In this document: positions 1 to 64,000 of the stretch, one piece after another
Layout of the letters: the number at the start of each line of letters is the position of its first letter
How positions within the stretch are numbered: the stretch's first letter is position 1
Position numbers and translations under genes: made by a program
Source: a bacterium
GTDB lineage: Bacteria; Campylobacterota; Campylobacteria; Campylobacterales; Sulfurimonadaceae
Length of the DNA stretch: 64,000 nucleotides
Direction of reading: 5' to 3'
NCBI GenBank assembly: GCA_018822665.1
Contig: JAHJJX010000014.1
Coordinates: 1-64,000, forward strand
Notes under the pieces: generated by a model
Told to the model about the DNA's origin: nothing
Databases searched by the model: none
The model's input: only the letters and a program-made list of their open reading frames with translations

Positions 1-160
1 GGTAATAAATATGCTTGTTGTCTGTTAGAACTAAGGTACTCTTTTGCCATATAAAAATCTTTTTGTAATTGTATTTAGGAGTTGGTATTTTACTGTTTAG
101 TTGCTTATTGTTGGATGATTGGAGTCCGACAGACTCCTAGAAAAATCAAAAGGAGATGTA

Positions 161-670
161 ATGGATTACGAATTAACAAAAAAAGAGTTACTCAAACATG
201 CCAGAAATGCTTTTGAGACAGCTTCTACTCTAAATAATAATCAGCGCATAGAGGTTTATTTACAAAACGGTGAAGTTAAATCTACCGAGATATTAGATGA
301 AAACGATGCAATGGTATATTCTCAAAATAAAATTTTGTGTTACCAAATAGATGGATATGAATACTTGGAAGATGAAATCAAAACGTGGATTGATTATGCA
401 AGGGTGATTCAACAGCCGACAAATGAAACTCCCCTGCACGAGCCGACAGATATAGAAACTGCCATTCGTGAATTAATTCATGAAATAGCAAAAAGAAACA
501 CTATGCAAAAAGATATGGTCAGCTCGTATGAAGTTTTTGCGAATCTTCCGATGGATTTACTAGGAACAATAGAGCAACAGATTATTGAATACTGGTGGAA
601 CGCGGAGAAAAAAGAAAACGGTAAAAAACTTGCATCTGCCCAAATTGACGCTGCACTGCGAAGACTTTAA
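161..670 (+). CDS. hypothetical acidic protein (169 aa)
   Basis: I do not recognise a family. The open frame extends upstream to 119, but ATG 161 is preceded at a good distance by AAAGGAGA (149-156), so translation most likely begins there. The product is soluble, acidic and predicted largely helical, with no signal peptide or membrane segment and no cysteine-rich or catalytic motif that I can name. The C-terminal half (about residues 100-169) is rich in helix-forming residues and ends in a basic tail. It lies just upstream of ssrA on the same strand; the gene to its left is outside the window. Confidence 0.7.
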   Translation: MDYELTKKELLKHARNAFETASTLNNNQRIEVYLQNGEVKSTEILDENDAMVYSQNKILCYQIDGYEYLEDEIKTWIDYARVIQQPTNETPLHEPTDIETAIRELIHEIAKRNTMQKDMVSSYEVFANLPMDLLGTIEQQIIEYWWNAEKKENGKKLASAQIDAALRRL

Positions 671-723
671 AAGAACCCATTTATTTGAAAATATTTCTTT
701 ACTTTTCATATACAAAACTTTGA

Positions 724-729
724 TATAAT
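724..729 (+). promoter_or_regulatory. -10 box of ssrA
   Basis: TATAAT lies 9 bases before the mature 5' end of the tmRNA. The region upstream is T/A-rich and has no clear -35 box, as is usual for Campylobacterota housekeeping promoters. Confidence 0.55.
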
Positions 730-738
730 TCCACGCAT

Positions 739-1116
739 GGGGCTGACCAGGTTTCGACGGGATCAGGTAGCTTCTAATTGCATGTCGGACTGAGCACTTC
801 CGTTACGCGGCTCAACTTGCTTAAATGCAAACAATACAAATTACCGCCCAGCTTACGCAGTAGCTTAAGTTTCACCCCTCCGCAAGGAGACGGGCTGCTT
901 CACCTGTTGACTCTAGATAGGCAGGATTCGAAGTATCACCCTTATGTAGATATATTTTGTGTTTGTCTCATGCACAAAAAGAACCTTAGAGGCTCGTCTT
1001 GCGTAGCTTTGCAAGTTGTGTGAAGCAAGATTAAAACCCAAACGACTTTTCTAAACATGTAGACGTTAGGAGTAGCGTGGTTTCGGACTGGAGTTCGATT
1101 CTCCACAGCTCCACCA
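739..1116 (+). ncRNA. ssrA: transfer-messenger RNA (tmRNA)
   Basis: tmRNA rescues stalled ribosomes by acting first as alanyl-tRNA and then as a short mRNA that adds a degradation tag. The 5' end GGGGCTG (739-745) pairs with CAGCTCC (1106-1112) to make the acceptor stem, followed by A and an encoded CCA (1114-1116). The conserved 5' stretch GACCAGGTTTCGACGGG and a T-arm containing GGTTCGATT-like sequence (GAGTTCGATTCTC, 1091-1103) are present. It is a normal one-piece tmRNA of usual length. Short open frames seen across this region on both strands are artefacts of the RNA gene. Confidence 0.97.
827..868 (+). other. tmRNA tag-peptide reading frame
   Basis: The resume codon GCA at 827 starts the frame ANNTNYRPAYAVA, ending with TAA at 866-868. 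The ANN start and the PAYA-VA end are of the Campylobacterota type (Campylobacter jejuni has ANNVKFAPAYAKAA). This supports the placement near Sulfurimonas. Confidence 0.92.
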
Positions 1117-1153
1117 TCACTCATTCTATACAAATCTAATTCGCTTCTTTCAT

Positions 1154-3040
1154 CTAAACTGGTTTTGATTGCATCAGCACTTTATAAAAACGTGCAAAAA
1201 AACAAGCAGTATGCTGAATAGAATCCACACGTATCCATTGGCGGGTGAACTTAAATCGAAAACTTCCAATACTGTTCGCAGGTATTTTATGCGCGTATGT
1301 ATTTTCATAAGAATTATACGTATACATGAGATTCAAAGCCGCATCCATCATTGCTGATTTATACAAGTTTGCTTTGTCTGTGCGTCCTAGATATAGAGCT
1401 GTCTCATAAGCGGCAATAAGTCCTTCACAGCGTGAACCGTCTGGTAAAATATGTTCCCCGAATTTGTAAAAAAAGCCGCCGATATAATCAGGATAGGGGC
1501 TGTTTTCTTTTCTATACATGTGTGAAATCATTGCATCTGCATCATGAAAAATAAAATCTGTATAGGCAGGAAGATTCATAACTTCAACTTTTATCCACTC
1601 TTCTATCGCCTGCATCAGCCATGCATCCGCAGGAAGTGACAGAAAAAGGTCTTTATAACGTTGTGGGCGCTTGAAAACAAGAAAATCCATTGCTTTTTTT
1701 GCTCCTGTAAGCACCTTCTCTTTTAATTCGCTATTCCCCTCTGTAAAATGACGGTAATACAAGGCCAGCCCAAAAAGTGCCTCCCCTGGATAATAAAAGG
1801 AAAAGAGTGCACGTTTCGTTTTATTATCCGCTTCTCTGATTTCTTCCCCCTTATTAAAAAGGGGATGGATAAAATAACCAATCATCTCCCCTCTTTCATC
1901 AATGCGGGAAAGTATATGCCGCGCAAGCCCTTCTATCTGCTTAACATATATTTTGCTACTTGTTAAAATATGATGATGCATCAGGCTAACTAATGCTATG
2001 CCGGCTCCTCCAAGTTTCGATTTAGCATTATAAAAAGGGTAGCATGCGTATTCGCCATCAACAGAGTGCTCACGCAGTTGTAAAAGTAAAAATTTTATCG
2101 ATACCTCTGCATGTTGCAGATACGTAATATTTTTTCTAAGCTCATACGCTCGCAATAACGTAATTGTACCGCCAGAATGACGAAGAATATTATAATAATT
2201 TGGATTTTTTGGATGATTAAAATCAATTGTCGAATCTTTACTGCCATCATAGAAATATAGAAACCTTCCATCATTGCGCATATTCCGCACCAGCCAGTCG
2301 CAGGAATTTAACATGGTTTCTTTGAGACGCTGCGCATTGATTTGTGGCTGGAGTGTATTTCCGCGATAAAGCGCCAAAACATTCTTCTTGGACGTAATAA
2401 AAGCAAATGAACGTATTTTATAAAAATCAGTTTGAAGCGCACGGACAAGCGAAGCACGCCGTGTTTTGCTATCGGTCTGTTGTGCCAATCCGGTGCGCTT
2501 TGCCAAAAACTCGTAAATTTGTTTCATGGTCATTAAACTGTAAACATAAGCATCCGTTGGCATAAAAAAAATTGTTCTGCCTTTGTGGCTAAACATCAGT
2601 CCGTCAATACCCGGTTCAAAGCGATCTTTTCCAAGACGAAGAATTGTCGTACGCTTAGGATTACATAATTCTCTTTCGACAATTATTTCAAACATAATGC
2701 GACATTGTTCCTCATCTTCTATTGCAAAGTCTTTAAATCTATCGCATAAAGAAAGTTTTTTTACTGCATCTGTAATGCTTTCATGCAAGGTAGTTTTACG
2801 GCTTCCCCAGCGCAAGGGTTTTTGATTCGTCTGAAATAAAGTAATATATAATTGTGAGATTTCAGGATGAAATGAAAAGCAATAATTTTCTTCAACATCC
2901 ATTTGTACCTGCGAATTAGAATCTGTACACCGACTTACTAATGCACAACGTATAGCATGAAGCAGACGTTTTTCCGGAGCAAATTCCTGCTCAAAAAAGC
3001 GCAAATCATCTTGTTTGTTCTTAGGTATCGCACTGTACAT
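1154..3040 (-). CDS. AMMECR1-like / six-hairpin glycosidase-like protein
   Basis: This 628-residue cytoplasmic protein has no signal peptide. Residues about 30-230 resemble AMMECR1 domains (RFEPGIDGLMFSHKGRTIFFMP). Residues about 245-610 look like an alpha/alpha-barrel of the six-hairpin glycosidase or epimerase type, with repeated helical motifs such as LGGAGIALVSL and FYYPGEALFGLALYYRHF. I cannot name catalytic residues or a substrate. It is the last gene of the secretion locus: its ATG follows the TGA of the LuxR-type gene with only one base between, and it has no clear ribosome binding site, so it is probably translationally coupled. A role in modifying the adhesin or an exopolysaccharide is only a guess from position. 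Confidence 0.6.
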   Translation of the reverse strand: MYSAIPKNKQDDLRFFEQEFAPEKRLLHAIRCALVSRCTDSNSQVQMDVEENYCFSFHPEISQLYITLFQTNQKPLRWGSRKTTLHESITDAVKKLSLCDRFKDFAIEDEEQCRIMFEIIVERELCNPKRTTILRLGKDRFEPGIDGLMFSHKGRTIFFMPTDAYVYSLMTMKQIYEFLAKRTGLAQQTDSKTRRASLVRALQTDFYKIRSFAFITSKKNVLALYRGNTLQPQINAQRLKETMLNSCDWLVRNMRNDGRFLYFYDGSKDSTIDFNHPKNPNYYNILRHSGGTITLLRAYELRKNITYLQHAEVSIKFLLLQLREHSVDGEYACYPFYNAKSKLGGAGIALVSLMHHHILTSSKIYVKQIEGLARHILSRIDERGEMIGYFIHPLFNKGEEIREADNKTKRALFSFYYPGEALFGLALYYRHFTEGNSELKEKVLTGAKKAMDFLVFKRPQRYKDLFLSLPADAWLMQAIEEWIKVEVMNLPAYTDFIFHDADAMISHMYRKENSPYPDYIGGFFYKFGEHILPDGSRCEGLIAAYETALYLGRTDKANLYKSAMMDAALNLMYTYNSYENTYAHKIPANSIGSFRFKFTRQWIRVDSIQHTACFFARFYKVLMQSKPV

Positions 3041-3041
3041 A

Positions 3042-3689
3042 TCAATGTTTTTGAAGAAAAAGCGCTAATGAAAGTCGATCACGAAGATGAAACTTTTCAA
3101 ACATAGAATGCAAGTGTGCCTTGACGGTTCGCGGAGTTATTTCAAGTTTTTTCGCTATCTCTTTATTATTGTAACCCTTCACTATACAGTTCGCCACCTC
3201 TCGTTCACGATACGTGAGCGCTGTAAAAGGATTGCTATTTTGTTCTAATTTTTCTTGCTGTAATTGATTTGAATTTTTTGTTAGGGCTATATTAATAAGT
3301 CCAAGCATCTCTGACATATAGTTTTCCGGCAAGTATATGTTATTGGAAATAGCAACTTCAACGGCCAAACGAAGGTTGGTTTTTGAAGCCAATGCATTGC
3401 TATATCCATTTGCACCCCATTTAAGTATGTAAATTGCCATTGCCAGCGATGGTTCGGAGTCAAGTATTAATGTATTTAAATATACAGGATTCATTTGATT
3501 TAATATTTCTATATCTTCTACATTAAACAAGTGCATCAAAAGCAAATCGTACTCCAAAAAATCTTTTTGTCGCATTGCCAAAAGTTCTTCTTGTGATATG
3601 ACGGATACACTATACCCATCAGCGCTCAATGCCATAGATATACGCTCGGAGACAGAAAGTCGTTTACTGCAAAGTAAGAGATGTTTCAT
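3042..3689 (-). CDS. LuxR-family transcriptional regulator, degenerate receiver
   Basis: The C-terminal part (about residues 150-215) is a clear LuxR-type helix-turn-helix: LTYREREVANCIVKGYNNKEIAKKLEITPRTVKAHL. The N-terminal 120 residues have the alternating pattern of a response-regulator receiver. At the end of the third strand, where the phosphorylated Asp should be, the sequence is DLLLMHLFN, so the acceptor appears to be His, and the protein is probably not controlled by ordinary phosphorylation. It lies between the HlyD adaptor and the AMMECR1-like gene on the same strand, and so probably regulates this adhesin locus. No sensor kinase gene is nearby. Confidence 0.8.
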   Translation of the reverse strand: MKHLLLCSKRLSVSERISMALSADGYSVSVISQEELLAMRQKDFLEYDLLLMHLFNVEDIEILNQMNPVYLNTLILDSEPSLAMAIYILKWGANGYSNALASKTNLRLAVEVAISNNIYLPENYMSEMLGLINIALTKNSNQLQQEKLEQNSNPFTALTYREREVANCIVKGYNNKEIAKKLEITPRTVKAHLHSMFEKFHLRDRLSLALFLQKH

Positions 3690-3725
3690 TGGAGTTCCTT
3701 TAATTTATCTTGTAGTATTTTTACA

Positions 3726-5051
3726 TCATCGTTCATGAAAAGCATTTTTTTGTGCTTTAAGAATTGGTTTGAAAATATAATCGAGCACTGTCTTTTTCCC
3801 TGTGACTATATCCACATTCGCAATCATACCGGGAATAATATAGTGCTTTTGAGCATCTTTTTCAAGATAGCTTGTTTTTGCTTCCAACTTAATAAGATAA
3901 TAACTTTCTCCCTTGTCATTCACCATTGAGTCGGCACTGATATGTTTAACATTTCCCTCAATATAACCATAAATGGTGTAATCGTATGCTGTAAATCTGA
4001 TTGTAGCCTTTTGGTCTGGATGAATAAAAGCAATGTCTGATGGGGTAATTTTTGCTTCGATAAGAAGGGTTTCATCTGTTGGAACTATCTCTAAGAGATT
4101 CATACCCGGTTTAATAACACCGCCGATAGTATTCACAAAAATCTGCTTAATCGTACCATTTACCGGGGAACGTACTTCAGTACGGGTAACTTGGTCTTGA
4201 AATGAATGTTGCACACTCTTCGTTCGTTCGAGTTGTGCAATAACTTTGGTATATTCTTGTTGTGCATTTTGCTGGTTATTAAGCCGTTCTTCGTTAATTT
4301 TATTTTCAATTTCTATAATAGCATTTGCCAATCTAGGCAAACTCGCTTCCGTACTTTGATACTCTCCAAGGAGTGTGCTCGCTTCACGTTTGAGTTTTAG
4401 AAAAGCTGTTTCAGGTTCAATCCCTTTTTTAACCAAAGGTTCTTTAATTTTAATTTCCTGAGAGATGAGAGCATGGCTATCTTTTAATGCACTTATTTTG
4501 TAACGGGCTTCATTCAATTCGCTTGCTCTTTGTTTTTTCTGCGAGATATAAATGTCAATACGATTTTTAAGCTGTTTCTGATTCGCCTGATAAAGCTCCA
4601 GTTCATTAAGCAGATATACTTTTGGAACTCCTTTATTATTTAAATCGATGCTAAAAGGCTTGTCCTGAGCTTCACTTTTAAGTCTAAGTGAACGCACATA
4701 AAGTTCATTGTATGTTGTTTGCGCTTCTTCAAGGGAACTAAAAGACTGTTTATTATCCAGCTTAATTAAAATATCATCATATCGGACTGTAGAGCCCTCG
4801 TTGACTAAAATTTCTTTAATAATTCCGCCTTCATAATTTTGAATAATTTGGGTTTTCCCAGAAGGAATAACTTTGCCCTGTCCTTGCACCAATTCATCAA
4901 TTTGAGTTACATTCGCCCAGAATAAAAAGAAGATGGTGACACCAAAGATAATCCACAGCAGTAATTTTTCCAAGGTGGAGGTTTTGAGCAAAAAGGCAGA
5001 AGCCTTGCTCGACATGAATTCAATTTCATTTGAGTTAAAATTTGTACTCAT
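3726..5051 (-). CDS. type I secretion adaptor, LapC/HlyD family
   Basis: This is the periplasmic adaptor that joins the inner-membrane ABC exporter to the TolC-like pore. Residues 1-28 are cytoplasmic, one membrane segment follows (about 29-48, LLLWIIFGVTIFFLFW), then a biotinyl-lipoyl-like hairpin (GKTQIIQNYEGGIIKEILVNEGSTV), a long coiled coil (about 95-275) and the HlyD beta-barrel domain with the family signature around RSPVNGTIKQIFV and GGVIKPGMNLLEIVP. The length of 441 residues is typical. It begins 4 bases after the exporter gene, which implies one operon. The symbol lapC would fit by role. Confidence 0.93.
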   Translation of the reverse strand: MSTNFNSNEIEFMSSKASAFLLKTSTLEKLLLWIIFGVTIFFLFWANVTQIDELVQGQGKVIPSGKTQIIQNYEGGIIKEILVNEGSTVRYDDILIKLDNKQSFSSLEEAQTTYNELYVRSLRLKSEAQDKPFSIDLNNKGVPKVYLLNELELYQANQKQLKNRIDIYISQKKQRASELNEARYKISALKDSHALISQEIKIKEPLVKKGIEPETAFLKLKREASTLLGEYQSTEASLPRLANAIIEIENKINEERLNNQQNAQQEYTKVIAQLERTKSVQHSFQDQVTRTEVRSPVNGTIKQIFVNTIGGVIKPGMNLLEIVPTDETLLIEAKITPSDIAFIHPDQKATIRFTAYDYTIYGYIEGNVKHISADSMVNDKGESYYLIKLEAKTSYLEKDAQKHYIIPGMIANVDIVTGKKTVLDYIFKPILKAQKNAFHER

Positions 5052-5055
5052 GTGC

Positions 5056-7179
5056 TTACTCCATCATCTTTAAAATTTCTTCTTTAGGCCCATCCGCATA
5101 GACTTTTCCATTATTAAATACAATAATTCTCTCTACGAGCGAAAGAATCGCTTTACGATGTGTTATAACAACTACGGTGCTTTTGGATGTTGCACTCTGA
5201 AGACTTTCAATCAGATGCTTTTCATGCGTAGAATCAATTGAACTTGTCGGTTCATCAAAAAGATAGATTGGGTAATCACTTAATAACACCCTTGCGATAC
5301 CTATGCTTTGCCTTTGTCCGCTCGAAAGATTGCTGCCTCGCTCATGGATAAGCATATCTAATCCCATCGGATGCTGCTTGATAATTTTATCTACACCACT
5401 ATACTCACAGGCGCGAATAATCTGAGAAGATGTAGCATTTGGATTTTTTGCTAAAATATTTTCTTTCAGCGTACCGCTTAATAAGACTATTTCCTGAGAA
5501 ACATAGCCAATATTATTGCGAAGATTACTAGGGTTGATTTGGTTTATGTCCAAATCATCAATGTAGACTGCCCCTGAAGTAGGCGCATAAAGATTAAGAA
5601 TAAGTTTCAAAGCTGTTGTTTTACCCGAGCCCATTTCACCGAGAAAAGCTACTTTTTCACCTGGATGGATTGTAAAAGAAACATTTGAGAGTGCCTCTTT
5701 ATTGTCATTTTGGTAGTGAAAGTTTACATCGCGAAATTCTATTTTACCTTCAAACTGCTCTTTTTGTATAAACTCTCTATTCTCTGGATGCTCTATGTCT
5801 ATTCCCATCAGCCTGTCTATAAGAGCATAAGATGTTTTGGCCTGATAATATCCCTGCGCAATACCGGATAATTTACCTAATGGTGCAATGGAACGTCTCG
5901 ACAGTAATATAAAAGCGATTAATCCGCCCGTTGTCATTTCATTAATACTGATAAGATAAACCCCTGCAATAATAATAGCAACGGTATTTATATGCGTCAA
6001 AGCTTTAATTATCGTTTCCATGGAAGCAATCATTGTCTTATATGCATACGATTGCTGTGCGCCTTCCCCCGTCGCTTCTTCCCACTCAAACTGTGCATTT
6101 TTTTGAAGATTTAAGGACTTAACTGTTTCAAGAGCATTAATATTTTCAACTAATATACCCTGCTTGTAAGCATTTGCGTTGCGTGTTTGAGAAATCAATG
6201 ATTTAAGAGAACGGCGCTTAAAAAAAATGTATACAGCCATTATCATAAGTGTTACAATCGGTACAAACACAACATTGCCGGCAATAAAATACATAACAAA
6301 TAAAAATAAAAATAAAAAAGGCAAATCTACCAATACAATCATTGAAGTATTGGCTAAAAAATTACGAAGATAATCAAAATCTTTGATTGTACTTGAAAAA
6401 GCTCCTGTGGATTTTGGCAAATCAATCATTCGCATGTCAAGTATTTGCTGAAAAATTTCAGATGAAATAATGACATCTGTTTTTTTTGCGGAAAGTTCTA
6501 AAAAACTCGTGCGTAACATAGCTACAATTGCTTCAAAGAAATAAATAACTAAAAGTCCTATAGAAAACATCCAAAGAGTATCAAATGAATTATTTGGAAT
6601 AACCCGATCATAAACATTCATAATGAACAATGGTGTTGCCAATACAAAAATATTAATAAGTAAAGAAGCAATGACGGCATCCACATAAATTGAGCGCGAA
6701 AGCATAAAAATATCCCAAAACCAGTGCCCTCGGTCTGTTTTTTCTTTAATAGGGATAAATTTATTCATAATTGATTTTTTGATTAAAAACAACTTTCCAG
6801 TATATGCACGTTCAAGAGATTCAAGTTTAACAACTTGCGTTTTTCCATTAGGAAAGATTATCTCAGCCATTGCACTTTTATTGTCGATTTCAGTTAATAT
6901 ACAAGCCTGCTTCTTTTTTAAAATCAATATAACGGGTAAAACCAGCTGAGAAACGCTTTGTAAATCTTTGATAATAAGTTTTGACTTCAATCCCGCTTGA
7001 TGTGCAGCACGAAAAAAAAGTGATTTCGGATTAGATTCGGAATAAAGCTCAGGATACATTTTATCCGGCGAGGCAGGAAGACCGTTAACGAGGTGCTCTT
7101 TTGTAAAAGGTTTGTGATAATTACGAGTAAAAAGTACAAGTATTTCAAGCAACGGATTTTCTATCGCCTTGCGTTTCAT
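5056..7179 (-). CDS. type I secretion ABC exporter, LapB family
   Basis: This 707-residue protein fuses an N-terminal C39-like domain (about 1-135), a six-helix membrane domain (about 155-440) and an ATPase domain. The C39-like domain has no catalytic Cys, as in LapB- and HlyB-type exporters, so it should recognise substrate rather than cut a leader. The Walker A motif GEMGSGKTT is at 514-522, the signature LSSGQ at 618-622, and Walker B IYLFDEP follows. It should drive export of the repeat protein encoded upstream. A hairpin terminator separates it from the TolC-OmpA gene, so the exporter pair may be made at a lower level than the genes before it. Confidence 0.94.
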   Translation of the reverse strand: MKRKAIENPLLEILVLFTRNYHKPFTKEHLVNGLPASPDKMYPELYSESNPKSLFFRAAHQAGLKSKLIIKDLQSVSQLVLPVILILKKKQACILTEIDNKSAMAEIIFPNGKTQVVKLESLERAYTGKLFLIKKSIMNKFIPIKEKTDRGHWFWDIFMLSRSIYVDAVIASLLINIFVLATPLFIMNVYDRVIPNNSFDTLWMFSIGLLVIYFFEAIVAMLRTSFLELSAKKTDVIISSEIFQQILDMRMIDLPKSTGAFSSTIKDFDYLRNFLANTSMIVLVDLPFLFLFLFVMYFIAGNVVFVPIVTLMIMAVYIFFKRRSLKSLISQTRNANAYKQGILVENINALETVKSLNLQKNAQFEWEEATGEGAQQSYAYKTMIASMETIIKALTHINTVAIIIAGVYLISINEMTTGGLIAFILLSRRSIAPLGKLSGIAQGYYQAKTSYALIDRLMGIDIEHPENREFIQKEQFEGKIEFRDVNFHYQNDNKEALSNVSFTIHPGEKVAFLGEMGSGKTTALKLILNLYAPTSGAVYIDDLDINQINPSNLRNNIGYVSQEIVLLSGTLKENILAKNPNATSSQIIRACEYSGVDKIIKQHPMGLDMLIHERGSNLSSGQRQSIGIARVLLSDYPIYLFDEPTSSIDSTHEKHLIESLQSATSKSTVVVITHRKAILSLVERIIVFNNGKVYADGPKEEILKMME

Positions 7180-7205
7180 ACCCTATCCTTTATAAAAGAG
7201 AACAC

Positions 7206-7238
7206 GAAGGAAAAAACCCAATTCGGGTTTCCTCCTTC
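7206..7238 (-). terminator. rho-independent terminator or attenuator
   Basis: Read on the minus strand this is GAAGGA-GAAACCC, a GAATT loop, then GGGTTTTTTCCTTC, with a T run inside the 3' arm. It sits between the TolC-OmpA stop codon and the ABC exporter start. It could end the upstream transcript or reduce read-through into the exporter genes. Confidence 0.6.
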
Positions 7239-7262
7239 AAAATCAAGTCAAATGCTATTGTT

Positions 7263-9251
7263 TTAATGGTTGGCAGGAACTGAAACATTTTCATTATTAT
7301 TCATAATTTTAATTTCCACGCGGCGATTAAGGGGCTCACGTATTCCATCTCCTGTCTTAATAATTTGGTCTTGCGCACCAATCGGCTTAAGGATAATATT
7401 ACCAGCTTGAACCCCTCCCGATACTAGAATCTTCTTCACTTCTTTACAACGCTTCGCGGCCAACTTCGCACTTTCATCATTGCTTAATGCCGTATCTGTA
7501 TAGCCATAAACAATAATTTTATCTTGTTTACTGAGCGTCTCAATAAAAGACTCTACTCGCTTCTGCTCGCCGCCTGTAAAGTTGAAACTACTCTTGTCAA
7601 AATAAAAAACCGCATTGCCGTTACGATAAGCAGGTGCTTCTACGTAAGGAAGTGTCGTTTCTTGTTTCTTACCAAAGAGTTTAGGTTTTTGAACTTTTGC
7701 TTTTTTCTCAAGAGTATCTTCTTTATATTCAATATCTTTTGTAACGCTTGATGGCACATCAAAGCTTATATCATCAAGTTTAACCATATTGGCACAACCG
7801 ACATAATCTCTCCAGGAACCTTTTGGTGTATTAGAGCAGACATCTTCCTTTGCCGTAACATTATCTTCATCGGAATCGGTCACAATTTTTTCCGAATCTT
7901 CTATCTCATCAGTTTTTACATGTGCCGATAAACCTACATATTGGCGCATATTAATATTAAGCGCATCCGTGAGTTCACCCATTGCATCCAAAATGCGTAT
8001 CTTAGCTATTTGAAGATCAATCTCATTTTCAACAAGTTTTTTTTGAGACGAAACATAGTCATCATGCACAATCAGTAAATCTAAAAGCGTACGGTATCCA
8101 AGATTGAAATCTTCTTTGTAAGAATCAAGACGCTGCGTATTCAATTCTGCATGACGTTGAATAAACGGAATAATAACATTCAAGTTTTCAAATGAACTCC
8201 AAGCGAGCTGCGTTCCTTCAATTGTTTCACGTTTCAACTTTTCCATTCTTGAACTCTGTTCCTGAATTGCACTGCGATTTTTTTGCAATAATGCACTGTC
8301 TCGCGTACCGTTAAAGAGATTATATTTTAAAGAGACCAATGCAAGTGTTTCATGAAATTCCCCATCATAAAGACTACTGTTCACATTGTAACTATGACGC
8401 AAACTGGCATCAATTTGAGGATAAAAATTTTCTTTATTAATTTCATATTCTTCTTGATGTGCTTGTATTTCATAATTCATTACAAGAAGTGTCGGATTAC
8501 GTCTAAGAGCAATCTTGCTTACTTCACGGATAGATTGTGGCATCTGGAGATTTAAGTCCGGCATCAAGAACTCTTCTGCCGGTATATATTCGCCAAAGAC
8601 ACGATGAAACTTAATCAAAGCGTCTTGAAGATTATTTTGTTGAATACGAACATTCGCATAAGCTAGCGCTAATTTTGAACGTATCTCATCCATATCTGAT
8701 TTTCTGGACACTCCAGCTTCTTCCTGCTCCGCCATGTCATTAAAAAGCTGTTCGTGTTTTGCAAGGGAGCTTTGCTCAATATTTAGTAATTCTTTTTGCT
8801 TCAGAACTTCTAAGTATTTTGTTCCTGTTTCAAGGGCATGGTCATTGGCCATTTCCATAAAATACCATGCAGCCGAAGCTATACGAGCTTTTTCTTGTGC
8901 TGTTGCATTTATTGTTGAAAATCCTGCGAACAGGTTTTGCTTGAGTTCTACATAGTATTGCTCAATATGCTTAGACCTGTCGGTATATATAGAAGATTCA
9001 TTCCAGTTGCGGTCACTATATCCTATATCTGCGCCAACATTAAGAACAGGATAATACCCACCATAAGCATTTTCATAATCTTGTATTGTCTGTCTATAAG
9101 CATGCAGGCGCTCTTCCACCACTGGGCTAGTTTTCATTGTCGTCTCAATTGCTTCGCGAAACTCCAACGCTCCCAAATTACCTGCAGAGACAACCATAAG
9201 TGCACATGCAACAATGGAGTGTTTAAAATATTTAGTGTACACAGATAACAT
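7263..9251 (-). CDS. TolC-family outer-membrane pore fused to OmpA-like domain
   Basis: This should be the outer-membrane channel of the type I system (LapE role). ATG 9251 is chosen over the longer frame to 9278 because GGGAG lies 8 bases before it and it gives a clean signal peptide (MLSVYTKYFKHSIVACALMVVSAGNLGA). Residues about 28-430 are a TolC-like repeat of paired coiled coils. A linker of about 110 residues follows, then an OmpA-like peptidoglycan-binding domain (about 546-650) with FYFDKSSFNF, VYGYTDTALSNDESAKLAAKRC and the NRRVEI motif. Ordinary TolC proteins end before the linker, so the fusion adds about 220 residues. The start overlaps the end of the upstream gene by 20 bases. Confidence 0.9.
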   Translation of the reverse strand: MLSVYTKYFKHSIVACALMVVSAGNLGALEFREAIETTMKTSPVVEERLHAYRQTIQDYENAYGGYYPVLNVGADIGYSDRNWNESSIYTDRSKHIEQYYVELKQNLFAGFSTINATAQEKARIASAAWYFMEMANDHALETGTKYLEVLKQKELLNIEQSSLAKHEQLFNDMAEQEEAGVSRKSDMDEIRSKLALAYANVRIQQNNLQDALIKFHRVFGEYIPAEEFLMPDLNLQMPQSIREVSKIALRRNPTLLVMNYEIQAHQEEYEINKENFYPQIDASLRHSYNVNSSLYDGEFHETLALVSLKYNLFNGTRDSALLQKNRSAIQEQSSRMEKLKRETIEGTQLAWSSFENLNVIIPFIQRHAELNTQRLDSYKEDFNLGYRTLLDLLIVHDDYVSSQKKLVENEIDLQIAKIRILDAMGELTDALNINMRQYVGLSAHVKTDEIEDSEKIVTDSDEDNVTAKEDVCSNTPKGSWRDYVGCANMVKLDDISFDVPSSVTKDIEYKEDTLEKKAKVQKPKLFGKKQETTLPYVEAPAYRNGNAVFYFDKSSFNFTGGEQKRVESFIETLSKQDKIIVYGYTDTALSNDESAKLAAKRCKEVKKILVSGGVQAGNIILKPIGAQDQIIKTGDGIREPLNRRVEIKIMNNNENVSVPANH

Positions 9252-10473
9252 TTGTTTTCTCCCATTCATTAATTGCATAGTCTAGTCCTTGAGTATTTTT
9301 TACTCCCATAATCCAGTATTTATTTTTCTCATAAGCCGTTGGCGTAGAACTCCAAAGCCTCTCATACTCATTGCTTGTTTTTGGACGATCTAAGGTAATG
9401 TGGTTTTCATGGATAAAGACAAGAGAGTGAAGGTCGTCAATAGTTGGCAATCTCCATGGATTTTCAATCGGATTGGTGTTTTGCGCAAACTCGATTTCTA
9501 CTCGTCTGTTTGCCGGTTCATTCATATCATCCTCAGTAGCAATTAAAGGCTGCGATTCACCCATTGGAATAAATACGATACGATCTCTAGAAATACCATG
9601 CTTTACAAAGATAGAAGCTGTTGCTTCACAGCGGCGCTTAGAGAGGTCAATATTATATTCCGATGTATATTTTCTATCCGTATGGCAATATAATGTTACT
9701 TTAGAAGTTTCTGGGATAATACTTGCAATATATACCAGTTTGGAATGCTCACTTTTGCTAGGACTATCAATATTAAGATCAAAATAGACTGTTGGGCGGT
9801 TACCGACTATATCTGGAGTATTTCCCAAGTTGTTATTATGATTCCAATCGTCCAAAATACCTTTATTGTAAGGCAATTTTTCACAATACTGTTTTGCCTC
9901 TTTATAAACCATTTTGTTAGGTTTTTTAGATTGATGCCATGTTAAACCAAGTGTGGATGATGTGAAACGCTCATAGTCTTGCGTATTTTGAGTAACGTTA
10001 TATGAGGAGTTTAAATCGCTGTAAAGATAACGCTCATCCCCTTTTACACAGATACGATACGCTTTATCATCATCAAGCCTCCAGAATTTATTTCCGGTTG
10101 CGAAGTTAAGAATCAGCTTGCTGTACTCCACATCGGCATAATCGGTACTGCTCCAATAAAATTCATTAGAAAGCTTAACAAAATCTTGTTTTTGCGCTGT
10201 ATAAGCGACTTCTGCACTGGAAAGTTCTGCTATCTCTTTAATATTTGGAAGTCGCCACTGCTCACCCTTGTTTATATCATTGCGTTCATTCGTATGAATA
10301 TTTAAAGATTCACAACTTTGAACCGCCTCTTTGTGTGTGTAAAAGCGCGGCTGTTCCTCTACTTGCCAATATAAACCTTTATATGCAACGACACCGTCTT
10401 TGGTATCATTTGCAAATAAAAAACTGCCAAGACTCAGAAGCAACAACGGCATAAATGTTGTGACATAACGCAT
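9232..10473 (-). CDS. secreted DUF1566 (Lcl) protein with inserted OmpA domain
   Basis: A signal peptide (1-21) precedes a first DUF1566/Lcl domain (about 25-145; WRLPNIKEIAELSS, FYWSSTDYAD, AYRICVKG). A second such domain seems to start at about 175 (LGLTWHQSKKPNKMVYKEAKQYCEKL) and end at 338-413 (NPWRLPTIDDLHSLV, LWSSTPTAY, NVICVH). Between its two halves sits an OmpA-like domain (about 226-330; VYFDLNI, HTDRKYTSEYNIDLSKRRCE, NRRVEIEF). The protein is therefore periplasmic or outer-membrane associated and probably binds peptidoglycan. Its stop codon overlaps the TolC-OmpA gene, which suggests joint production. Exact function is unknown. Confidence 0.82.
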   Translation of the reverse strand: MRYVTTFMPLLLLSLGSFLFANDTKDGVVAYKGLYWQVEEQPRFYTHKEAVQSCESLNIHTNERNDINKGEQWRLPNIKEIAELSSAEVAYTAQKQDFVKLSNEFYWSSTDYADVEYSKLILNFATGNKFWRLDDDKAYRICVKGDERYLYSDLNSSYNVTQNTQDYERFTSSTLGLTWHQSKKPNKMVYKEAKQYCEKLPYNKGILDDWNHNNNLGNTPDIVGNRPTVYFDLNIDSPSKSEHSKLVYIASIIPETSKVTLYCHTDRKYTSEYNIDLSKRRCEATASIFVKHGISRDRIVFIPMGESQPLIATEDDMNEPANRRVEIEFAQNTNPIENPWRLPTIDDLHSLVFIHENHITLDRPKTSNEYERLWSSTPTAYEKNKYWIMGVKNTQGLDYAINEWEKTNVICVH

Positions 10474-10585
10474 AACACACCCCCTTTTATAATTCCTACG
10501 GTCATTCTAACTTAAAGATATTTAATCAAATATAAAAGGAATAAAAACCTAAGATTAAATTCAACCAAGCACTAAAGTAATTTAA

Positions 10586-12646
10586 TTAGATTTCGACGTC
10601 CGTATCGATTTCAAAATCTAAATCTTCAATACCGCCCTCTTCAAAGCCACCTTCATTGTATTCTGGGTTAATACTCTCATTGCCACTCTGGGCTGGGCTT
10701 TGTGATGCTTCACCGACTGAGCCTGTGTCAATTATTTCATCATCGTCACTGAGTCCGAGTGAAACTTTTTCATCACCTGCATCCGAAGTATCTCTATCAT
10801 CTACTTGATCATTTTCCCCTCTGCTATCATCATGTTCACCATCACGACCCTCATCACCATCATTTCCATTATCATCTTCACCATGCTGATGTTGATTCCC
10901 CTGCCCATTGTTGTCATCATCATTGTCGTTGTCGTTGTCGTTGTCAGAATCCGTGTCAGTGTCAGTGTCTGAATCTGTATCGGAATCCGTGTCTGTGTCG
11001 GAATCATTGTCATTGTCATTGTCATTGTCGTTGTCATTGTCGTTGTCATTGTCATTGTCATTGTCGTTGTCGTTGTCATTGTCGTTGTCATTGTCATTGT
11101 CATTGTCATTGTCATTGTCATTGTCATTGTCATTGTCAGTGTCTGAATCCGTGTCTGAGTCTGAGTCAGAATCCGTGTCCGTGTCCGTGTCCGTGTCAGT
11201 GTCTGTGTCTGTGTCAGAATCTGTGTCCGTGTCCGTGTCCGTGTCAGTGTCTGTGTCTGTGTCAGAATCTGAATCTGAATCTATATCGGAATCAGTGTCA
11301 GTGTCAGTGTCTGTGTCGGAGTCAGTGTCAGTGTCTGTGTCGGAATCTGTATCGGAATCATTGTCATTGTCATTGTCATTGTCATTGTCATTGTCATTGT
11401 CATTGTCATTGTCATTGTCTGTGTCTGAGTCTGAATCTGTGTCTGTGTCGGAATCTGAGTCAGAATCCGTGTCAGAATCTGTGTCTGTGTCTGTGTCTGT
11501 GTCTGAATCCGTGTCTGAATCCGTGTCTGTGTCAGTATCAGTATCAGTGTCAGTGTCGGAATCCGTATCTGTGTCAGTGTCTGAGTCTGAGTCTGAGTCT
11601 GAATCTGTGTCTGTGTCTGAGTCTGAATCAGTGTCTGTGTCGGAATCTGAGTCTGAATCCGTGTCAGTGTCTGAATCCGTGTCTGTGTCTGTGTCAGAAT
11701 CTGTATCGGAATCCGTATCTGTGTCAGTGTCTGAGTCTGAGTCTGAATCCGTGTCAGTGTCGGAATCTGAGTCAGAATCCGTGTCAGAATCTGTGTCAGT
11801 GTCAGTGTCGGAATCAGTGTCTGTGTCGGAATCTGAGTCTGAATCCGTGTCAGTGTCTGAATCCGTGTCTGTGTCTGTGTCGGAATCCGTATCTGTGTCT
11901 GAGTCTGAGTCTGAATCTGTGTCGGAATCCGTATCTGTGTCAGTGTCTGAGTCTGAGTCTGAATCTGAGTCTGAGTCTGAATCCGTGTCAGTGTCTGAGT
12001 CTGAGTCTGAATCCGTGTCTGTGTCGGAATCTGAGTCAGAATCCGTGTCAGTGTCTGTGTCTGAATCTGTATCGGAATCCGTGTCAGCGTCTGTGTCAGT
12101 GTCTGAGTCAGAATCCGTGTCAGTGTCAGTGTCTGTATCCGTATCACTGTCGGAATCTGAATCACCTACTTCCCCAGATACTTCCTCTATATTTGTGATA
12201 TCCGAATCCGTGCCATGCTCAAAATCACTTTGTGTTGCCCAAATATTGGTATCATCGGCAGCTCTCGTTCGGCTTGTGAAATGTCCCCCTACAGCACCGG
12301 CGCCCCCTGAAGCTTCACCGGCAGCCGTAGCGGCAAGATCATCTAAGTTACCGCCGTTCATCAAAAATTGCTCAAGTGAATCAGAATTCATGGTGACATC
12401 TTCAACCAAAAATGCATTTTGAACGCTTTCGTCAAGCGTAAGCACATCACCAGCCTGCAACACTAAAAGATTAGCTTCAACCACACTTCCTGGCGTTTGC
12501 ACTAAAATATGTACATCACCATCAATCACAACTACTTTTTCACCTTCTTGAATAACATCACCTTGACTCAATACCCTCTTATTTCCATCCGAATCGATTA
12601 CGATTGCGTGTCCGGTAAGTACCTGAACAATACTTGTCGCTGCCAT
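10586..12646 (-). CDS. LapA-like retention-module surface protein with Asp-Ser/Thr/Asn repeats
   Basis: Residues 1-105 match the retention module that holds LapA-type adhesins in the outer-membrane pore ([42 protein letters not shown]). A TAAG site for LapG cleavage lies at residues 107-110, followed by a Gly/Ala-rich linker. Residues 162-578 are almost only D-S, D-T and D-N dipeptides. The last 108 residues are acidic and of mixed composition, ending EIDTDVEI, presumably the secretion signal. There are no RTX nonapeptides, Ig-like domains or lectin domains. It is secreted by the neighbouring type I system. With about half of the repeat being Asp, it should be extremely negative and may bind calcium. 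A good ribosome site (AAAGGA) precedes ATG 12646. The repeat number could be wrong if the assembly collapsed it. Confidence 0.9.
11006..11137 (-). repeat. hexamer microsatellite encoding (DN)22
   Basis: Twenty-two consecutive six-base units, ATTGTC or GTTGTC on the plus strand, encode an uninterrupted Asp-Asn block. Slippage by whole units would change protein length without a frameshift. Confidence 0.9.
11360..11419 (-). repeat. perfect hexamer microsatellite encoding (DN)10
   Basis: Ten identical ATTGTC units (plus strand) stand between Asp-Ser/Thr stretches. This is the most regular part of the tract and the likeliest place for length variation. Confidence 0.92.
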
Positions 12647-12682
12647 GAGAAATCCTTTTGTAGCTAATTTTCATATTTTTAA

Positions 12683-12688
12683 ATTATA
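12683..12688 (-). promoter_or_regulatory. -10 box before the adhesin gene
   Basis: TATAAT on the minus strand lies about 37 bases before the adhesin ATG, in an 83-base AT-rich gap after the LapD-like gene. This suggests the adhesin has its own promoter. Confidence 0.45.
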
Positions 12689-12729
12689 TAACAATCGAAA
12701 ATATATGTATAGTGTACTTTTGGACAGAT

Positions 12730-14694
12730 TTATAAAGGAAACTGCTCTTGCAACAGCTCAGGTTTGTGAATATAAAAACCTTGCATATAGATAATACCGA
12801 ATTTCTCCAACTGAGTGTATTCTTCTTTAGTTTCCACATTGCTGACAATCATTTTTATTCCTATGCTTAACGTAAGATTGTAAATAGAGTTGAATATTCT
12901 GGAGTTGATATCTTTTTCAAAAAGTTCACAAAGATACTGTGCATTCATTTTAATATAATCAGGGCGAATTTTTTTAAGTAACTCTGCTTCTTGCATGTCA
13001 AAAATAAATCCATCTATTCCAAAAGTAAAATTCATTAGATGAAGATTTTCTACGAAATGTTCTACTGCATCCGGATTCGCTTGAACAATTGCTAAGGTTG
13101 TTTCAAACTGCAACATTGGTGAAATTTTTTTGCCACGATAGAGCGTAGTCAATTCTTGTAAAAAACGAGTTTTCTCAAAAGTTGGTGCCGAAAGATTCAT
13201 TGCACACTTAGGTGTAGCCTTGCAAATTTTATGCAGCAAGTATAAATCTATTTCATCAAGAAGACCTGCGGAGTAAACAACAGGCAAAAAGTGTCGTGCA
13301 GGAATTAACTCACCCTCAGATGTATAAAAACGCGCAAACAGTTCATGATGAAAGGTCTGCTGATTACTTACATCTAAACATTGCTGAGATGCCAATTGAA
13401 TATGATTATGGGTCATTGCATCACGTATACGCGTAATAAGTTCATCTTTCCCATGATTTTGAAAATTAGCAATAGAAGAATCATAACAAAAGGTATGACA
13501 GCTAAAGGAATCTTCCATTTTTGCCTTCATAAGAGCATGATCAATATGACTCAAAGTTGTTACAATACTTTGATTAGGCTCGTAGGCACCTATCCCCATG
13601 TAAAGCCGAATGGATTCAGTATCGTCAATGAAATGTTTTTGAGAAATCAATTTAGCTGTCTGCATTATTTCATTTCCAAGTTCACTATACCCGTTTTGTT
13701 CATGTATGCCTGGACACATTACGGCAAAATCACTCACATTCATGCGAGCGATGAGAGTTTTACTTCTAGCAACTATTGGTATTATCGGGATAGCGTCAAG
13801 CAGTTCATGTAAAAAATTATTAAATTCATAATACCCATAACGGGATTTGAGTGCTTCATAGTTTTCAATTGTCATAATACCCAATGCACCGTATGCATGC
13901 TGATTATGCTCTTTAATACTATTGTGCAGTGTCATCATCAGAAACTTACGATTAGGAATTTGAAATTCTTCATCCGTATATAGAAGATCGTGGTAATTTT
14001 TAATAGCAACGGCCTCGCGCTCGTATATTTCTTTAATACGCAATACTATTAGATTCATAGCTTCCGTAATACCGCGAAGTTCAGTTGTAAAAGGGACATC
14101 ATCTGTGATAATAAAATTATTTTTCAAAATTGAGTCGGCTTGTTGTTGTACTTTTTTTACAGGACGAAGTACCAAATGAAGCAATAAATACAGAAGAAGA
14201 AAAAGAATAATTACAATAGCGACAAACCAAGCAACAAGACCAAAAAGCGTAGTCCATAACTGATAATAGGCATGTCCGTTATGATTATATACATCGATTG
14301 TACCGAATTGTCTCCAACCAGCCATAATTTGAGACGTGCCAACAGCATTTTGTAATTTTATGACATTCATAAACCATTGAGGAACTGTTTTGACTTTTTT
14401 TGGATTATGTTTTTCAATCATAACTTTACCATCCCTATCTTTGAGAACGATGGACTGATAGTATCCGCTATCAAATATAGCATTGATTATGGTATCCATC
14501 TTAGAATTGGATTGCGCATCATCGGCAACCATGCTAATAGACAACCCTAATGAAGTTGCTGTGTCCTGTGCATCAGAATAAAGTTGGTTTTGAATGAATT
14601 CATTGGTGCTTTTAAAACTAAGAAAGAAAACGACTACAAGCGTGCTCACTATAAAAATAGTAAAAAGCGATGCGATTTGTTTAAATAGGCTCAT
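12730..14694 (-). CDS. lapD: LapD-like c-di-GMP receptor (degenerate GGDEF-EAL)
   Basis: LapD is an inner-membrane receptor that captures the protease LapG in the periplasm when its cytoplasmic EAL domain binds c-di-GMP. ATG 14694 is chosen because AAAGGAA lies 8 bases before it and the protein then begins MSLFKQ, as LapD proteins do. Two membrane segments (about 10-27 and 150-176) enclose a periplasmic domain that contains the conserved GW..FGTIDV stretch thought to contact LapG. HAMP, GGDEF-like and EAL-like domains follow. Both enzymatic motifs are lost: NVSDF replaces GGDEF (about 319-323) and ELF replaces EAL (about 451-453). It should therefore bind c-di-GMP rather than make or destroy it. 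It overlaps lapG by 14 bases. Confidence 0.9.
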   Translation of the reverse strand: MSLFKQIASLFTIFIVSTLVVVFFLSFKSTNEFIQNQLYSDAQDTATSLGLSISMVADDAQSNSKMDTIINAIFDSGYYQSIVLKDRDGKVMIEKHNPKKVKTVPQWFMNVIKLQNAVGTSQIMAGWRQFGTIDVYNHNGHAYYQLWTTLFGLVAWFVAIVIILFLLLYLLLHLVLRPVKKVQQQADSILKNNFIITDDVPFTTELRGITEAMNLIVLRIKEIYEREAVAIKNYHDLLYTDEEFQIPNRKFLMMTLHNSIKEHNQHAYGALGIMTIENYEALKSRYGYYEFNNFLHELLDAIPIIPIVARSKTLIARMNVSDFAVMCPGIHEQNGYSELGNEIMQTAKLISQKHFIDDTESIRLYMGIGAYEPNQSIVTTLSHIDHALMKAKMEDSFSCHTFCYDSSIANFQNHGKDELITRIRDAMTHNHIQLASQQCLDVSNQQTFHHELFARFYTSEGELIPARHFLPVVYSAGLLDEIDLYLLHKICKATPKCAMNLSAPTFEKTRFLQELTTLYRGKKISPMLQFETTLAIVQANPDAVEHFVENLHLMNFTFGIDGFIFDMQEAELLKKIRPDYIKMNAQYLCELFEKDINSRIFNSIYNLTLSIGIKMIVSNVETKEEYTQLEKFGIIYMQGFYIHKPELLQEQFPL

Positions 14695-15343
14695 ACAATT
14701 CCTTTTCATACCTACTGAGAAAATTTTCCCATTTTTTATTCTTATTGATTGCTCCCGGTATACGCTTACCAAGACCTCGCTCTTTAGCTAAAAACAACGA
14801 TTCAGCATTAAAACTGTATATGGGGCTCAAATCGCTGCGTTTGTCACCCGGAAGCACTTCATAATTAGTATTGTCTAAAATAAGCGGGATAGATTTAGGA
14901 GTGTCGTAGTAGGATAATATCATATGCCCCTGAGGGTATTTTATAGACTTTGCATAAGTAATAAAAAGCTTTTTATCGGGTATACCAAGCCGCTTTAGCG
15001 TGGCATATTTGGCAATAACGAAATCTTCACAGTCTCCTTTGTTGCGCCCCAAAAACTCCAAGGGAGTTGCCCAATGGTCTTCTTCTCCCCAAACAGCCTG
15101 ATCTGACATCCACGGCACTTTATTGAAAAAGTCATTGACCGCTACGAGCTTCTCATATTCTGAAAGATTTACAGCATAATTGAGCAGTTTTTCCAAAGCC
15201 TCGAAACGATGCATGGCCAATACCCCATATCGTTTTTTAATCTCCTGAAAATTTGCTTTAGATATGGTGTAGGCAGACGAATTCGAAGCCATTGTGACAG
15301 CGCAAAACATCCAGCAAGCAAATAAAACTTTTATCATACCCAT
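14681..15343 (-). CDS. lapG: LapG-like periplasmic cysteine protease
   Basis: LapG is a calcium-dependent, transglutaminase-like protease (DUF920, BTLCP family) that cuts the N-terminus of LapA adhesins and frees them from the cell. The likely catalytic triad is visible: Cys105 (GDCEDF), His140 (GHMIL) and Asp157 (LDN). An N-terminal signal peptide (to about residue 19) directs it to the periplasm. At 220 residues it has normal family length. A second ATG at 15337 is possible; neither has a strong ribosome site. It is first in the row lapG-lapD-adhesin, which is the expected control module. Confidence 0.92.
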   Translation of the reverse strand: MGMIKVLFACWMFCAVTMASNSSAYTISKANFQEIKKRYGVLAMHRFEALEKLLNYAVNLSEYEKLVAVNDFFNKVPWMSDQAVWGEEDHWATPLEFLGRNKGDCEDFVIAKYATLKRLGIPDKKLFITYAKSIKYPQGHMILSYYDTPKSIPLILDNTNYEVLPGDKRSDLSPIYSFNAESLFLAKERGLGKRIPGAINKNKKWENFLSRYEKELYEPI

Positions 15344-15454
15344 CCCAATCTAATACATAACATCTCACGAATATACAAAAATATCGCTCACAGTATATCG
15401 GAAAATATTAGTATTAATTGTAAATAAACACTCTATTCAAATTTTGACTTTAAT

Positions 15455-16114
15455 CTATTTTTTAGAATTGAGTCTCGATTGGTATTCCTCTGGATGTTTG
15501 CACACCGGACATACTTTCAAAGCTTTTTTTCCATAATGAATATGTCCACAAACCTCACATATCCAAGCTTCTTCCCCATCTTCACTTAAAAACTCCGCAC
15601 CTGCATTCAATCTATCTAAAAGCATTTGAAACATTTTTTCATGTTCAACTTCAATTTTTCCTATTCCGGAGAAGAGCTTGGCTGCTTCGCCGAATCCTTC
15701 TTCTTTCGCAATTTTTGCAAAATCCGGGTACATAGTGATATTTTCATAATTCTCACCGTCTATAGCCATTTGAAGGTTTTCTTTTGTATCTCCAAAGTTA
15801 TCTTCACTGTTATTTAACATTCTGTTATGAAGCGCTAATTCAAGTTTTGCATGCGTTTTTTCATTATTTGCAGCTCTTTGAAAATGTTCGGCAATATCTC
15901 TAAAACCCTCTTTTTGAGCAACTTTTGCAAAATATTCATACTTATTTCTCGCTTGGGATTCACCTGCAAAAGCTTTGAGTAGATTTACTAGAGTAAGATT
16001 AGTTGTGACGCATTCCATATCCTCGCCGCAACAAACAAGCGTTCCACCGCCAACGCTCTGAACTTCAACCACATTTCCACACTTGTTACATCTATATGTT
16101 TCATATTGTCTCAT
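15455..16114 (-). CDS. desulforedoxin-rubrerythrin (peroxide reductase)
   Basis: Rubrerythrins reduce hydrogen peroxide in the cytoplasm of microaerophiles and anaerobes. Residues 1-35 form a desulforedoxin-like iron site (CNKC...CC), residues about 40-170 the four-helix di-iron domain ([35 protein letters not shown]), and residues about 180-219 a rubredoxin site ([20 protein letters not shown]). This three-part layout is that of the desulforubrerythrin known from Campylobacter jejuni. It is transcribed divergently from the PerR/Fur-like repressor, with a likely operator at its promoter. Confidence 0.95.
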
Positions 16115-16129
16115 AATAAACTCCTAAAG

Positions 16130-16192
16130 GATAATTTTTATCTATTGATAAATTATAGTATTATTAAACTTAAAGAATAATTTTTATCCATT
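16130..16192. promoter_or_regulatory. candidate PerR operators between rubrerythrin and perR
   Basis: ATAATTTTTATCTATT (16131-16146) and ATAATTTTTATCCATT (16177-16192) are near-identical direct repeats. The first contains the palindrome GATAA-TTT-TTATC (16130-16142). A minus-strand -10 box for rubrerythrin is at 16152-16157, so the first copy covers its start site. The second copy covers the -35 region of perR. This placement suits a repressor that controls both genes. Confidence 0.55.
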
Positions 16193-16206
16193 AAGATTCA
16201 ATACTG

Positions 16207-16212
16207 TATAAT
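16207..16212 (+). promoter_or_regulatory. -10 box of perR, implying a leaderless mRNA
   Basis: TATAAT ends only 6 bases before ATG 16219, and no ribosome binding site lies between. Transcription would begin at or next to the start codon. Confidence 0.5.
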
Positions 16213-16218
16213 TGTATC

Positions 16219-16623
16219 ATGAATGATTATACAAATATACTAAGAGAACATAATTTAAAAGCCACCCCCCAAAGATTGGCTATTGCGAATGCCCTTTGTA
16301 CGAATGGGCATATGAGCATAGAAACTCTTTATGGGATTATGCTAAAAAAATTCAGTTCTATATCGCTGGCGACAATATACAAAAATATTAATTTAATGCT
16401 TGAGAATACTTTTATTCAAGAAGTTAAACTTCCAAATGCAAAATCCGTATACGAACTTACCAAAACTCCTCATTCGCATCTTTTATGCGAGGCATGTGGA
16501 AATGTTGAAGATATCTTGCTAAATCTCAATAGCATCATCGAAGATGCATTAAAAGCAAGTGAGTTTCAAATAGAAAAAACGGATTTAGTACTCTCAGGAG
16601 TTTGCAAAAAGTGCAGAAAATAA
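16219..16623 (+). CDS. perR: Fur-family peroxide-type repressor
   Basis: This 134-residue protein has the Fur fold: a winged helix (about 1-80; LKATPQRLAIANAL, SSISLATIYKNINLMLEN) and a dimer domain with a structural zinc site from CEAC (about 92-95) and CKKC near the end. Position beside rubrerythrin with shared operators, and the short length, favour PerR over Fur, Zur or Nur. Peroxide would oxidise its metal site and derepress rubrerythrin. Its -10 box suggests a leaderless transcript. Its last 13 bases overlap the next gene. Confidence 0.85.
   Translation: MNDYTNILREHNLKATPQRLAIANALCTNGHMSIETLYGIMLKKFSSISLATIYKNINLMLENTFIQEVKLPNAKSVYELTKTPHSHLLCEACGNVEDILLNLNSIIEDALKASEFQIEKTDLVLSGVCKKCRK
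16491..16501 (+). repeat. GGCATGTGGAA word, copy 1
   Basis: Lies inside perR and is read as Ala-Cys-Gly of the zinc motif, preceded by GA. Confidence 0.8.
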
Positions 16624-17465
16624 AAACATTATTTTTAATTTTCTGCTTGGCATGTGGAACTATAAATCTTTATGCCTATGAGGCTGTTATCATCCCCTTT
16701 GTAGCCAACTCAGAGTATCAGGATTCAGAAAAAGACAGTGCTCTTCATGGCGGTTTTTATTCAAAACTTTCAGATTCCAAAAACTCCGTTGAGCTTAGTT
16801 ATGAAAGATTAAATTTAAATTATTCAACGCCAAAAAAGATGTTACTGCAGGATGATGTCACATTTAATTATTCGCATATACTCTCCAAAAATTATACTCT
16901 CAATGGCGGATTCCACTACATACACACAAATGAACGCCAAAGTAACAAGGTTCAGTCTTACTTTTTAGGCTTAAAATATTTCAATAAAAATAATTTTGAC
17001 ATAGGTGCCGATGTATGCTATTCGCTTTATAATTCATACTCTTTGGCAGAATCCATCTTACAATTAAAACCCTATTTCGGCTTTCATTTTGGTGAGAATT
17101 CTTCCATAATGGGACACTTTTACACAAAGATAAGTTACTATCTTATGCATCCAAAAAATACGACAACATCTCTTGAACACAATTATAATTCTTATGAAAT
17201 AGATATTCAACACTCTTTAGGTAACTTTACAAATAATCTGCAGGCATGGAGCGGGAAACAGCTTTATGCGGTGAAAGATAGCGGCTTTACTCTGTATAAT
17301 CTTAATGAAGAGCATAATGGCGGATACAGCTTTTCAAGCAAATATCGTTTATCGAAAAAACTTGGGATAAAAGCTGCTTATGTTTATGAAGATTTTAGCG
17401 AATTCGGGACTAATGGAAGTTCCACAATGAGCCGTTATATACTCTCTTGTGAGTATAATTTTTAA
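16611..17465 (+). CDS. predicted outer-membrane beta-barrel protein
   Basis: I do not recognise a named family. A signal peptide (KIKTLFLIFCLACGTINLYA) is followed by about 260 residues of alternating polar and aromatic strands, ending in ...SCEYNF with a terminal Phe, the usual signal for barrel insertion. GTG 16611 is chosen because CAGGAG (16595-16600) is 10 bases before it; the in-frame TTG at 16602 is too close to that site. It overlaps perR by 13 bases, so it is probably co-transcribed and may be peroxide-regulated. Confidence 0.7.
   Translation: MQKIKTLFLIFCLACGTINLYAYEAVIIPFVANSEYQDSEKDSALHGGFYSKLSDSKNSVELSYERLNLNYSTPKKMLLQDDVTFNYSHILSKNYTLNGGFHYIHTNERQSNKVQSYFLGLKYFNKNNFDIGADVCYSLYNSYSLAESILQLKPYFGFHFGENSSIMGHFYTKISYYLMHPKNTTTSLEHNYNSYEIDIQHSLGNFTNNLQAWSGKQLYAVKDSGFTLYNLNEEHNGGYSFSSKYRLSKKLGIKAAYVYEDFSEFGTNGSSTMSRYILSCEYNF
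16649..16659 (+). repeat. GGCATGTGGAA word, copy 2
   Basis: Lies in the signal-peptide codons of the barrel gene (Ala-Cys-Gly), in the extended form TTGGCATGTGGAA. Confidence 0.85.
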
Positions 17466-17526
17466 AATTAAATAAAACTATTGCCAAATACTGCTTACTT
17501 TTAATAACTCCTCAGAACAATTTTTG

Positions 17527-17532
17527 TATAAT
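17527..17532 (+). promoter_or_regulatory. -10 box of prs
   Basis: TATAAT with an upstream T run (TTTTTG) lies 31 bases before the prs ATG. AAAAAGGAA provides the ribosome site. Confidence 0.55.
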
Positions 17533-17563
17533 CACGAACTTAATTTTTCCAAAAAGGAACCCC

Positions 17564-18490
17564 ATGCGCGGTTATAAGATTTTTGCCGGTTCTTCAAGTA
17601 TTAATTTTGCAAAAGAAGTTTGTAAAATTCTCGATGTTCCACTTGCTAAAGCTGATATCAAGAGATTCAGTGATGGAGAAATTTCAATTCAAATTTCTGA
17701 AAGTGTTCGTGGCCGTGATGTATTTATAGTTCAGTCTACCGGCGTGCCATCCAACGATAATTTAATGGAACTTTTAATTATGACAGATGCTCTTCGTCGC
17801 TCATCTGCCTCTACTATTACTGCTGTTGTTCCATACTATGGTTATGCAAGACAAGATAGAAAAGCCGCACCTCGTGTTCCTATTACGGCGCGACTCGTTG
17901 CTGACATGTATGAAACAGCCGGTATCAACAGAGTAGTTACGATTGATTTGCATGCCGGACAAATTCAAGGATTTTTCAATATTCCTGTTGACAACCTTTA
18001 TGGTTCTGTAACATTTGAGACCTACATCAAAAGCAAAAATCTTAAAAATCCTATCATCGCTTCTCCGGATATAGGCGGGGTTGCTCGTGCGCGTTACTTT
18101 GCATCGAGAATGGGTTTAGAGATGGTTATCGTTGACAAACGCCGTGAACAGGCGAATGAGAGCGAAGTTATGAATATTATTGGCGATGTTGAAGGCAAAG
18201 ATGTTATTATGATTGACGATATGGTAGACACTGCCGGAACGATGGTCAAGGCTGCAAGTGCTTTAAAAGCCAAGGGCGCTACATCGGTTATGGCATGTGC
18301 AACACATGGCGTTCTTAGCGGAAAAGCGTATGAAAACCTTGAAAAAGGCGAACTTGATGAGCTCATTATTACAAACACTTTAACTTCACAACCACATAAG
18401 AAAATCAAGGTCTTATCGGTGGCACCGCTATTTGCAGAAGTTATCCGAAGAGTGTATCACAACGAGAGTGTTAATTCACTCTTTTTATAA
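17564..18490 (+). CDS. prs: ribose-phosphate pyrophosphokinase
   Basis: Makes PRPP from ribose 5-phosphate and ATP for purine, pyrimidine, histidine and tryptophan synthesis. The 308-residue length is normal for the class I bacterial enzyme. The family signature DLHAGQIQGFF, the catalytic region FSDGEISIQI near the N-terminus and the PRPP loop VMMIDDMVDTAGTM-like stretch (IMIDDMVDTAGTMVKAA) are all present. lepA follows after 23 bases on the same strand. Confidence 0.97.
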   Translation: MRGYKIFAGSSSINFAKEVCKILDVPLAKADIKRFSDGEISIQISESVRGRDVFIVQSTGVPSNDNLMELLIMTDALRRSSASTITAVVPYYGYARQDRKAAPRVPITARLVADMYETAGINRVVTIDLHAGQIQGFFNIPVDNLYGSVTFETYIKSKNLKNPIIASPDIGGVARARYFASRMGLEMVIVDKRREQANESEVMNIIGDVEGKDVIMIDDMVDTAGTMVKAASALKAKGATSVMACATHGVLSGKAYENLEKGELDELIITNTLTSQPHKKIKVLSVAPLFAEVIRRVYHNESVNSLFL

Positions 18491-18513
18491 TTTTTTTGCT
18501 ATAAGGGAATTCA

Positions 18514-20304
18514 TTGAAAAACATTAGAAACTTTTCTATTATCGCACATATCGATCATGGTAAAAGTACATTGGCAGACCGTATTATTCAAGAGTGCGGT
18601 GCAGTAAGCGATAGAGAACTTACAAAACAGATGATGGACACGATGGACATCGAACAAGAACGCGGAATTACCATCAAAGCGCAAAGTGTTCGACTTGATT
18701 ATGTCAAAGACGGGCAGCACTATATCTTAAATCTTATCGACACTCCGGGGCATGTGGACTTTTCTTATGAAGTAAGCAAATCTTTAGCTTCAAGCGACGG
18801 TGCACTTTTAATAGTGGATGCTGCACAGGGTGTTGAAGCACAAACAATCGCAAATGTTTATTTGGCTCTTGAAAATAATCTTGAAATTATTCCGGTCATA
18901 AACAAGATTGACCTTCCCGCAGCAGATCCGATAAAAGTGGCTGAAGAGATAGAAACAAGTATCGGCATAGATGCGACGGATGCGCTTTTAATTTCTGCAA
19001 AAACAGGAGTGGGCATTCGCGCGCTTATAGATGCGATAGTTGAACGTGTTCCAGCTCCAGTCGGCGATGAAAACGCAACTACAAAAGCAATTATTTACGA
19101 CTCTTGGTTTGACCAATATTTGGGGGCGCTCGCTCTTGTGCGTGTTTTTGACGGTTCTATAAAAAAAGGACAGCTTGTAAGACTCATGAGTAACCATGAG
19201 GAACATCATGTACTTGATTTGATGTATCCGCATCCGCTGAGACGTCAAAAAACGAATTCCATTAACAGTGGTGAAATCGGTATTGTTGTGCTTGGTCTTA
19301 AAGATGTCGGCATTATCAATGTCGGTGATACTATCACAGACGCTAAAAATCCTGCCAGCGAGCCTGTCGGTACCTATGAGCCTGCTAAACCATTCGTTTT
19401 TGCAGGAATTTATCCGATAGATACGGATATGTTTGAAGAACTTCGAGATGCCCTCAATAAACTTAAAATGAATGACAGCTCACTCTCTTTTGAACCTGAA
19501 ACTTCCATAGCACTCGGCTTTGGCTTTCGTGTAGGTTTTCTCGGCATGCTTCACATGGAAGTTGTAAAAGAAAGACTCGAGCGTGAATTCGGGCTTGATT
19601 TAATTGCAACTGCTCCATCTGTTGTTTATCATGTTTACCTAAACAATGGAACAATGGTGCAAGTGCAAAATCCTTCCGAGCTTCCTGATGGAACATATAT
19701 AGACAGAATCGAAGAACCCTATGTAAAAGCGACAGTGATAACTCCTGTTGATTATCTTGGAAATATTATAACCCTTCTTATTAACAAAAGGGGGACTCAA
19801 GAGAAGATGACTTATCTTAATCAAGAGAGAGTCATGCTTGAATATTCACTTCCTATGAATGAGATAGTTACAGGTTTCTACGATACTCTCAAATCTATCT
19901 CCAAAGGGTATGCAAGTTTTGATTACGAACCTATCGCTTTTAAAGAGGGTCATCTAGTTAAACTTGATGTAAGAGTTGCAGGAGATGTTGTTGATGCGTT
20001 AAGTGTAATTGTTCCAATTACACAAGCAGAATCTCGCGGTCGCGCACTTGTAAAAAACATGAAAGAGATAGTTCCTCGTCAACTTTTCGAAGTTGCTATC
20101 CAAGCATCTTTGGGCAACAAGGTTATCGCAAGGGAAACAGTGAAAAGTATGGGCAAAAATGTTACTGCCAAATGTTACGGCGGAGACATTACGCGAAAAA
20201 GAAAACTGCTGGAAAAACAAAAAGCCGGCAAAAAAAGAATGAAATCCATAGGAAAAGTACAGCTTCCCCAAGAAGCGTTTATGTCTGTTTTAAAAATGGA
20301 TTAA
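18514..20304 (+). CDS. lepA: elongation factor 4 (ribosome back-translocase)
   Basis: A membrane-associated GTPase that acts on stalled or mistranslocated ribosomes. The start codon is TTG, preceded by AAGGGAA. GTPase motifs are [14 protein letters not shown] (G1), DTPGHVDF (G3) and NKIDLP (G4), and the unique C-terminal domain ends in [20 protein letters not shown], typical of LepA. The length of 596 residues is standard. comF begins 3 bases after its stop codon. Confidence 0.97.
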
Positions 20305-20307
20305 ACA

Positions 20308-20886
20308 ATGCGTTGCATGATGTGTGAGAGCCTATCGCTTCAACACATCTGTAATACATGCCAAGAAGTTTTCCTCGCTCCATCCCTCTATAAACGAAAA
20401 ATCCTTAATAATATCGAAGTTATCTCTTTTTATAAATACTCCGAAATAAAAGATTTACTCCATACCAAACATACAGATTTAGGATTTTACATCTACTCCA
20501 TTCTGGCAGACAAAAGCTTAAAACTATTTGCAAAAAATTTTGAATTACCCCTTCCTGTCGTTTCCGTTCCCGTAGATGATAATGTAAACAGTTCCTATTC
20601 GCACACAGCTATTTTAAATAAAAAACTCAAAAGCAACTCTATACATCCTCTTTACAGCAAACTAAGAGCAAAAAATAAAATTACATATTCCGGCAAAAGT
20701 AGAGAGTTCAGACTGTTGAATCCAAGAGAATTTGAGTTAAAATACTTCAAAGCAAAGGATGTGATTTTAGTTGATGATATAATTACAACAGGATTAACCC
20801 TTTCACAAGCAGTTCAGGTTATGCACAAGGGTGGTAAGAATGTACTTTTTTGCCTCACTCTGGCGGATGCCGACTTGCACGTGTAA
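20308..20886 (+). CDS. ComF-family phosphoribosyltransferase-like protein
   Basis: An N-terminal zinc knuckle (CMMC...CNTC, within the first 20 residues) and a C-terminal PRPP-binding motif (VILVDDIITTGLTLSQAV) identify the ComF/GntX family. ComF is needed for import of transforming DNA in several competent bacteria, including Campylobacterota relatives, though its biochemical role is still unclear. It is tightly linked to lepA. Its presence matters for the repeated DNA word found in this window. Confidence 0.88.
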   Translation: MRCMMCESLSLQHICNTCQEVFLAPSLYKRKILNNIEVISFYKYSEIKDLLHTKHTDLGFYIYSILADKSLKLFAKNFELPLPVVSVPVDDNVNSSYSHTAILNKKLKSNSIHPLYSKLRAKNKITYSGKSREFRLLNPREFELKYFKAKDVILVDDIITTGLTLSQAVQVMHKGGKNVLFCLTLADADLHV

Positions 20887-20929
20887 GACACCTTTGCAAT
20901 AGTATCTTTAAATGGTTCGAGGATATTTT

Positions 20930-21367
20930 ATGAATAAATTATTTTTACTCATCATGCCGCTTTTCTTATTTGCCCAAATGCTGCAAATCGGTGACGATAT
21001 AATTCCAATTACACTAAAGTCTCAACATGACAAAAAACAGACTCTGACAGAAAACGGAATATGGATTATTGCCTGGGATAAAGAGAGCACGAAAGTGGCA
21101 AATAAATTTTTTGACACTAAAATAATGCCAAAAAATATAAATTTACTCATTGATATTTCGCAGGTTCCCTCCGGTATTTTTAATCTTTTTGTACTTCCGA
21201 ACATGAAAATATTTAAACATCAGATACTTCTGAGTTTTGATGAAAAATATAATATCACCCTTCCCTACAAAGAAGGAAGTTTAACTATTTTGCATATTGA
21301 AGATAAAACAATTACACAAATCCAATTTGCGCAAAATCAAGCCCAATTAAAAGAGGCTCTTAAATAA
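20930..21367 (+). CDS. secreted protein of unknown function, thioredoxin-like size
   Basis: ATG 20930 is chosen because CGAGGA lies 7 bases before it; the frame also opens at 20912. The product has a signal peptide (MNKLFLLIMPLFLFA), then about 130 residues beginning with LQIGDDIIPITLKSQHDKKQ, which resembles the start of periplasmic thioredoxin-fold proteins. WIIAWDKESTKVANKFF would fit its first strand and helix, but no CxxC motif is present. Its 3' end overlaps the convergent TamB/AsmA-like gene by 21 bases. Confidence 0.65.
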   Translation: MNKLFLLIMPLFLFAQMLQIGDDIIPITLKSQHDKKQTLTENGIWIIAWDKESTKVANKFFDTKIMPKNINLLIDISQVPSGIFNLFVLPNMKIFKHQILLSFDEKYNITLPYKEGSLTILHIEDKTITQIQFAQNQAQLKEALK

Positions 21368-23344
21368 TTTCGTAGCTTCTTTCTTAATAACTTCACCTGT
21401 TTTTGATTCCATCAACTCTTTTACATCAACCCCTATTTTAGGAGATGCGGCATCTCCTTTAAGGGTTAAAGTTAAAGGATATTTATTTGCAACAACCGTT
21501 ACTGTAGAATCTATTGTTTTAGTTTTTGAATTTAACTTCGTATTTTGCGTTTTAATAGAGGAGGTGTTAGATTTTAAATCCATTGAAGCTACAATATTTT
21601 CTTTATTTATATTTGCTCGCACCTCTCCTGTAAATTTCTCAATATACAAATTAACCTTGGCATATTGTTTTACCAAATCCAACATCTGGTTTTTGGTAAA
21701 TGTACCCTCAAGTAAATTACCTCTAAATTCACCTTTGCTCTCAGCTAAATTATAGTTGAGAGCACCCACAAGAGTCGATTTAAACATCTCAGGATAAATC
21801 AGTATATGCAAAATATCAAGTGTCTGAAGTGATTGAAGTTCAGCTGTAAAGTCATCATTATGAAGTTTTGCATCCACAACTCCCCCTGCAACTTTTGAAT
21901 GGATTGTCAAATCCAAATCTTTCCCTTTTTTTAACTCTCCGTTTGCACTCAGCCCGCCTTTTAGATGTCTTTGAGATGCGAAATAAAGCTTATCCAAATC
22001 TGGGATATGCACTCTATAATCACTCAGCAAAGCCCCCTCTTTGATGTCAAATCTTGCTCTTTTTATATCAAAATTTGCAAGCGTAGAAGCAAAGTTTACC
22101 TGAGTATCAAGCAAATTTCCATTCAAAGCAGTATTTGAGTTTAATTTAAATTCAGTTTTAGGCATGGAAGTTTTAAATGCATACGTCTTACTTAAGTAGC
22201 CAGAATCAAGTAATCCGTTTTTTATACTTGAGACAACATTGCCCTTTAAATTACCGCCTCGTGCATCGCTAATATCAACATTCAAAGTAAAAATTCCATC
22301 TGCATAATGGGGCTGATTTAGCATATAAAAAACTTTAGCGAGCTCCAAGTTGTTCATATTTGCACGGATACTTGCCAAAGCAAACTCTTTTAAAATAGCT
22401 TCAAAACTTGTATCAGAAGATGCAAAATCACTTTTTCCATCCACTATCAATTTTGTTTTATTCCCAATAACCTTGCCCTTTAGTCTCAGAGCACCTCTCA
22501 CATCTGCCCCCGTGAGAGGCTTAAACATAGCTAATTCTTTTATATTGAGTGCATACGCAATATCTGCTTGAAACGGTTGCGGGACAACCTTGCCTGATGA
22601 AGTAATCTCGGCCAGATTGGAGCTTAAAATATAGTTATAGTCTATGTCATCTCCATGGAGTTTAGCATCCAGATTCATAGCAAAAGCCGTGTCTGGAAGA
22701 TTCACTCCGAAATCTTTTCGCATAAGGTCCACATCCATTTTACCTTTTTTAGTTTCAAGTAAAATATTTCCGTCTAAGGCATGTGGAGTTATATTTTTAA
22801 ATTGAATATCAAGATTTATCTCTGCATTTGCATAAGCACTTTGCCCGGCTAAATTCAAAAGTAAAGCCAAATTTGCATCTTTTACTTTAGCGATTATGGA
22901 AGTCGGGTTCAAATCCGTTAATTCTATATGGTAAGTAGTGTCGCTGTTTGCAACATTGCTTTTTCCATTCACTTGCATAAAAGATAAATCACCCTTGAGT
23001 GTTCCATCCGTATGAAAAGAGCCTTGAAGAGGTGCTTGTGTTAACTCTTTTAAATTTTGCAACTCATCAAATTTCACACGGTAGGCTATATCAAAAGTTT
23101 GTGAAAACAGAGAATAATTTCCTTTTACATGAATACTGTTTTTAGCATTGAGTTGTAAAAATATCTCAAATTCACTAAGATTCAATGAAAAAACACTAAG
23201 ACTACTCTCTAATTTTGTTTGTTCTTGTATTTTTGACTCTATTATAGGCTGAAGCATAGAATTACCAAAAGGGGTAAACAACACCGCATATAACAAAGTA
23301 AGCGCTACTGCCACAACGCCTGCAAACCATGCAAAATACTTCAT
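21347..23344 (-). CDS. AsmA/TamB-like inner-membrane anchored periplasmic protein
   Basis: ATG 23344 is preferred to the longer frame because GGAGG precedes it by the right distance and it gives a clear N-terminal membrane anchor (YFAWFAGVVAVALTLLYAVLF). The remaining 640 residues are repeated beta-rich segments with alternating hydrophobic residues (for example LDGNILLETKKGKMDVDL, LRLKGKVIGNKTKLIVDGKSDF), as in AsmA, TamB and related proteins that form lipid-conducting grooves between membranes. I see no enzyme motif. Role in outer-membrane lipid or protein transport is inferred from fold only. Confidence 0.72.
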   Translation of the reverse strand: MKYFAWFAGVVAVALTLLYAVLFTPFGNSMLQPIIESKIQEQTKLESSLSVFSLNLSEFEIFLQLNAKNSIHVKGNYSLFSQTFDIAYRVKFDELQNLKELTQAPLQGSFHTDGTLKGDLSFMQVNGKSNVANSDTTYHIELTDLNPTSIIAKVKDANLALLLNLAGQSAYANAEINLDIQFKNITPHALDGNILLETKKGKMDVDLMRKDFGVNLPDTAFAMNLDAKLHGDDIDYNYILSSNLAEITSSGKVVPQPFQADIAYALNIKELAMFKPLTGADVRGALRLKGKVIGNKTKLIVDGKSDFASSDTSFEAILKEFALASIRANMNNLELAKVFYMLNQPHYADGIFTLNVDISDARGGNLKGNVVSSIKNGLLDSGYLSKTYAFKTSMPKTEFKLNSNTALNGNLLDTQVNFASTLANFDIKRARFDIKEGALLSDYRVHIPDLDKLYFASQRHLKGGLSANGELKKGKDLDLTIHSKVAGGVVDAKLHNDDFTAELQSLQTLDILHILIYPEMFKSTLVGALNYNLAESKGEFRGNLLEGTFTKNQMLDLVKQYAKVNLYIEKFTGEVRANINKENIVASMDLKSNTSSIKTQNTKLNSKTKTIDSTVTVVANKYPLTLTLKGDAASPKIGVDVKELMESKTGEVIKKEATKLFKSLF

Positions 23345-23502
23345 AATAATCCTCCATTGTTTAATAGGTACAATCTTACTCAAATAATCTTTAAAATTAT
23401 TTTTACATTTCAGAAGCGCTCAATCCCAGCAAAAATCTAAGCAAAAAATGTACTTGATACTAAGTGACTAAACTTTATTTACTATATTAACTAAGGTTTT
23501 AC

Positions 23503-23531
23503 TTGACATTATTACACTCAATATGTATAAT
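23503..23531 (+). promoter_or_regulatory. perfect consensus sigma-70 promoter of grpE-dnaK
   Basis: TTGACA (23503-23508), a 17-base spacer and TATAAT (23526-23531) precede grpE. Perfect -35 boxes are rare in Campylobacterota. I see no CIRCE element (TTAGCACTC inverted repeat) near it. Confidence 0.75.
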
Positions 23532-23568
23532 ACCCTCAACTTTTATAAAAAGGAGTAATTTAATCATT

Positions 23569-24141
23569 ATGTCTAAACAATCTGAAGAAGAATTAGTAAA
23601 CGAGCCTCTGCTCAATGAAGAGGGTGCGATAGAAATTAAGGTATCAAATTCTGATGAAGCAGATGCGGAAGCAGAAGCTGTGGAGAATGAATTTAATCTC
23701 TTGCAAAATGAGTTGGCGTCATTAAAAGATAAATACGCCCGTGTTCATGCAGATTTTGATAATATAAAAAAAAGACTTGAACGAGAAAAATATTCGGCTG
23801 TTGATTATGCAAACGAAAAATTTGCCAAAGATATGATTCCTGTTATGGATTCGCTTCAAATGGCAATTGCATCCGCCTCAGCCGATGCCCTGCCAAATGA
23901 ACTTTTGGCAAAACTCAAAGAGGGAATGGAGCTAACGCTTAAACAGCTTACGACCTCTTTAGAAAAACACGGGGTTACAATGGTTTCTCATGATGAGCCT
24001 TTTGATCCAAATATTCATAATGCCATCCAAAGTGTGGACAATGATACAGTACAAAGTGGTCAAATTGTTCAAACATTTCAAACCGGATACAAATATAAAG
24101 GAAGACCGCTGCGTGAAGCAATGGTAGTCGTCGCGAATTAA
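23569..24141 (+). CDS. grpE: nucleotide exchange factor GrpE
   Basis: GrpE releases ADP from DnaK. ATG 23569 follows AAAAGGAG at the right distance; the longer frame starts inside the promoter. The 190-residue protein has an acidic N-terminus, a long helix (ELASLKDKYARVHADFDNIKKR) and the C-terminal beta domain with PFDPNIHNAI and the end GYKYKGRPLREAMVVV. dnaK follows 159 bases downstream. hrcA, which often precedes grpE, is not here. Confidence 0.96.
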   Translation: MSKQSEEELVNEPLLNEEGAIEIKVSNSDEADAEAEAVENEFNLLQNELASLKDKYARVHADFDNIKKRLEREKYSAVDYANEKFAKDMIPVMDSLQMAIASASADALPNELLAKLKEGMELTLKQLTTSLEKHGVTMVSHDEPFDPNIHNAIQSVDNDTVQSGQIVQTFQTGYKYKGRPLREAMVVVAN

Positions 24142-24171
24142 TTCGTAAAAAACAAACAAATATGTAAAAAA

Positions 24172-24239
24172 GATGCGAAGCATCTAACTTTAGTCGTCAT
24201 AGCGGCGCAAGCGGAGTAAAAGGGGCACGCTCCTTTTAC
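24172..24239 (+). other. two hairpins between grpE and dnaK
   Basis: GATGC-GAA-GCATC (24172-24184) and GTAAAAGG with CCTTTTAC (24216-24239) can form stems. Neither has a T run on the plus strand, so they look more like processing or stabilising structures than terminators. Confidence 0.4.
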
Positions 24240-24300
24240 AGATTAATAAATGGAGCGAATGAATTTGCTTCATTTTATAAAATAAAATTAAGGAAATACA

Positions 24301-26187
24301 ATGAGCAAAGTAATAGGTATAGATTTAGGAACAACAAATTCATGTGTAGCAGTATATGAAGGGGGAGAAGCAAAAATTATCCCAAATAAAGAGGGTAAAA
24401 ATACAACTCCTTCAGTAGTTGCGTTTACAGACAAGGGTGATGTTCTTGTTGGTGATCCGGCTAAGCGTCAGGCAATAACAAATCCGAACAAGACAATCTC
24501 TTCTATTAAGAGAATTATGGGTCTTATGATGAGTGAAGAAAATGCTAAAGCGGCACACGATAAAGTAACGTATAACATCGTAGACAAAGACGGAATGGCA
24601 GCGGTTGACGTAGCCGGAAAAATTTATACTCCACAAGAAATTTCGGCAAAAATTCTTTCAAAATTAAAAGAAGATGCGGAAGCTTACTTAGGTTCAAGCG
24701 TAACTGACGCAGTAATTACCGTTCCGGCATACTTTAACGATGCGCAAAGAAAAGCTACAAAAGATGCAGGTACAATCGCAGGTCTTAATGTTCTTCGTAT
24801 TATTAATGAGCCGACGGCTTCTGCTTTGGCGTATGGACTAGACAGTAAAAATGATGAGAATGTAATTGTCTATGACTTGGGCGGCGGGACATTTGACGTT
24901 ACTGTTTTAGAAATCAGCGATGGCACTTTTGAAGTTCTTTCGACGGATGGTAATGCATTTTTAGGTGGAGATGATTTTGACAATAAAATCGTTGATTATC
25001 TAAACGCAGAGTTCAAAAGCACACACGGGATAGACCTTAAAAATGATAAAATGGCTCTTCAACGTCTTAAAGATGCTGCTGAAAACGCTAAAAAAGAGCT
25101 TTCAAGCTCAACAGAAACAGAGATTAACTTACCGTTCATTACGATGACAGAAGCTGGTCCACAGCACTTGGTAATTAAACTTACTCGTGCAAAATTTGAG
25201 GGGATGATAGAGTCTTTAATCAAAGAAACTATTGACCATATCAAAACGGCAATGAAAGAATCAGGTTTATCAAACAACGATATCAAAGAGATTATCATGG
25301 TTGGAGGTTCTATCCGCGTTCCAAAAGCTCAAGAGATGGTTTCTGCTTATTTTGGCGGAAAAACACTAAACAAAAGCGTAAATCCAGATGAAGTTGTTGC
25401 TGCCGGCGCTGCTATTCAAGGTGGTGTTTTAAGAGGAGATGTTAAAGATGTTCTTCTTTTAGACGTTACTCCATTGTCTCTTGGAATTGAAACTTTAGGC
25501 GGAGTTGCTACAAAAATCATCGAAAAAGGCACAACAATTCCTGTTAAGAAATCTCAAATCTTTTCAACTGCAGAAGACAACCAGCCGGCTGTTAGCATTT
25601 CAGTTGTTCAAGGTGAAAGAGAATTTGCAAAAGACAATAAATCTTTAGGTCTGTTTGAACTTGGAAATATTGCAGCGGCTCCAAGAGGTGTACCTCAAAT
25701 TGAAGTAACTTTTGATATTGATGCCAACGGAATCTTAACTGTCAGCTCAACCGACAAAGGTACAGGCAAATCTCAGTCAATCACAATTAGCGGTTCGTCA
25801 GGCCTAAGCGAAGAAGAGATTAACAAAATGGTTCAAGATGCTGAGGCACACAAAGCCGAAGATGGCAAAAGAAAGGCCTTAGTTGACCTTAAAAACCAAG
25901 CAGATGCACTTATAGCTCAAACAGAAAAATCTTTAACGGAGATGGGCGATAAAATCGAAGCGGATGAAAAAGCGAAAATTGAAGCTGCTATCTCTGATTT
26001 AAAAGCAACACTCAAAGATGCAAATGCAACAAAAGAACAAATTGAAGCGAAAGTAAAAACTTTAACAGAAGCCTCTCATAAAATGGCAGAGCAGATGTAC
26101 AAAAAAGAAGAAGGCGGCGAAGCCGGCCAAGCAGATACTAAAAAGAAAAAAGAAGAAGACGACGTAATAGATGCCGAAATAGAGTAA
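24301..26187 (+). CDS. dnaK: chaperone DnaK (Hsp70)
   Basis: ATP-driven folding chaperone working with GrpE and DnaJ. All Hsp70 signatures are present: [16 protein letters not shown] at the N-terminus, [14 protein letters not shown] at about 197-210 and [17 protein letters not shown] at about 330 (Ile where most have Thr). The substrate domain and a lid with an acidic tail ([15 protein letters not shown]) follow. At 628 residues it is normal. Ribosome site AAGGAA precedes ATG. A strong inverted repeat follows the stop. Confidence 0.98.
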
Positions 26188-26231
26188 TCTTCTGCCTTGC
26201 TGACGTGCGCGGCAAGCGTAGCGCGGCAAAC

Positions 26232-26270
26232 ATTCTTTGGCATGTGGAAAAATTCCACATGCCAAAGAAT
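26232..26270. terminator. 18-bp inverted repeat built from two GGCATGTGGAA words
   Basis: ATTCTTTGGCATGTGGAA (26232-26249), a three-base AAA loop and its exact complement (26253-26270) form a perfect 18-bp stem between dnaK and the convergent nosL-like gene. It can act as a two-way terminator. The arms contain the repeated 11-base word at 26239-26249 and 26253-26263. Confidence 0.75.
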
Positions 26271-26277
26271 TTACAAG

Positions 26278-26781
26278 TTATTTATAATGTTTAAAATCTT
26301 CTTTAGCTTTTTCCAAAGCTCCATTAAAATCCATTATTTCTCCGCCGTTTTTAGTTTGAAACTTCTTTGCATCTTCTAAATTTAAAAATGCATATTTACT
26401 CACTCTGCTCATAGTACCGCGAATTTTACTGCCTACTACATAATGCGCATCAGATACAGGGATAAGCTTCAAAGATACCACATCCACTACTTTTGGATTT
26501 TTAAGGGTAATTTCATTTCCTAAATGTTCTTCCAAACAATGGATAGAACAATACTGAAAATGGGTTCCTTCATGTTCTGCAATATGAGAAGTTTTATAAA
26601 ATTTTACTAAATCCATTCCACATCTGCTACAAGAGCCTTTATTCTTACCTTTTTGAACCAAGGTAGCATCTTTTTCTTCAACAGACTGAAAAATTTTTGA
26701 TGAACTCATTTCTTTATTCGATTGCATAGCACAACCGCCTATAAGCAAACTCAGCACAATCACACTGATTATTTTCAACAT
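26278..26781 (-). CDS. NosL-family lipoprotein
   Basis: NosL proteins are periplasmic copper-binding lipoproteins that help assemble the copper sites of nitrous oxide reductase; NosL-like relatives occur elsewhere. A lipobox (SLLIGGC, Cys17) is visible, then CSRCGM (a CxxCGM metal site) and YCSIHCLEEH, both typical. No nos genes are in the window, so the partner is unknown. It is preceded by AAGGAAA and separated from the convergent dnaK by the inverted-repeat terminator. Confidence 0.82.
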   Translation of the reverse strand: MLKIISVIVLSLLIGGCAMQSNKEMSSSKIFQSVEEKDATLVQKGKNKGSCSRCGMDLVKFYKTSHIAEHEGTHFQYCSIHCLEEHLGNEITLKNPKVVDVVSLKLIPVSDAHYVVGSKIRGTMSRVSKYAFLNLEDAKKFQTKNGGEIMDFNGALEKAKEDFKHYK

Positions 26782-26879
26782 TTAATTTCCTTTATTATTA
26801 TATTCTTGTATTTTAACGATAGAGTATTACAAAAGTATTAAAAATTTCTCATTCATAAAAGAAGTACTTAATTTTCTCC

Positions 26880-26898
26880 AAAAAAGGGTTTCCACCCT
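26880..26898 (-). terminator. possible minus-strand terminator
   Basis: Read on the minus strand: AGGGT-GGAA-ACCCT followed by TTTTT. It lies in the gap between nosL-like and the thioredoxin gene and would stop antisense transcripts coming from the channel gene. The stem is short. Confidence 0.35.
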
Positions 26899-26998
26899 CA
26901 CCGCTTCACCAAGAGCTATCTACAAAAATTATCATCATAAGTTCTCTGATTTATTGTATTTATAATATGATTATACAAAATAAAAGACAGGTATACTT

Positions 26999-27496
26999 AT
27001 GAAGGAAAAAATCAAACATTATATAAAAGAGATTATTCTTTTTTTTATATTTATTACAGTTGTTGCAAATCTTATAAGTTTTTATAAAAGCACTGATTTA
27101 AACAAAGTAACTCTCCGTCCGATTCATGTCACTTTAGTAGATAAGCAAAAATATATACTTCCACATGCCAAGCCTGTACTTATTCACTTTTGGGCGACAT
27201 GGTGCCCTACTTGTAAGCTAGAAGCATCCAATATACAAACAATTTCAAAGCATTATGAAGTTTTAACGATAGCTGTTAAATCTGGCACAGATGATGAAAT
27301 TAAAAAATATCTGAATGCAAGCGGTTACGACTTTAAAGTGTTCAATGATTCGAGCGGTTTTTTAGCAAGTGAATTTAAGATATCTGCCTACCCCACAACA
27401 TTCATATACGACAAAGACAAAAAATTTACTTTTGCTGAAGTCGGCTATACAAGTACATTGGGCTTATGGCTTAGAATGTGGTGGGCTAGTTTTTAG
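26999..27496 (+). CDS. membrane-anchored periplasmic thioredoxin (TlpA/ScsD-like)
   Basis: An N-terminal membrane segment (about 10-28, [19 protein letters not shown]) anchors a thioredoxin domain facing the periplasm. The redox motif is [12 protein letters not shown], and the cis-Pro is in [10 protein letters not shown]. The 165-residue length and layout match protein disulfide oxidoreductases of the TlpA/ScsD type. A -10 box (TATAAT, 26961-26966) precedes it. Its last 11 bases overlap the convergent channel gene. Confidence 0.88.
27159..27169 (-). repeat. GGCATGTGGAA word, copy 5
   Basis: Inside the thioredoxin gene, opposite to its direction; the coding strand reads Pro-His-Ala. The extended form TTGGCATGTGGAA is present. 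Copies 3 and 4 are in the dnaK terminator. Confidence 0.8.
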
Positions 27497-28289
27497 ACCC
27501 AGCCACCAACAAAGCTTTCAATTCTCTAATCTCATCTCTAAGCTGCCCAATTTCAACTTTTGTATTATCATCCTTTGAATGTATCTCATCTATGATGATA
27601 CCTTCATCATGTTTATTCATCTCATTCATAGCATCAACCACCACTGCTACTATTAGATTAATCATAATAAAAGTAACTACAAAAATGAATGGGACAAAAA
27701 AGATCCATGCATACGGATGTACTTCCATGATAGGTCTCACAATTCCCATAGACCAAGATTCCAAGGTCATAACTTGGAATAAAGTATAAAAAGATTCTCC
27801 TAAATCTCCAAACCATTGAGGAAAGCTCTGTGAATACAATTGAACCGACATAATTGCAAATATATAAAAAAAGAGCATCAGCAATCCTGCTATGGATATC
27901 ATTCCGGGAATAACACTGATTAATGCCATAACAATTTTTCTCATTTGCGGAACGACTGTTATAAGTCTAAATAATCTAAGCACTCTGAGTATTCTCAATA
28001 TCTCAAATCCGCTACTTGCAGGGACTAATGAAATTGCTACAATTATAAAATCAAATACGCTCCATGGATCTTTAAAAAAAGAAAACTTATGTACGTATAC
28101 TCTTAATATAATCTCAATAGTAAATATTGTAATTACAAAAATATCAAAAACATGTAATAAATTTCCATACGCGTACATTATGGACTTAGATGTTTCAAGC
28201 CCCATAGTTATACCATTGATTATAATGAGCGCAATGATAAAATTTTGAAATGACTTACTTTGAACGAACTCTCTTATTTTACTATACAT
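27486..28289 (-). CDS. bacterial voltage-gated sodium channel (NavAb-like)
   Basis: A one-domain, six-helix channel of 267 residues that assembles as a tetramer. The S4 sensor carries Arg99, 102, 105 and 108 ([11 protein letters not shown]) and the selectivity filter is TLESWSM at 175-181. Both sit at exactly the residue numbers known for NavAb of the Campylobacterota relative Arcobacter butzleri. S5 and S6 surround the filter, and a C-terminal coiled coil (about 240-262) would bundle the tetramer. It probably links membrane voltage to sodium entry, perhaps for motility. Confidence 0.94.
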
Positions 28290-28381
28290 AAATACCCCGG
28301 ATTTTCATTTTAAAATTTCCGAAATTCTATCTAACAAGGATAAACACTTTAGTAACTCAAAGAAGTTTTGAAGGGAAAGAA

Positions 28382-28414
28382 GATAAAAGTTACATATTAT
28401 GTGTAACTTTTATC
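28382..28414. terminator. 13-bp stem after the molybdoenzyme operon
   Basis: GATAAAAGTTACA (28382-28394) and its complement TGTAACTTTTATC (28402-28414) form a perfect stem with a 7-base loop, just past the stop of the catalytic-subunit gene. The minus-strand sequence that follows is pyrimidine-rich but has no long T run. Confidence 0.6.
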
Positions 28415-28428
28415 TCTGATTATTGAAG

Positions 28429-31400
28429 TTATTTAATTTTAACCGCGTAAGCTTTATCTGAAAGAGGTACCCAAGGGCGTTTTATATGTTGTGGTCTACG
28501 TAAAGTAGAATTTTCATCTAAACCGCGTGTAAGCTGATCTCTCCATGCTTGATATACCTTGAAATTATTTTCATAATTTACAAAGATATCTCCTATCTTA
28601 TCACCCTTTTGAGAAGGCTCTAAGATAACTTTCTGGTGCCAACAATGCATACCTGAAATAGGGTCCGGGTGAGCAGCAGCAACTGCATTTTGCCATGAGC
28701 CGCTTAAGCCATCCCACCAAATATTTCCGCTATCTCTGTTGTAATCGGCAAATCTGTCCGTATGGAAAGGTTTAATACCCTCAACATATTTAAGTTTACC
28801 CTCTTTCCCATCCATCTGAATTTCAGCTGTCGGAACACCAAAGCTGTTTACTCCGCTTGTTCCTTTATAGTCTTCAATCTTAATTTGAGCACCGTCACGA
28901 CCTGCATTTGCAGGTGAATGTGCCATAAATTTAGGGTCATTCATATTTCTTGCAACAGGCTGTGAATCCACTTTTCCATCAGTAACACCGTTTGGAATAC
29001 TCACAGAATTCACAAGTTTCCATCTGCCTCCATGGTGAGAACAAGCCAAAGTACCCGGTAATACGCCCTCAGTCGGAACTGCCATAGCTACAAAATACCC
29101 AGATTCTAAACCAGAAACACTGTCTACAATCCTTACACGAATTGCATCACCACGCTTAAACCCTTGACGAGCCGCATCCGGAGTTGAAATCCAAATAGGG
29201 TCGTGATTTTGAGAAATTTCCATCAAATGCTTGCTGTTTGCAGAACGTGTATGGATATTATACGGCAAGCGGAAAACCGTATTTAAAGCATAGGAGTTCT
29301 CTTCTGTCATATAAGAATGATTGACATGAGACACGATATGTTTCATCTCTATTTTTTCTTTTTCATTTCTTGGATAAAAAGGAATAGAATATTCCGGCCA
29401 TTTCCAATCATCAGCCAACCATTCGCAGAAAAAGTCAAGTTTTTTATCTAAAGTAGCGAAACCTTCCATTTTCTTGCCGTCTATCTCTATTCCCATTGCT
29501 GTTTTTTTGCCATTGTGTTCAGCAGTCATAACTCCGGTTCGTTTATCAATATGAACATGTTTTTTCTCATATTTGTGTCCGTGGGAAATATAGTTTTCAC
29601 CGTCATCTTTAATTTCACGCTCTTGCGCAGAATAAATGTTGTTCTCTTCCATCCAAGCACCATAATCTCGCATGTATTCATATACAGGGAACTCTGCATT
29701 TTTGTATCTTGCATCCGCAGTCGCAGTTGCTTTAAGATTTGGCAGGTTATCCCCAAATGCCGCATCATACCACTCAGCGATAGTAACTGGTTTGCCAGGA
29801 TTTTTCTTAGATTCCCACATTTTTTTGATGCCAAGCTTACCGGATGGATCGATGTAGTTCACACACATATCAAACCAGAATTCATTTTCTTCCCAAACTT
29901 CACCAAGACCTGCTTTGATATGTGCTTCGAGTGTAGCACGGTTAGGATTATTAGGTTTCCATCCCGCTTTTTCAAGAGCAACTCTCATAACAGGCTGACG
30001 AAATGATGTCCAACGAGCCGGCATGGTAGCTTCAGAGTGTTGATCGTGTCTTTCACCCGCAAGACCAACAGGTAAAATGTAGTCGACATACCAGTTTGTT
30101 TCAGACCATGCTGGAGACAAATTAAATGTTAACTCCATCTTCGTTTCATCTTTGATTGTCTCTATCCATCTGAATCCATCCGGGTTAATCCAAACAGGGT
30201 TATACATACGCGGAATCCAAACAGAAAGCTTTTCAGGCACATTAAGCCCTTTGTCTTTCCATTTTTTCTGCCACTCTTTGTCACTTAATAAGTGAGGTAA
30301 AAGATAAGACAGTTCATACGTTGACAGAGGCCATTCCGGCGGCCATGTAAGTTCATTATAAACATCTACTTTAGGAATGTCGGAACCGCGTTTTCCTTGG
30401 CCGACAGTTGAACTACCCCCTTTCCCGCCAACAGAAATAACATGCCAGTGATGAAAGAAAGTACCCCCTTCTGGTCCGATTGCACCACGAAGAGCAATTG
30501 GCAGATAACCTGTACGTCCACTCATCCATCCACCACGATTTCCAGCAGCAGTTGCTCTCCAGAAATACGAAGACACAGATGTTCCGGCCCAGATAAACAT
30601 ATCATAAAGAGCCTCTAGCTTATACGCAGGAACATGTGTTTCCTTCACTGCATAATCAAGCGTATAAGGAGAATAAAGCTCACGAATAACTTCTAAAAAT
30701 GTATTAAAATCATTACCTTGCGGTATTTGAGAGATATACCCTTTTTCTACCATAAATTGTAGATATTTTTTGTTATCTAAGAATGTTTCCCAGTTTAACC
30801 ATTTTTTTACGAAATCTTTATCTACTTTTTCTTCATTTAAAATTCTTTGCGCTAAATAAAGGTAAATAACAGGCTCTGTACCAGGCCATGCTGCTATCCA
30901 AAGGTCTGCCATACCGGCAGAGTTTGACATACGAGGATCCATAACTACAAGTTTTGCACCTTTTTGTCTAGCATCTGCAATAAATGAAGCCGATTGTTGA
31001 AAATAGTGACCCGCATCTGCAGCGTGAGATGAATTAAGGAAAATCAATTTCGCATTCGCCCAATCTGGTGATGTTCTATCGTCATTTGCCCACTGGATAG
31101 TAGGTGTACGTCCATTTGAAGAACAAATGTTCGTATGTGAGTTAAACGCATCTACACCAAGCGTGTGCCAAACCTTACCTGTAAATCCATTTTCATTTGG
31201 ACGACCAACATGAAACATTACTGATTTTTTAGATAATTCATCACCCTTTTCAAGCGTATCTCCCATCTTTTTACCGATAGTAGTCATCGCCTCATCCCAG
31301 GTTGTACGAACCCATTTTCCTTCACCGCGGGCAGAACCTGCCGCACGTTTAAGTGGGAATGCTATACGGTCTGGATCGTACATTTGACTCTGTGTTGCAT

Positions 31401-31818
31401 AACCTTTTGCACAGTTTCGACCTCTTGAAGCCGGATGTAAAGGGTTACCCATATACTTTTTGACGGTAAAAGTTTTTTTATCAATCCACGCAGTCAAACC
31501 ACACGATGCTTCACAGTTTGAACATGCGGTAGGAACAATCATATAATCATTAACTTCTATACCATCAGGATTAGATTCGCTTCTAACACCTTTGCGGTTT
31601 ATGCCGCCTCTTTTCCAGTCATCCCCGTCTAATTCTTTAAAATCAGCCCACTCCTCCATCGGAGGGTAAAACGATAATGAGTCTGGAGTGTTGGTAAACT
31701 TGCTCTCATTCACCGAATCGGCAATAGCATCTGTTGTAAATACACCCTTAACTATTGCAGCGCCGGCAATACTGAATGCAGCACCTTTTAAAAATGTTCT
31801 TCTACTTTGTAAATACAT
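28429..31818 (-). CDS. molybdopterin oxidoreductase catalytic subunit (Psr/Soe/Ttr-like)
   Basis: This 1129-residue enzyme starts with a twin-arginine signal (SRRTFLKGA, Arg6-Arg7), so it is exported folded. One [4Fe-4S] site is formed by Cys99, 102, 106 and 136. NICSSNGR puts Cys232 where the molybdenum ligand should be, which points to the Cys-ligand branch (polysulfide, thiosulfate, tetrathionate, arsenate or sulfite enzymes) and not to Asp- or Ser-ligand nitrate or DMSO reductases. The C-terminal domain binds the second pterin. It is longer than typical PsrA or PhsA (about 750-800), and I cannot name the substrate. It is last in the operon, after the iron-sulfur and NrfD-like subunits. 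Confidence 0.85.
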   Translation of the reverse strand: MYLQSRRTFLKGAAFSIAGAAIVKGVFTTDAIADSVNESKFTNTPDSLSFYPPMEEWADFKELDGDDWKRGGINRKGVRSESNPDGIEVNDYMIVPTACSNCEASCGLTAWIDKKTFTVKKYMGNPLHPASRGRNCAKGYATQSQMYDPDRIAFPLKRAAGSARGEGKWVRTTWDEAMTTIGKKMGDTLEKGDELSKKSVMFHVGRPNENGFTGKVWHTLGVDAFNSHTNICSSNGRTPTIQWANDDRTSPDWANAKLIFLNSSHAADAGHYFQQSASFIADARQKGAKLVVMDPRMSNSAGMADLWIAAWPGTEPVIYLYLAQRILNEEKVDKDFVKKWLNWETFLDNKKYLQFMVEKGYISQIPQGNDFNTFLEVIRELYSPYTLDYAVKETHVPAYKLEALYDMFIWAGTSVSSYFWRATAAGNRGGWMSGRTGYLPIALRGAIGPEGGTFFHHWHVISVGGKGGSSTVGQGKRGSDIPKVDVYNELTWPPEWPLSTYELSYLLPHLLSDKEWQKKWKDKGLNVPEKLSVWIPRMYNPVWINPDGFRWIETIKDETKMELTFNLSPAWSETNWYVDYILPVGLAGERHDQHSEATMPARWTSFRQPVMRVALEKAGWKPNNPNRATLEAHIKAGLGEVWEENEFWFDMCVNYIDPSGKLGIKKMWESKKNPGKPVTIAEWYDAAFGDNLPNLKATATADARYKNAEFPVYEYMRDYGAWMEENNIYSAQEREIKDDGENYISHGHKYEKKHVHIDKRTGVMTAEHNGKKTAMGIEIDGKKMEGFATLDKKLDFFCEWLADDWKWPEYSIPFYPRNEKEKIEMKHIVSHVNHSYMTEENSYALNTVFRLPYNIHTRSANSKHLMEISQNHDPIWISTPDAARQGFKRGDAIRVRIVDSVSGLESGYFVAMAVPTEGVLPGTLACSHHGGRWKLVNSVSIPNGVTDGKVDSQPVARNMNDPKFMAHSPANAGRDGAQIKIEDYKGTSGVNSFGVPTAEIQMDGKEGKLKYVEGIKPFHTDRFADYNRDSGNIWWDGLSGSWQNAVAAAHPDPISGMHCWHQKVILEPSQKGDKIGDIFVNYENNFKVYQAWRDQLTRGLDENSTLRRPQHIKRPWVPLSDKAYAVKIK

Positions 31819-31830
31819 ATAAATTTCTCC

Positions 31831-32736
31831 CTAGCTCATTGGTAATAATTGTGGAATAATCAGCCAAACATGTTTAACTAACCATAGACCTGCTAATGCT
31901 AAAATAGCCGCAAGCTTTAAAATATTTTCACTTTTACTAGTTCTGCTTAATACAATAAGCAACATTGGTAGAAGATATGCTATCCATTGACCCAACCAGA
32001 ACATAACCGTATACGGTCCATCACCTTTGATGTACTCTAAAACTGCTGCAACTTCTTCTGCTTTCATCGGACCAAACACATACTCTGACATATATAAAAT
32101 AAATGACATCATCGCGCTTAAACCAAGAACTACGCCTAAAGTTTTTTTGGCTTCATAATCAAGTTTTGAACCGCCGAGCAAAATCATTGCAGCTGATCCC
32201 GAAAGAAGTGCGGCAAAAATCATTTGAGCTGATTCAGTCGGCATTTGCCATAATTCTCGAGCCGTACACTGAGACATAAGTCCAGCGGTATAAAGCGTCA
32301 CGGGAATAGCTAAAATAACAACCCAAGTAAGTGTTTTGTCAAACGCAGCATTATCTTTTTTAATAAAACTAAGAAACGCGAGTAAAAACAATAAACCGAC
32401 AAAAGCAGTAGCCATCCAAGCACCAACTGTAATAGCTGAAGTCAAATGAGGATAGAAAAAGATATGCCACATTTTAAACGGCTGGTGCAGGTCTGCTAAT
32501 GTAAATAATAAGAAAATATGAATAAAGATAATTGACACTACTGTTGTAGGAAATCTTAAACTTCCGGCAGCTTCAGGATGTTTTCTGAGTAATAAAAACA
32601 ACATAAAGATAACACCCGTACCAATACTTTTTGCCCACATGTTTACCGTAACAAGCCACGGCCAAACAATACCGGGTAAAGCTACATCCAAAGTTACTAC
32701 GGCATTCGTAGCTGCTAATATTTCATGTGCCGCCAT
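31831..32736 (-). CDS. NrfD/PsrC-like membrane subunit
   Basis: A 301-residue polytopic protein with about eight membrane helices, of the NrfD/PsrC/SoeC type that exchanges electrons between quinones and the iron-sulfur subunit. An aromatic and charged loop (LADLHQPFKMWHIFFYPH) after helix 3 is typical of the quinone-side region. Its start overlaps the stop of the iron-sulfur gene by one base, and the catalytic gene starts 12 bases after its stop. Confidence 0.88.
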   Translation of the reverse strand: MAAHEILAATNAVVTLDVALPGIVWPWLVTVNMWAKSIGTGVIFMLFLLLRKHPEAAGSLRFPTTVVSIIFIHIFLLFTLADLHQPFKMWHIFFYPHLTSAITVGAWMATAFVGLLFLLAFLSFIKKDNAAFDKTLTWVVILAIPVTLYTAGLMSQCTARELWQMPTESAQMIFAALLSGSAAMILLGGSKLDYEAKKTLGVVLGLSAMMSFILYMSEYVFGPMKAEEVAAVLEYIKGDGPYTVMFWLGQWIAYLLPMLLIVLSRTSKSENILKLAAILALAGLWLVKHVWLIIPQLLPMS

Positions 32737-33374
32737 TAGTGGTGCCCTCCTACAGGAAGTGTTGTAATTTTATTAAACAGTTGATGTCCGTCTACTCTAT
32801 GTGATGCAAGTGGATTAAGTGTCACATTGCCGCCACCCACATAATAATGATGAGGATTTGTACCTTTTTCAGGCTTACGCACTTGAACATTTCCTTGATT
32901 ATGCTGAATATATTTTGATATATTTGAAGTCGGATCATCTAAATCGCCAAAAATATTTGCCTGAACAGGGCAGGCAACGACACAAGCCGGCATCATGCTT
33001 GAAGCTATACGGTGTGCGCAATAAGTACACTTATCGGCGGTTTGTGTTTGAGGGTCTATATATATTGCACCATAAGGACATGCCATAACACAGCCCGCAC
33101 AACCTATACATCTCTCTTTATCAATATTTACAATACCATTTTCAAGATAGTGAAGCGCACTCACCGGACAAATTTTCTCACAAGGAGCATTTTCACAATG
33201 GTTACATCTAAGAGGCGTAAATGTTCTTCTTGTCTCCGGAAAACTACCTACATCTACGTATTTAACACGGAGTCTCCATGTACTTAGCGGAACTTCATTC
33301 TCCACTTTACATGCGATCTCACACCCTTTACATCCCATACATAGATGTAAATCAACTAGGAAACCTAATTGCAT
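32736..33374 (-). CDS. four-cluster iron-sulfur subunit (PsrB/DmsB-like)
   Basis: A 212-residue electron-transfer subunit with four Cys groups: CMGCKGCEIAC, CNHCENAPCEKIC, CIGCAGCVMACPYGA and CTYCAHRI...CVVACP. These bind four [4Fe-4S] clusters and link the membrane quinone subunit to the molybdenum enzyme. It has no signal of its own and is presumably carried out with the catalytic subunit by Tat. It is first in the B-C-A operon; GAAGGAGAA precedes the ATG. Confidence 0.92.
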   Translation of the reverse strand: MQLGFLVDLHLCMGCKGCEIACKVENEVPLSTWRLRVKYVDVGSFPETRRTFTPLRCNHCENAPCEKICPVSALHYLENGIVNIDKERCIGCAGCVMACPYGAIYIDPQTQTADKCTYCAHRIASSMMPACVVACPVQANIFGDLDDPTSNISKYIQHNQGNVQVRKPEKGTNPHHYYVGGGNVTLNPLASHRVDGHQLFNKITTLPVGGHH

Positions 33375-33675
33375 ATATTCTCCTTCAGGCCTTTATAATG
33401 GCAAATTTAAGATTTATAACTAAGACTAATCTGTTTAAAAAGAAGCTCTTATTCGTAAACAAGGGGTCCCTTCACTGTAAAAATATTATCTAAGTAACCT
33501 TAAAATTGTTATAAACAAGTGATAAGTTTTTGATAAGTCTTTAAAGTTGTGTAAATTTGAAAAAGTTATATTTAGTCAATGATTTTTAAGCATAACCGCA
33601 AGCGGTTGATTATTAAAATCTGCATGTACTCTAAGTAAAATGAAAAGAAACTTTTGTGTAATGCAGATTAAATAA
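33375..33675. other. intergenic region before the molybdoenzyme operon
   Basis: This 301-base AT-rich gap has no gene that I can support. It holds the ribosome site and presumably the promoter of the operon. A small palindrome AACCGC-AA-GCGGTT (33594-33607) lies about 70 bases after the stop of the DUF2231 gene and may be its terminator or an operator. No T run follows it on either strand. Confidence 0.5.
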
Positions 33676-34161
33676 TTATTTTTCTTCTATCTCTTCTAAA
33701 AAATCTGAAGGATCAGCTAAACAGTCAATGCCGTCTGAATGATTTAAAACATTTGCTCCATGGACATAAGTAAGCTCTCCGCCCATTTTCCCCTGATACA
33801 AAACACCGCCTGAGATTATAGCCACAAGAATAACTGCGAAGATTTCAGCCTTTATAAACTTTTTAAAACAGCCAAAAAACTTTGCAACCGCTGCAATGCC
33901 CATTGCGAGTAATAAATATAATCCAAAAGCTTTATGTTCTTTCAAAATCTCTTGACCTTCTGAAGATAAAAGCGGGTAAGCTTCTGGTCCTTCGCTGGAG
34001 CCGGTAAAAAACGCAATTGCCATAAAAATAGTGGCAAAAACCATAAAACGAGTTGAAATTTTAGACATAAGCTCACTTGGCTTAATTAAATAAGCCATAC
34101 CTATGACCAAAGCAACGATTGGTAAAACCACCGCAAAATGTGCTGCTGCTGGATGTAACAT
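33676..34161 (-). CDS. DUF2231-type membrane protein
   Basis: A 161-residue protein with four likely membrane helices. It starts MLHPAAAHFAVVLPIVALVIG, the HP..HF.V.LP motif typical of DUF2231 (possible heme or metal-binding membrane proteins). A second conserved patch is LKEHKAFGLYLLLAMG. The C-terminal 35 residues are soluble and acidic. Function is unknown. Confidence 0.75.
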   Translation of the reverse strand: MLHPAAAHFAVVLPIVALVIGMAYLIKPSELMSKISTRFMVFATIFMAIAFFTGSSEGPEAYPLLSSEGQEILKEHKAFGLYLLLAMGIAAVAKFFGCFKKFIKAEIFAVILVAIISGGVLYQGKMGGELTYVHGANVLNHSDGIDCLADPSDFLEEIEEK

Positions 34162-34237
34162 GTAAATACCCCTTCTCTTAAATTAATTACGAGGGTATTT
34201 TACACTTAAATTTAAAGTTCTATCTTATAAAATAAAA

Positions 34238-35530
34238 TTACTGTTTCATCCTTACTCTCACTGATTGCTCGTGAGCCGTAAGCCCTTCTGTATTTGCAAT
34301 AAGAGCACACTCGTCACCGATTTCATTGATAGCTTGAGAGGAAAAATAAATAATTGAACTTTTTTTCATAAAGTTCTCAACCCCTAAAGGGGAGTAAAAT
34401 TTAGCTGTTCCCCCTGTTGGAAGAGTATGGTTTGGTCCAGCCACATAATCACCTATAGCCTCCGGCGTGTTGTGCCCCAAAAAGATAGCTCCGGCATGCT
34501 TAATTTGAGGCAATAGCTCAAAAGGGGAGTTCGTACACACTTCCAAGTGTTCCGGAGCTATTTGATTCATTAATCGTATGGCTTCATCCATATCTTTTGA
34601 AACTATTATAGCTCCGCGCTCTTGAATCGATTTTCTTGCTATCTCATGGCGAGGCAACTTCAATAGCCATTGTTCAATCTCAATCTTAACTTCATCCGCC
34701 AACTTTTGTGATGGAGTAATTAAAATGGAACTTGCCATCTCATCATGTTCTGCCTGAGAAAGTAAATCTACAGATAAATGATTGGCATTGGCACTCTCAT
34801 CGGCTAATATGCCTATCTCGCTAGGCCCTGCAATCATATCAATATTAACATCTCCAAAAACCATTTTTTTTGCAGTAGCAACAAAAATATTTCCCGGACC
34901 GGTAATGACATCAACCTTAGGAATATTTTCAGTTCCGTATGCCATTGCAGCGATTGCACTGGCACCGCCAACCTTAAAAACATGTTTAACGCCACACAAA
35001 TGACATGCGGCGAGCAAAAGTTCATTTGGTTCATTATCCGGGGTTGGAGTACAAACCACAATATTTTCAACTCCCGCAACCTGAGCCGGAATAACGTTCA
35101 TCAGCAATGAAGATGGATAGGCCGCTTTGCCTCCGGGGATATAGAGTCCGGCACTATCAACCGGTGTCACTTTTTGACCTAAAATTATTCCATTTTCTTC
35201 TGTGTCAAACCAAGACTTTGGTTTTTGTTTTTCATGATAAGCTTTGATTCTGTTATAAGATAAGTGCAAAGCATTTTTCAGTTTTTCATCAATATTTTCA
35301 TAAGCTTTTTTCATAGAATCAGTTGATATTTTCAAATCTTCATCATGAGAAGGGGTCCAATTATCAAACTTTGATATATGACGCTTAAGTGCTTCATTTT
35401 TATCTTTTTTGATCTCATCAATTATATTTGCGACTATAGCACTCACATGGGCTATATCCATTTTTCCTCTTTGAAGCAACTCGTCAAACTTCGATTCAAA
35501 ACTAGCATCGTCTGTGTTTATAAAAATCAT
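34238..35530 (-). CDS. hisD: histidinol dehydrogenase
   Basis: Catalyses the last two steps of histidine synthesis, histidinol to histidine with NAD and zinc. The 430-residue length is normal. Recognised stretches are PVDSAGLYIPGGKAAYPSSLLMN, VDVITGPGNIFVATAKK, IAGPSEIGILAD, LLSQAEHDEMA and the end region APEHLEVC. Other his genes are not adjacent, as is common in Campylobacterota. The next gene upstream ends 3 bases before its ATG. Confidence 0.97.
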   Translation of the reverse strand: MIFINTDDASFESKFDELLQRGKMDIAHVSAIVANIIDEIKKDKNEALKRHISKFDNWTPSHDEDLKISTDSMKKAYENIDEKLKNALHLSYNRIKAYHEKQKPKSWFDTEENGIILGQKVTPVDSAGLYIPGGKAAYPSSLLMNVIPAQVAGVENIVVCTPTPDNEPNELLLAACHLCGVKHVFKVGGASAIAAMAYGTENIPKVDVITGPGNIFVATAKKMVFGDVNIDMIAGPSEIGILADESANANHLSVDLLSQAEHDEMASSILITPSQKLADEVKIEIEQWLLKLPRHEIARKSIQERGAIIVSKDMDEAIRLMNQIAPEHLEVCTNSPFELLPQIKHAGAIFLGHNTPEAIGDYVAGPNHTLPTGGTAKFYSPLGVENFMKKSSIIYFSSQAINEIGDECALIANTEGLTAHEQSVRVRMKQ

Positions 35531-35532
35531 AT

Positions 35533-35958
35533 CTATTTTCCCGAACCTTTACTCTTATCAAACTCTTGTTTGACTATAGCCAGAGCTTTTAAAAAATTCT
35601 CCGCATCAACAGCTCCCATTAGTGGTTCATACATAGGCTCGGAACTAGGCATTAAAAACCAGATAGCCGGTGTTCCAGGTCTCCATAATATTTCAGGAGT
35701 GTAATCTTTCTCATCAGAATAAGATATTATGGAGACGAAATCTTTATTGAGAGCTTTAATAACTCTTTTGTCTTTAAAAGTTGTCTCATCCAAAATAACA
35801 CAATATTTGCAGGTATGGCGAGAAGATACAAACAGTACGGGTTTATTTTGCTCTTTTGCCTGTTTGATTCCGGCATGGAAATCCTTCGCCCACTGTACAT
35901 CCGAAGCAAAGACGGATGTACTCATCACAAACATTAAATATATCAATAATTTACGCAT
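35533..35958 (-). CDS. secreted thioredoxin-fold protein (CKYC)
   Basis: A signal peptide (1-18) precedes a thioredoxin-like domain with the redox pair in SSRHTCKYCVILDETTF and the cis-Pro in RPGTPAIWFLMP. This resembles SoxW/DsbD-gamma or DUF255-type periplasmic thioredoxins that keep cysteines reduced. It overlaps aroK by 8 bases and is followed by hisD. No Sox or cytochrome genes are adjacent, so its target is unknown. Confidence 0.82.
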   Translation of the reverse strand: MRKLLIYLMFVMSTSVFASDVQWAKDFHAGIKQAKEQNKPVLFVSSRHTCKYCVILDETTFKDKRVIKALNKDFVSIISYSDEKDYTPEILWRPGTPAIWFLMPSSEPMYEPLMGAVDAENFLKALAIVKQEFDKSKGSGK

Positions 35959-36466
35959 ATTTTTTTACCTTTTTCAAAAGTTCTTTTGCACAATCATGTG
36001 CACTTTTATTTGTCACATCTATCACAACGTCAGCCAATTTTAAATACTCCGACCTTCTGCCGTCGTATAAGGCTTTTGCCTTCTCCAAATCACTCAACAA
36101 CGGTCTTTTTTGAAGCTTTTTATCTGCATTTGGATGCTCAACAATTCTTTTTATTATCTCTTCAAACGGTGAATCCAAGAGAACTATTGTACCTATTTTT
36201 TTTAAATTTTTAACCTTATAGAATCCGCCGCCGGTAGAAATCAAAGTATTTTTTATATTTTTTTCAAGCCAGAGCGAGATATCTTTTTCAAGTTTTCTAA
36301 AATATTCTTCCCCCTCCTCTTCAAAAATTGTTTTTACTTTTCTGTTTTGCATGCTCTCTATCAAATCATCCGTATCAATAGCAATATAACTAGAATTTTT
36401 GATAATCTCACGAGCGATACTACCCTTTCCCACTCCCATAAATCCAATCAAAACAATGTTTTTCAC
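35951..36466 (-). CDS. aroK: shikimate kinase
   Basis: Phosphorylates shikimate in the aromatic amino acid pathway. The P-loop is GFMGVGKGS (residues about 8-16), with Gly after the Lys where Ser or Thr is more usual. The substrate-binding stretches DTDDLIE, EYFRKLEK and STGGGFYK follow. The start codon is GTG, overlapping by one base the TAG of the membrane-protein gene. Length 171 residues is normal. Confidence 0.93.
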   Translation of the reverse strand: MKNIVLIGFMGVGKGSIAREIIKNSSYIAIDTDDLIESMQNRKVKTIFEEEGEEYFRKLEKDISLWLEKNIKNTLISTGGGFYKVKNLKKIGTIVLLDSPFEEIIKRIVEHPNADKKLQKRPLLSDLEKAKALYDGRRSEYLKLADVVIDVTNKSAHDCAKELLKKVKKYA

Positions 36467-37767
36467 TACTTATTTCCTTCATGTATTGTAAACGCACTCA
36501 TATCAAAGTCCGGTTTCATTTTTTTTATTTTCACGTATATTAAAACAGGTGCCGCTACATTGTACTGCAAAATTATCATACTCAGAATAAAACTAAAAGC
36601 AAATATTTCCAAGAGTGCCGGAATAAAAAAGGAGAGGCTCAATCCAATCAGAGCAACAATAAAAAAAATAAATTGGGCATAACTTAACTTTTTATTTATC
36701 ATTTCATTCATAGTTGGAATACTCATATATCCGGAACCATTTAAATGAAACCAAACTAAGAATGGAATTATTTTATAGAGCATGCCAATCATGATAGAAA
36801 AAATAAAACCTCCTCCTATAAAAAGAGCAACGAGAACCGTATAATTATTACCAAAATATTCATCTGCTACCCACATAATTGTGCCCATAGCTAAGAACAC
36901 GCTCGAGCTTCTCCAGTACCAAACAGTCACATCGCTGATAGGACGGCGGCGTGCATCGAGTTTTTTCCATACGGTTGTTGCAAAGGCCAAAAAAAAGAGT
37001 GCTACCCACAGTTTTGCTATGACTGCAAATGCATCATAAAAAATATTGGATACAAGCCATAAAAGAAGCCCAAAAACAATAAGCCACATCACTTTTTGCT
37101 TACAGAACTGCTTAAATCTGGGTGCCACATAAAACATAGGCAATACTTGAAAAGAAACACCTATTATCAGAATCCCTGCAAATCCAAATATACCCCAAAC
37201 ACTATGAATGTTTGAGATTATGAGATGAAACTCTGAAATATCTTTAGCAATATGCGAGTACAGTAAAACAAGCCCCATAAGAAGAACAAAAAATGCAAAA
37301 ATTAAGCTTGTTGCCATAGCTTTAACGGTAGGAGTAAAATTCTTTACTTTCATTATTCCATAAGCAATGGCGATTATCATCATTAAAAAGCCACATCCCA
37401 ACCCCACAAATGCAAATGTAGTCAAAAGCGTGTTTCCCGTATACAAGCCCGACAATAAACATAAAGTTCCAAATACCAAAAGAAAATGTGAAATTTTTGC
37501 CACCAGCTCCACTTTTGGTATTTTCGCACCCGCCAATACAGGAAGCATTTGAGTTAAAGCGCCAAGCATCACAAAGGAAAAGAATCCTATTGTTATTGCG
37601 TGCGCAATGAGTATTGATTCTATGGAAAATCTACTTTGCAGCGAATTCACATCCGTAAATAAAATCAAAATTCCCGCAATAAGCCCAAAAACAGGAGCCG
37701 TTAAGAAAAATCTTAGCGGTGCCGATATGGGTGGAGCTTGGTCAATTGAAAGTCCATTAAAGTCCAC
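36466..37767 (-). CDS. polytopic membrane protein, heme-copper-oxidase or NnrS-like
   Basis: This 433-residue protein has about 12 membrane helices. Conserved-looking His residues within helices (HAITIGFFSFVMLGALTQMLP, HSVWGIFGFAGIL, FLVWFHLNGSG) recall cytochrome oxidase subunit I-like and NnrS-like families that bind heme, but I cannot show that all ligands are present. It precedes aroK with a one-base overlap. Function is unknown; a role linked to nitric oxide or heme is only an idea. Confidence 0.6.
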   Translation of the reverse strand: MDFNGLSIDQAPPISAPLRFFLTAPVFGLIAGILILFTDVNSLQSRFSIESILIAHAITIGFFSFVMLGALTQMLPVLAGAKIPKVELVAKISHFLLVFGTLCLLSGLYTGNTLLTTFAFVGLGCGFLMMIIAIAYGIMKVKNFTPTVKAMATSLIFAFFVLLMGLVLLYSHIAKDISEFHLIISNIHSVWGIFGFAGILIIGVSFQVLPMFYVAPRFKQFCKQKVMWLIVFGLLLWLVSNIFYDAFAVIAKLWVALFFLAFATTVWKKLDARRRPISDVTVWYWRSSSVFLAMGTIMWVADEYFGNNYTVLVALFIGGGFIFSIMIGMLYKIIPFLVWFHLNGSGYMSIPTMNEMINKKLSYAQFIFFIVALIGLSLSFFIPALLEIFAFSFILSMIILQYNVAAPVLIYVKIKKMKPDFDMSAFTIHEGNK

Positions 37768-37781
37768 ATGCCACCCCCGCG

Positions 37782-38222
37782 CTATTCAACAATCATAGAC
37801 TCCATCATCTCAACAATTCTAGATGATTCTGCACTTAAGTGTTGCTGTGCCATCGTATAAAGCATCTGCTCTTCTTTCATATTGTGCTGTTGAAGCAAAA
37901 TCATTAATGTTTCGCTCAGTCCAAAAAATTTATCTTTATTTTGTGTCTCAAGTGCTTCACCCATCTGCTTCATTAACGATCTCATTTGCGTATGCTCATG
38001 TCGCATCATCGCCGTTGGTCCCTGAGTCATTCCTGTTTTTGTTTCAAATTCTAAAAACATAACTCTTTCTTCCATTTGAAAGTGTCTCTCTGTTTCACCT
38101 GCAAATTTCAGATAATCCTCTTTTGCACTTTCAAGTGATGAAGTTGCCAAATTTTCCATGCTCGCAAAAAGTTCATCGCATCTATGATGATCATTCGTTA
38201 AATATTCTTTTATCGTACTCAT
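37782..38222 (-). CDS. hemerythrin HHE-domain protein
   Basis: ATG 38222 is used because AAAGGT lies just before it. The 146-residue four-helix protein has His/Glu residues spaced as in HHE cation-binding domains: DHHRCDELF, ETERHFQMEERVMFLEFE, MRHEHTQM and LLQQHNMKEEQMLY. It should bind a di-iron centre and sense or handle oxygen or nitric oxide. A minus-strand -10 box (38251-38256) lies upstream, divergent from ctpA. Confidence 0.88.
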   Translation of the reverse strand: MSTIKEYLTNDHHRCDELFASMENLATSSLESAKEDYLKFAGETERHFQMEERVMFLEFETKTGMTQGPTAMMRHEHTQMRSLMKQMGEALETQNKDKFFGLSETLMILLQQHNMKEEQMLYTMAQQHLSAESSRIVEMMESMIVE

Positions 38223-38295
38223 AATTTTTACCTTTAAAAATAATATCCGCATTATATTTAAATAATATAAATTTGTTATTTAAACCACTTTTAAC

Positions 38296-38301
38296 TATAA
38301 T
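38296..38301 (+). promoter_or_regulatory. -10 box of ctpA
   Basis: TATAAT lies 32 bases before the ctpA ATG, in the shared divergent region with the hemerythrin gene. Confidence 0.45.
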
Positions 38302-38333
38302 TACCTCTTTAAAAAAAACTCTATGGATTTCCT

Positions 38334-39647
38334 ATGAAAAACAAAAAATTTATTACACTTGGCTTTATCTCTGTGGGGTTTGCAATAACTCTACTTTTTT
38401 CTACTACTCTTTTTGCAAAGACTGAAGAGAAAAAAGAGAGCAAAGAGGCTTCCAGACTCGAATCACTGGCAAAATTCACAAAAGTCATCAGCATTGTAGA
38501 ACAATATAACGTAGATGATGTAACTATTGAAGAGTTAATGGACAAGGCCCTTCAGGGGATGATGAGCAACCTTGACGCCCATTCCAACTATCTCACTCAA
38601 AAAGATTATAAATCACTTAAAGTACAAACAAATGGCGAATTCGGCGGTCTGGGTATTACTGTTGGCGTAAAAGATGGAGCATTAACCGTCATAGCCCCTA
38701 TCGAAGGAACTCCGGCAGATAAAGCCGGGTTAAAATCTGGTGACATCATTTTAAAAATAGATGAAAGGTCAACGCTCAATATGACCATAGATGAAGCCGT
38801 CTCTATTATGAGAGGCAAGGTTGGCGATCCTATCGACTTAACAATAGTCCGTGAAGGAGAACTAAAACCTCTTGAAATAAATATAGTCAGAGCAATTATA
38901 ACTATCCAATCAGTATATGCAAAATCTATTGGTGATAATATATTATATGTAAGGGTTACGAGTTTCGATAAAAAAGTGGTTGAGGACGTATCCAGAGAGA
39001 TAAAAAAGAAAAACGGTACGGCAAAAGGAATAGTGCTTGATTTAAGAAACAATCCGGGGGGATTACTTGACCAAGCGGTTGGACTCATCGACCTTTTTGT
39101 AGATAAAGGGGATATAGTTTCTCAAAAAGGACGTCAAGAAGCGGAGAACAAAACTTATACGGCATCCAAAAACAATACCATCACGAAAGTTCCTTTAGTT
39201 GTTCTTATTAACGGAGGAAGCGCCAGCGCATCAGAAATAGTAAGCGGTTCCCTGCAAGATCACAAAAGAGCAGTTATTGTCGGTGAAAATACTTTTGGAA
39301 AAGGCAGTGTGCAGATTGTACTTCCTATCACAGAATTTGAGGCTATCAAACTTACCATTGCCAGATACTACCTGCCAAGCGGAAGAACAATTCAGGCAGT
39401 AGGTGTTAAACCTGATATAGAAGTTCTTCCAGGAGAGGTAAAAACTAAGAAAAATGATTTTTCTATCAAAGAAGCCGACTTAAAAAAACACCTCGAAGAA
39501 GAATTAATAAAAGTTGATGGAGAAGTTGAAAATAAAGAAAATAAAAAAGATGAAAAAGATATAATCACGCCAGAACAAATGAACAAAGACATACAACTAA
39601 AAGAAGCTGTTGATATCATCAAAGCTTTAATAATCATGAAAGGATAA
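38334..39647 (+). CDS. ctpA: carboxy-terminal processing peptidase (S41)
   Basis: A periplasmic serine protease. After an N-terminal membrane or signal segment (about 7-24) come a PDZ domain (about 95-185, [34 protein letters not shown]) and the S41 protease domain. The Ser-Lys dyad is in [13 protein letters not shown] and TFGKGSVQ. A charged linker of KE-rich sequence precedes the C-terminus. The 437-residue length is typical. purC starts 7 bases after its stop, so the two may be co-transcribed. Confidence 0.95.
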
Positions 39648-39654
39648 GGTCGAC

Positions 39655-40368
39655 ATGCAAAAAAGAGAGTTATTGTACGAAGGAAAAGCTAAAAAGCTTT
39701 TCTCAACAGATGATGAAAATCTAGTTATTTCAGAGTTTAAAGATGATTTGACAGCTTTCAACGGGGAAAAAAAATCTAGTGAAGCCGGAAAAGGTGCACT
39801 CAACAATAAGATATCAACGGAGCTGTTTAAGCTTTTAGAAAAAAATGGCATACAAACACACTTCATTGAGATGTTAGATGACAACCACATGCTACATACA
39901 AAAGTAGATGTAATTTTAATTGAAGTTATCGTTCGCAACATTGCAACAGGAAGCCTTACTCGTAACCTTGGCATAAAAGACGGCACTGTTCTTCCATTTA
40001 CTTTAGTTGAGTTCGACTTTAAAAACGATGCACTCGGTGATCCAAAACTCAATGATCAGCATGCTTTAATCCTTGGATTAGTTGATTATCAGGATGAGTT
40101 AGACAAACTTCGCCGCATGGCTAGACAAGTTAACGATATTCTTAAACCATATTTTGCAAACAAAGGGCTCAATCTTGTAGATTTTAAACTTGAATTTGGA
40201 AAAGACAAAAGTGGAAATATCATTTTAATCGATGAAATCAGTCCCGATAATTGCCGTTTTTGGGATATGGAAAGTGGAGAAAAAATGGATAAAGATAGAT
40301 TTCGTCAAGGCCTTGGCGGCTTAAAAATGGCGTATGAACAAGTATTAAATAGAATTTTAGGAAAATAA
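39655..40368 (+). CDS. purC: SAICAR synthetase
   Basis: Purine synthesis: joins aspartate to CAIR. The N-terminal [13 protein letters not shown], the conserved [19 protein letters not shown] and [12 protein letters not shown] motifs and the 237-residue length identify it. It is followed at short distance by purS and purQ, making a purine operon. Confidence 0.97.
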
Positions 40369-40371
40369 TAT

Positions 40372-40614
40372 ATGAAAGCAATTGTAAACGTATCTTTGAA
40401 AGCCGGCGTTTTAGACTCTCAAGGAAAAGCGGTAAAACATGCTCTGGATTCTCTGCATTTTGAGGGTATCAGTGATGTTCGTGTCGGTAAACAGATAATT
40501 TTAAAGCTCAATGAAACAGATGCGGACAAAGCGATGTCTGATGTTACAAAAATGTGTGAAGACCTTCTTGCAAACACCGTCATTGAAGAGTATGAAATTG
40601 AGATTATTGCATGA
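40372..40614 (+). CDS. purS: FGAM synthase subunit PurS
   Basis: An 80-residue small subunit of the three-part formylglycinamidine ribonucleotide synthase, which bridges PurQ and PurL. The stretches VSLKAGVLDSQGKAVKHALDSL and VRVGKQIILKL are typical. It sits 3 bases after purC and overlaps purQ by four bases. purL is not in the window. Confidence 0.96.
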   Translation: MKAIVNVSLKAGVLDSQGKAVKHALDSLHFEGISDVRVGKQIILKLNETDADKAMSDVTKMCEDLLANTVIEEYEIEIIA

Positions 40615-41285
40615 AAGTAACAATCTTACAGTTTCCAGGAACAAACTGCGAGTATGATACACAGCACGCTTTTGAAGCTCTAGGAGCAAAGACAGAAATT
40701 GTATGGCATAAATCTGAAACTATCCCAAGCGATACAAGCCTGCTTGTTGTTGCCGGTGGCTTTAGCTACGGAGACTATCTTAGAAGCGGTGCAATAGCAA
40801 AATTTAGCCCTGTGATGAAAGCGGTGGCTGAGTATGCCAAAAATGGCGGGAAAGTTTTGGGTATATGTAATGGTTTTCAAGTGCTTACAGAAGCCGGACT
40901 GCTTCCTGGGGCGCTCAAAAGAAATGAGCACTTGCATTTTCTCTCAAAACATCATCATTTAAAAGTTGTAAATAACGATAACGTATTCTTAAAAAAACTC
41001 AACAAAAATGATATCGTTAATATTCCCATAGCCCATCATGATGGAAATTACTACATCAATGAACAAGGCTTGAAAGAACTTTATGAAAACAAGCAGATTC
41101 TTTTAAAGTATAGCGATAAAACAGGCGCAGATAAAAATCCAAACGGAAGCGTTGATTCTATTGCCGGGATTTGCAATAAAGAAAAAAATGTATTCGGACT
41201 TATGCCGCATCCTGAAAGAGCAATGGAACTTCTCTTGGGTTCTGATGATGGAATAAAAATGCTAGAAGGATTTTTATCAGCGTGA
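40611..41285 (+). CDS. purQ: FGAM synthase glutaminase subunit PurQ
   Basis: A class I glutamine amidotransferase delivering ammonia to PurL. The nucleophile is in GKVLGICNGFQVL, and the His/Glu of the triad are in LMPHPERAME. QFPGTNCEYDTQHAFEALGA marks the N-terminus. The 224-residue length is normal. Its TGA overlaps the GTG start of the next gene. Confidence 0.97.
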   Translation: MKVTILQFPGTNCEYDTQHAFEALGAKTEIVWHKSETIPSDTSLLVVAGGFSYGDYLRSGAIAKFSPVMKAVAEYAKNGGKVLGICNGFQVLTEAGLLPGALKRNEHLHFLSKHHHLKVVNNDNVFLKKLNKNDIVNIPIAHHDGNYYINEQGLKELYENKQILLKYSDKTGADKNPNGSVDSIAGICNKEKNVFGLMPHPERAMELLLGSDDGIKMLEGFLSA

Positions 41286-42394
41286 GAGGTTTACTCTTTT
41301 TAATTTTTCTTTTTTTTACATCTCTGCCGGCAAATGAAGGAAGCGATTATGTTAACAATGATGCAAATCAAGGCAGTTTGGATGCATCTACGCAAAAAGT
41401 TTTATATATCAGCTACGCAGAGGTGCCAAAAAGAGTTTTAAAGGGTGAAATCTTTTCACTCACCATAAAAACACTTTCGACTATTAAAAACTTTACAGAT
41501 ATCGAGTATAAATTATCAGGACACAAAGGTTTGGAAATTTTAAACCCCGTTCCTTATAGGGAAGAAAAATCAAAATATTATTATGATACTTTTTATTTTT
41601 TAGCCACAAGAAGTGAAGCAAAACTTCCTGATTTCACAGCATATCTCGTCAATGACCAAGAAATTGACTACAAAGAAACAACACTTCTTGGTACTGAATT
41701 GAATGTAATTACCTTAAATCCAAAAAAAGATTTTTCTAAAATTATTGCAAATTCATTCAAACTTATTGAATACAAAACTACTCATTACGATAACAAACAT
41801 AATATTGTCATCTTTGTAGCAGAAGCTGAAAATTGTGACATAAAATCTTTAAAACTCAATAATGTATACAAACAGGGGATAGAATCACTCACAGATTCTA
41901 TATTTAACTCCAAAATCACTTATTATGCTGTTATAAATAAAGAAATAGAAAATTTTTCATTTTCATACTTTAATCTTAAAACAAACAGCTTTTCACTCAT
42001 TAACATTCCGATTATTGTTGATGATGACAGCGTAAGCACCCAAAGTGATTTAAAACCAATAGACCAGTCCAAAGAAAGATTAAAAATGAGCATAGCCGCA
42101 ATAATTGCCATTATCGCTTTTGTTTTTGTTCTTTGGAGAAAAAAATATCTCTATTTGATATTTATTTTATTTCCTTTAGCATATATCATTCATTTATCTA
42201 TTCCATCAAAAGATGTTTGTATTAAACAAGGCTCTAAAATATATCTGCTTCCTGTTCAAAACGGAACTATATTTGAGACGGCACAAACACAGCTGTCTCT
42301 CAAAAAAGAGGGCGATACGAAAGGGTTTATTAAAGTTAAACTCAAAAATGACAAAATAGGCTGGATAAGAAATGAAGATCTTTGCTCGCATTAG
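41282..42394 (+). CDS. membrane protein with BatD-like and SH3-like parts
   Basis: The start is GTG 41282 (GTGA overlap with purQ). A signal peptide (to about residue 17) is followed by a beta-rich extracytoplasmic part (about 30-255), which recalls BatD/oxygen-tolerance proteins (SYAEVPKRVLKGEIFSLTIKTLS). Two membrane helices follow (about 268-285 and 290-307), then a bacterial SH3-like domain (KIYLLPVQNGTIFETAQ...GFIKVKLKNDKIGWIRNEDLC). No partner Bat genes are here. It overlaps plsC by 23 bases. Confidence 0.68.
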   Translation: MRGLLFLIFLFFTSLPANEGSDYVNNDANQGSLDASTQKVLYISYAEVPKRVLKGEIFSLTIKTLSTIKNFTDIEYKLSGHKGLEILNPVPYREEKSKYYYDTFYFLATRSEAKLPDFTAYLVNDQEIDYKETTLLGTELNVITLNPKKDFSKIIANSFKLIEYKTTHYDNKHNIVIFVAEAENCDIKSLKLNNVYKQGIESLTDSIFNSKITYYAVINKEIENFSFSYFNLKTNSFSLINIPIIVDDDSVSTQSDLKPIDQSKERLKMSIAAIIAIIAFVFVLWRKKYLYLIFILFPLAYIIHLSIPSKDVCIKQGSKIYLLPVQNGTIFETAQTQLSLKKEGDTKGFIKVKLKNDKIGWIRNEDLCSH

Positions 42395-43070
42395 TTGGTT
42401 GTTCGCAACTATAATCATTTTCGCTTCTTTGGCATTTATGATAATAATCTATTATTTTGTGCCCAAGCCGTATGCTCCAAAAATTTCAGCATGGATTATA
42501 CGCCTCACTACTTTTTATACGGTTGATATCCAAGGAAAAGAAGATCCGCAGGCGCAGATGTTTTTACTCAATCATCAAAGTGATTTAGACATAGGAATAA
42601 TGGAAACCATCTCTACAAGAGATTTAGCCTGGGTTGCAAAAAAAGAGCTCTTTGATATACCTTTTTTTGGTTTGGCTCTCAAACTTCCAAAAGATATAGC
42701 AGTTGAGAGAGAAAGTAAAACATCTCTTATAAAACTTTTAAAAGATGCAAAAGACAGAATAGATAAAAATAGGGTTATTACCATGTTTCCGGAGGGAACC
42801 CGTTCCACCAAAGGAAGGATGCTCCCTTTTAAATCCGGAGCCAAAATGGTGGCAGACAAATATAAACTTTGCGTTCAGCCTATAGTGTTTATACAAACAT
42901 CAAAATACTACAATGTAAAAGAGTTCTATTATAAACCGGGCTCTATAAAAGTTCTATTTCTTGAGTCTTTTATTGCCGATAAAAAAGACCCGAATTGGTT
43001 GGATGACTTAAGAGTAAAAATGCAAAAGGTGTATGATGATGAGCTGGCAAACAATCCTCGCCATAGGTAG
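42372..43070 (+). CDS. plsC: 1-acyl-glycerol-3-phosphate acyltransferase
   Basis: Adds the second acyl chain in phosphatidic acid synthesis. An N-terminal membrane helix (about 9-29) is followed by the acyltransferase motifs NHQSDLD (HxxxxD, about residues 68-74) and FPEGTRS. The 232-residue length is normal. Its start lies inside the upstream gene and its end overlaps crcB by 38 bases. Confidence 0.94.
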   Translation: MKIFARISWLFATIIIFASLAFMIIIYYFVPKPYAPKISAWIIRLTTFYTVDIQGKEDPQAQMFLLNHQSDLDIGIMETISTRDLAWVAKKELFDIPFFGLALKLPKDIAVERESKTSLIKLLKDAKDRIDKNRVITMFPEGTRSTKGRMLPFKSGAKMVADKYKLCVQPIVFIQTSKYYNVKEFYYKPGSIKVLFLESFIADKKDPNWLDDLRVKMQKVYDDELANNPRHR

Positions 43071-43428
43071 CGGAGGCTTTATAGGAGCCGTTTTAAGAGC
43101 TTATTTCAACGGCTTAATCTCCCATAAACTGCCTCATGATTTACCTTACGGAACACTTGGCGTAAATCTCGTTGGAAGTTTTCTCATGGGAATTCTCATT
43201 GCATATTTCATGTACACGAGCGTGTTTTCGCTTCATGTAAAATCATTTTTATCAACGGGCATTTTAGGCGCACTTACAACGTACTCAACATTTGCGATTG
43301 AGAGTTTTTTTCTACTCCAAGGCGGTCATATTTTTTTAGCACTCGCCAATATTTCACTCAATGCACTCGGAACTGTTTTTATGGCCGGAGGCGGATTTTA
43401 TTTAACGAAATACTTTTTAGATAATTAA
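43033..43428 (+). CDS. crcB: fluoride channel (CrcB/Fluc)
   Basis: A small dual-topology membrane channel that expels fluoride. The sequence has four helices with GGFIGAVLRAYFNG, the GTLGVNLVGSFLMG pore motif and TGILGALTTYSTFAIES, all diagnostic. Three ATG codons in a row (43033, 43036, 43039) are possible starts; AAAAGG at 43024 favours the second or third. No fluoride riboswitch can precede it, since it starts inside plsC. Confidence 0.95.
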   Translation: MMMSWQTILAIGSGGFIGAVLRAYFNGLISHKLPHDLPYGTLGVNLVGSFLMGILIAYFMYTSVFSLHVKSFLSTGILGALTTYSTFAIESFFLLQGGHIFLALANISLNALGTVFMAGGGFYLTKYFLDN

Positions 43429-43994
43429 ATAGTTATTATCTCATCCGCGCACCAGTGCGCAAGCTCTGCATCGTGGGTGATAAGCATCATCCCCATATTT
43501 TCTAAATTTCCTATAAGCATACGCATCACTTCCAACTGTATGACATTATCCAAGGCCGATGTGGGCTCATCCAAGAGTAACAAAGAGGGTTTCATCAGCA
43601 GAGCTCGAAGTATGGAAGCTCTTTGAAGTTGTCCGCCGGAGAGTTCATGTGGAAGTTTTAAAAGCAGTTCATACTCTAAATTGAGATTTGTTAAATAATC
43701 TTCCAACCCATCCAAACCTGCCACATCCTTTATCTGATTTAAAAGGGAATAGCTTGGATGAAAAGAGCTGTAAGGGTCTTGAAACACCTCTGCTACATTT
43801 AAGCTTTTAATTTCACCGGAAAAAGGTTTTAGATTTTTTAATATTAATTCAAAAAGAGTACTTTTCCCTGCCCCACTCGCTCCAACGATAGCTTTAATTT
43901 CACCTTTTTTTAGAGTTAGAGAAAAATCATCAAACAACAAAAAATCTTTTTTATATCCGAATGACATATTCTTTATCTCTAAAATATTACTCAA
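43425..43994 (-). CDS. short ABC transporter ATP-binding protein
   Basis: A 189-residue ATPase with Walker A GASGAGKST, signature LSGGQLQRASILRALLM and Walker B LLLLDEPTSALD. Q-loop AEVFQDPYSSFHPSYSL resembles dipeptide/nickel (DppF/NikE) transporters. It is shorter than those (about 250-270) since it lacks the C-terminal oligopeptide domain. No permease gene is adjacent. It overlaps crcB by four bases, tail to tail, and follows the dut gene after 3 bases. Confidence 0.88.
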   Translation of the reverse strand: MSNILEIKNMSFGYKKDFLLFDDFSLTLKKGEIKAIVGASGAGKSTLFELILKNLKPFSGEIKSLNVAEVFQDPYSSFHPSYSLLNQIKDVAGLDGLEDYLTNLNLEYELLLKLPHELSGGQLQRASILRALLMKPSLLLLDEPTSALDNVIQLEVMRMLIGNLENMGMMLITHDAELAHWCADEIITI

Positions 43995-43997
43995 TTC

Positions 43998-44693
43998 TCA
44001 GCTCTTTTTCAATGCCAAATATTTTTTTGTCAGATGTTTGTAAAGCACTTCAGGTTTGATGTCTCCATCCTCCTCCCAAAGTCTTTTCATCACAACATTG
44101 TCTTCCTCGCTGTTCCATACTTTTATATATGTATTATCTTTGTATCCATTATCTTGACGGAACTGATTTAAGATATTTTTACCAACATAGAGCCTATACA
44201 GCGTATTTAAATCCAAACCGCTCATAAGAACTAATTCAAAGAAATCCTGTATCAGCTCTTCTAGCTCCAAAGATTTTCTTTTTAATACAACAAGCATGAT
44301 ATCTTCAACTTTTTTTAAAATCTCACTTTGTGGACCAAAAGATTTATTCTCAATTTCTACATCATTAAAACTCGACATAGAGGAGATGTTGATTGCTAAG
44401 TCTTCAATATTTCCTCTCATATTTTTCGCATAATTTTCAATAGCCAAACTCATAATAAAGTGCCAAACATCCACCACTTCTATCTGTAAATTTTCCCAGT
44501 CCGGTTCGCTATTAATATTTTTCCAATGTTTCCATGAAAAACTGTCTATTATCTCCGCGCACTCCATATAAATACATCTTTTCCAGTTTATAGTTTTTCC
44601 GTTTTTTGTAACACCGTTTACCCATACATCCCCATTGGTTGCATCATTTAACTGTGATTGAAGTTGTAGCATCAATAATATCTTATCCATCAA
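43998..44693 (-). CDS. dut: dimeric dUTPase (MazG-like)
   Basis: Hydrolyses dUTP to dUMP and keeps uracil out of DNA. This is the all-helical dimeric type typical of Campylobacter and Helicobacter relatives. Magnesium-binding motifs are visible in YMECAEIIDSFSWKHWK and IEVVDVWHFIMS, and the C-terminus has YRLYVGKNILNQFRQDNGYK. Length 231 residues fits the family. Confidence 0.93.
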   Translation of the reverse strand: MMDKILLMLQLQSQLNDATNGDVWVNGVTKNGKTINWKRCIYMECAEIIDSFSWKHWKNINSEPDWENLQIEVVDVWHFIMSLAIENYAKNMRGNIEDLAINISSMSSFNDVEIENKSFGPQSEILKKVEDIMLVVLKRKSLELEELIQDFFELVLMSGLDLNTLYRLYVGKNILNQFRQDNGYKDNTYIKVWNSEEDNVVMKRLWEEDGDIKPEVLYKHLTKKYLALKKS

Positions 44694-44767
44694 GTTCTCT
44701 TTATAAAAATTTATTTGGCTATTTTACCGAATATGCTAGAATACCCTACTTAAAACAAAGAGTAATT

Positions 44768-44941
44768 ATGAAAAGAATCAATTGCAGAAGATGTGAATAC
44801 TACTTTGTGACGTGGGAAGCAGGAAAACCTCACGGATGCAGAGCTTACGGATTTAAATCGCCCCAGATACCTTCTCTCGTTGTGTTTCAAAGCAGCCAAA
44901 TGGACTGTTCACTCTTTAAAGAGAAGAATCTTCAAAAATAA
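44768..44941 (+). CDS. small Cys-rich protein, likely zinc-binding (57 aa)
   Basis: ATG 44768 gives MKRINCRRCEYYFVTWEAGKPHGCRAYGFKS...DCSLF; the frame is open further upstream but only this start gives the familiar protein. Four Cys (CRRC, C, C) probably bind zinc. Similar short proteins occur widely in proteobacteria and are sometimes mislabelled as uracil-DNA glycosylase. Function is unknown. It overlaps the convergent gene by 26 bases. Confidence 0.75.
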   Translation: MKRINCRRCEYYFVTWEAGKPHGCRAYGFKSPQIPSLVVFQSSQMDCSLFKEKNLQK

Positions 44942-45341
44942 TTTTTTTCCCAAATCCCAATCTATTATCTGTCATTTTAAAGTAATTTACCTTAATCTGC
45001 CACAGTTTCGACCTTAGAACAAGGGCATAAGGAAACCGTTTAAAGTAGGATTTTTCCAGTTTTGCATCTTCTAACAGAGAGAAAGTTCCTCTAAACTGCA
45101 CCCCTTGAATTTTTCCGACTGTCTCTGTTTCAAGAACAACGCTTCCCGCTACAATCGAATTTTTCATAATATGTCGAATATGCAAAGTTTCTTCACTGCT
45201 TGCCACAACAAAAGAGAGTTTATCCTTCGCAAACATATAAAATAAATTGCACACGCTCAGCTCACCGTTATGCGAAGTTGCCAAGCTCATGACATGATGC
45301 TCTCGTAAAAAAAGATTTATTTTTTCTAGTTCTTTGCTCAT
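44916..45341 (-). CDS. flavin-binding split-barrel protein (YhbP/PNPOx-like)
   Basis: A 141-residue cytoplasmic protein with the start LREHHVMSLATSHNGELSVCNLFYMF, the core VVASSEETLHIRHIMKN and GVQFRGTF, all typical of the pyridoxamine-5-phosphate oxidase-like split barrel (YhbP subgroup). It is likely to bind FMN or heme; the substrate is unknown. Its ATG overlaps the stop of the small gene upstream by four bases. Confidence 0.82.
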   Translation of the reverse strand: MSKELEKINLFLREHHVMSLATSHNGELSVCNLFYMFAKDKLSFVVASSEETLHIRHIMKNSIVAGSVVLETETVGKIQGVQFRGTFSLLEDAKLEKSYFKRFPYALVLRSKLWQIKVNYFKMTDNRLGFGKKIIFEDSSL

Positions 45342-45568
45342 ACAGACAGTTTAAACAGATAACTCTCTAGACCTACGGCATCTGTAATTTCTCTTTTTTC
45401 AAGCATCATCAGCGCTAATTCATCTTCTCTAAAAATTTCATAAATATCCGCCGGACTATACATATTGTAATAGCTTTTCATAAAATCTAGAAGTATTATA
45501 AAATTATCATCTTTATTATGTCTATGCTCTTTATACTCTTTAAATTCATTCCAATTAATACTTAGCAC
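45338..45568 (-). CDS. small hypothetical protein (76 aa)
   Basis: The start is GTG 45568, with GGGAAG 7 bases upstream, overlapping the end of the PLP-enzyme gene by 7 bases. The product is acidic, helical and soluble (YSPADIYEIFREDELALMMLEKREITDA). I do not recognise a family. Overlaps on both sides support it being a real gene of this operon. Confidence 0.65.
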   Translation of the reverse strand: MLSINWNEFKEYKEHRHNKDDNFIILLDFMKSYYNMYSPADIYEIFREDELALMMLEKREITDAVGLESYLFKLSV

Positions 45569-46791
45569 GCTTTACTTCCCTCAAATCTTTTTTGCAGAGC
45601 AAACTCAAGATGCTCAACCACTTCTAACATTTTAGCAGAGCTTATCGCAAAATTCAAGCGCATAAAACCGCTTCCCTCTTTTGCAAAACTCAGCCCCATA
45701 TTTAGACCAAGTTTTGCTTCAGTGACAAAAAAACCTTTCAATTCTTTGTTGCTAAGTCCCATTCTTCTGCAATCGAGCCAAGCCAAATATGTTGCTTGGG
45801 GCTGTGTAACTTGTATGGCATGTGGAAACTTTGCACAAAGCTTCTCTAACATGCGGAAATTTTGCATGAGATGTATTTTTAACGCTGCCAACCACTCTTT
45901 TCCATCCGTATAGGCAGCTTCAAATGCTACATGGGAAAGTACATTTCCTTGAGCAAAATGAACTCTTTTATAGACTTCCAAAAATCTATCTCTCAACGCT
46001 TTATTTGGTATAGCAACGCTACTCATGGCAAAACCTGCCATATTGAAAGTTTTTCCAACCCCCATGGCTGTAACCGTAATATTTCTCGCCTTTTGAGATA
46101 AAGAAGCAAAAGGGATATGTTTATTTGGTTCATACACCAAATCCGAATGTATTTCATCTGAAAAAACAACAATATTATGCTCAAGACAAACTTCCAGAAT
46201 TTCTTCCAATTCATCTCTGCTCCAAACTCTTCCAACAGGATTGTGAGGAGAACAAAGTAGTAAAAGTTTTGTGCTCTGGTCTATCTTTGATTTTAAATCT
46301 TCTATATCAAATACATATTTTCCACATGCCGATTGTTTGAGAGGATTTTTTAAAATCTTCCTTTGATGCGCATGAACACTTTGAAAAAAAGGGGGATACA
46401 CAGGTGTTTGAACAATCACCTTCTCCCCCGCTTTACTAAAAGCTTCTATGGCAACGCTCATTGATGCAACAACGGAATGGGAATGAAGCATCTCTTCTAA
46501 AGAAAAATCCACTCCATGCTCTTTTTTCATCCACCGTATTTGTGCTTCATACGCACTCGCGGGAACATCTTCATAACCGATAATTGGGTGTAGCAGACGT
46601 TTTTTAACCGCCTCCAAAACAAAATCCGGAGTGTCTATGTCCATGTCGGCAACCCAGACGGGAAGAACATTATCTGTACCAAAAAGCTTCTCTCTTAGGG
46701 TATATTTCTCTGCATTTGTGTTCTCTCTCGGGGCGGAAATATCGAATGTGTACCTAAGAGTTTGTGACGATGCCATTAATTGTTTATTCAT
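45562..46791 (-). CDS. MalY/PatB-type PLP-dependent C-S lyase
   Basis: Fold type I PLP enzyme, 409 residues, of the cystathionine beta-lyase/aminotransferase group. Motifs include WVADMDIDTPDFVLEAVKKRL, LLLCSPHNPVGRVWSRDEL, VVFSDEIHSDLVY and the PLP-binding Lys in TAMGVGKTFNMAGFAMS. It should cleave C-S bonds of cystathionine, cysteine or related thioethers. It lies two genes after ovoA on the same strand, so it is a candidate for the sulfoxide lyase step (OvoB). Its start overlaps the hydrolase gene by 8 bases. Confidence 0.85.
   Translation of the reverse strand: MNKQLMASSQTLRYTFDISAPRENTNAEKYTLREKLFGTDNVLPVWVADMDIDTPDFVLEAVKKRLLHPIIGYEDVPASAYEAQIRWMKKEHGVDFSLEEMLHSHSVVASMSVAIEAFSKAGEKVIVQTPVYPPFFQSVHAHQRKILKNPLKQSACGKYVFDIEDLKSKIDQSTKLLLLCSPHNPVGRVWSRDELEEILEVCLEHNIVVFSDEIHSDLVYEPNKHIPFASLSQKARNITVTAMGVGKTFNMAGFAMSSVAIPNKALRDRFLEVYKRVHFAQGNVLSHVAFEAAYTDGKEWLAALKIHLMQNFRMLEKLCAKFPHAIQVTQPQATYLAWLDCRRMGLSNKELKGFFVTEAKLGLNMGLSFAKEGSGFMRLNFAISSAKMLEVVEHLEFALQKRFEGSKAC
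45817..45827 (+). repeat. GGCATGTGGAA word, copy 6
   Basis: Inside the PLP-lyase gene, opposite to its direction; the coding strand reads Phe-Pro-His-Ala. Confidence 0.8.
46320..46330 (-). repeat. GGCATGTGGAA word, copy 7
   Basis: Same gene as copy 6 but in the coding direction, read as Ala-Cys-Gly-Lys. Confidence 0.8.
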
Positions 46792-47938
46792 ATCTCTTTT
46801 CCAATCTTTTTAAATTATCACGGCCATAGTTCCATACACCTGCAGGTGCCAAAGAAAAAGTCTCGTTGTGCGTATTTTCTTCTTTTTTTGTAAGTGTTTG
46901 GCTTTGGGTTGGTGTGTTTAGAGTAGCACTCTCCAACAGATAGCTCTTGCCTATTTTTGAATTTATCAAATCTTTACTGCTGTGACCCACATTTGGAACT
47001 GTGTGGAAACGATGCTTGCTGCTTATCTCTTTACCGAAATAGTGTTCTAAGTAGTGAGCGTAAATAATTGCACGTTCAACGCGATTTCTTCCCTGCCACA
47101 TTGAAGCGGCCGTTTTAGAGGCAGTGCTGTCATTTGAGTTGTTATCATTAGAACCTACAAGATAAATCACCTCACTTTTCACATATTGATTTTCCATCAT
47201 AGAAGCCGTTACTTTGTTACGGCTATGTACCTGATAGAGTTTATCTAAACCATAACCCCAATTATTGTAAGTTTTAGCTTCTGCCTTTGGTATTTCAAAA
47301 TGATTGAGGGTTCCTTTGATTGCCCGTTCTTTATTAAAATAAAGATAAGACGAAGGAGCCATTACTATATACCTTACATTCAATCCGAACTTCTCGAAAC
47401 GACTATAAGCGCAGTAACGATTAACAAACTGCCCTCCCGCGGAATGCCCGACAATGACTATGCGTCGAAGTTTCGGAAAGAAACCGGATTTGGTAACCTT
47501 ATCTATCATCTCATCTAGTATTTCATACGCACTTATTTGAACTCTGCGCTTAAGATATCGAGCATTGGAGCTTCCTAAAAAGGGAGGATTATCCCAAAAA
47601 AGAAAATCAGCTTTTTTTGATGATTCCAATGATGAAGATTGCATAAATTGTGGAGAAATTAACAGCGTCATTTTTTCCTTCCCCATTTTTTTTGAAAGCG
47701 CATATATATTGTTAAAAAAGCTCTGCGCATCATAGTTTGAACTGTGTATCGCAATAATAAGCTGAGTGATTTCACTATTTTTGTGATGTAGCAAATAATT
47801 ACTGGCATAAGGAAGCTCAGCATGAACCCCGTGAATATTAAATTCATAACGCTGGGAAACGATGGTGAGCGCGAAAAGAGAAGTAGCGTAAAAAATAAAT
47901 AGATATGCTATAACTTGTATTTTACCTGGCAATTTCAT
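46784..47938 (-). CDS. secreted alpha/beta hydrolase
   Basis: A signal peptide or membrane anchor (about 9-28) precedes an alpha/beta hydrolase domain. The nucleophile is in IVIVGHSAGGQFVNRY, and the likely catalytic His in HTVPNVGHSSKD. LIIAIHSSNYDAQSFFNN holds the oxyanion region. The 384-residue protein ends in a Thr/Ser-rich linker and basic tail. The substrate is unknown. It lies between ovoA and the PLP lyase, both on the same strand. Confidence 0.82.
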   Translation of the reverse strand: MKLPGKIQVIAYLFIFYATSLFALTIVSQRYEFNIHGVHAELPYASNYLLHHKNSEITQLIIAIHSSNYDAQSFFNNIYALSKKMGKEKMTLLISPQFMQSSSLESSKKADFLFWDNPPFLGSSNARYLKRRVQISAYEILDEMIDKVTKSGFFPKLRRIVIVGHSAGGQFVNRYCAYSRFEKFGLNVRYIVMAPSSYLYFNKERAIKGTLNHFEIPKAEAKTYNNWGYGLDKLYQVHSRNKVTASMMENQYVKSEVIYLVGSNDNNSNDSTASKTAASMWQGRNRVERAIIYAHYLEHYFGKEISSKHRFHTVPNVGHSSKDLINSKIGKSYLLESATLNTPTQSQTLTKKEENTHNETFSLAPAGVWNYGRDNLKRLEKRYE

Positions 47939-47993
47939 ATTTTATTTCCTAAGCATAAGGGTGATTTCTACGCGAAAATAGTATTTTTTACTT

Positions 47994-50102
47994 CTATGTT
48001 CTTTTTTTCCAAACACTCACTTCAGAAATCGTATGCTGAAACTTTCTATCCGTCTCTTGTATGACAAACTCTAAATCTTGAAGATGAATAAGCTCAAATT
48101 TGTCTCTTAAAATATCTTTTAAAGTATCGATAGTTTTTATTTCTACTCCATTTTCATTTTTATACCCGCCAAGCCAAAACTCTTTTTTAGTTGAGCTTTC
48201 TTGCCAAGTGTAGGGAGAAGTTATCATCAAGATTCCATCTTTATTTAATCGCTCGTCTATCGTTTGCAAAAACAGCTTTGGCTGATAAAGCCTATCTATG
48301 AGATTGGTTGCCATAACGACATCGTACGAATGAAAATTCGGCTTTAAGTTGCAGGCATCACCCTGCCAAAAAGATACCTTCTCTTTTAGCTTTTCATATC
48401 CAAGATTTTCCAAGGTCACTTTTTTCTTTTGGATTAAATCACCCTCTGTTTTTGAACTAAAAGCGATATACCCTTCTTCTTTGAGCTTCGCTCCTACTTG
48501 AACAAAGCGAACGGAAAAGTCAATCCCTTCCACCGCATCAAACTCTTTGGCTAATTCAAAACTCGCCCTTCCTGTCGCACATCCCAAATCAAGGGCTTTT
48601 GTTTTATTTTTAGCAAATTTTGAAGCTATCTTTGCACATTCGTTTGCAAAATTTTTCACACCCAAATGCGCATCGCCGTACTGAAACTCACAATACTGCG
48701 AAACCAACGCATCGCTCTCGTAAATATCTTGCACTCTTTCTTGCTTTGTCTGAGAAATCACATATCTAAAACCTGCGTTTTGATAAAAATGTTTTCTAAA
48801 AGCATAACGTGAGTGCTTCATTATTAAATTGCCGCTGCTAGCCCATGATGCGCCGCTTATGATGGCATGTTTATCATCAAATGTCGGAGTAGAAAAATCA
48901 TCATAGGCAGCGTGGACTGCAAAACCTTCAAAGCCGAATATCGGAGTTCTGCTCCACTGCCACACATTTCCCACAACATCATAAATTCCGTTAAAAACAA
49001 AGGTGTCTACGGGGCAGGAACTAAAATAATGGGCAAAATTCAGATTTGCTTTCGCATCGTCAAATTCCGGAATATTTTTTAAGAGAGCGTACTCATACAT
49101 GGCTCGATATTCGGCTTCGCTTGGGAGCATATAATTTAAGCCCTCTTTTTGGCTTTTATATCTGCAAAAAGCTTCCGCTTCAAGGGCATTGACATCTACG
49201 GGCCAATTCTGCGGCATGTGGATAATTGAACTCACCGTCCTGTATTTGTATTCGCCCTTTTCATAAACCCAAAAAGCAGGATATTTCGCACCCGTTATTT
49301 TTAAAAACTTCTTTCCCTCCTCATCCCAAAACGCTTCATTTTCATAACCGCCCTCTTGCACAAATTGCATAAATTCGCCATTGCTTACTAAGTATTTTGA
49401 AGTTTGGAATTCGCCGAGTTCTTGCTCATATTTTCCGTATTCATTATCCCAGCCGTAAAGATTGTGCGATTTGTCTTTGCCAAGTTCCACATGCCAAGCG
49501 GGTATCTTCACCATCTCATTTGTCGGAGCATCTCCAAACTTATCGCAGATGTTAAACTCTTTGACATTTTTTATAAACTCCAGAGGCATTTGCCTATGAA
49601 GAACTAAAGATGTTTCCACATGTATTCGCTCATGTTCAATCCCCATTAAAATTATCCACATGCCAGAATCGTCTCGAAGAGGCAAAGTGAAATCAATATC
49701 TGCTATAAGCTTATCCACAAGCTCCCGTACCTGTTTTCTGTACTCTCTCACTTCGGATACTTTTGGCCAAACATAATGGGAACTCGTAATATCATCCCAA
49801 GCCATTTCATCCACGCCCACTGCAAAAATGGACTCAAATTCCGGATTGATTCTACTTTCTATTATCTTCATAGCGATGAGTTTATTTATATAAAAAGTAG
49901 CGGTATGTCCAAAATAAAATATCATAGGATGGCGGGTAATTTCTGATTTTTTGTAAAACACCTCATCATTTTTTAAAAGCTCAAACACTTTTTCAAATAA
50001 CTCAAATGTTTTATGAAAATATTCTCGAATTTCTTGACGTTTTACTTCTATGTCATTCCCATCAAGAGTGATAGGATATGTGCTAAATTCTCTCAAAGGC
50101 AA
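47994..50102 (-). CDS. ovoA: 5-histidylcysteine sulfoxide synthase/methyltransferase
   Basis: OvoA makes the first and last steps of ovothiol synthesis: iron-dependent joining of Cys to His with oxygen, and N-methylation of the thiohistidine. The iron motif HxxxHxE is His157-ERI-His161-V-Glu163, in the DinB-like domain (about 1-185). The formylglycine-generating-enzyme-like domain (about 190-450) ends with RKHFYQNAGFRYV. A SAM methyltransferase domain follows (ALDLGCATGRASFELA, about residue 500). The 702 residues match full-length OvoA. Ovothiol is a redox buffer. Confidence 0.94.
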   Translation of the reverse strand: MPLREFSTYPITLDGNDIEVKRQEIREYFHKTFELFEKVFELLKNDEVFYKKSEITRHPMIFYFGHTATFYINKLIAMKIIESRINPEFESIFAVGVDEMAWDDITSSHYVWPKVSEVREYRKQVRELVDKLIADIDFTLPLRDDSGMWIILMGIEHERIHVETSLVLHRQMPLEFIKNVKEFNICDKFGDAPTNEMVKIPAWHVELGKDKSHNLYGWDNEYGKYEQELGEFQTSKYLVSNGEFMQFVQEGGYENEAFWDEEGKKFLKITGAKYPAFWVYEKGEYKYRTVSSIIHMPQNWPVDVNALEAEAFCRYKSQKEGLNYMLPSEAEYRAMYEYALLKNIPEFDDAKANLNFAHYFSSCPVDTFVFNGIYDVVGNVWQWSRTPIFGFEGFAVHAAYDDFSTPTFDDKHAIISGASWASSGNLIMKHSRYAFRKHFYQNAGFRYVISQTKQERVQDIYESDALVSQYCEFQYGDAHLGVKNFANECAKIASKFAKNKTKALDLGCATGRASFELAKEFDAVEGIDFSVRFVQVGAKLKEEGYIAFSSKTEGDLIQKKKVTLENLGYEKLKEKVSFWQGDACNLKPNFHSYDVVMATNLIDRLYQPKLFLQTIDERLNKDGILMITSPYTWQESSTKKEFWLGGYKNENGVEIKTIDTLKDILRDKFELIHLQDLEFVIQETDRKFQHTISEVSVWKKRT
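49485..49495 (-). repeat. GGCATGTGGAA word, copy 8
   Basis: Inside ovoA in the coding direction, read as Trp-His-Val-Glu; extended form TTGGCATGTGGAA. Two 10-base matches lie nearby at 49213 (plus) and 49655 (minus). Confidence 0.8.
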
Positions 50103-50257
50103 CCTTTTGCTATTAATTATTAAAATTTTAACATTTTCAGGAGTATATTAAAAGTAAATTAAATAGATTTGAGAGACAAAGCTTGTCTGTATCCAATGGT
50201 TTTTCTTTAATATTCTTGTGTCTTCCCCTTTGTTTGGCATCCCATACCGGAAAATAT

Positions 50258-52282
50258 TTATTTTGTCTCATAGGTATCGGGAATAAATAAAGGCAAATAT
50301 TCAGAATCATAGGTGCCGCCATTGTCAAAAGATAAATTCTCATCTATTAATGTCGCTACTGTTCCAACCCCTTTGGTTAATGTCTCGCTGTGCTCATAAG
50401 GACGCTCAGTAATCACTTCCCCTTGTTTGTATAAAGTTTTTCCATCTATATGCGTGTAACTCTCGCTGCTTTGTCTATAATATTTATAAGTAAAAATTGT
50501 TTCACTAAAGACATCTTTTCCTTTGCTGTATCTTTGTGTTGCGACAACCTTTCTATACCCCTTTGCCCCATTGAGACTCTCTTTGAGTGTCGGAAACACT
50601 AAAGCACCCCGTATATATCCGCCCTCATCCAAGTAATCTTTTTTAAACGTAAACTCTCTCATTAGCTTGAGCCTTAGCTTCTGATTGAACTTCAGCTGTT
50701 GCGCCGAAGAGGTATCAAGTTGTGGCCAGTCACTGCTGTAGCCGTTTTCTATTTTAACTATACTTTTTATATACGTCTCCATGGAGGTTGGCATCACCCC
50801 ATAAAGACTCGCTCCGACTACATGTTCTAAAAAATATCTGTATTCCCCTTTATCGGCATTTTTATTCATTGGGTCTCCGAGGTACGCCCTTCCCGCTGTT
50901 TGGTCTTCGCTCAAATTTTTATCGCTCTTGTATCCAAGATAATTCATCTCTCCCCAGCCTAAATCTCCGGAAAATTTTCTTGGAAATGCCCATGTTGCGT
51001 CAATTGCATTACCCGTTCCCGAGGTAAATTGTTCCGGGTCGAGTCCGTATGTACTGCTGTGACAACCGATACACTGGAGCAGTTCTTCAGGTGTTTGTGC
51101 ACGCAAAGAACCTTGCGTGTCTTCTATATACCCACTCATGTGCCAGCCCGCACCGTTATCCATCCACCCCTCTTTTTCATTAAAATATAAAGGTCCGTCT
51201 TCCTCTTTTATCGTTGCCTCACCGGGATAATACATTTTGTATTTATACATATAACGAATCTCTTTAACCCGCTTACTTCTTGTTCCCCCAAAGGAACTGA
51301 TATTTTTATCGCTCCCATCCGCTCCCACATCTACATAATGCAATGGATGTGCGAACTCTGTTCCCAAAGGGTAAAGTCCTCTCTCGACTTTTATCGAGGA
51401 AGCTTTTCCATAGTAATATTTCGGGTCATTCTCCTCGAGTCTGTCTTGTATCGCATGCTCAAGCAATTGAAGATTTTGGCTGTATGTTTGTTTATTGGCT
51501 TTTCCTGTTTCGTCCTGCATAAAAATCTCTTTAAGTCGAATATAGATGCCCGAGACGCTCCCCGTATGCGGAGTAAAAATACCATAAGGCATAAAATTCA
51601 CAGCCCGCCAGCCTGTATTGTAGCCCTTGTCATCTTCAAAAAATGATTCCTCTGTGTTTGGTGTTCTTACATAGCCGTCATCATCTGCCGGAAGATTGCT
51701 TGGATTGAGTCCGGGGAAAAGTCTGTAGGGGTTACTATACCCGCTGTCCCACTCTTTTGAGCTGCCCATTCTTTTTGCATACGCTTCACTCCAGTTATCC
51801 GTGCGGATATAACTTTGCATATCCCATTTCGCATCATCTGCTCCCGTTTTTACAAAAGCCTCTTGAAGTTTCTGTGGAAAAAGTGTGTTTTCCCAAGGGT
51901 TTATATTTGCAGAGCGTGTAAACTGATTCACGGAACCAAAAGAGTAGTTCAATTGTAAATTTCCTATAAAAGAACTGGCTCCCGCCTGCGGAATTGTGTT
52001 ACCTAGTTTTATTCTCGCAGGTGCATTTGTATGGCAAAAAAGACAGGCATTTTGGGTGCCGTAGGATGTTTCAATGTAACATTGGGCAGGAATATTTGCA
52101 TAAGGATTTTCAAAGAGTGTTCGGCTGCTGAGCGTTCCGACAAAAGGAGCTTTTTTTAGTGCATCTTTGTTTGTTGTATTTTCAGTAATTTTTTCTTGAG
52201 ATTCCCCACCGCTGTTGCACCCCAATAAAGTCACAAGCATGCATCCAGCCGAAAAAAGTAAAGTTGTAAAATTTTGCTGCAT
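50258..52282 (-). CDS. di-heme cytochrome c-like lipoprotein
   Basis: A lipobox at LVTLLGC (Cys22) marks an exported lipoprotein of 674 residues. Two CxxCH heme sites are present: CLFCHT (about residue 80) and CIGCHS (about 408). The rest is polar, without known domains that I can name. The PhoX-like lipoprotein gene lies upstream on the same strand 72 bases away. An electron-transfer role is likely, but the partner is unknown. Confidence 0.75.
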   Translation of the reverse strand: MQQNFTTLLFSAGCMLVTLLGCNSGGESQEKITENTTNKDALKKAPFVGTLSSRTLFENPYANIPAQCYIETSYGTQNACLFCHTNAPARIKLGNTIPQAGASSFIGNLQLNYSFGSVNQFTRSANINPWENTLFPQKLQEAFVKTGADDAKWDMQSYIRTDNWSEAYAKRMGSSKEWDSGYSNPYRLFPGLNPSNLPADDDGYVRTPNTEESFFEDDKGYNTGWRAVNFMPYGIFTPHTGSVSGIYIRLKEIFMQDETGKANKQTYSQNLQLLEHAIQDRLEENDPKYYYGKASSIKVERGLYPLGTEFAHPLHYVDVGADGSDKNISSFGGTRSKRVKEIRYMYKYKMYYPGEATIKEEDGPLYFNEKEGWMDNGAGWHMSGYIEDTQGSLRAQTPEELLQCIGCHSSTYGLDPEQFTSGTGNAIDATWAFPRKFSGDLGWGEMNYLGYKSDKNLSEDQTAGRAYLGDPMNKNADKGEYRYFLEHVVGASLYGVMPTSMETYIKSIVKIENGYSSDWPQLDTSSAQQLKFNQKLRLKLMREFTFKKDYLDEGGYIRGALVFPTLKESLNGAKGYRKVVATQRYSKGKDVFSETIFTYKYYRQSSESYTHIDGKTLYKQGEVITERPYEHSETLTKGVGTVATLIDENLSFDNGGTYDSEYLPLFIPDTYETK

Positions 52283-52322
52283 TGAAGATATCCTCTTTAA
52301 TTTTTACAGATGGATGAATGGA

Positions 52323-52339
52323 CGAGACCGAATGTCTCG
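52323..52339 (-). other. hairpin between two lipoprotein genes
   Basis: CGAGAC-CGAAT-GTCTCG forms a 6-bp stem between the PhoX-like stop and the cytochrome start. It has no T run, so partial termination or mRNA processing is possible. Confidence 0.4.
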
Positions 52340-52354
52340 CACATTAAAAAGTAT

Positions 52355-54220
52355 TTATTTAAGACCCGGGATACCGCCGATATACCCAACCGGTGCATTA
52401 AATTTATCAATCTTTAGCCACAGTTCTGTTTTAAGAGCATCGGGTGTAGTTTTTGTGAAATCTGCCTGATGTTGCACATTGCTCATAATGTAAGCATGCC
52501 CATTCATATTGTCAACGACTTGAAGCCCCGTTGATTCACCGCCCGCGACAACAGAAGCTATACGAGACAATTTTGCCGTATCGATGTTGTATGCCCAAAC
52601 AAAGTTATTTGTGTGTGTTCCGCTGTCTTCGCCAACAAATACGGTACGCATTTTTTCAGAATAAAATACATTGTCGGTATTGGCTATTTTATCTACATTA
52701 CATGTATTGCCATTCGCATCCGCGGCAATCTCTTCACCTAAAAGTGCTGCCGGCACGTACATGTTTACTGCAACATATTCACTGTTGATAAGTGTGCCTT
52801 GCGTATCGCTTACTCCACCTTGCAGATTCATCTCGTATGTTGCGCCACAATTATTTTTAGCTATTTTGATATCATCTTTTGCAAATCCGTCATCTTGCAT
52901 CATCCCTTTGTCTATGTAAGACATCGCCATATATAATTTTTTATCTTTTGTATTGGCTGCGATACCTTCCATTTTATTCCACTCTGTTGTAGCACCTATG
53001 TATGCTGCATAACGGCGTGGTTCAAGAAAAGCTGCGACAGTTTCCATGCCGGACTTTAATTTAATATACTCAATGCCTGTCGAACCTGCTTTAATCGCTG
53101 TATAACCTGCCGTATCTGTTGTACTGCTCACTTCTGCGAGATGTTCAAAAATATCTCCAAAAGTATACTGCTCCGCCCACATTTTCACCTGTGCATCTGT
53201 TGCATGACCCAGTTTGTACCATGTCAGGTTTGCACTACCGCCGTCTGTCGCACCGGCAACACTTGTCTGATTCCATTTGGCCGCATAAAGAGTACCTGCA
53301 GTTAATGCATTCTCAGCATCTGCTACATACATAAACAAACCGACGTTGGAGCCGTCATCACCAAAGTATGCTGTTCTTTTGTCAGCCATAACTTTAGACA
53401 TTTCCCATGTTCCCTTACCCATACTGTAATGTTTTGCTATCTCATAACTCGAATCTTTATTCACTTTCACTTCCGTGATATATCCGTAATGGTAAGGATT
53501 CGCAACTTTTGTATTTTCAAAATACAAGTCATTTAGTGCTGTTAAGCCTTTTTGTGTTGTCGCTTCATTGACACCCGCTTGAAAATAAAGGTCATAATCC
53601 TCTTCAGAACCCAAATGCGTATTCCAAGGCGTTTGAGATGCAAAACATGGAATCCAAAGACCATCAACAGAAGAAAAATCCAAGGCTTTTTGCTCCGTTG
53701 CAGTTAATACGCCCGTAACTGAATCTTGAGCGATAGACGTAAGAAGCATACCCATCGGCATGCGAGAAGGCGCGCTAGTCCCGTCGCTGATTATCCAATC
53801 GTATTCCAAATGAGATACCAAGAAGAGGTTTCCATCAACATTTAACAAACTGTTTCCATCCGGTGTTTCAGCAAGAGCCGGTTCATTATAGGCATCTTTT
53901 AAAGGCTCCATTTTCGCATTATAAAGCTGTCCTGCCTGGTAAGGATTCGTACCCACTTTGTCTTTTACGTTAAAAAGAGTGTTGTATGAAAGATTATGGT
54001 CTTGATACTCGGTAGCACTTGTGTAGACTCTTATTTTTGCTGTTGAATACGATGTTGACATCTCATCGGCATTTGCCGGTGCTGCCATTCCTATAAACTC
54101 AACTTTTGTTGCAACGATTCCCGCTTCAGATGTAGAAGCTGTACTATCTTCACTGTTACATCCCGTAAAACCTGCCACCATTATTGCAGTCGTTGCAGCT
54201 AAACTTAACCATTTCTTCAT
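52355..54220 (-). CDS. PhoX-like (DUF839) lipoprotein
   Basis: A lipobox (VAGFTGC, Cys20) precedes a 600-residue beta-propeller-type domain. GLWIPCFASQTPWNTHLGSEED and MSYIDKGM resemble PhoX/DUF839 calcium- and iron-dependent phosphatases, and EPRRYAAYIG..TEWNKMEGIA fits the same fold. I cannot confirm every metal ligand, so phosphatase activity is only likely. The gene downstream encodes a di-heme lipoprotein, an unusual partner for a phosphatase. Confidence 0.72.
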   Translation of the reverse strand: MKKWLSLAATTAIMVAGFTGCNSEDSTASTSEAGIVATKVEFIGMAAPANADEMSTSYSTAKIRVYTSATEYQDHNLSYNTLFNVKDKVGTNPYQAGQLYNAKMEPLKDAYNEPALAETPDGNSLLNVDGNLFLVSHLEYDWIISDGTSAPSRMPMGMLLTSIAQDSVTGVLTATEQKALDFSSVDGLWIPCFASQTPWNTHLGSEEDYDLYFQAGVNEATTQKGLTALNDLYFENTKVANPYHYGYITEVKVNKDSSYEIAKHYSMGKGTWEMSKVMADKRTAYFGDDGSNVGLFMYVADAENALTAGTLYAAKWNQTSVAGATDGGSANLTWYKLGHATDAQVKMWAEQYTFGDIFEHLAEVSSTTDTAGYTAIKAGSTGIEYIKLKSGMETVAAFLEPRRYAAYIGATTEWNKMEGIAANTKDKKLYMAMSYIDKGMMQDDGFAKDDIKIAKNNCGATYEMNLQGGVSDTQGTLINSEYVAVNMYVPAALLGEEIAADANGNTCNVDKIANTDNVFYSEKMRTVFVGEDSGTHTNNFVWAYNIDTAKLSRIASVVAGGESTGLQVVDNMNGHAYIMSNVQHQADFTKTTPDALKTELWLKIDKFNAPVGYIGGIPGLK

Positions 54221-54334
54221 TTGAATTCCTTTGTTTTTTAAATCGCGAAATAGTAGTTTTATTGCATTACATATTTATCACATTTTGAAAACATGCCTGT
54301 CACTTACAAGTTTTTATCTCCTTGTTTTTTGTGA

Positions 54335-54340
54335 TATACT
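54335..54340 (+). promoter_or_regulatory. -10 box of pgeF, implying a leaderless mRNA
   Basis: TATACT ends 6 bases before ATG 54347, and no ribosome binding site is present. The spacing equals that of perR. Confidence 0.45.
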
Positions 54341-54346
54341 CGCCTT

Positions 54347-55108
54347 ATGAAAAAAAGTAAATTACTCAGTACCTTTTCGGATAATCTTCACGCTTTTACC
54401 GTGCGCAGCGGCGGTTTTTCGGCACCTCCTTATGCATCATTGAACCTCGGATTCCATGTAGGAGACAACCCTTGGCATGTGGAAATGAACCACGAACTTT
54501 TGGCAAATACTTTGGGTTATGATAAAAAAGCACTCATCCACATGAAACAGATTCACTCTGAGAAAGTGCATACGGTAAGCGCGCAAGACAATTTTTACAA
54601 TCCGCCCACCTGCGATGCGCTCATCACAGATAAAAGAAATATTCCTCTCATGGTAATGGTGGCCGATTGTTCCCCTTTGCTTTTTTATGATGATGAAAAA
54701 AAAGTTATTGCGGTTGCACATGCCGGAAGACAAGGCGCATTTAAAAACATTGTTACAAATGTAATAAAGAGTTTTAGGGATGATTTTCAAAGTGATGCTC
54801 AAAATATCTGTGTAAGCATAGGGGCGAGCATCGGCAGATGTTGCTATGAAGTAGGAAGTGAAATTTTTGATGAGGCATGTGGAATCGGCTTGAAGTATGC
54901 GATAACACAAAAAGAGGGGAGATATTATCTTGATGTAAGCAAGATTTTACAGACGCAGCTCTTGGCATGTGGAATCCAAAAGCAAAACATAGAAATCTCC
55001 GGTGAGTGCACCTGCTGTAAAAATGATACATACTTTTCATACAGAGCAGAGGGTAAAACCGGAAGATTTGCAGGGGTTCTTGTTCTGCTTGATAAAGAGG
55101 AAGCATAG
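54347..55108 (+). CDS. pgeF: peptidoglycan editing factor / multicopper polyphenol oxidase family
   Basis: The YfiH/PgeF family includes a purine nucleoside phosphorylase-like fold shown to correct Ser misincorporation in peptidoglycan, and laccase-like members. The metal-binding residues are in MKQIHSEKV, MVADCSPLLF and VAHAGRQG. The C-terminus has CTCCKNDTYFSYRAEGKTGRFAGVL, as expected. Length 253 residues is normal. It carries three copies of the GGCATGTGGAA word. Confidence 0.92.
   Translation: MKKSKLLSTFSDNLHAFTVRSGGFSAPPYASLNLGFHVGDNPWHVEMNHELLANTLGYDKKALIHMKQIHSEKVHTVSAQDNFYNPPTCDALITDKRNIPLMVMVADCSPLLFYDDEKKVIAVAHAGRQGAFKNIVTNVIKSFRDDFQSDAQNICVSIGASIGRCCYEVGSEIFDEACGIGLKYAITQKEGRYYLDVSKILQTQLLACGIQKQNIEISGECTCCKNDTYFSYRAEGKTGRFAGVLVLLDKEEA
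54474..54484 (+). repeat. GGCATGTGGAA word, copy 9
   Basis: In pgeF, read as Trp-His-Val-Glu; extended form TTGGCATGTGGAA. Confidence 0.85.
54874..54884 (+). repeat. GGCATGTGGAA word, copy 10
   Basis: In pgeF but in another reading frame, read as Ala-Cys-Gly-Ile. Confidence 0.85.
54964..54974 (+). repeat. GGCATGTGGAA word, copy 11
   Basis: In pgeF, 90 bases after copy 10, again read as Ala-Cys-Gly-Ile; extended form TTGGCATGTGGAA. Confidence 0.85.
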
Positions 55109-55157
55109 AAAAAGTACAATACGGTGTATAATTCTTAAAAAAGATAAAGCGTATGCA

Positions 55158-55424
55158 ATGTTTAAAACACTCATCCTGTTCGTATTATTAACATTCAATA
55201 TTTTTGCAAGAAGCATAGAAACTGTGGATAGATTGAATGAGGATGGTTCCATCAGCTATAACAGTGCCTATACTTCAGATTCTCCTGTTGGCGCAGCTGC
55301 AATTCTACTGATATCCGGCTGTTTGAATAAAGATAAATTTTCAAATTATTTAACAAATGATGTAAACAAAAAAGAGAATCAACTCCCTACACAATTTGAA
55401 TATCTCGATACTATAGGCAAGTAA
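55158..55424 (+). CDS. small secreted protein of unknown function (88 aa)
   Basis: ATG 55158 gives a signal peptide (MFKTLILFVLLTFNIFA) and about 70 mature residues, polar and with one Cys (ISGCLNK). The frame continues upstream through pgeF, but that part has no protein-like features. No clear ribosome site is seen. I do not recognise a family. Confidence 0.5.
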   Translation: MFKTLILFVLLTFNIFARSIETVDRLNEDGSISYNSAYTSDSPVGAAAILLISGCLNKDKFSNYLTNDVNKKENQLPTQFEYLDTIGK

Positions 55425-55433
55425 GTGCTGCCT

Positions 55434-58400
55434 TCATACCTGTAAAAGTTTCTCAAACTCCGCGGCAGGGACAGGTTTACTTTTAAAATAACCCTGATAC
55501 ATCGTACACCCTTTTTCTTTTAAAAACTCTATCTGCTCTTCTCTTTCCGTTCCCTCGGCAAGCACTTGAAATCCGAGTGCATGTGCCATCGCAATAATGG
55601 CACTTACGATTGCCATATCATCCGTGTCATAGGGGATATCGTCAATAAAACTTTTATCAATTTTAAGTATGTCTATTGGAAAGCGCTTAAGATAGCTTAG
55701 AGATGAATAGCCCGTGCCGAAATCATCAATAGCTAAGCGTATCCCTTTTGCTCTGAGTAAATGAAGCATTTCTACAACTTCTTCCTCTCTTTGCATGAGG
55801 GCACTTTCAGTGAGTTCCAATTCAAGACGGTTTGGTTGAAATCCACTCTTTTTGAGAGCTTTTTCCACCATCTGCGGAATATTTTGATAACGGATTTGAT
55901 GGGCTGAAATATTCACGGCAAGGGTGAGTCTATAACCTTTATCGAGCCAAATCTTCCCCTGTCTACATGTTTCGTTTAAAACCCATTCTCCAATAGCGCT
56001 TATTAAACCCAGCTCTTCCGCAATAGGGATAAGCTCCGTTGGAGACACCATTCCTCTTAAGGGATGGTTCCACCTTATCAGTGCCTCAGCTCCTAGAATT
56101 CGTCCAGACGCTATGTGCACCTGCGGCTGGTAGTACACTTCAAACTCATTCTTCTCTATCGCTCTTCGTAAATCATTTTCGCACTCGATACGTTTACGTG
56201 CCAGTTTTGTAAGGTCATCGGTATAATAACTATACGTTCCACGTCCATCTGCTTTTGATTTGTAAAGTGCGGCATCGGAGTGCTGCAAAAGGTCCGAAGC
56301 ATTGTGTCCGTTATCCGGGAAAAGAGCAATTCCGACACTCACCCCGATGTGAATTAAAGCTCCTGCGGATAATTTATACTCCAAAGCCAAGGTATTAATC
56401 ATTTGCTGGGCAAGTCTTCCTGCATCTTCAGGATGTGCCAAATTTTCTAAAACAATAGCAAATTCATCCCCTCCTATACGGCTCACCAAATCACCCTCTC
56501 TTAAGCGCATGGAAAAACGGCTGGCGATATCCCGTAGTAATTCATCCCCTGAATTATGTCCGTAACTGTCGTTGATATCTTTAAAGCGGTCTAAATCAAA
56601 CATCAATAATGCTATTTGTGTTTTGTTACGCTTCGCCTGTTCTATAGAATTTTGCAGATGCGACATCAAGAGCGCGCGATTTGCAAGACCTGTCAGAGAA
56701 TCATAATTTGCGAGTGTTTCAAGTTTTTCCTGATAGAGCTTTTGCTCTGTAATATCTTGAACCATTCCGATTCCGGAAGAAAACTCTCCAAATGCGTCAA
56801 CTTCGAGTCGTGCATGCTCTTTGACCCATCGTATCTCCCCATTAGCGATAATACGGTGCTCGATTTCATAATCTTCTCCACCCATCGCCGCCTGCCAGGC
56901 ATTCTTTACTTGTTCTAAATCACTAGGATGGATGCATTCTAAAAATGTGTTATACGTAAGTTGTGCATCCTTTTGCTTTGCAAAAATTCTATAGGTTTCA
57001 TCAGACCATTCAAGAATATTATTTTTTACGTTAATTCTCCAGCTTCCTATTTTTGCAAGTCTTTGCACACTTCCAAGGTCTTTGTCCTTACGTAAAATCT
57101 CATTTTCATATTCTACCTGCTCGGTTAAATCTTGAAAAATTCCAATTGCTTTTATTGGATTGTTTTCTTTATCGTACTGAAATTCGGTATGCGTTTTAAT
57201 CCACCTTTGCCCGGCAGTCGAGTCAAGAACTCTATAAAGCGAACCAAGCTTTTTATTGCTTTTGGAAGCGTCAAAGAGTTGATAGGTAACTTTTTCTCTG
57301 TCCTCGGGCGCAAAATGGCCGATAACATCTTTAAAAGAAACTCTTGTATCTGTTTTTATCCCAAAAATTCTATATGCTTCCGCGCTGCCTGTAAATAGAT
57401 CCTGCACAATATCCCATTCCCATGTTCCTATGTGCGCCAAGGCTTGAATCTGCTCCAGTTCTCCATTCTGGCGTTTTCTGTCACTTATATCTCTGGCAAT
57501 GCCCAAAACACCAATTACTTTGCCATGAGAATCACGCATCGGCGTTTTCACCGTTTCAAAATAACCCTTATAACTGCCGTCTCCAAATGTTAAAAACTCT
57601 TCATTTATACGAGAACCGCTTGCTTTGATAGCCGCTTTATCATGTTCTTGAAAAAACTGAGCCAAATCGGCATCAACAAAGTCAAAATCGTTTTTTCCGA
57701 TAATTTCTGATTCTTTTGCATTGAAGAAACGTTCAAACATCTCATTACATGCCAAATACGTACCCTTGGTATCTTTAAGCCATATCAAATCCGGAATGCT
57801 GTTTACGAGCGTATGTAAAAAAGTTTTTTGCTCTGCCAGTTCTGCTTGTTTTTGGATAAAACCGCGTTCTATCTCTTTTTGTTCATTCAATTTGGCAATG
57901 GTACTATTTTTTTGGTCTATCGTCTTGATTAAAAATTCAAAATACGTTCCGTGTATTGCATAAAGCAAATCATGACGGCTCAAAAGTCCAATAAGATTTT
58001 GTGAGTCATCCACTACAATAAGCTGATGAACACCGTGCTTTTGCATCTGAAGCGCCGCTTCTTGAAGTAAAATATCTTTTGTAATCATTTTAAAATCAGT
58101 GCGCATTAAAGATTCGACAATTACATCTGATTTTTCTTTGTCATCTATACACCACTGTGCTATATCCCGTTGCGTTACCAATCCTATGGGATGGCTATGA
58201 CCATCAGTGATAATAGCATAATCGCATTTACGATTTTTCATAAGGGTAGCTGTTTGAATAAGGGAGGCATCTGTTGCAACAAGAAGCGGAGCGTCACTCA
58301 TAATATCGGAGACGATTTTAAATTTGCTTAAGCCCTCAAAGCCGATATGGCGAAGAAAGTCTCCTTCGCTTACAATACCGGTAAATCTCTTTAAAGTATC

Positions 58401-58715
58401 CACTACAACAAGATGACGGTAACCCTTGCTCTGCATTATCATGTACGCATCATGAATATGCAAAGTTTCTTCTACGCAAAAAGGGTTTGGAGTCATTACC
58501 TCAGATAACGGCTTTTGCTTATCCATACGTTCAGATAAAACCCGAAGGGAGTCGTATTCAGTAAAAATTCCAATCGGATGGGCATCATCGTCTACGACAA
58601 TGACGGAACTGATAAGATTTTTAGTCATTATCTCAAGGGCATCGGCTATGGTTCTATAAGAGTTTAAACTTACGGCGACATCCGCAACGATTGATTTTAA
58701 AGTTATAAACTCCAT
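55434..58715 (-). CDS. CBS-PAS-GGDEF-EAL c-di-GMP signalling protein
   Basis: This 1093-residue cytoplasmic protein has four CBS repeats (about 10-260), a short coiled coil, three PAS domains (about 295-415, 425-540, 550-660), GGDEF (about 665-830) and EAL (about 840-1090). The active motifs are intact: RIGGDEFA and EALIRWNHP, plus the EAL-domain residues ELTESALM and DDFGTGYSSL. It may therefore make and break c-di-GMP. CBS domains usually bind adenine nucleotides, and PAS domains sense redox or ligands. It could set the c-di-GMP level that the LapD-like receptor reads, though the two genes are 40 kb apart. Confidence 0.93.
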   Translation of the reverse strand: MEFITLKSIVADVAVSLNSYRTIADALEIMTKNLISSVIVVDDDAHPIGIFTEYDSLRVLSERMDKQKPLSEVMTPNPFCVEETLHIHDAYMIMQSKGYRHLVVVDTLKRFTGIVSEGDFLRHIGFEGLSKFKIVSDIMSDAPLLVATDASLIQTATLMKNRKCDYAIITDGHSHPIGLVTQRDIAQWCIDDKEKSDVIVESLMRTDFKMITKDILLQEAALQMQKHGVHQLIVVDDSQNLIGLLSRHDLLYAIHGTYFEFLIKTIDQKNSTIAKLNEQKEIERGFIQKQAELAEQKTFLHTLVNSIPDLIWLKDTKGTYLACNEMFERFFNAKESEIIGKNDFDFVDADLAQFFQEHDKAAIKASGSRINEEFLTFGDGSYKGYFETVKTPMRDSHGKVIGVLGIARDISDRKRQNGELEQIQALAHIGTWEWDIVQDLFTGSAEAYRIFGIKTDTRVSFKDVIGHFAPEDREKVTYQLFDASKSNKKLGSLYRVLDSTAGQRWIKTHTEFQYDKENNPIKAIGIFQDLTEQVEYENEILRKDKDLGSVQRLAKIGSWRINVKNNILEWSDETYRIFAKQKDAQLTYNTFLECIHPSDLEQVKNAWQAAMGGEDYEIEHRIIANGEIRWVKEHARLEVDAFGEFSSGIGMVQDITEQKLYQEKLETLANYDSLTGLANRALLMSHLQNSIEQAKRNKTQIALLMFDLDRFKDINDSYGHNSGDELLRDIASRFSMRLREGDLVSRIGGDEFAIVLENLAHPEDAGRLAQQMINTLALEYKLSAGALIHIGVSVGIALFPDNGHNASDLLQHSDAALYKSKADGRGTYSYYTDDLTKLARKRIECENDLRRAIEKNEFEVYYQPQVHIASGRILGAEALIRWNHPLRGMVSPTELIPIAEELGLISAIGEWVLNETCRQGKIWLDKGYRLTLAVNISAHQIRYQNIPQMVEKALKKSGFQPNRLELELTESALMQREEEVVEMLHLLRAKGIRLAIDDFGTGYSSLSYLKRFPIDILKIDKSFIDDIPYDTDDMAIVSAIIAMAHALGFQVLAEGTEREEQIEFLKEKGCTMYQGYFKSKPVPAAEFEKLLQV

Positions 58716-58754
58716 TTTAAACCTTACCTCGTTGTATAATTTCTGTTCACTACT

Positions 58755-60584
58755 TTAAAATGCAGAGACTTCATTCAAGACTTTCATCGCCAACTGCTGC
58801 GGGAGAAGGCCTAATGATTCTTCAACGAGTTTTGTATTACCGTGGGCTATAAAGGCATCTTCATATTCAAAACTGACAAGTTCCACATGCCCAATCTTTG
58901 CGCTTGAGAGAAACTCTAAAAGAGCGGAACCGACTCCGCCCATTTTTGAACTGTCACTAAACACAAACCATCTCTTATGTTTTGTACTCAAGGTACGAAG
59001 CATCTCTTCATCAAGCGGTTTTACAAACTTCAAATCGAGTATGCTTACCTCTTTATCCATAAGTTCGGCAGTTTTATACGCTCGACCGACACCGTTTCCG
59101 TAGCCTATAAACAGTATGTCGCTGTTGTTTGAGCGAAGCATCTGAGATTTTGCCAATTCAAAAGGTAGTGACTCGGGTAAATCAGTCTGGATAAATGAAC
59201 CTCGGGGATAACGAAGCGAACACGGATGCTGATATTCTGATGCAAATGCCATCGCCTGATGAAATGACTTTTCATCTCTTGGAGCAAACAGAGTCATATT
59301 CGGCACAACTCTTAAAAAAGATATATCAAAAACACCTTGATGCGTTTCTCCGTCTTCTCCCACGATGCCGGCACGATCAAGTGCAAAAACAACAGGCAAA
59401 TCCATCAAACATGTATCATGAATAACTTGGTCATACCCGCGTTGAAGAAAGGTGGAGTAGATTGTACAAAAGGGTTTAAACCCCTCTTTTGCCATCGCCG
59501 CCATTGAGGTAACAGCATGCTGCTCTGCAATGGCGACATCCCAAAATCGTGTCGGATACGCTTCCATAAGCTCACTCAATCCTGTTCCGCTTGGCATGGC
59601 AGCTGTTGCACCCACGATTTTATCATTCGTTTTTGCAAGATGCATAAGTGCTTGCGCATAGATTTGCGTTGCACTTTTTCTAGGACTTTTTTTCGATGCA
59701 TTGCCGCTGTCCAAGTCAAAAGGACCCACTCCATGCCACTTTTCCTCTTTTCCTTCGGCTATCTCATACCCTTTGCCTTTAAGCGTTTGCGTATGAACGA
59801 TTACAGGTTTCCCCATTTTTTTCGCTATTTGCAGAATTTCTATCAAGGACTTTAGATTATGACCATCCACAGGACCGATATAATTAATTCCCATCTCTTC
59901 AAATAAAATACCCGGAGTAATAAGCTTTAAACTCTCTTCCATTCTTTTTGCTATGTAATGGGCACCCTCACCAAAGTTATCAACAAAACTTTCCGTATGT
60001 TTTTTAAAACTTTGATAAAACGGAGAAGCCATTGCGGAGCTTAGTATTCTGCTGATTGCGCCTATCGGCTTGGCTATGCTCATCTCATTGTCGTTTAAGA
60101 TGATAACCATAGGGTATTTTCTATCGCCCAACTCATTGAGCGCTTCGTAAACCATACCTGCGGTCATAGAACCATCACCTATCATAACAACAGGAATTCG
60201 AGAATTTTGCTCACCCTTTAAAGCAATAGCCTTCGCAGCACCCACTCCCAAAGAGATAGAAGTTGAACTGTGTCCCGCCACAAAATAGTCGTGCTCGGAT
60301 TCACTTGGTTTTGTATATCCGCACATGCCGCCAAATTCTCTTAATGTATCAAACTCTTCCCACCTGTCGGTAAGAAGTTTATGCGCATACGCCTGATGAG
60401 ATACATCAAAAATAAAAGGATCCTTTTTACTGTCAAAAACTTTATGCATTGCAACTATAAGTTCGGTTGCCCCCAGCGTTGAGCTTAAATGGCCGCCATT
60501 TTTACTCACAACCCTTAAAATTTCATTACGAATATCTTTGCATAACGAATTTAATTCTTCCAATTTGTATGATTTAATATCCAT
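58755..60584 (-). CDS. dxs: 1-deoxy-D-xylulose-5-phosphate synthase
   Basis: First enzyme of the MEP isoprenoid pathway, joining pyruvate and glyceraldehyde 3-phosphate with thiamine diphosphate. The thiamine motif is VVMIGDGSMTAGMVYEALN; DVSHQAYAHKLLT, HGVGPFD and AIAEQHAVTSMAAMA are also conserved. Length 609 residues is normal. It follows fliF-fliG-fliH on the same strand, the gene order also seen in Campylobacter. Confidence 0.97.
   Translation of the reverse strand: MDIKSYKLEELNSLCKDIRNEILRVVSKNGGHLSSTLGATELIVAMHKVFDSKKDPFIFDVSHQAYAHKLLTDRWEEFDTLREFGGMCGYTKPSESEHDYFVAGHSSTSISLGVGAAKAIALKGEQNSRIPVVMIGDGSMTAGMVYEALNELGDRKYPMVIILNDNEMSIAKPIGAISRILSSAMASPFYQSFKKHTESFVDNFGEGAHYIAKRMEESLKLITPGILFEEMGINYIGPVDGHNLKSLIEILQIAKKMGKPVIVHTQTLKGKGYEIAEGKEEKWHGVGPFDLDSGNASKKSPRKSATQIYAQALMHLAKTNDKIVGATAAMPSGTGLSELMEAYPTRFWDVAIAEQHAVTSMAAMAKEGFKPFCTIYSTFLQRGYDQVIHDTCLMDLPVVFALDRAGIVGEDGETHQGVFDISFLRVVPNMTLFAPRDEKSFHQAMAFASEYQHPCSLRYPRGSFIQTDLPESLPFELAKSQMLRSNNSDILFIGYGNGVGRAYKTAELMDKEVSILDLKFVKPLDEEMLRTLSTKHKRWFVFSDSSKMGGVGSALLEFLSSAKIGHVELVSFEYEDAFIAHGNTKLVEESLGLLPQQLAMKVLNEVSAF
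58881..58891 (-). repeat. GGCATGTGGAA word, copy 12
   Basis: In dxs in the coding direction, read as Gly-His-Val-Glu. Confidence 0.8.
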
Positions 60585-60607
60585 CTGTTTTATAATCCAT
60601 ATTTTTT

Positions 60608-61411
60608 TTATTCACTTAATGCCACTTTTTTAACCCTCTCAAATCTTTTTGAAATTTGCGAATCTATATTTCCGGCATCACTGATTGCGACTACTCCGCC
60701 TTCATTAATTGCTCTGTCTGAAATAACCACTATATGCTTTAAAGAACCGATGTGTTCCGAAATGGCACCATGGTCTTTAGGGTTCACTTTCAAAGTTATT
60801 TTGGATGCACTTTGCAACTCTTTTATTAACTCATCTGCCAGCACTTTAGCAATCATTTGGGAATCTTTACTCACCTGCGTGCTAATAACCTCTTTAGCTA
60901 TATCAATAGCCGCAGTTATTAATTCTGCTTTAATATTTTCAAGTGCTGTTTCATATTTTTTAGCACTCTCATCCAAGGTAATCACTGATGTTGCGAACTG
61001 TTCTACGGAGTTTGAATAACTCACTTCACCATTTTTAAGCGCTTGAATTTTTCCTGCTTCTACACCTTCGTTAAAAGATTCCTCTTTTATTTTTTTGAGC
61101 GTTGCTTCATACTCTTCTTCTTTTGTTTCGAGTTTCATTTGAAGTTTTATAAAGTTTGACGACATCTCATCCGTTTTGTTCAAAAGCGACTCTATGAGAG
61201 AATCTTTAGAACTTTGGCTCATGGCACTTGAATCTATATCGCTTTCTCTTCTGGATGGATTTTTTTCTTTTGTAAATGAAGCCGCCAAACTCGTTGCACC
61301 CGCCTCAACACTTTGTTCTGCATTTGCATTCATAGAAAGAACTTTAAAATTATACTTGTCTACGGAATGTCCGGATACCATACTTTTGGATATTATCGAT
61401 GCCAAAATCAA
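60608..61411 (-). CDS. fliH: flagellar assembly protein FliH
   Basis: Regulates the export ATPase FliI of the flagellar secretion system. The 267-residue protein has a variable N-terminus, a long central coiled coil (KLQMKLETKEEEYEATLKKIKEESFNEGVEAGK) and the FliH/HrpE C-terminal domain (AIDIAKEVISTQV, ITLKVNPKDH, DRAINEGGVVA). It overlaps fliG by four bases. Confidence 0.92.
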   Translation of the reverse strand: MILASIISKSMVSGHSVDKYNFKVLSMNANAEQSVEAGATSLAASFTKEKNPSRRESDIDSSAMSQSSKDSLIESLLNKTDEMSSNFIKLQMKLETKEEEYEATLKKIKEESFNEGVEAGKIQALKNGEVSYSNSVEQFATSVITLDESAKKYETALENIKAELITAAIDIAKEVISTQVSKDSQMIAKVLADELIKELQSASKITLKVNPKDHGAISEHIGSLKHIVVISDRAINEGGVVAISDAGNIDSQISKRFERVKKVALSE

Positions 61412-62433
61412 TCCACCATCTCTTCAGAAGAGCCCATTTGAATCGTTCCTGCTTCTGCAAGTCCGTTCACAATCTCAACAATTCTTCTTTGGGCATTTTC
61501 AACATCTTTCATTTTAACAGCGCCCATAAATTGCATCTCTTCATTAAATGCCTCTCTTGCTCTCTCGCTCATAGCTGAAAAGAATTTTTCTTTAAGCTCT
61601 TCAGGAGAACTTTTGAGCGCAAGCATTAAGTCGGCTTTATCTACTGCTTTAAGTGTCTCTGTTATTGCACTTTTATCTAAACTTACCATATCTTCAAAGG
61701 TAAACATCATCTCTTTGATTAATGTTGCCAACTCTTCATCCACTTGCTCGATTTGTGCCAAGGTTGCTTTGGACGATTTTGCGCCAAGACGGTTAAAGAC
61801 ATCTGCAACAGCTCTTGGACCGCCAACCTCAACCTTGTATGAAGCAAGAGATTCAAGTTTAGATTCAAGCACGGCTGAAACTCTTTTGATGACAGAAGGG
61901 GAGATATCTCCCAGTTTTGCCATTCTCATAGCAACTTCGCTTCGTAAATCATCTGAAAAATAATGAATTGTGTCTGCGGCTTCGCTAGGGTCCATGTGCG
62001 CCAAGATAAGAGCTATCGTCTGCGGATGCTCATTGATAATAAAATCTGAAAGCTGTTGAGGCTTAATTTTAGAAAGATAAGAAAAATTTTGAGAATTTTG
62101 CATACTTTTTGATAGTTTTTCTAACACTTTTTTAGCCTCTTCGGGTCCCAGAGTTCTATAAAGCAGCTCTCTTGCATACTCCATCCCTCCTGCTGTAATA
62201 TATTGACCTGATTGAAAAATAGCATGGAACTCTTCAAGTATCGCTGTTGCAACAGCTTTTTCAATACTTTTATTACTTGCAATAAATTTTGAAACTTCCG
62301 TAATTGCATCAATACTCATGTTTGAAAATATTGCTGCGGTTGATTCTTCTCCTAGCTGCAGCAAAAGAATTGCTATTTTCTCCGACATTCCCATTTCATC
62401 AAAAGTTGCTTGCTGTGCAGGAGACAAATTCAT
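61408..62433 (-). CDS. fliG: flagellar motor switch protein FliG
   Basis: Couples the stator to rotor rotation. The N-terminal domain binds FliF (MSEKIAILLLQLGEESTAAIFSNM), the middle domain has EHPQTIALILAHMDPSEAA with the EHPQ motif for FliM, and the C-terminal domain has the charged torque helix. The 341-residue length is standard. It shares one base with fliF. Confidence 0.97.
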   Translation of the reverse strand: MNLSPAQQATFDEMGMSEKIAILLLQLGEESTAAIFSNMSIDAITEVSKFIASNKSIEKAVATAILEEFHAIFQSGQYITAGGMEYARELLYRTLGPEEAKKVLEKLSKSMQNSQNFSYLSKIKPQQLSDFIINEHPQTIALILAHMDPSEAADTIHYFSDDLRSEVAMRMAKLGDISPSVIKRVSAVLESKLESLASYKVEVGGPRAVADVFNRLGAKSSKATLAQIEQVDEELATLIKEMMFTFEDMVSLDKSAITETLKAVDKADLMLALKSSPEELKEKFFSAMSERAREAFNEEMQFMGAVKMKDVENAQRRIVEIVNGLAEAGTIQMGSSEEMVD

Positions 62434-64000
62434 TATCTTTCCTTCCCATTTTTAGCTGGTACGCTATCTATTGCTTCTGTTAAAAGGGCTTGAAGCAAGG
62501 CGGCGACCTCTTCGGGTCCATCTTCAGCCATCGTTCTAACTTTTTCCAAAAGTACATCATACTTGAGTTCATCTTCATTAAAGCCCTGTCCAACACCCAG
62601 CTGTTCTTCAACTTTTTTACGCATTTGCTGAACTTTCTCGATGAGGTCCTCTTCTTCATCATTTTCCAAGTCTAACACGGGTCTCGCAAGAGCATCCTCT
62701 TCTTTTGAAACTTCAAGCATTTTTTCTGCAAACGGAGTGATAACTTTTTTGTAAACAACAAGCAATAAAATAAGAACAAAAAGATACTTAAATAGTTCAG
62801 AAAAAGGTGCTAAGTACGTTTCGCTAAAGATAACTGCCTTGCTTACACTGTCTTCACCCGCACTAACCCCGTTTCTTTTAAATTGTAAATTTTTTACTGA
62901 AACTCTGTCGCCTCTTGCTTCATCAATTCCGATAGAACGGCTTACAAGGGAACTAATAGCCTCCAAATCCGCCTCTTCGAGTGCAGAATATTCCAAGGCA
63001 TCCGTTGCTTTTCCCTCTGCATCAAGTTTGTATTTGTATTTCCCATCCACAATCACCGCCGCATTTATTTTTTTAATTCTTGCGAAACCTGATTTTGTGG
63101 TAGACACGGTTTTACCAACTTCATAGTTCGTGGTTCCCGTATTTTTTTCATATTTTTCACTCGATTGCGTGCCGTTAAGTCCCTGAACCGGTCCTATGTT
63201 ACTCACAGTTCCCGGAACACCGCCAACCTCAGGAGGAGTTCCCCCTTCGCGTTTTTCTTCGCTTATCTGCTCGCTTCTCACAACATTTTCAGGGTCGTAA
63301 CTCTCTGAAGTAGAGTTTTGTATCGAAAAATCAAATTCAATACTTACCTGAGCGACAACCTTATCATCTCCGCCCACAAACGGAGAGATAACCTGAATTA
63401 TCTTTTTTTGTCCTTTTTTTTCTTCTGCCGCTTTAAACTTTTGCTGAACAATCGAAAGCTCGCCCATTTGCGCCATCTCGTCTTCGTCACCTAAAGTTTC
63501 CCCTTCGCTATCCACCAGCATTACATCGCTGGATTTCATTTTTGGAACAGCAGAGGCAATAAGATTTTTTATCCCTCTGATTTGTTTTGAGGAAAGAACC
63601 CTCCCCTCAACAAGACGAACCATAACCGAAGCGCTAGGATCAACTTGCTTAGAGACGAATAATGTGTCTTTTGGTATTGCAAGACTCACGCTTACGGATT
63701 CAATGGGTCCTAGAGAATTAATAGTACGGGAGAGTTCTCCCTCAAGGGCACGAAGATACTTTACATTTTGGTCAAAACTCGTAGCTCCAAACTCTTGGTT
63801 GTCAAAAAGCTCAAAACCGACCCCGCTATCTTTTGGAATTCCTTGTGAAGCGATGGCAATTCTTTGTTTGTAAACTACCTCTTTTGGAACTTTGATAACA
63901 TTGTTATCCATTATTTGGTAAGGGATATTTTCTTTTTCTAATTGTTCAATAACTTTATTTGCATCAGAAGAGCTTAATGAATCAAAAAGAACCACAAACT
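62433..64000 (-). CDS. fliF: flagellar MS-ring protein FliF (5' end outside window)
   Basis: The reading frame is open past the window edge; about 520 residues are visible and the N-terminal membrane segment lies beyond. The YscJ/FliF ring-building domains are at the start (NIPYQIMDNNVIKVPKEVVYKQRIAIASQGIPKDSGVGFELFD). The FliF C-terminal part has the second membrane helix (LFKYLFVLILLLVVYKKVI) and the acidic FliG-binding tail. A start at GTG 63995 is not real. Confidence 0.95.
   Translation of the reverse strand, partial: FVVLFDSLSSSDANKVIEQLEKENIPYQIMDNNVIKVPKEVVYKQRIAIASQGIPKDSGVGFELFDNQEFGATSFDQNVKYLRALEGELSRTINSLGPIESVSVSLAIPKDTLFVSKQVDPSASVMVRLVEGRVLSSKQIRGIKNLIASAVPKMKSSDVMLVDSEGETLGDEDEMAQMGELSIVQQKFKAAEEKKGQKKIIQVISPFVGGDDKVVAQVSIEFDFSIQNSTSESYDPENVVRSEQISEEKREGGTPPEVGGVPGTVSNIGPVQGLNGTQSSEKYEKNTGTTNYEVGKTVSTTKSGFARIKKINAAVIVDGKYKYKLDAEGKATDALEYSALEEADLEAISSLVSRSIGIDEARGDRVSVKNLQFKRNGVSAGEDSVSKAVIFSETYLAPFSELFKYLFVLILLLVVYKKVITPFAEKMLEVSKEEDALARPVLDLENDEEEDLIEKVQQMRKKVEEQLGVGQGFNEDELKYDVLLEKVRTMAEDGPEEVAALLQALLTEAIDSVPAKNGKER

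Follow-up and report, generated by a model that had tools for sequence, protein, structure and literature searches.

In the 64,000-nucleotide stretch of DNA analyzed here (the window), two inverted copies of an 11-bp word, GGCATGTGGAA, form a perfect stem between the convergent genes for dnaK and a NosL-domain protein. The pair can fold into a hairpin, inverted pairs of this word occur in excess past stop codons, and most relatives carry a hairpin in the same place after dnaK. With moderate confidence, on grounds of sequence comparison, we interpret the word as being of the uptake type and its inverted pair as having been recruited to form an RNA hairpin at the common 3′ end of the dnaK and nosL-like transcripts.

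Structure of the inverted repeat between dnaK and the nosL-like gene

Profile matches assigned positions 24301-26187 of the plus strand to dnaK (HSP70; PF00012, 1.6e-246) and positions 26278-26781 of the minus strand to a NosL-domain protein gene (PF05573, 1.3e-12), and the two genes converge on a gap of 90 bp. DnaK relatives at 92-95% amino-acid identity were nearly all labelled Sulfurimonas. The window sequence contained a perfect inverted repeat at 26232-26270 with 18 of 18 pairs matched, in which, by both sequence and RNA fold, the left arm ATTCTTTGGCATGTGGAA (26232-26249, plus strand) and its exact reverse complement (26253-26270, minus strand) flank an AAA loop of three bases (26250-26252, on no particular strand). 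The stem begins 44 bases past the dnaK stop codon and lies 7 bases from that of the nosL-like gene. The genome-wide word list placed the two copies of GGCATGTGGAA at 26239-26249 (plus) and 26253-26263 (minus). An exact 17-mer was present on both strands (26233-26249 and 26253-26269), and its matches with at most three mismatches numbered six in the window versus 0.40 expected from shuffles.

RNA folding of 26185-26285 yielded -44.2 kcal/mol (z = -6.7), with 0 shuffles equally good. The geometry given in the initial annotation, an 18-bp stem with a 3-base loop between convergent dnaK and nosL-like genes, was exact. The fold of the gap consisted of the word-pair stem and a second predicted, GC-rich hairpin on the plus strand (26197-26229), which follows the dnaK stop codon, precedes the word pair, and has a sequence that was not repeated in the other loci compared or in viral contigs. 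An Rfam search of the palindrome returned only miRNA matches at chance level. Elsewhere, the commonest 9-12-mers of the window were coding-strand repeats (GTGTCAGTGTC, TTGTCATTGTC, and similar) at 10586-12646 and in neighbouring repeats, and the repeat-rich product of that region is probably a surface protein.

Abundance, sequence limits, and distribution of the word

The host genome (G000), of Sulfurimonas type, comprises 2,507,095 bases in 44 contigs and contained 662 copies of GGCATGTGGAA (328 plus, 334 minus), or one per 3.8 kb, versus a single copy of the reversed-word control. A 464-kb sample of this genome held 107 perfect copies versus 0-3 copies for each single change at positions 1-8, whereas position 11 accepted any base and position 9 accepted C; the latter form, GGCATGTGCAA (position 9 G to C; 17 copies), was the sole core variant above chance in this sample. 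The flanks in the same sample showed a short preference, YTT before and AAWT after the word, and none further. A mobile element was rejected as the source of the word, as the matches had only the word in common and their flanks were unconserved past approximately four bases.

The word was abundant in seven further genomes of the genus (318-946 copies each). Among 135 genus genomes, 8 contained more than 300 copies, about ten contained 30-150, and most contained 0-7; outside the genus, none of 368 genomes of the same order exceeded 5 copies. The carriers were scattered on the dnaK tree, with 5 changes. The word also occurred in head-to-tail arrays, of 17-18 bp period and up to about 16 units, in the host genome (G000:C20:449079-449160 and G000:C32:13358-13420) and in two relatives (G034:C18:43138-43416, G034:C8:300-434, and G031:C13/C86/C94).

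Genomic position of the word and of its inverted pairs

Gene calls in the sampled stretches were made with our own simple and crude caller, which was checked against the open reading frame list of the window. Of the 107 copies in the 464-kb sample, 75 lay inside genes, 39 with the gene direction and 36 opposite to it. Density in the host genome was highest in convergent gaps (3.9 copies per kb), followed by tandem gaps (0.85), divergent gaps (0.27), and genes (0.17), and the corresponding values pooled over samples of five relatives were 2.8, 2.0, 1.2, and 0.39, the two sets agreeing that the word is densest in convergent gaps and sparsest in genes. The longest word-free stretch (G000:C20:179969-209663; samples L119-L121) extended over 29.7 kb of low GC content with small genes of unknown kind, and is likely a genomic island, a single island having been looked at.

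The initial annotation had proposed searching the genome for further inverted pairs, their absence counting against its reading, and this search recovered about 42 in the host genome, together with 17-100 in each of seven relatives, so that the dnaK pair is one of many. Those of the host genome comprised 21 arranged tail-to-tail, with GGAA on the inside, and 21 listed as head-to-head, of which two rows derive from one triple site. With a gap of at most 12 bp, inverted pairs in the host genome numbered 37 versus about 1.1 expected under random placement of an equal number of words, and same-direction pairs amounted to 10 matches at about 5 sites, several of which were tandem arrays. Over the eight genomes, inverted pairs outnumbered same-direction pairs about 2.6-fold (451 versus 174) and used the two orientations equally (214 versus 237), the tail-to-tail search in the relatives having admitted shorter gaps. 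In G031, 38 of 43 pairs were found at gene 3′ ends, with a median distance of 15.5 bases from the stop codon, and viral contigs contained no paired words. Because inverted pairs outnumber same-direction pairs and cluster after stop codons, the inverted layout past stop codons is favoured.

Relation of the pairs to transcription termination

Paired uptake sequences in Neisseria have been taken as terminators by Kingsford and colleagues, based on T-tails and a strong +- bias in pair orientation (PMC1852404). An ordinary Rho-independent, bidirectional terminator of this type, made of uptake sequences, is accordingly the first alternative to be weighed for the dnaK pair, and the strong GC-cored hairpin, the convergent genes, the 3′ enrichment, and the inverted excess would all agree with it, as would the precedent in Neisseria and Pasteurellaceae (PMC1852404). 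Nevertheless, the stem is followed by TTACAAGTTATT on the plus strand and by GTTTGCCGCG / GTTTGCCG on the minus strand, neither of which is T-rich, and T content after the pairs corresponded to background in two genomes, being at or below background in the host genome and 0.33-0.39 versus 0.31 in G031. The absence of an orientation preference is likewise at odds with such a terminator, and a consensus terminator scan did not call the dnaK-nosL site. Of the features considered by Kingsford and colleagues, the T-tail and the orientation bias were thus lacking in Sulfurimonas, and the enrichment in convergent gaps and the scarcity of same-direction pairs were present. We therefore regard this alternative as unlikely. 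By our own criteria, canonical hairpin-plus-T terminators were scarce in the host genome as a whole (9 of 122 apparent transcription-unit ends).

The designation of the pair as the dnaK terminator in the initial annotation is supported only in so far as a strong hairpin is located at the 3′ end, where most relatives have a hairpin too; it finds no backing in a T-tail or in the terminator scan. Under our preferred reading, two inverted copies of GGCATGTGGAA, a putative uptake sequence of this Sulfurimonas lineage, would have been co-opted as a 3′-end hairpin. This hairpin could work in RNA as a T-tail-less or Rho-assisted terminator; alternatively, it could block 3′ exonucleases and thereby fix mRNA ends on both strands. 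Either a terminator of this kind or a 3′ exonuclease barrier is possible at the dnaK hairpin.

Conservation of the hairpin after dnaK

Comparison of the region 3′ of dnaK among relatives bears on whether the hairpin has any role in RNA. A neutral origin would hold that words collect in unconstrained gaps, where palindrome-forming mutation turns them into pairs, and that the resulting hairpin has no RNA role. Gaps at 3′ ends are the least constrained sites, and the stem is perfect for 7 bp past each word at dnaK and for 10 bp past the word in one other pair, as template-switch repair would yield. Such an origin, however, predicts equal numbers of same-direction pairs, which were 2.6 times rarer, and it does not account for unrelated hairpins at the same place in most word-less relatives; we judge it quite improbable.

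Specifically, the 80-base region 3′ of dnaK folded with z < -2 in 32 of 41 word-less family relatives (mean -3.3), and these stems were unrelated in sequence. In all five relatives whose dnaK 3′ region contained either the word or one of its dialects, the hairpin was the paired word; hairpins after dnaK consisted of the word in word-carrying genomes only. The pair was tail-to-tail in L033 and head-to-head in L038 (dialect GGCATGTGAA), L039, L041, and L082, and two of the arrangements differ between species with a common nosL neighbour. The hairpin structure thus predates its sequence, and the word has been put into the structure more than once, or rearranged. Because most word-less relatives have an unrelated hairpin at the same place, the dnaK-end hairpin is probably functional, with the word recruited into it. 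The retention of the hairpin position with differing sequences constitutes the best evidence that the hairpin has a role.

Strand balance and the nature of the word

The word might instead be another kind of repeated site, such as a Chi, FtsK-orienting, nucleoid, or regulator site, co-opted into hairpins in the same way, and its frequency in the genome suits several such systems. Chi and FtsK-orienting sites are strand-biased, and regulator sites are found preferentially at promoters. In one contig, 400 kb contained 70 plus and 64 minus copies, balanced between strands in each 50-kb block despite varying skew and gene direction, and the total counts in G031 and G034 were likewise balanced between strands. 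Because the copies are strand-balanced, identity of the word with KOPS or Chi was rejected; its rarity in divergent gaps argues against a regulator site, and its patchy spread with letter-level dialects in one genus fits uptake words better, which leaves this explanation doubtful at best.

We consider it likely that the word is a DNA uptake sequence, and its primary role would be recognition of own-species DNA in natural transformation. The host genome encodes ComEC, two DprA-family genes, and a GspD-/GspE-/GspF-/GspG-type locus with pseudopilins. Of 79 good genomes of the genus, 78 have ComEC, with or without the word, and the ComEC and DprA profiles match even E. coli. Because word-less relatives and E. 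coli also have such genes, competence genes do not discriminate; they are needed for, and not diagnostic of, an uptake word. In G132 (99% complete), about 100 word copies were found with no ComEC match, and this single case is perhaps a lineage that has lost competence and in which the word is decaying. The initial annotation had suggested that the pair supports the uptake idea independently of the count; uptake sequences are indeed known to be accompanied by pairs at 3′ ends, but what the pair attests is use as a hairpin and not uptake.

Dialects of the word at the level of individual letters were observed (GGCATGTGGGA, GGCATGTGAA, and GCATGTGGAA; L167 and L168 of G054, L038 near 4879-4920, and L041 near 4894-4935). 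An unrelated second word, YTGCGTGAGR (counted as TGCGTGAGA), reached 230-302 copies in seven genomes (G012, G017, G036, G062, G079, G081, and G094; samples L159, L160, L193, L194, L200, and L205) versus about 10 in controls, and 115 kb of sequence contained just a single inverted pair of it, a loose one. Samples of G015 and G002 (L157, L158, L198, and L202) contained the over-represented palindromes TCTACATGTAGA and TTTACATGTAAA. The dialects, the second word, the ComEC, DprA, and Gsp genes, and the word-free island would all be compatible with uptake dialects.

Comparison with known uptake-sequence systems

In the literature consulted, uptake sequences are described for two families, Neisseriaceae and Pasteurellaceae. 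Our search of the open-access literature found none tied to Sulfurimonas or Campylobacterota, and a search with the word itself returned only primers. We lean, if only slightly, toward the wider proposal that Sulfurimonas has an independent uptake system with dialects (GGCATGTGGAA, GGCATGTGGGA, GGCATGTGAA, and possibly YTGCGTGAGR in seven species) and with T-tail-less 3′ hairpins.

Transformation in Campylobacter and Helicobacter resembles that predicted here in that it belongs to the same phylum and involves ComEC-, DprA-, and secretion/pilus-type machinery. DNA uptake in these genera is not known to require a repeated word, and Campylobacter discriminates DNA by methylation; no matching word was found among the 368 genomes of the order outside Sulfurimonas.

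The uptake sequences of Haemophilus and other Pasteurellaceae (PMC1852404) are, like the Sulfurimonas word, dense and short and form some inverted pairs after genes, whereas the Sulfurimonas word has a short flank preference in place of a long A/T-rich 3′ extension and lacks adenine tails. The DNA uptake sequences of Neisseria (PMC1852404, PMC2397512, PMC3630211) likewise comprise hundreds of words of 10-12 bp divided equally between strands, with inverted pairs enriched in convergent gaps, rarer same-direction close pairs, and species dialects. In contrast, the Sulfurimonas word is unrelated in sequence, belongs to another phylum, shows neither +- preference nor T-tail, and has an uptake role that is predicted.

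If the proposal is true, Campylobacterota, a free-living chemolithotrophic phylum, would provide a third, independent case of an uptake-sequence system, through which the reasons for the evolution of such words, their reading by receptors, and the isolation of species by dialects could be tested comparatively. Moreover, the T-tail-less, orientation-neutral pairs of Sulfurimonas would separate the co-option of a word as a hairpin from the T-tail that, in Neisseria, is given by the word's own flanks.
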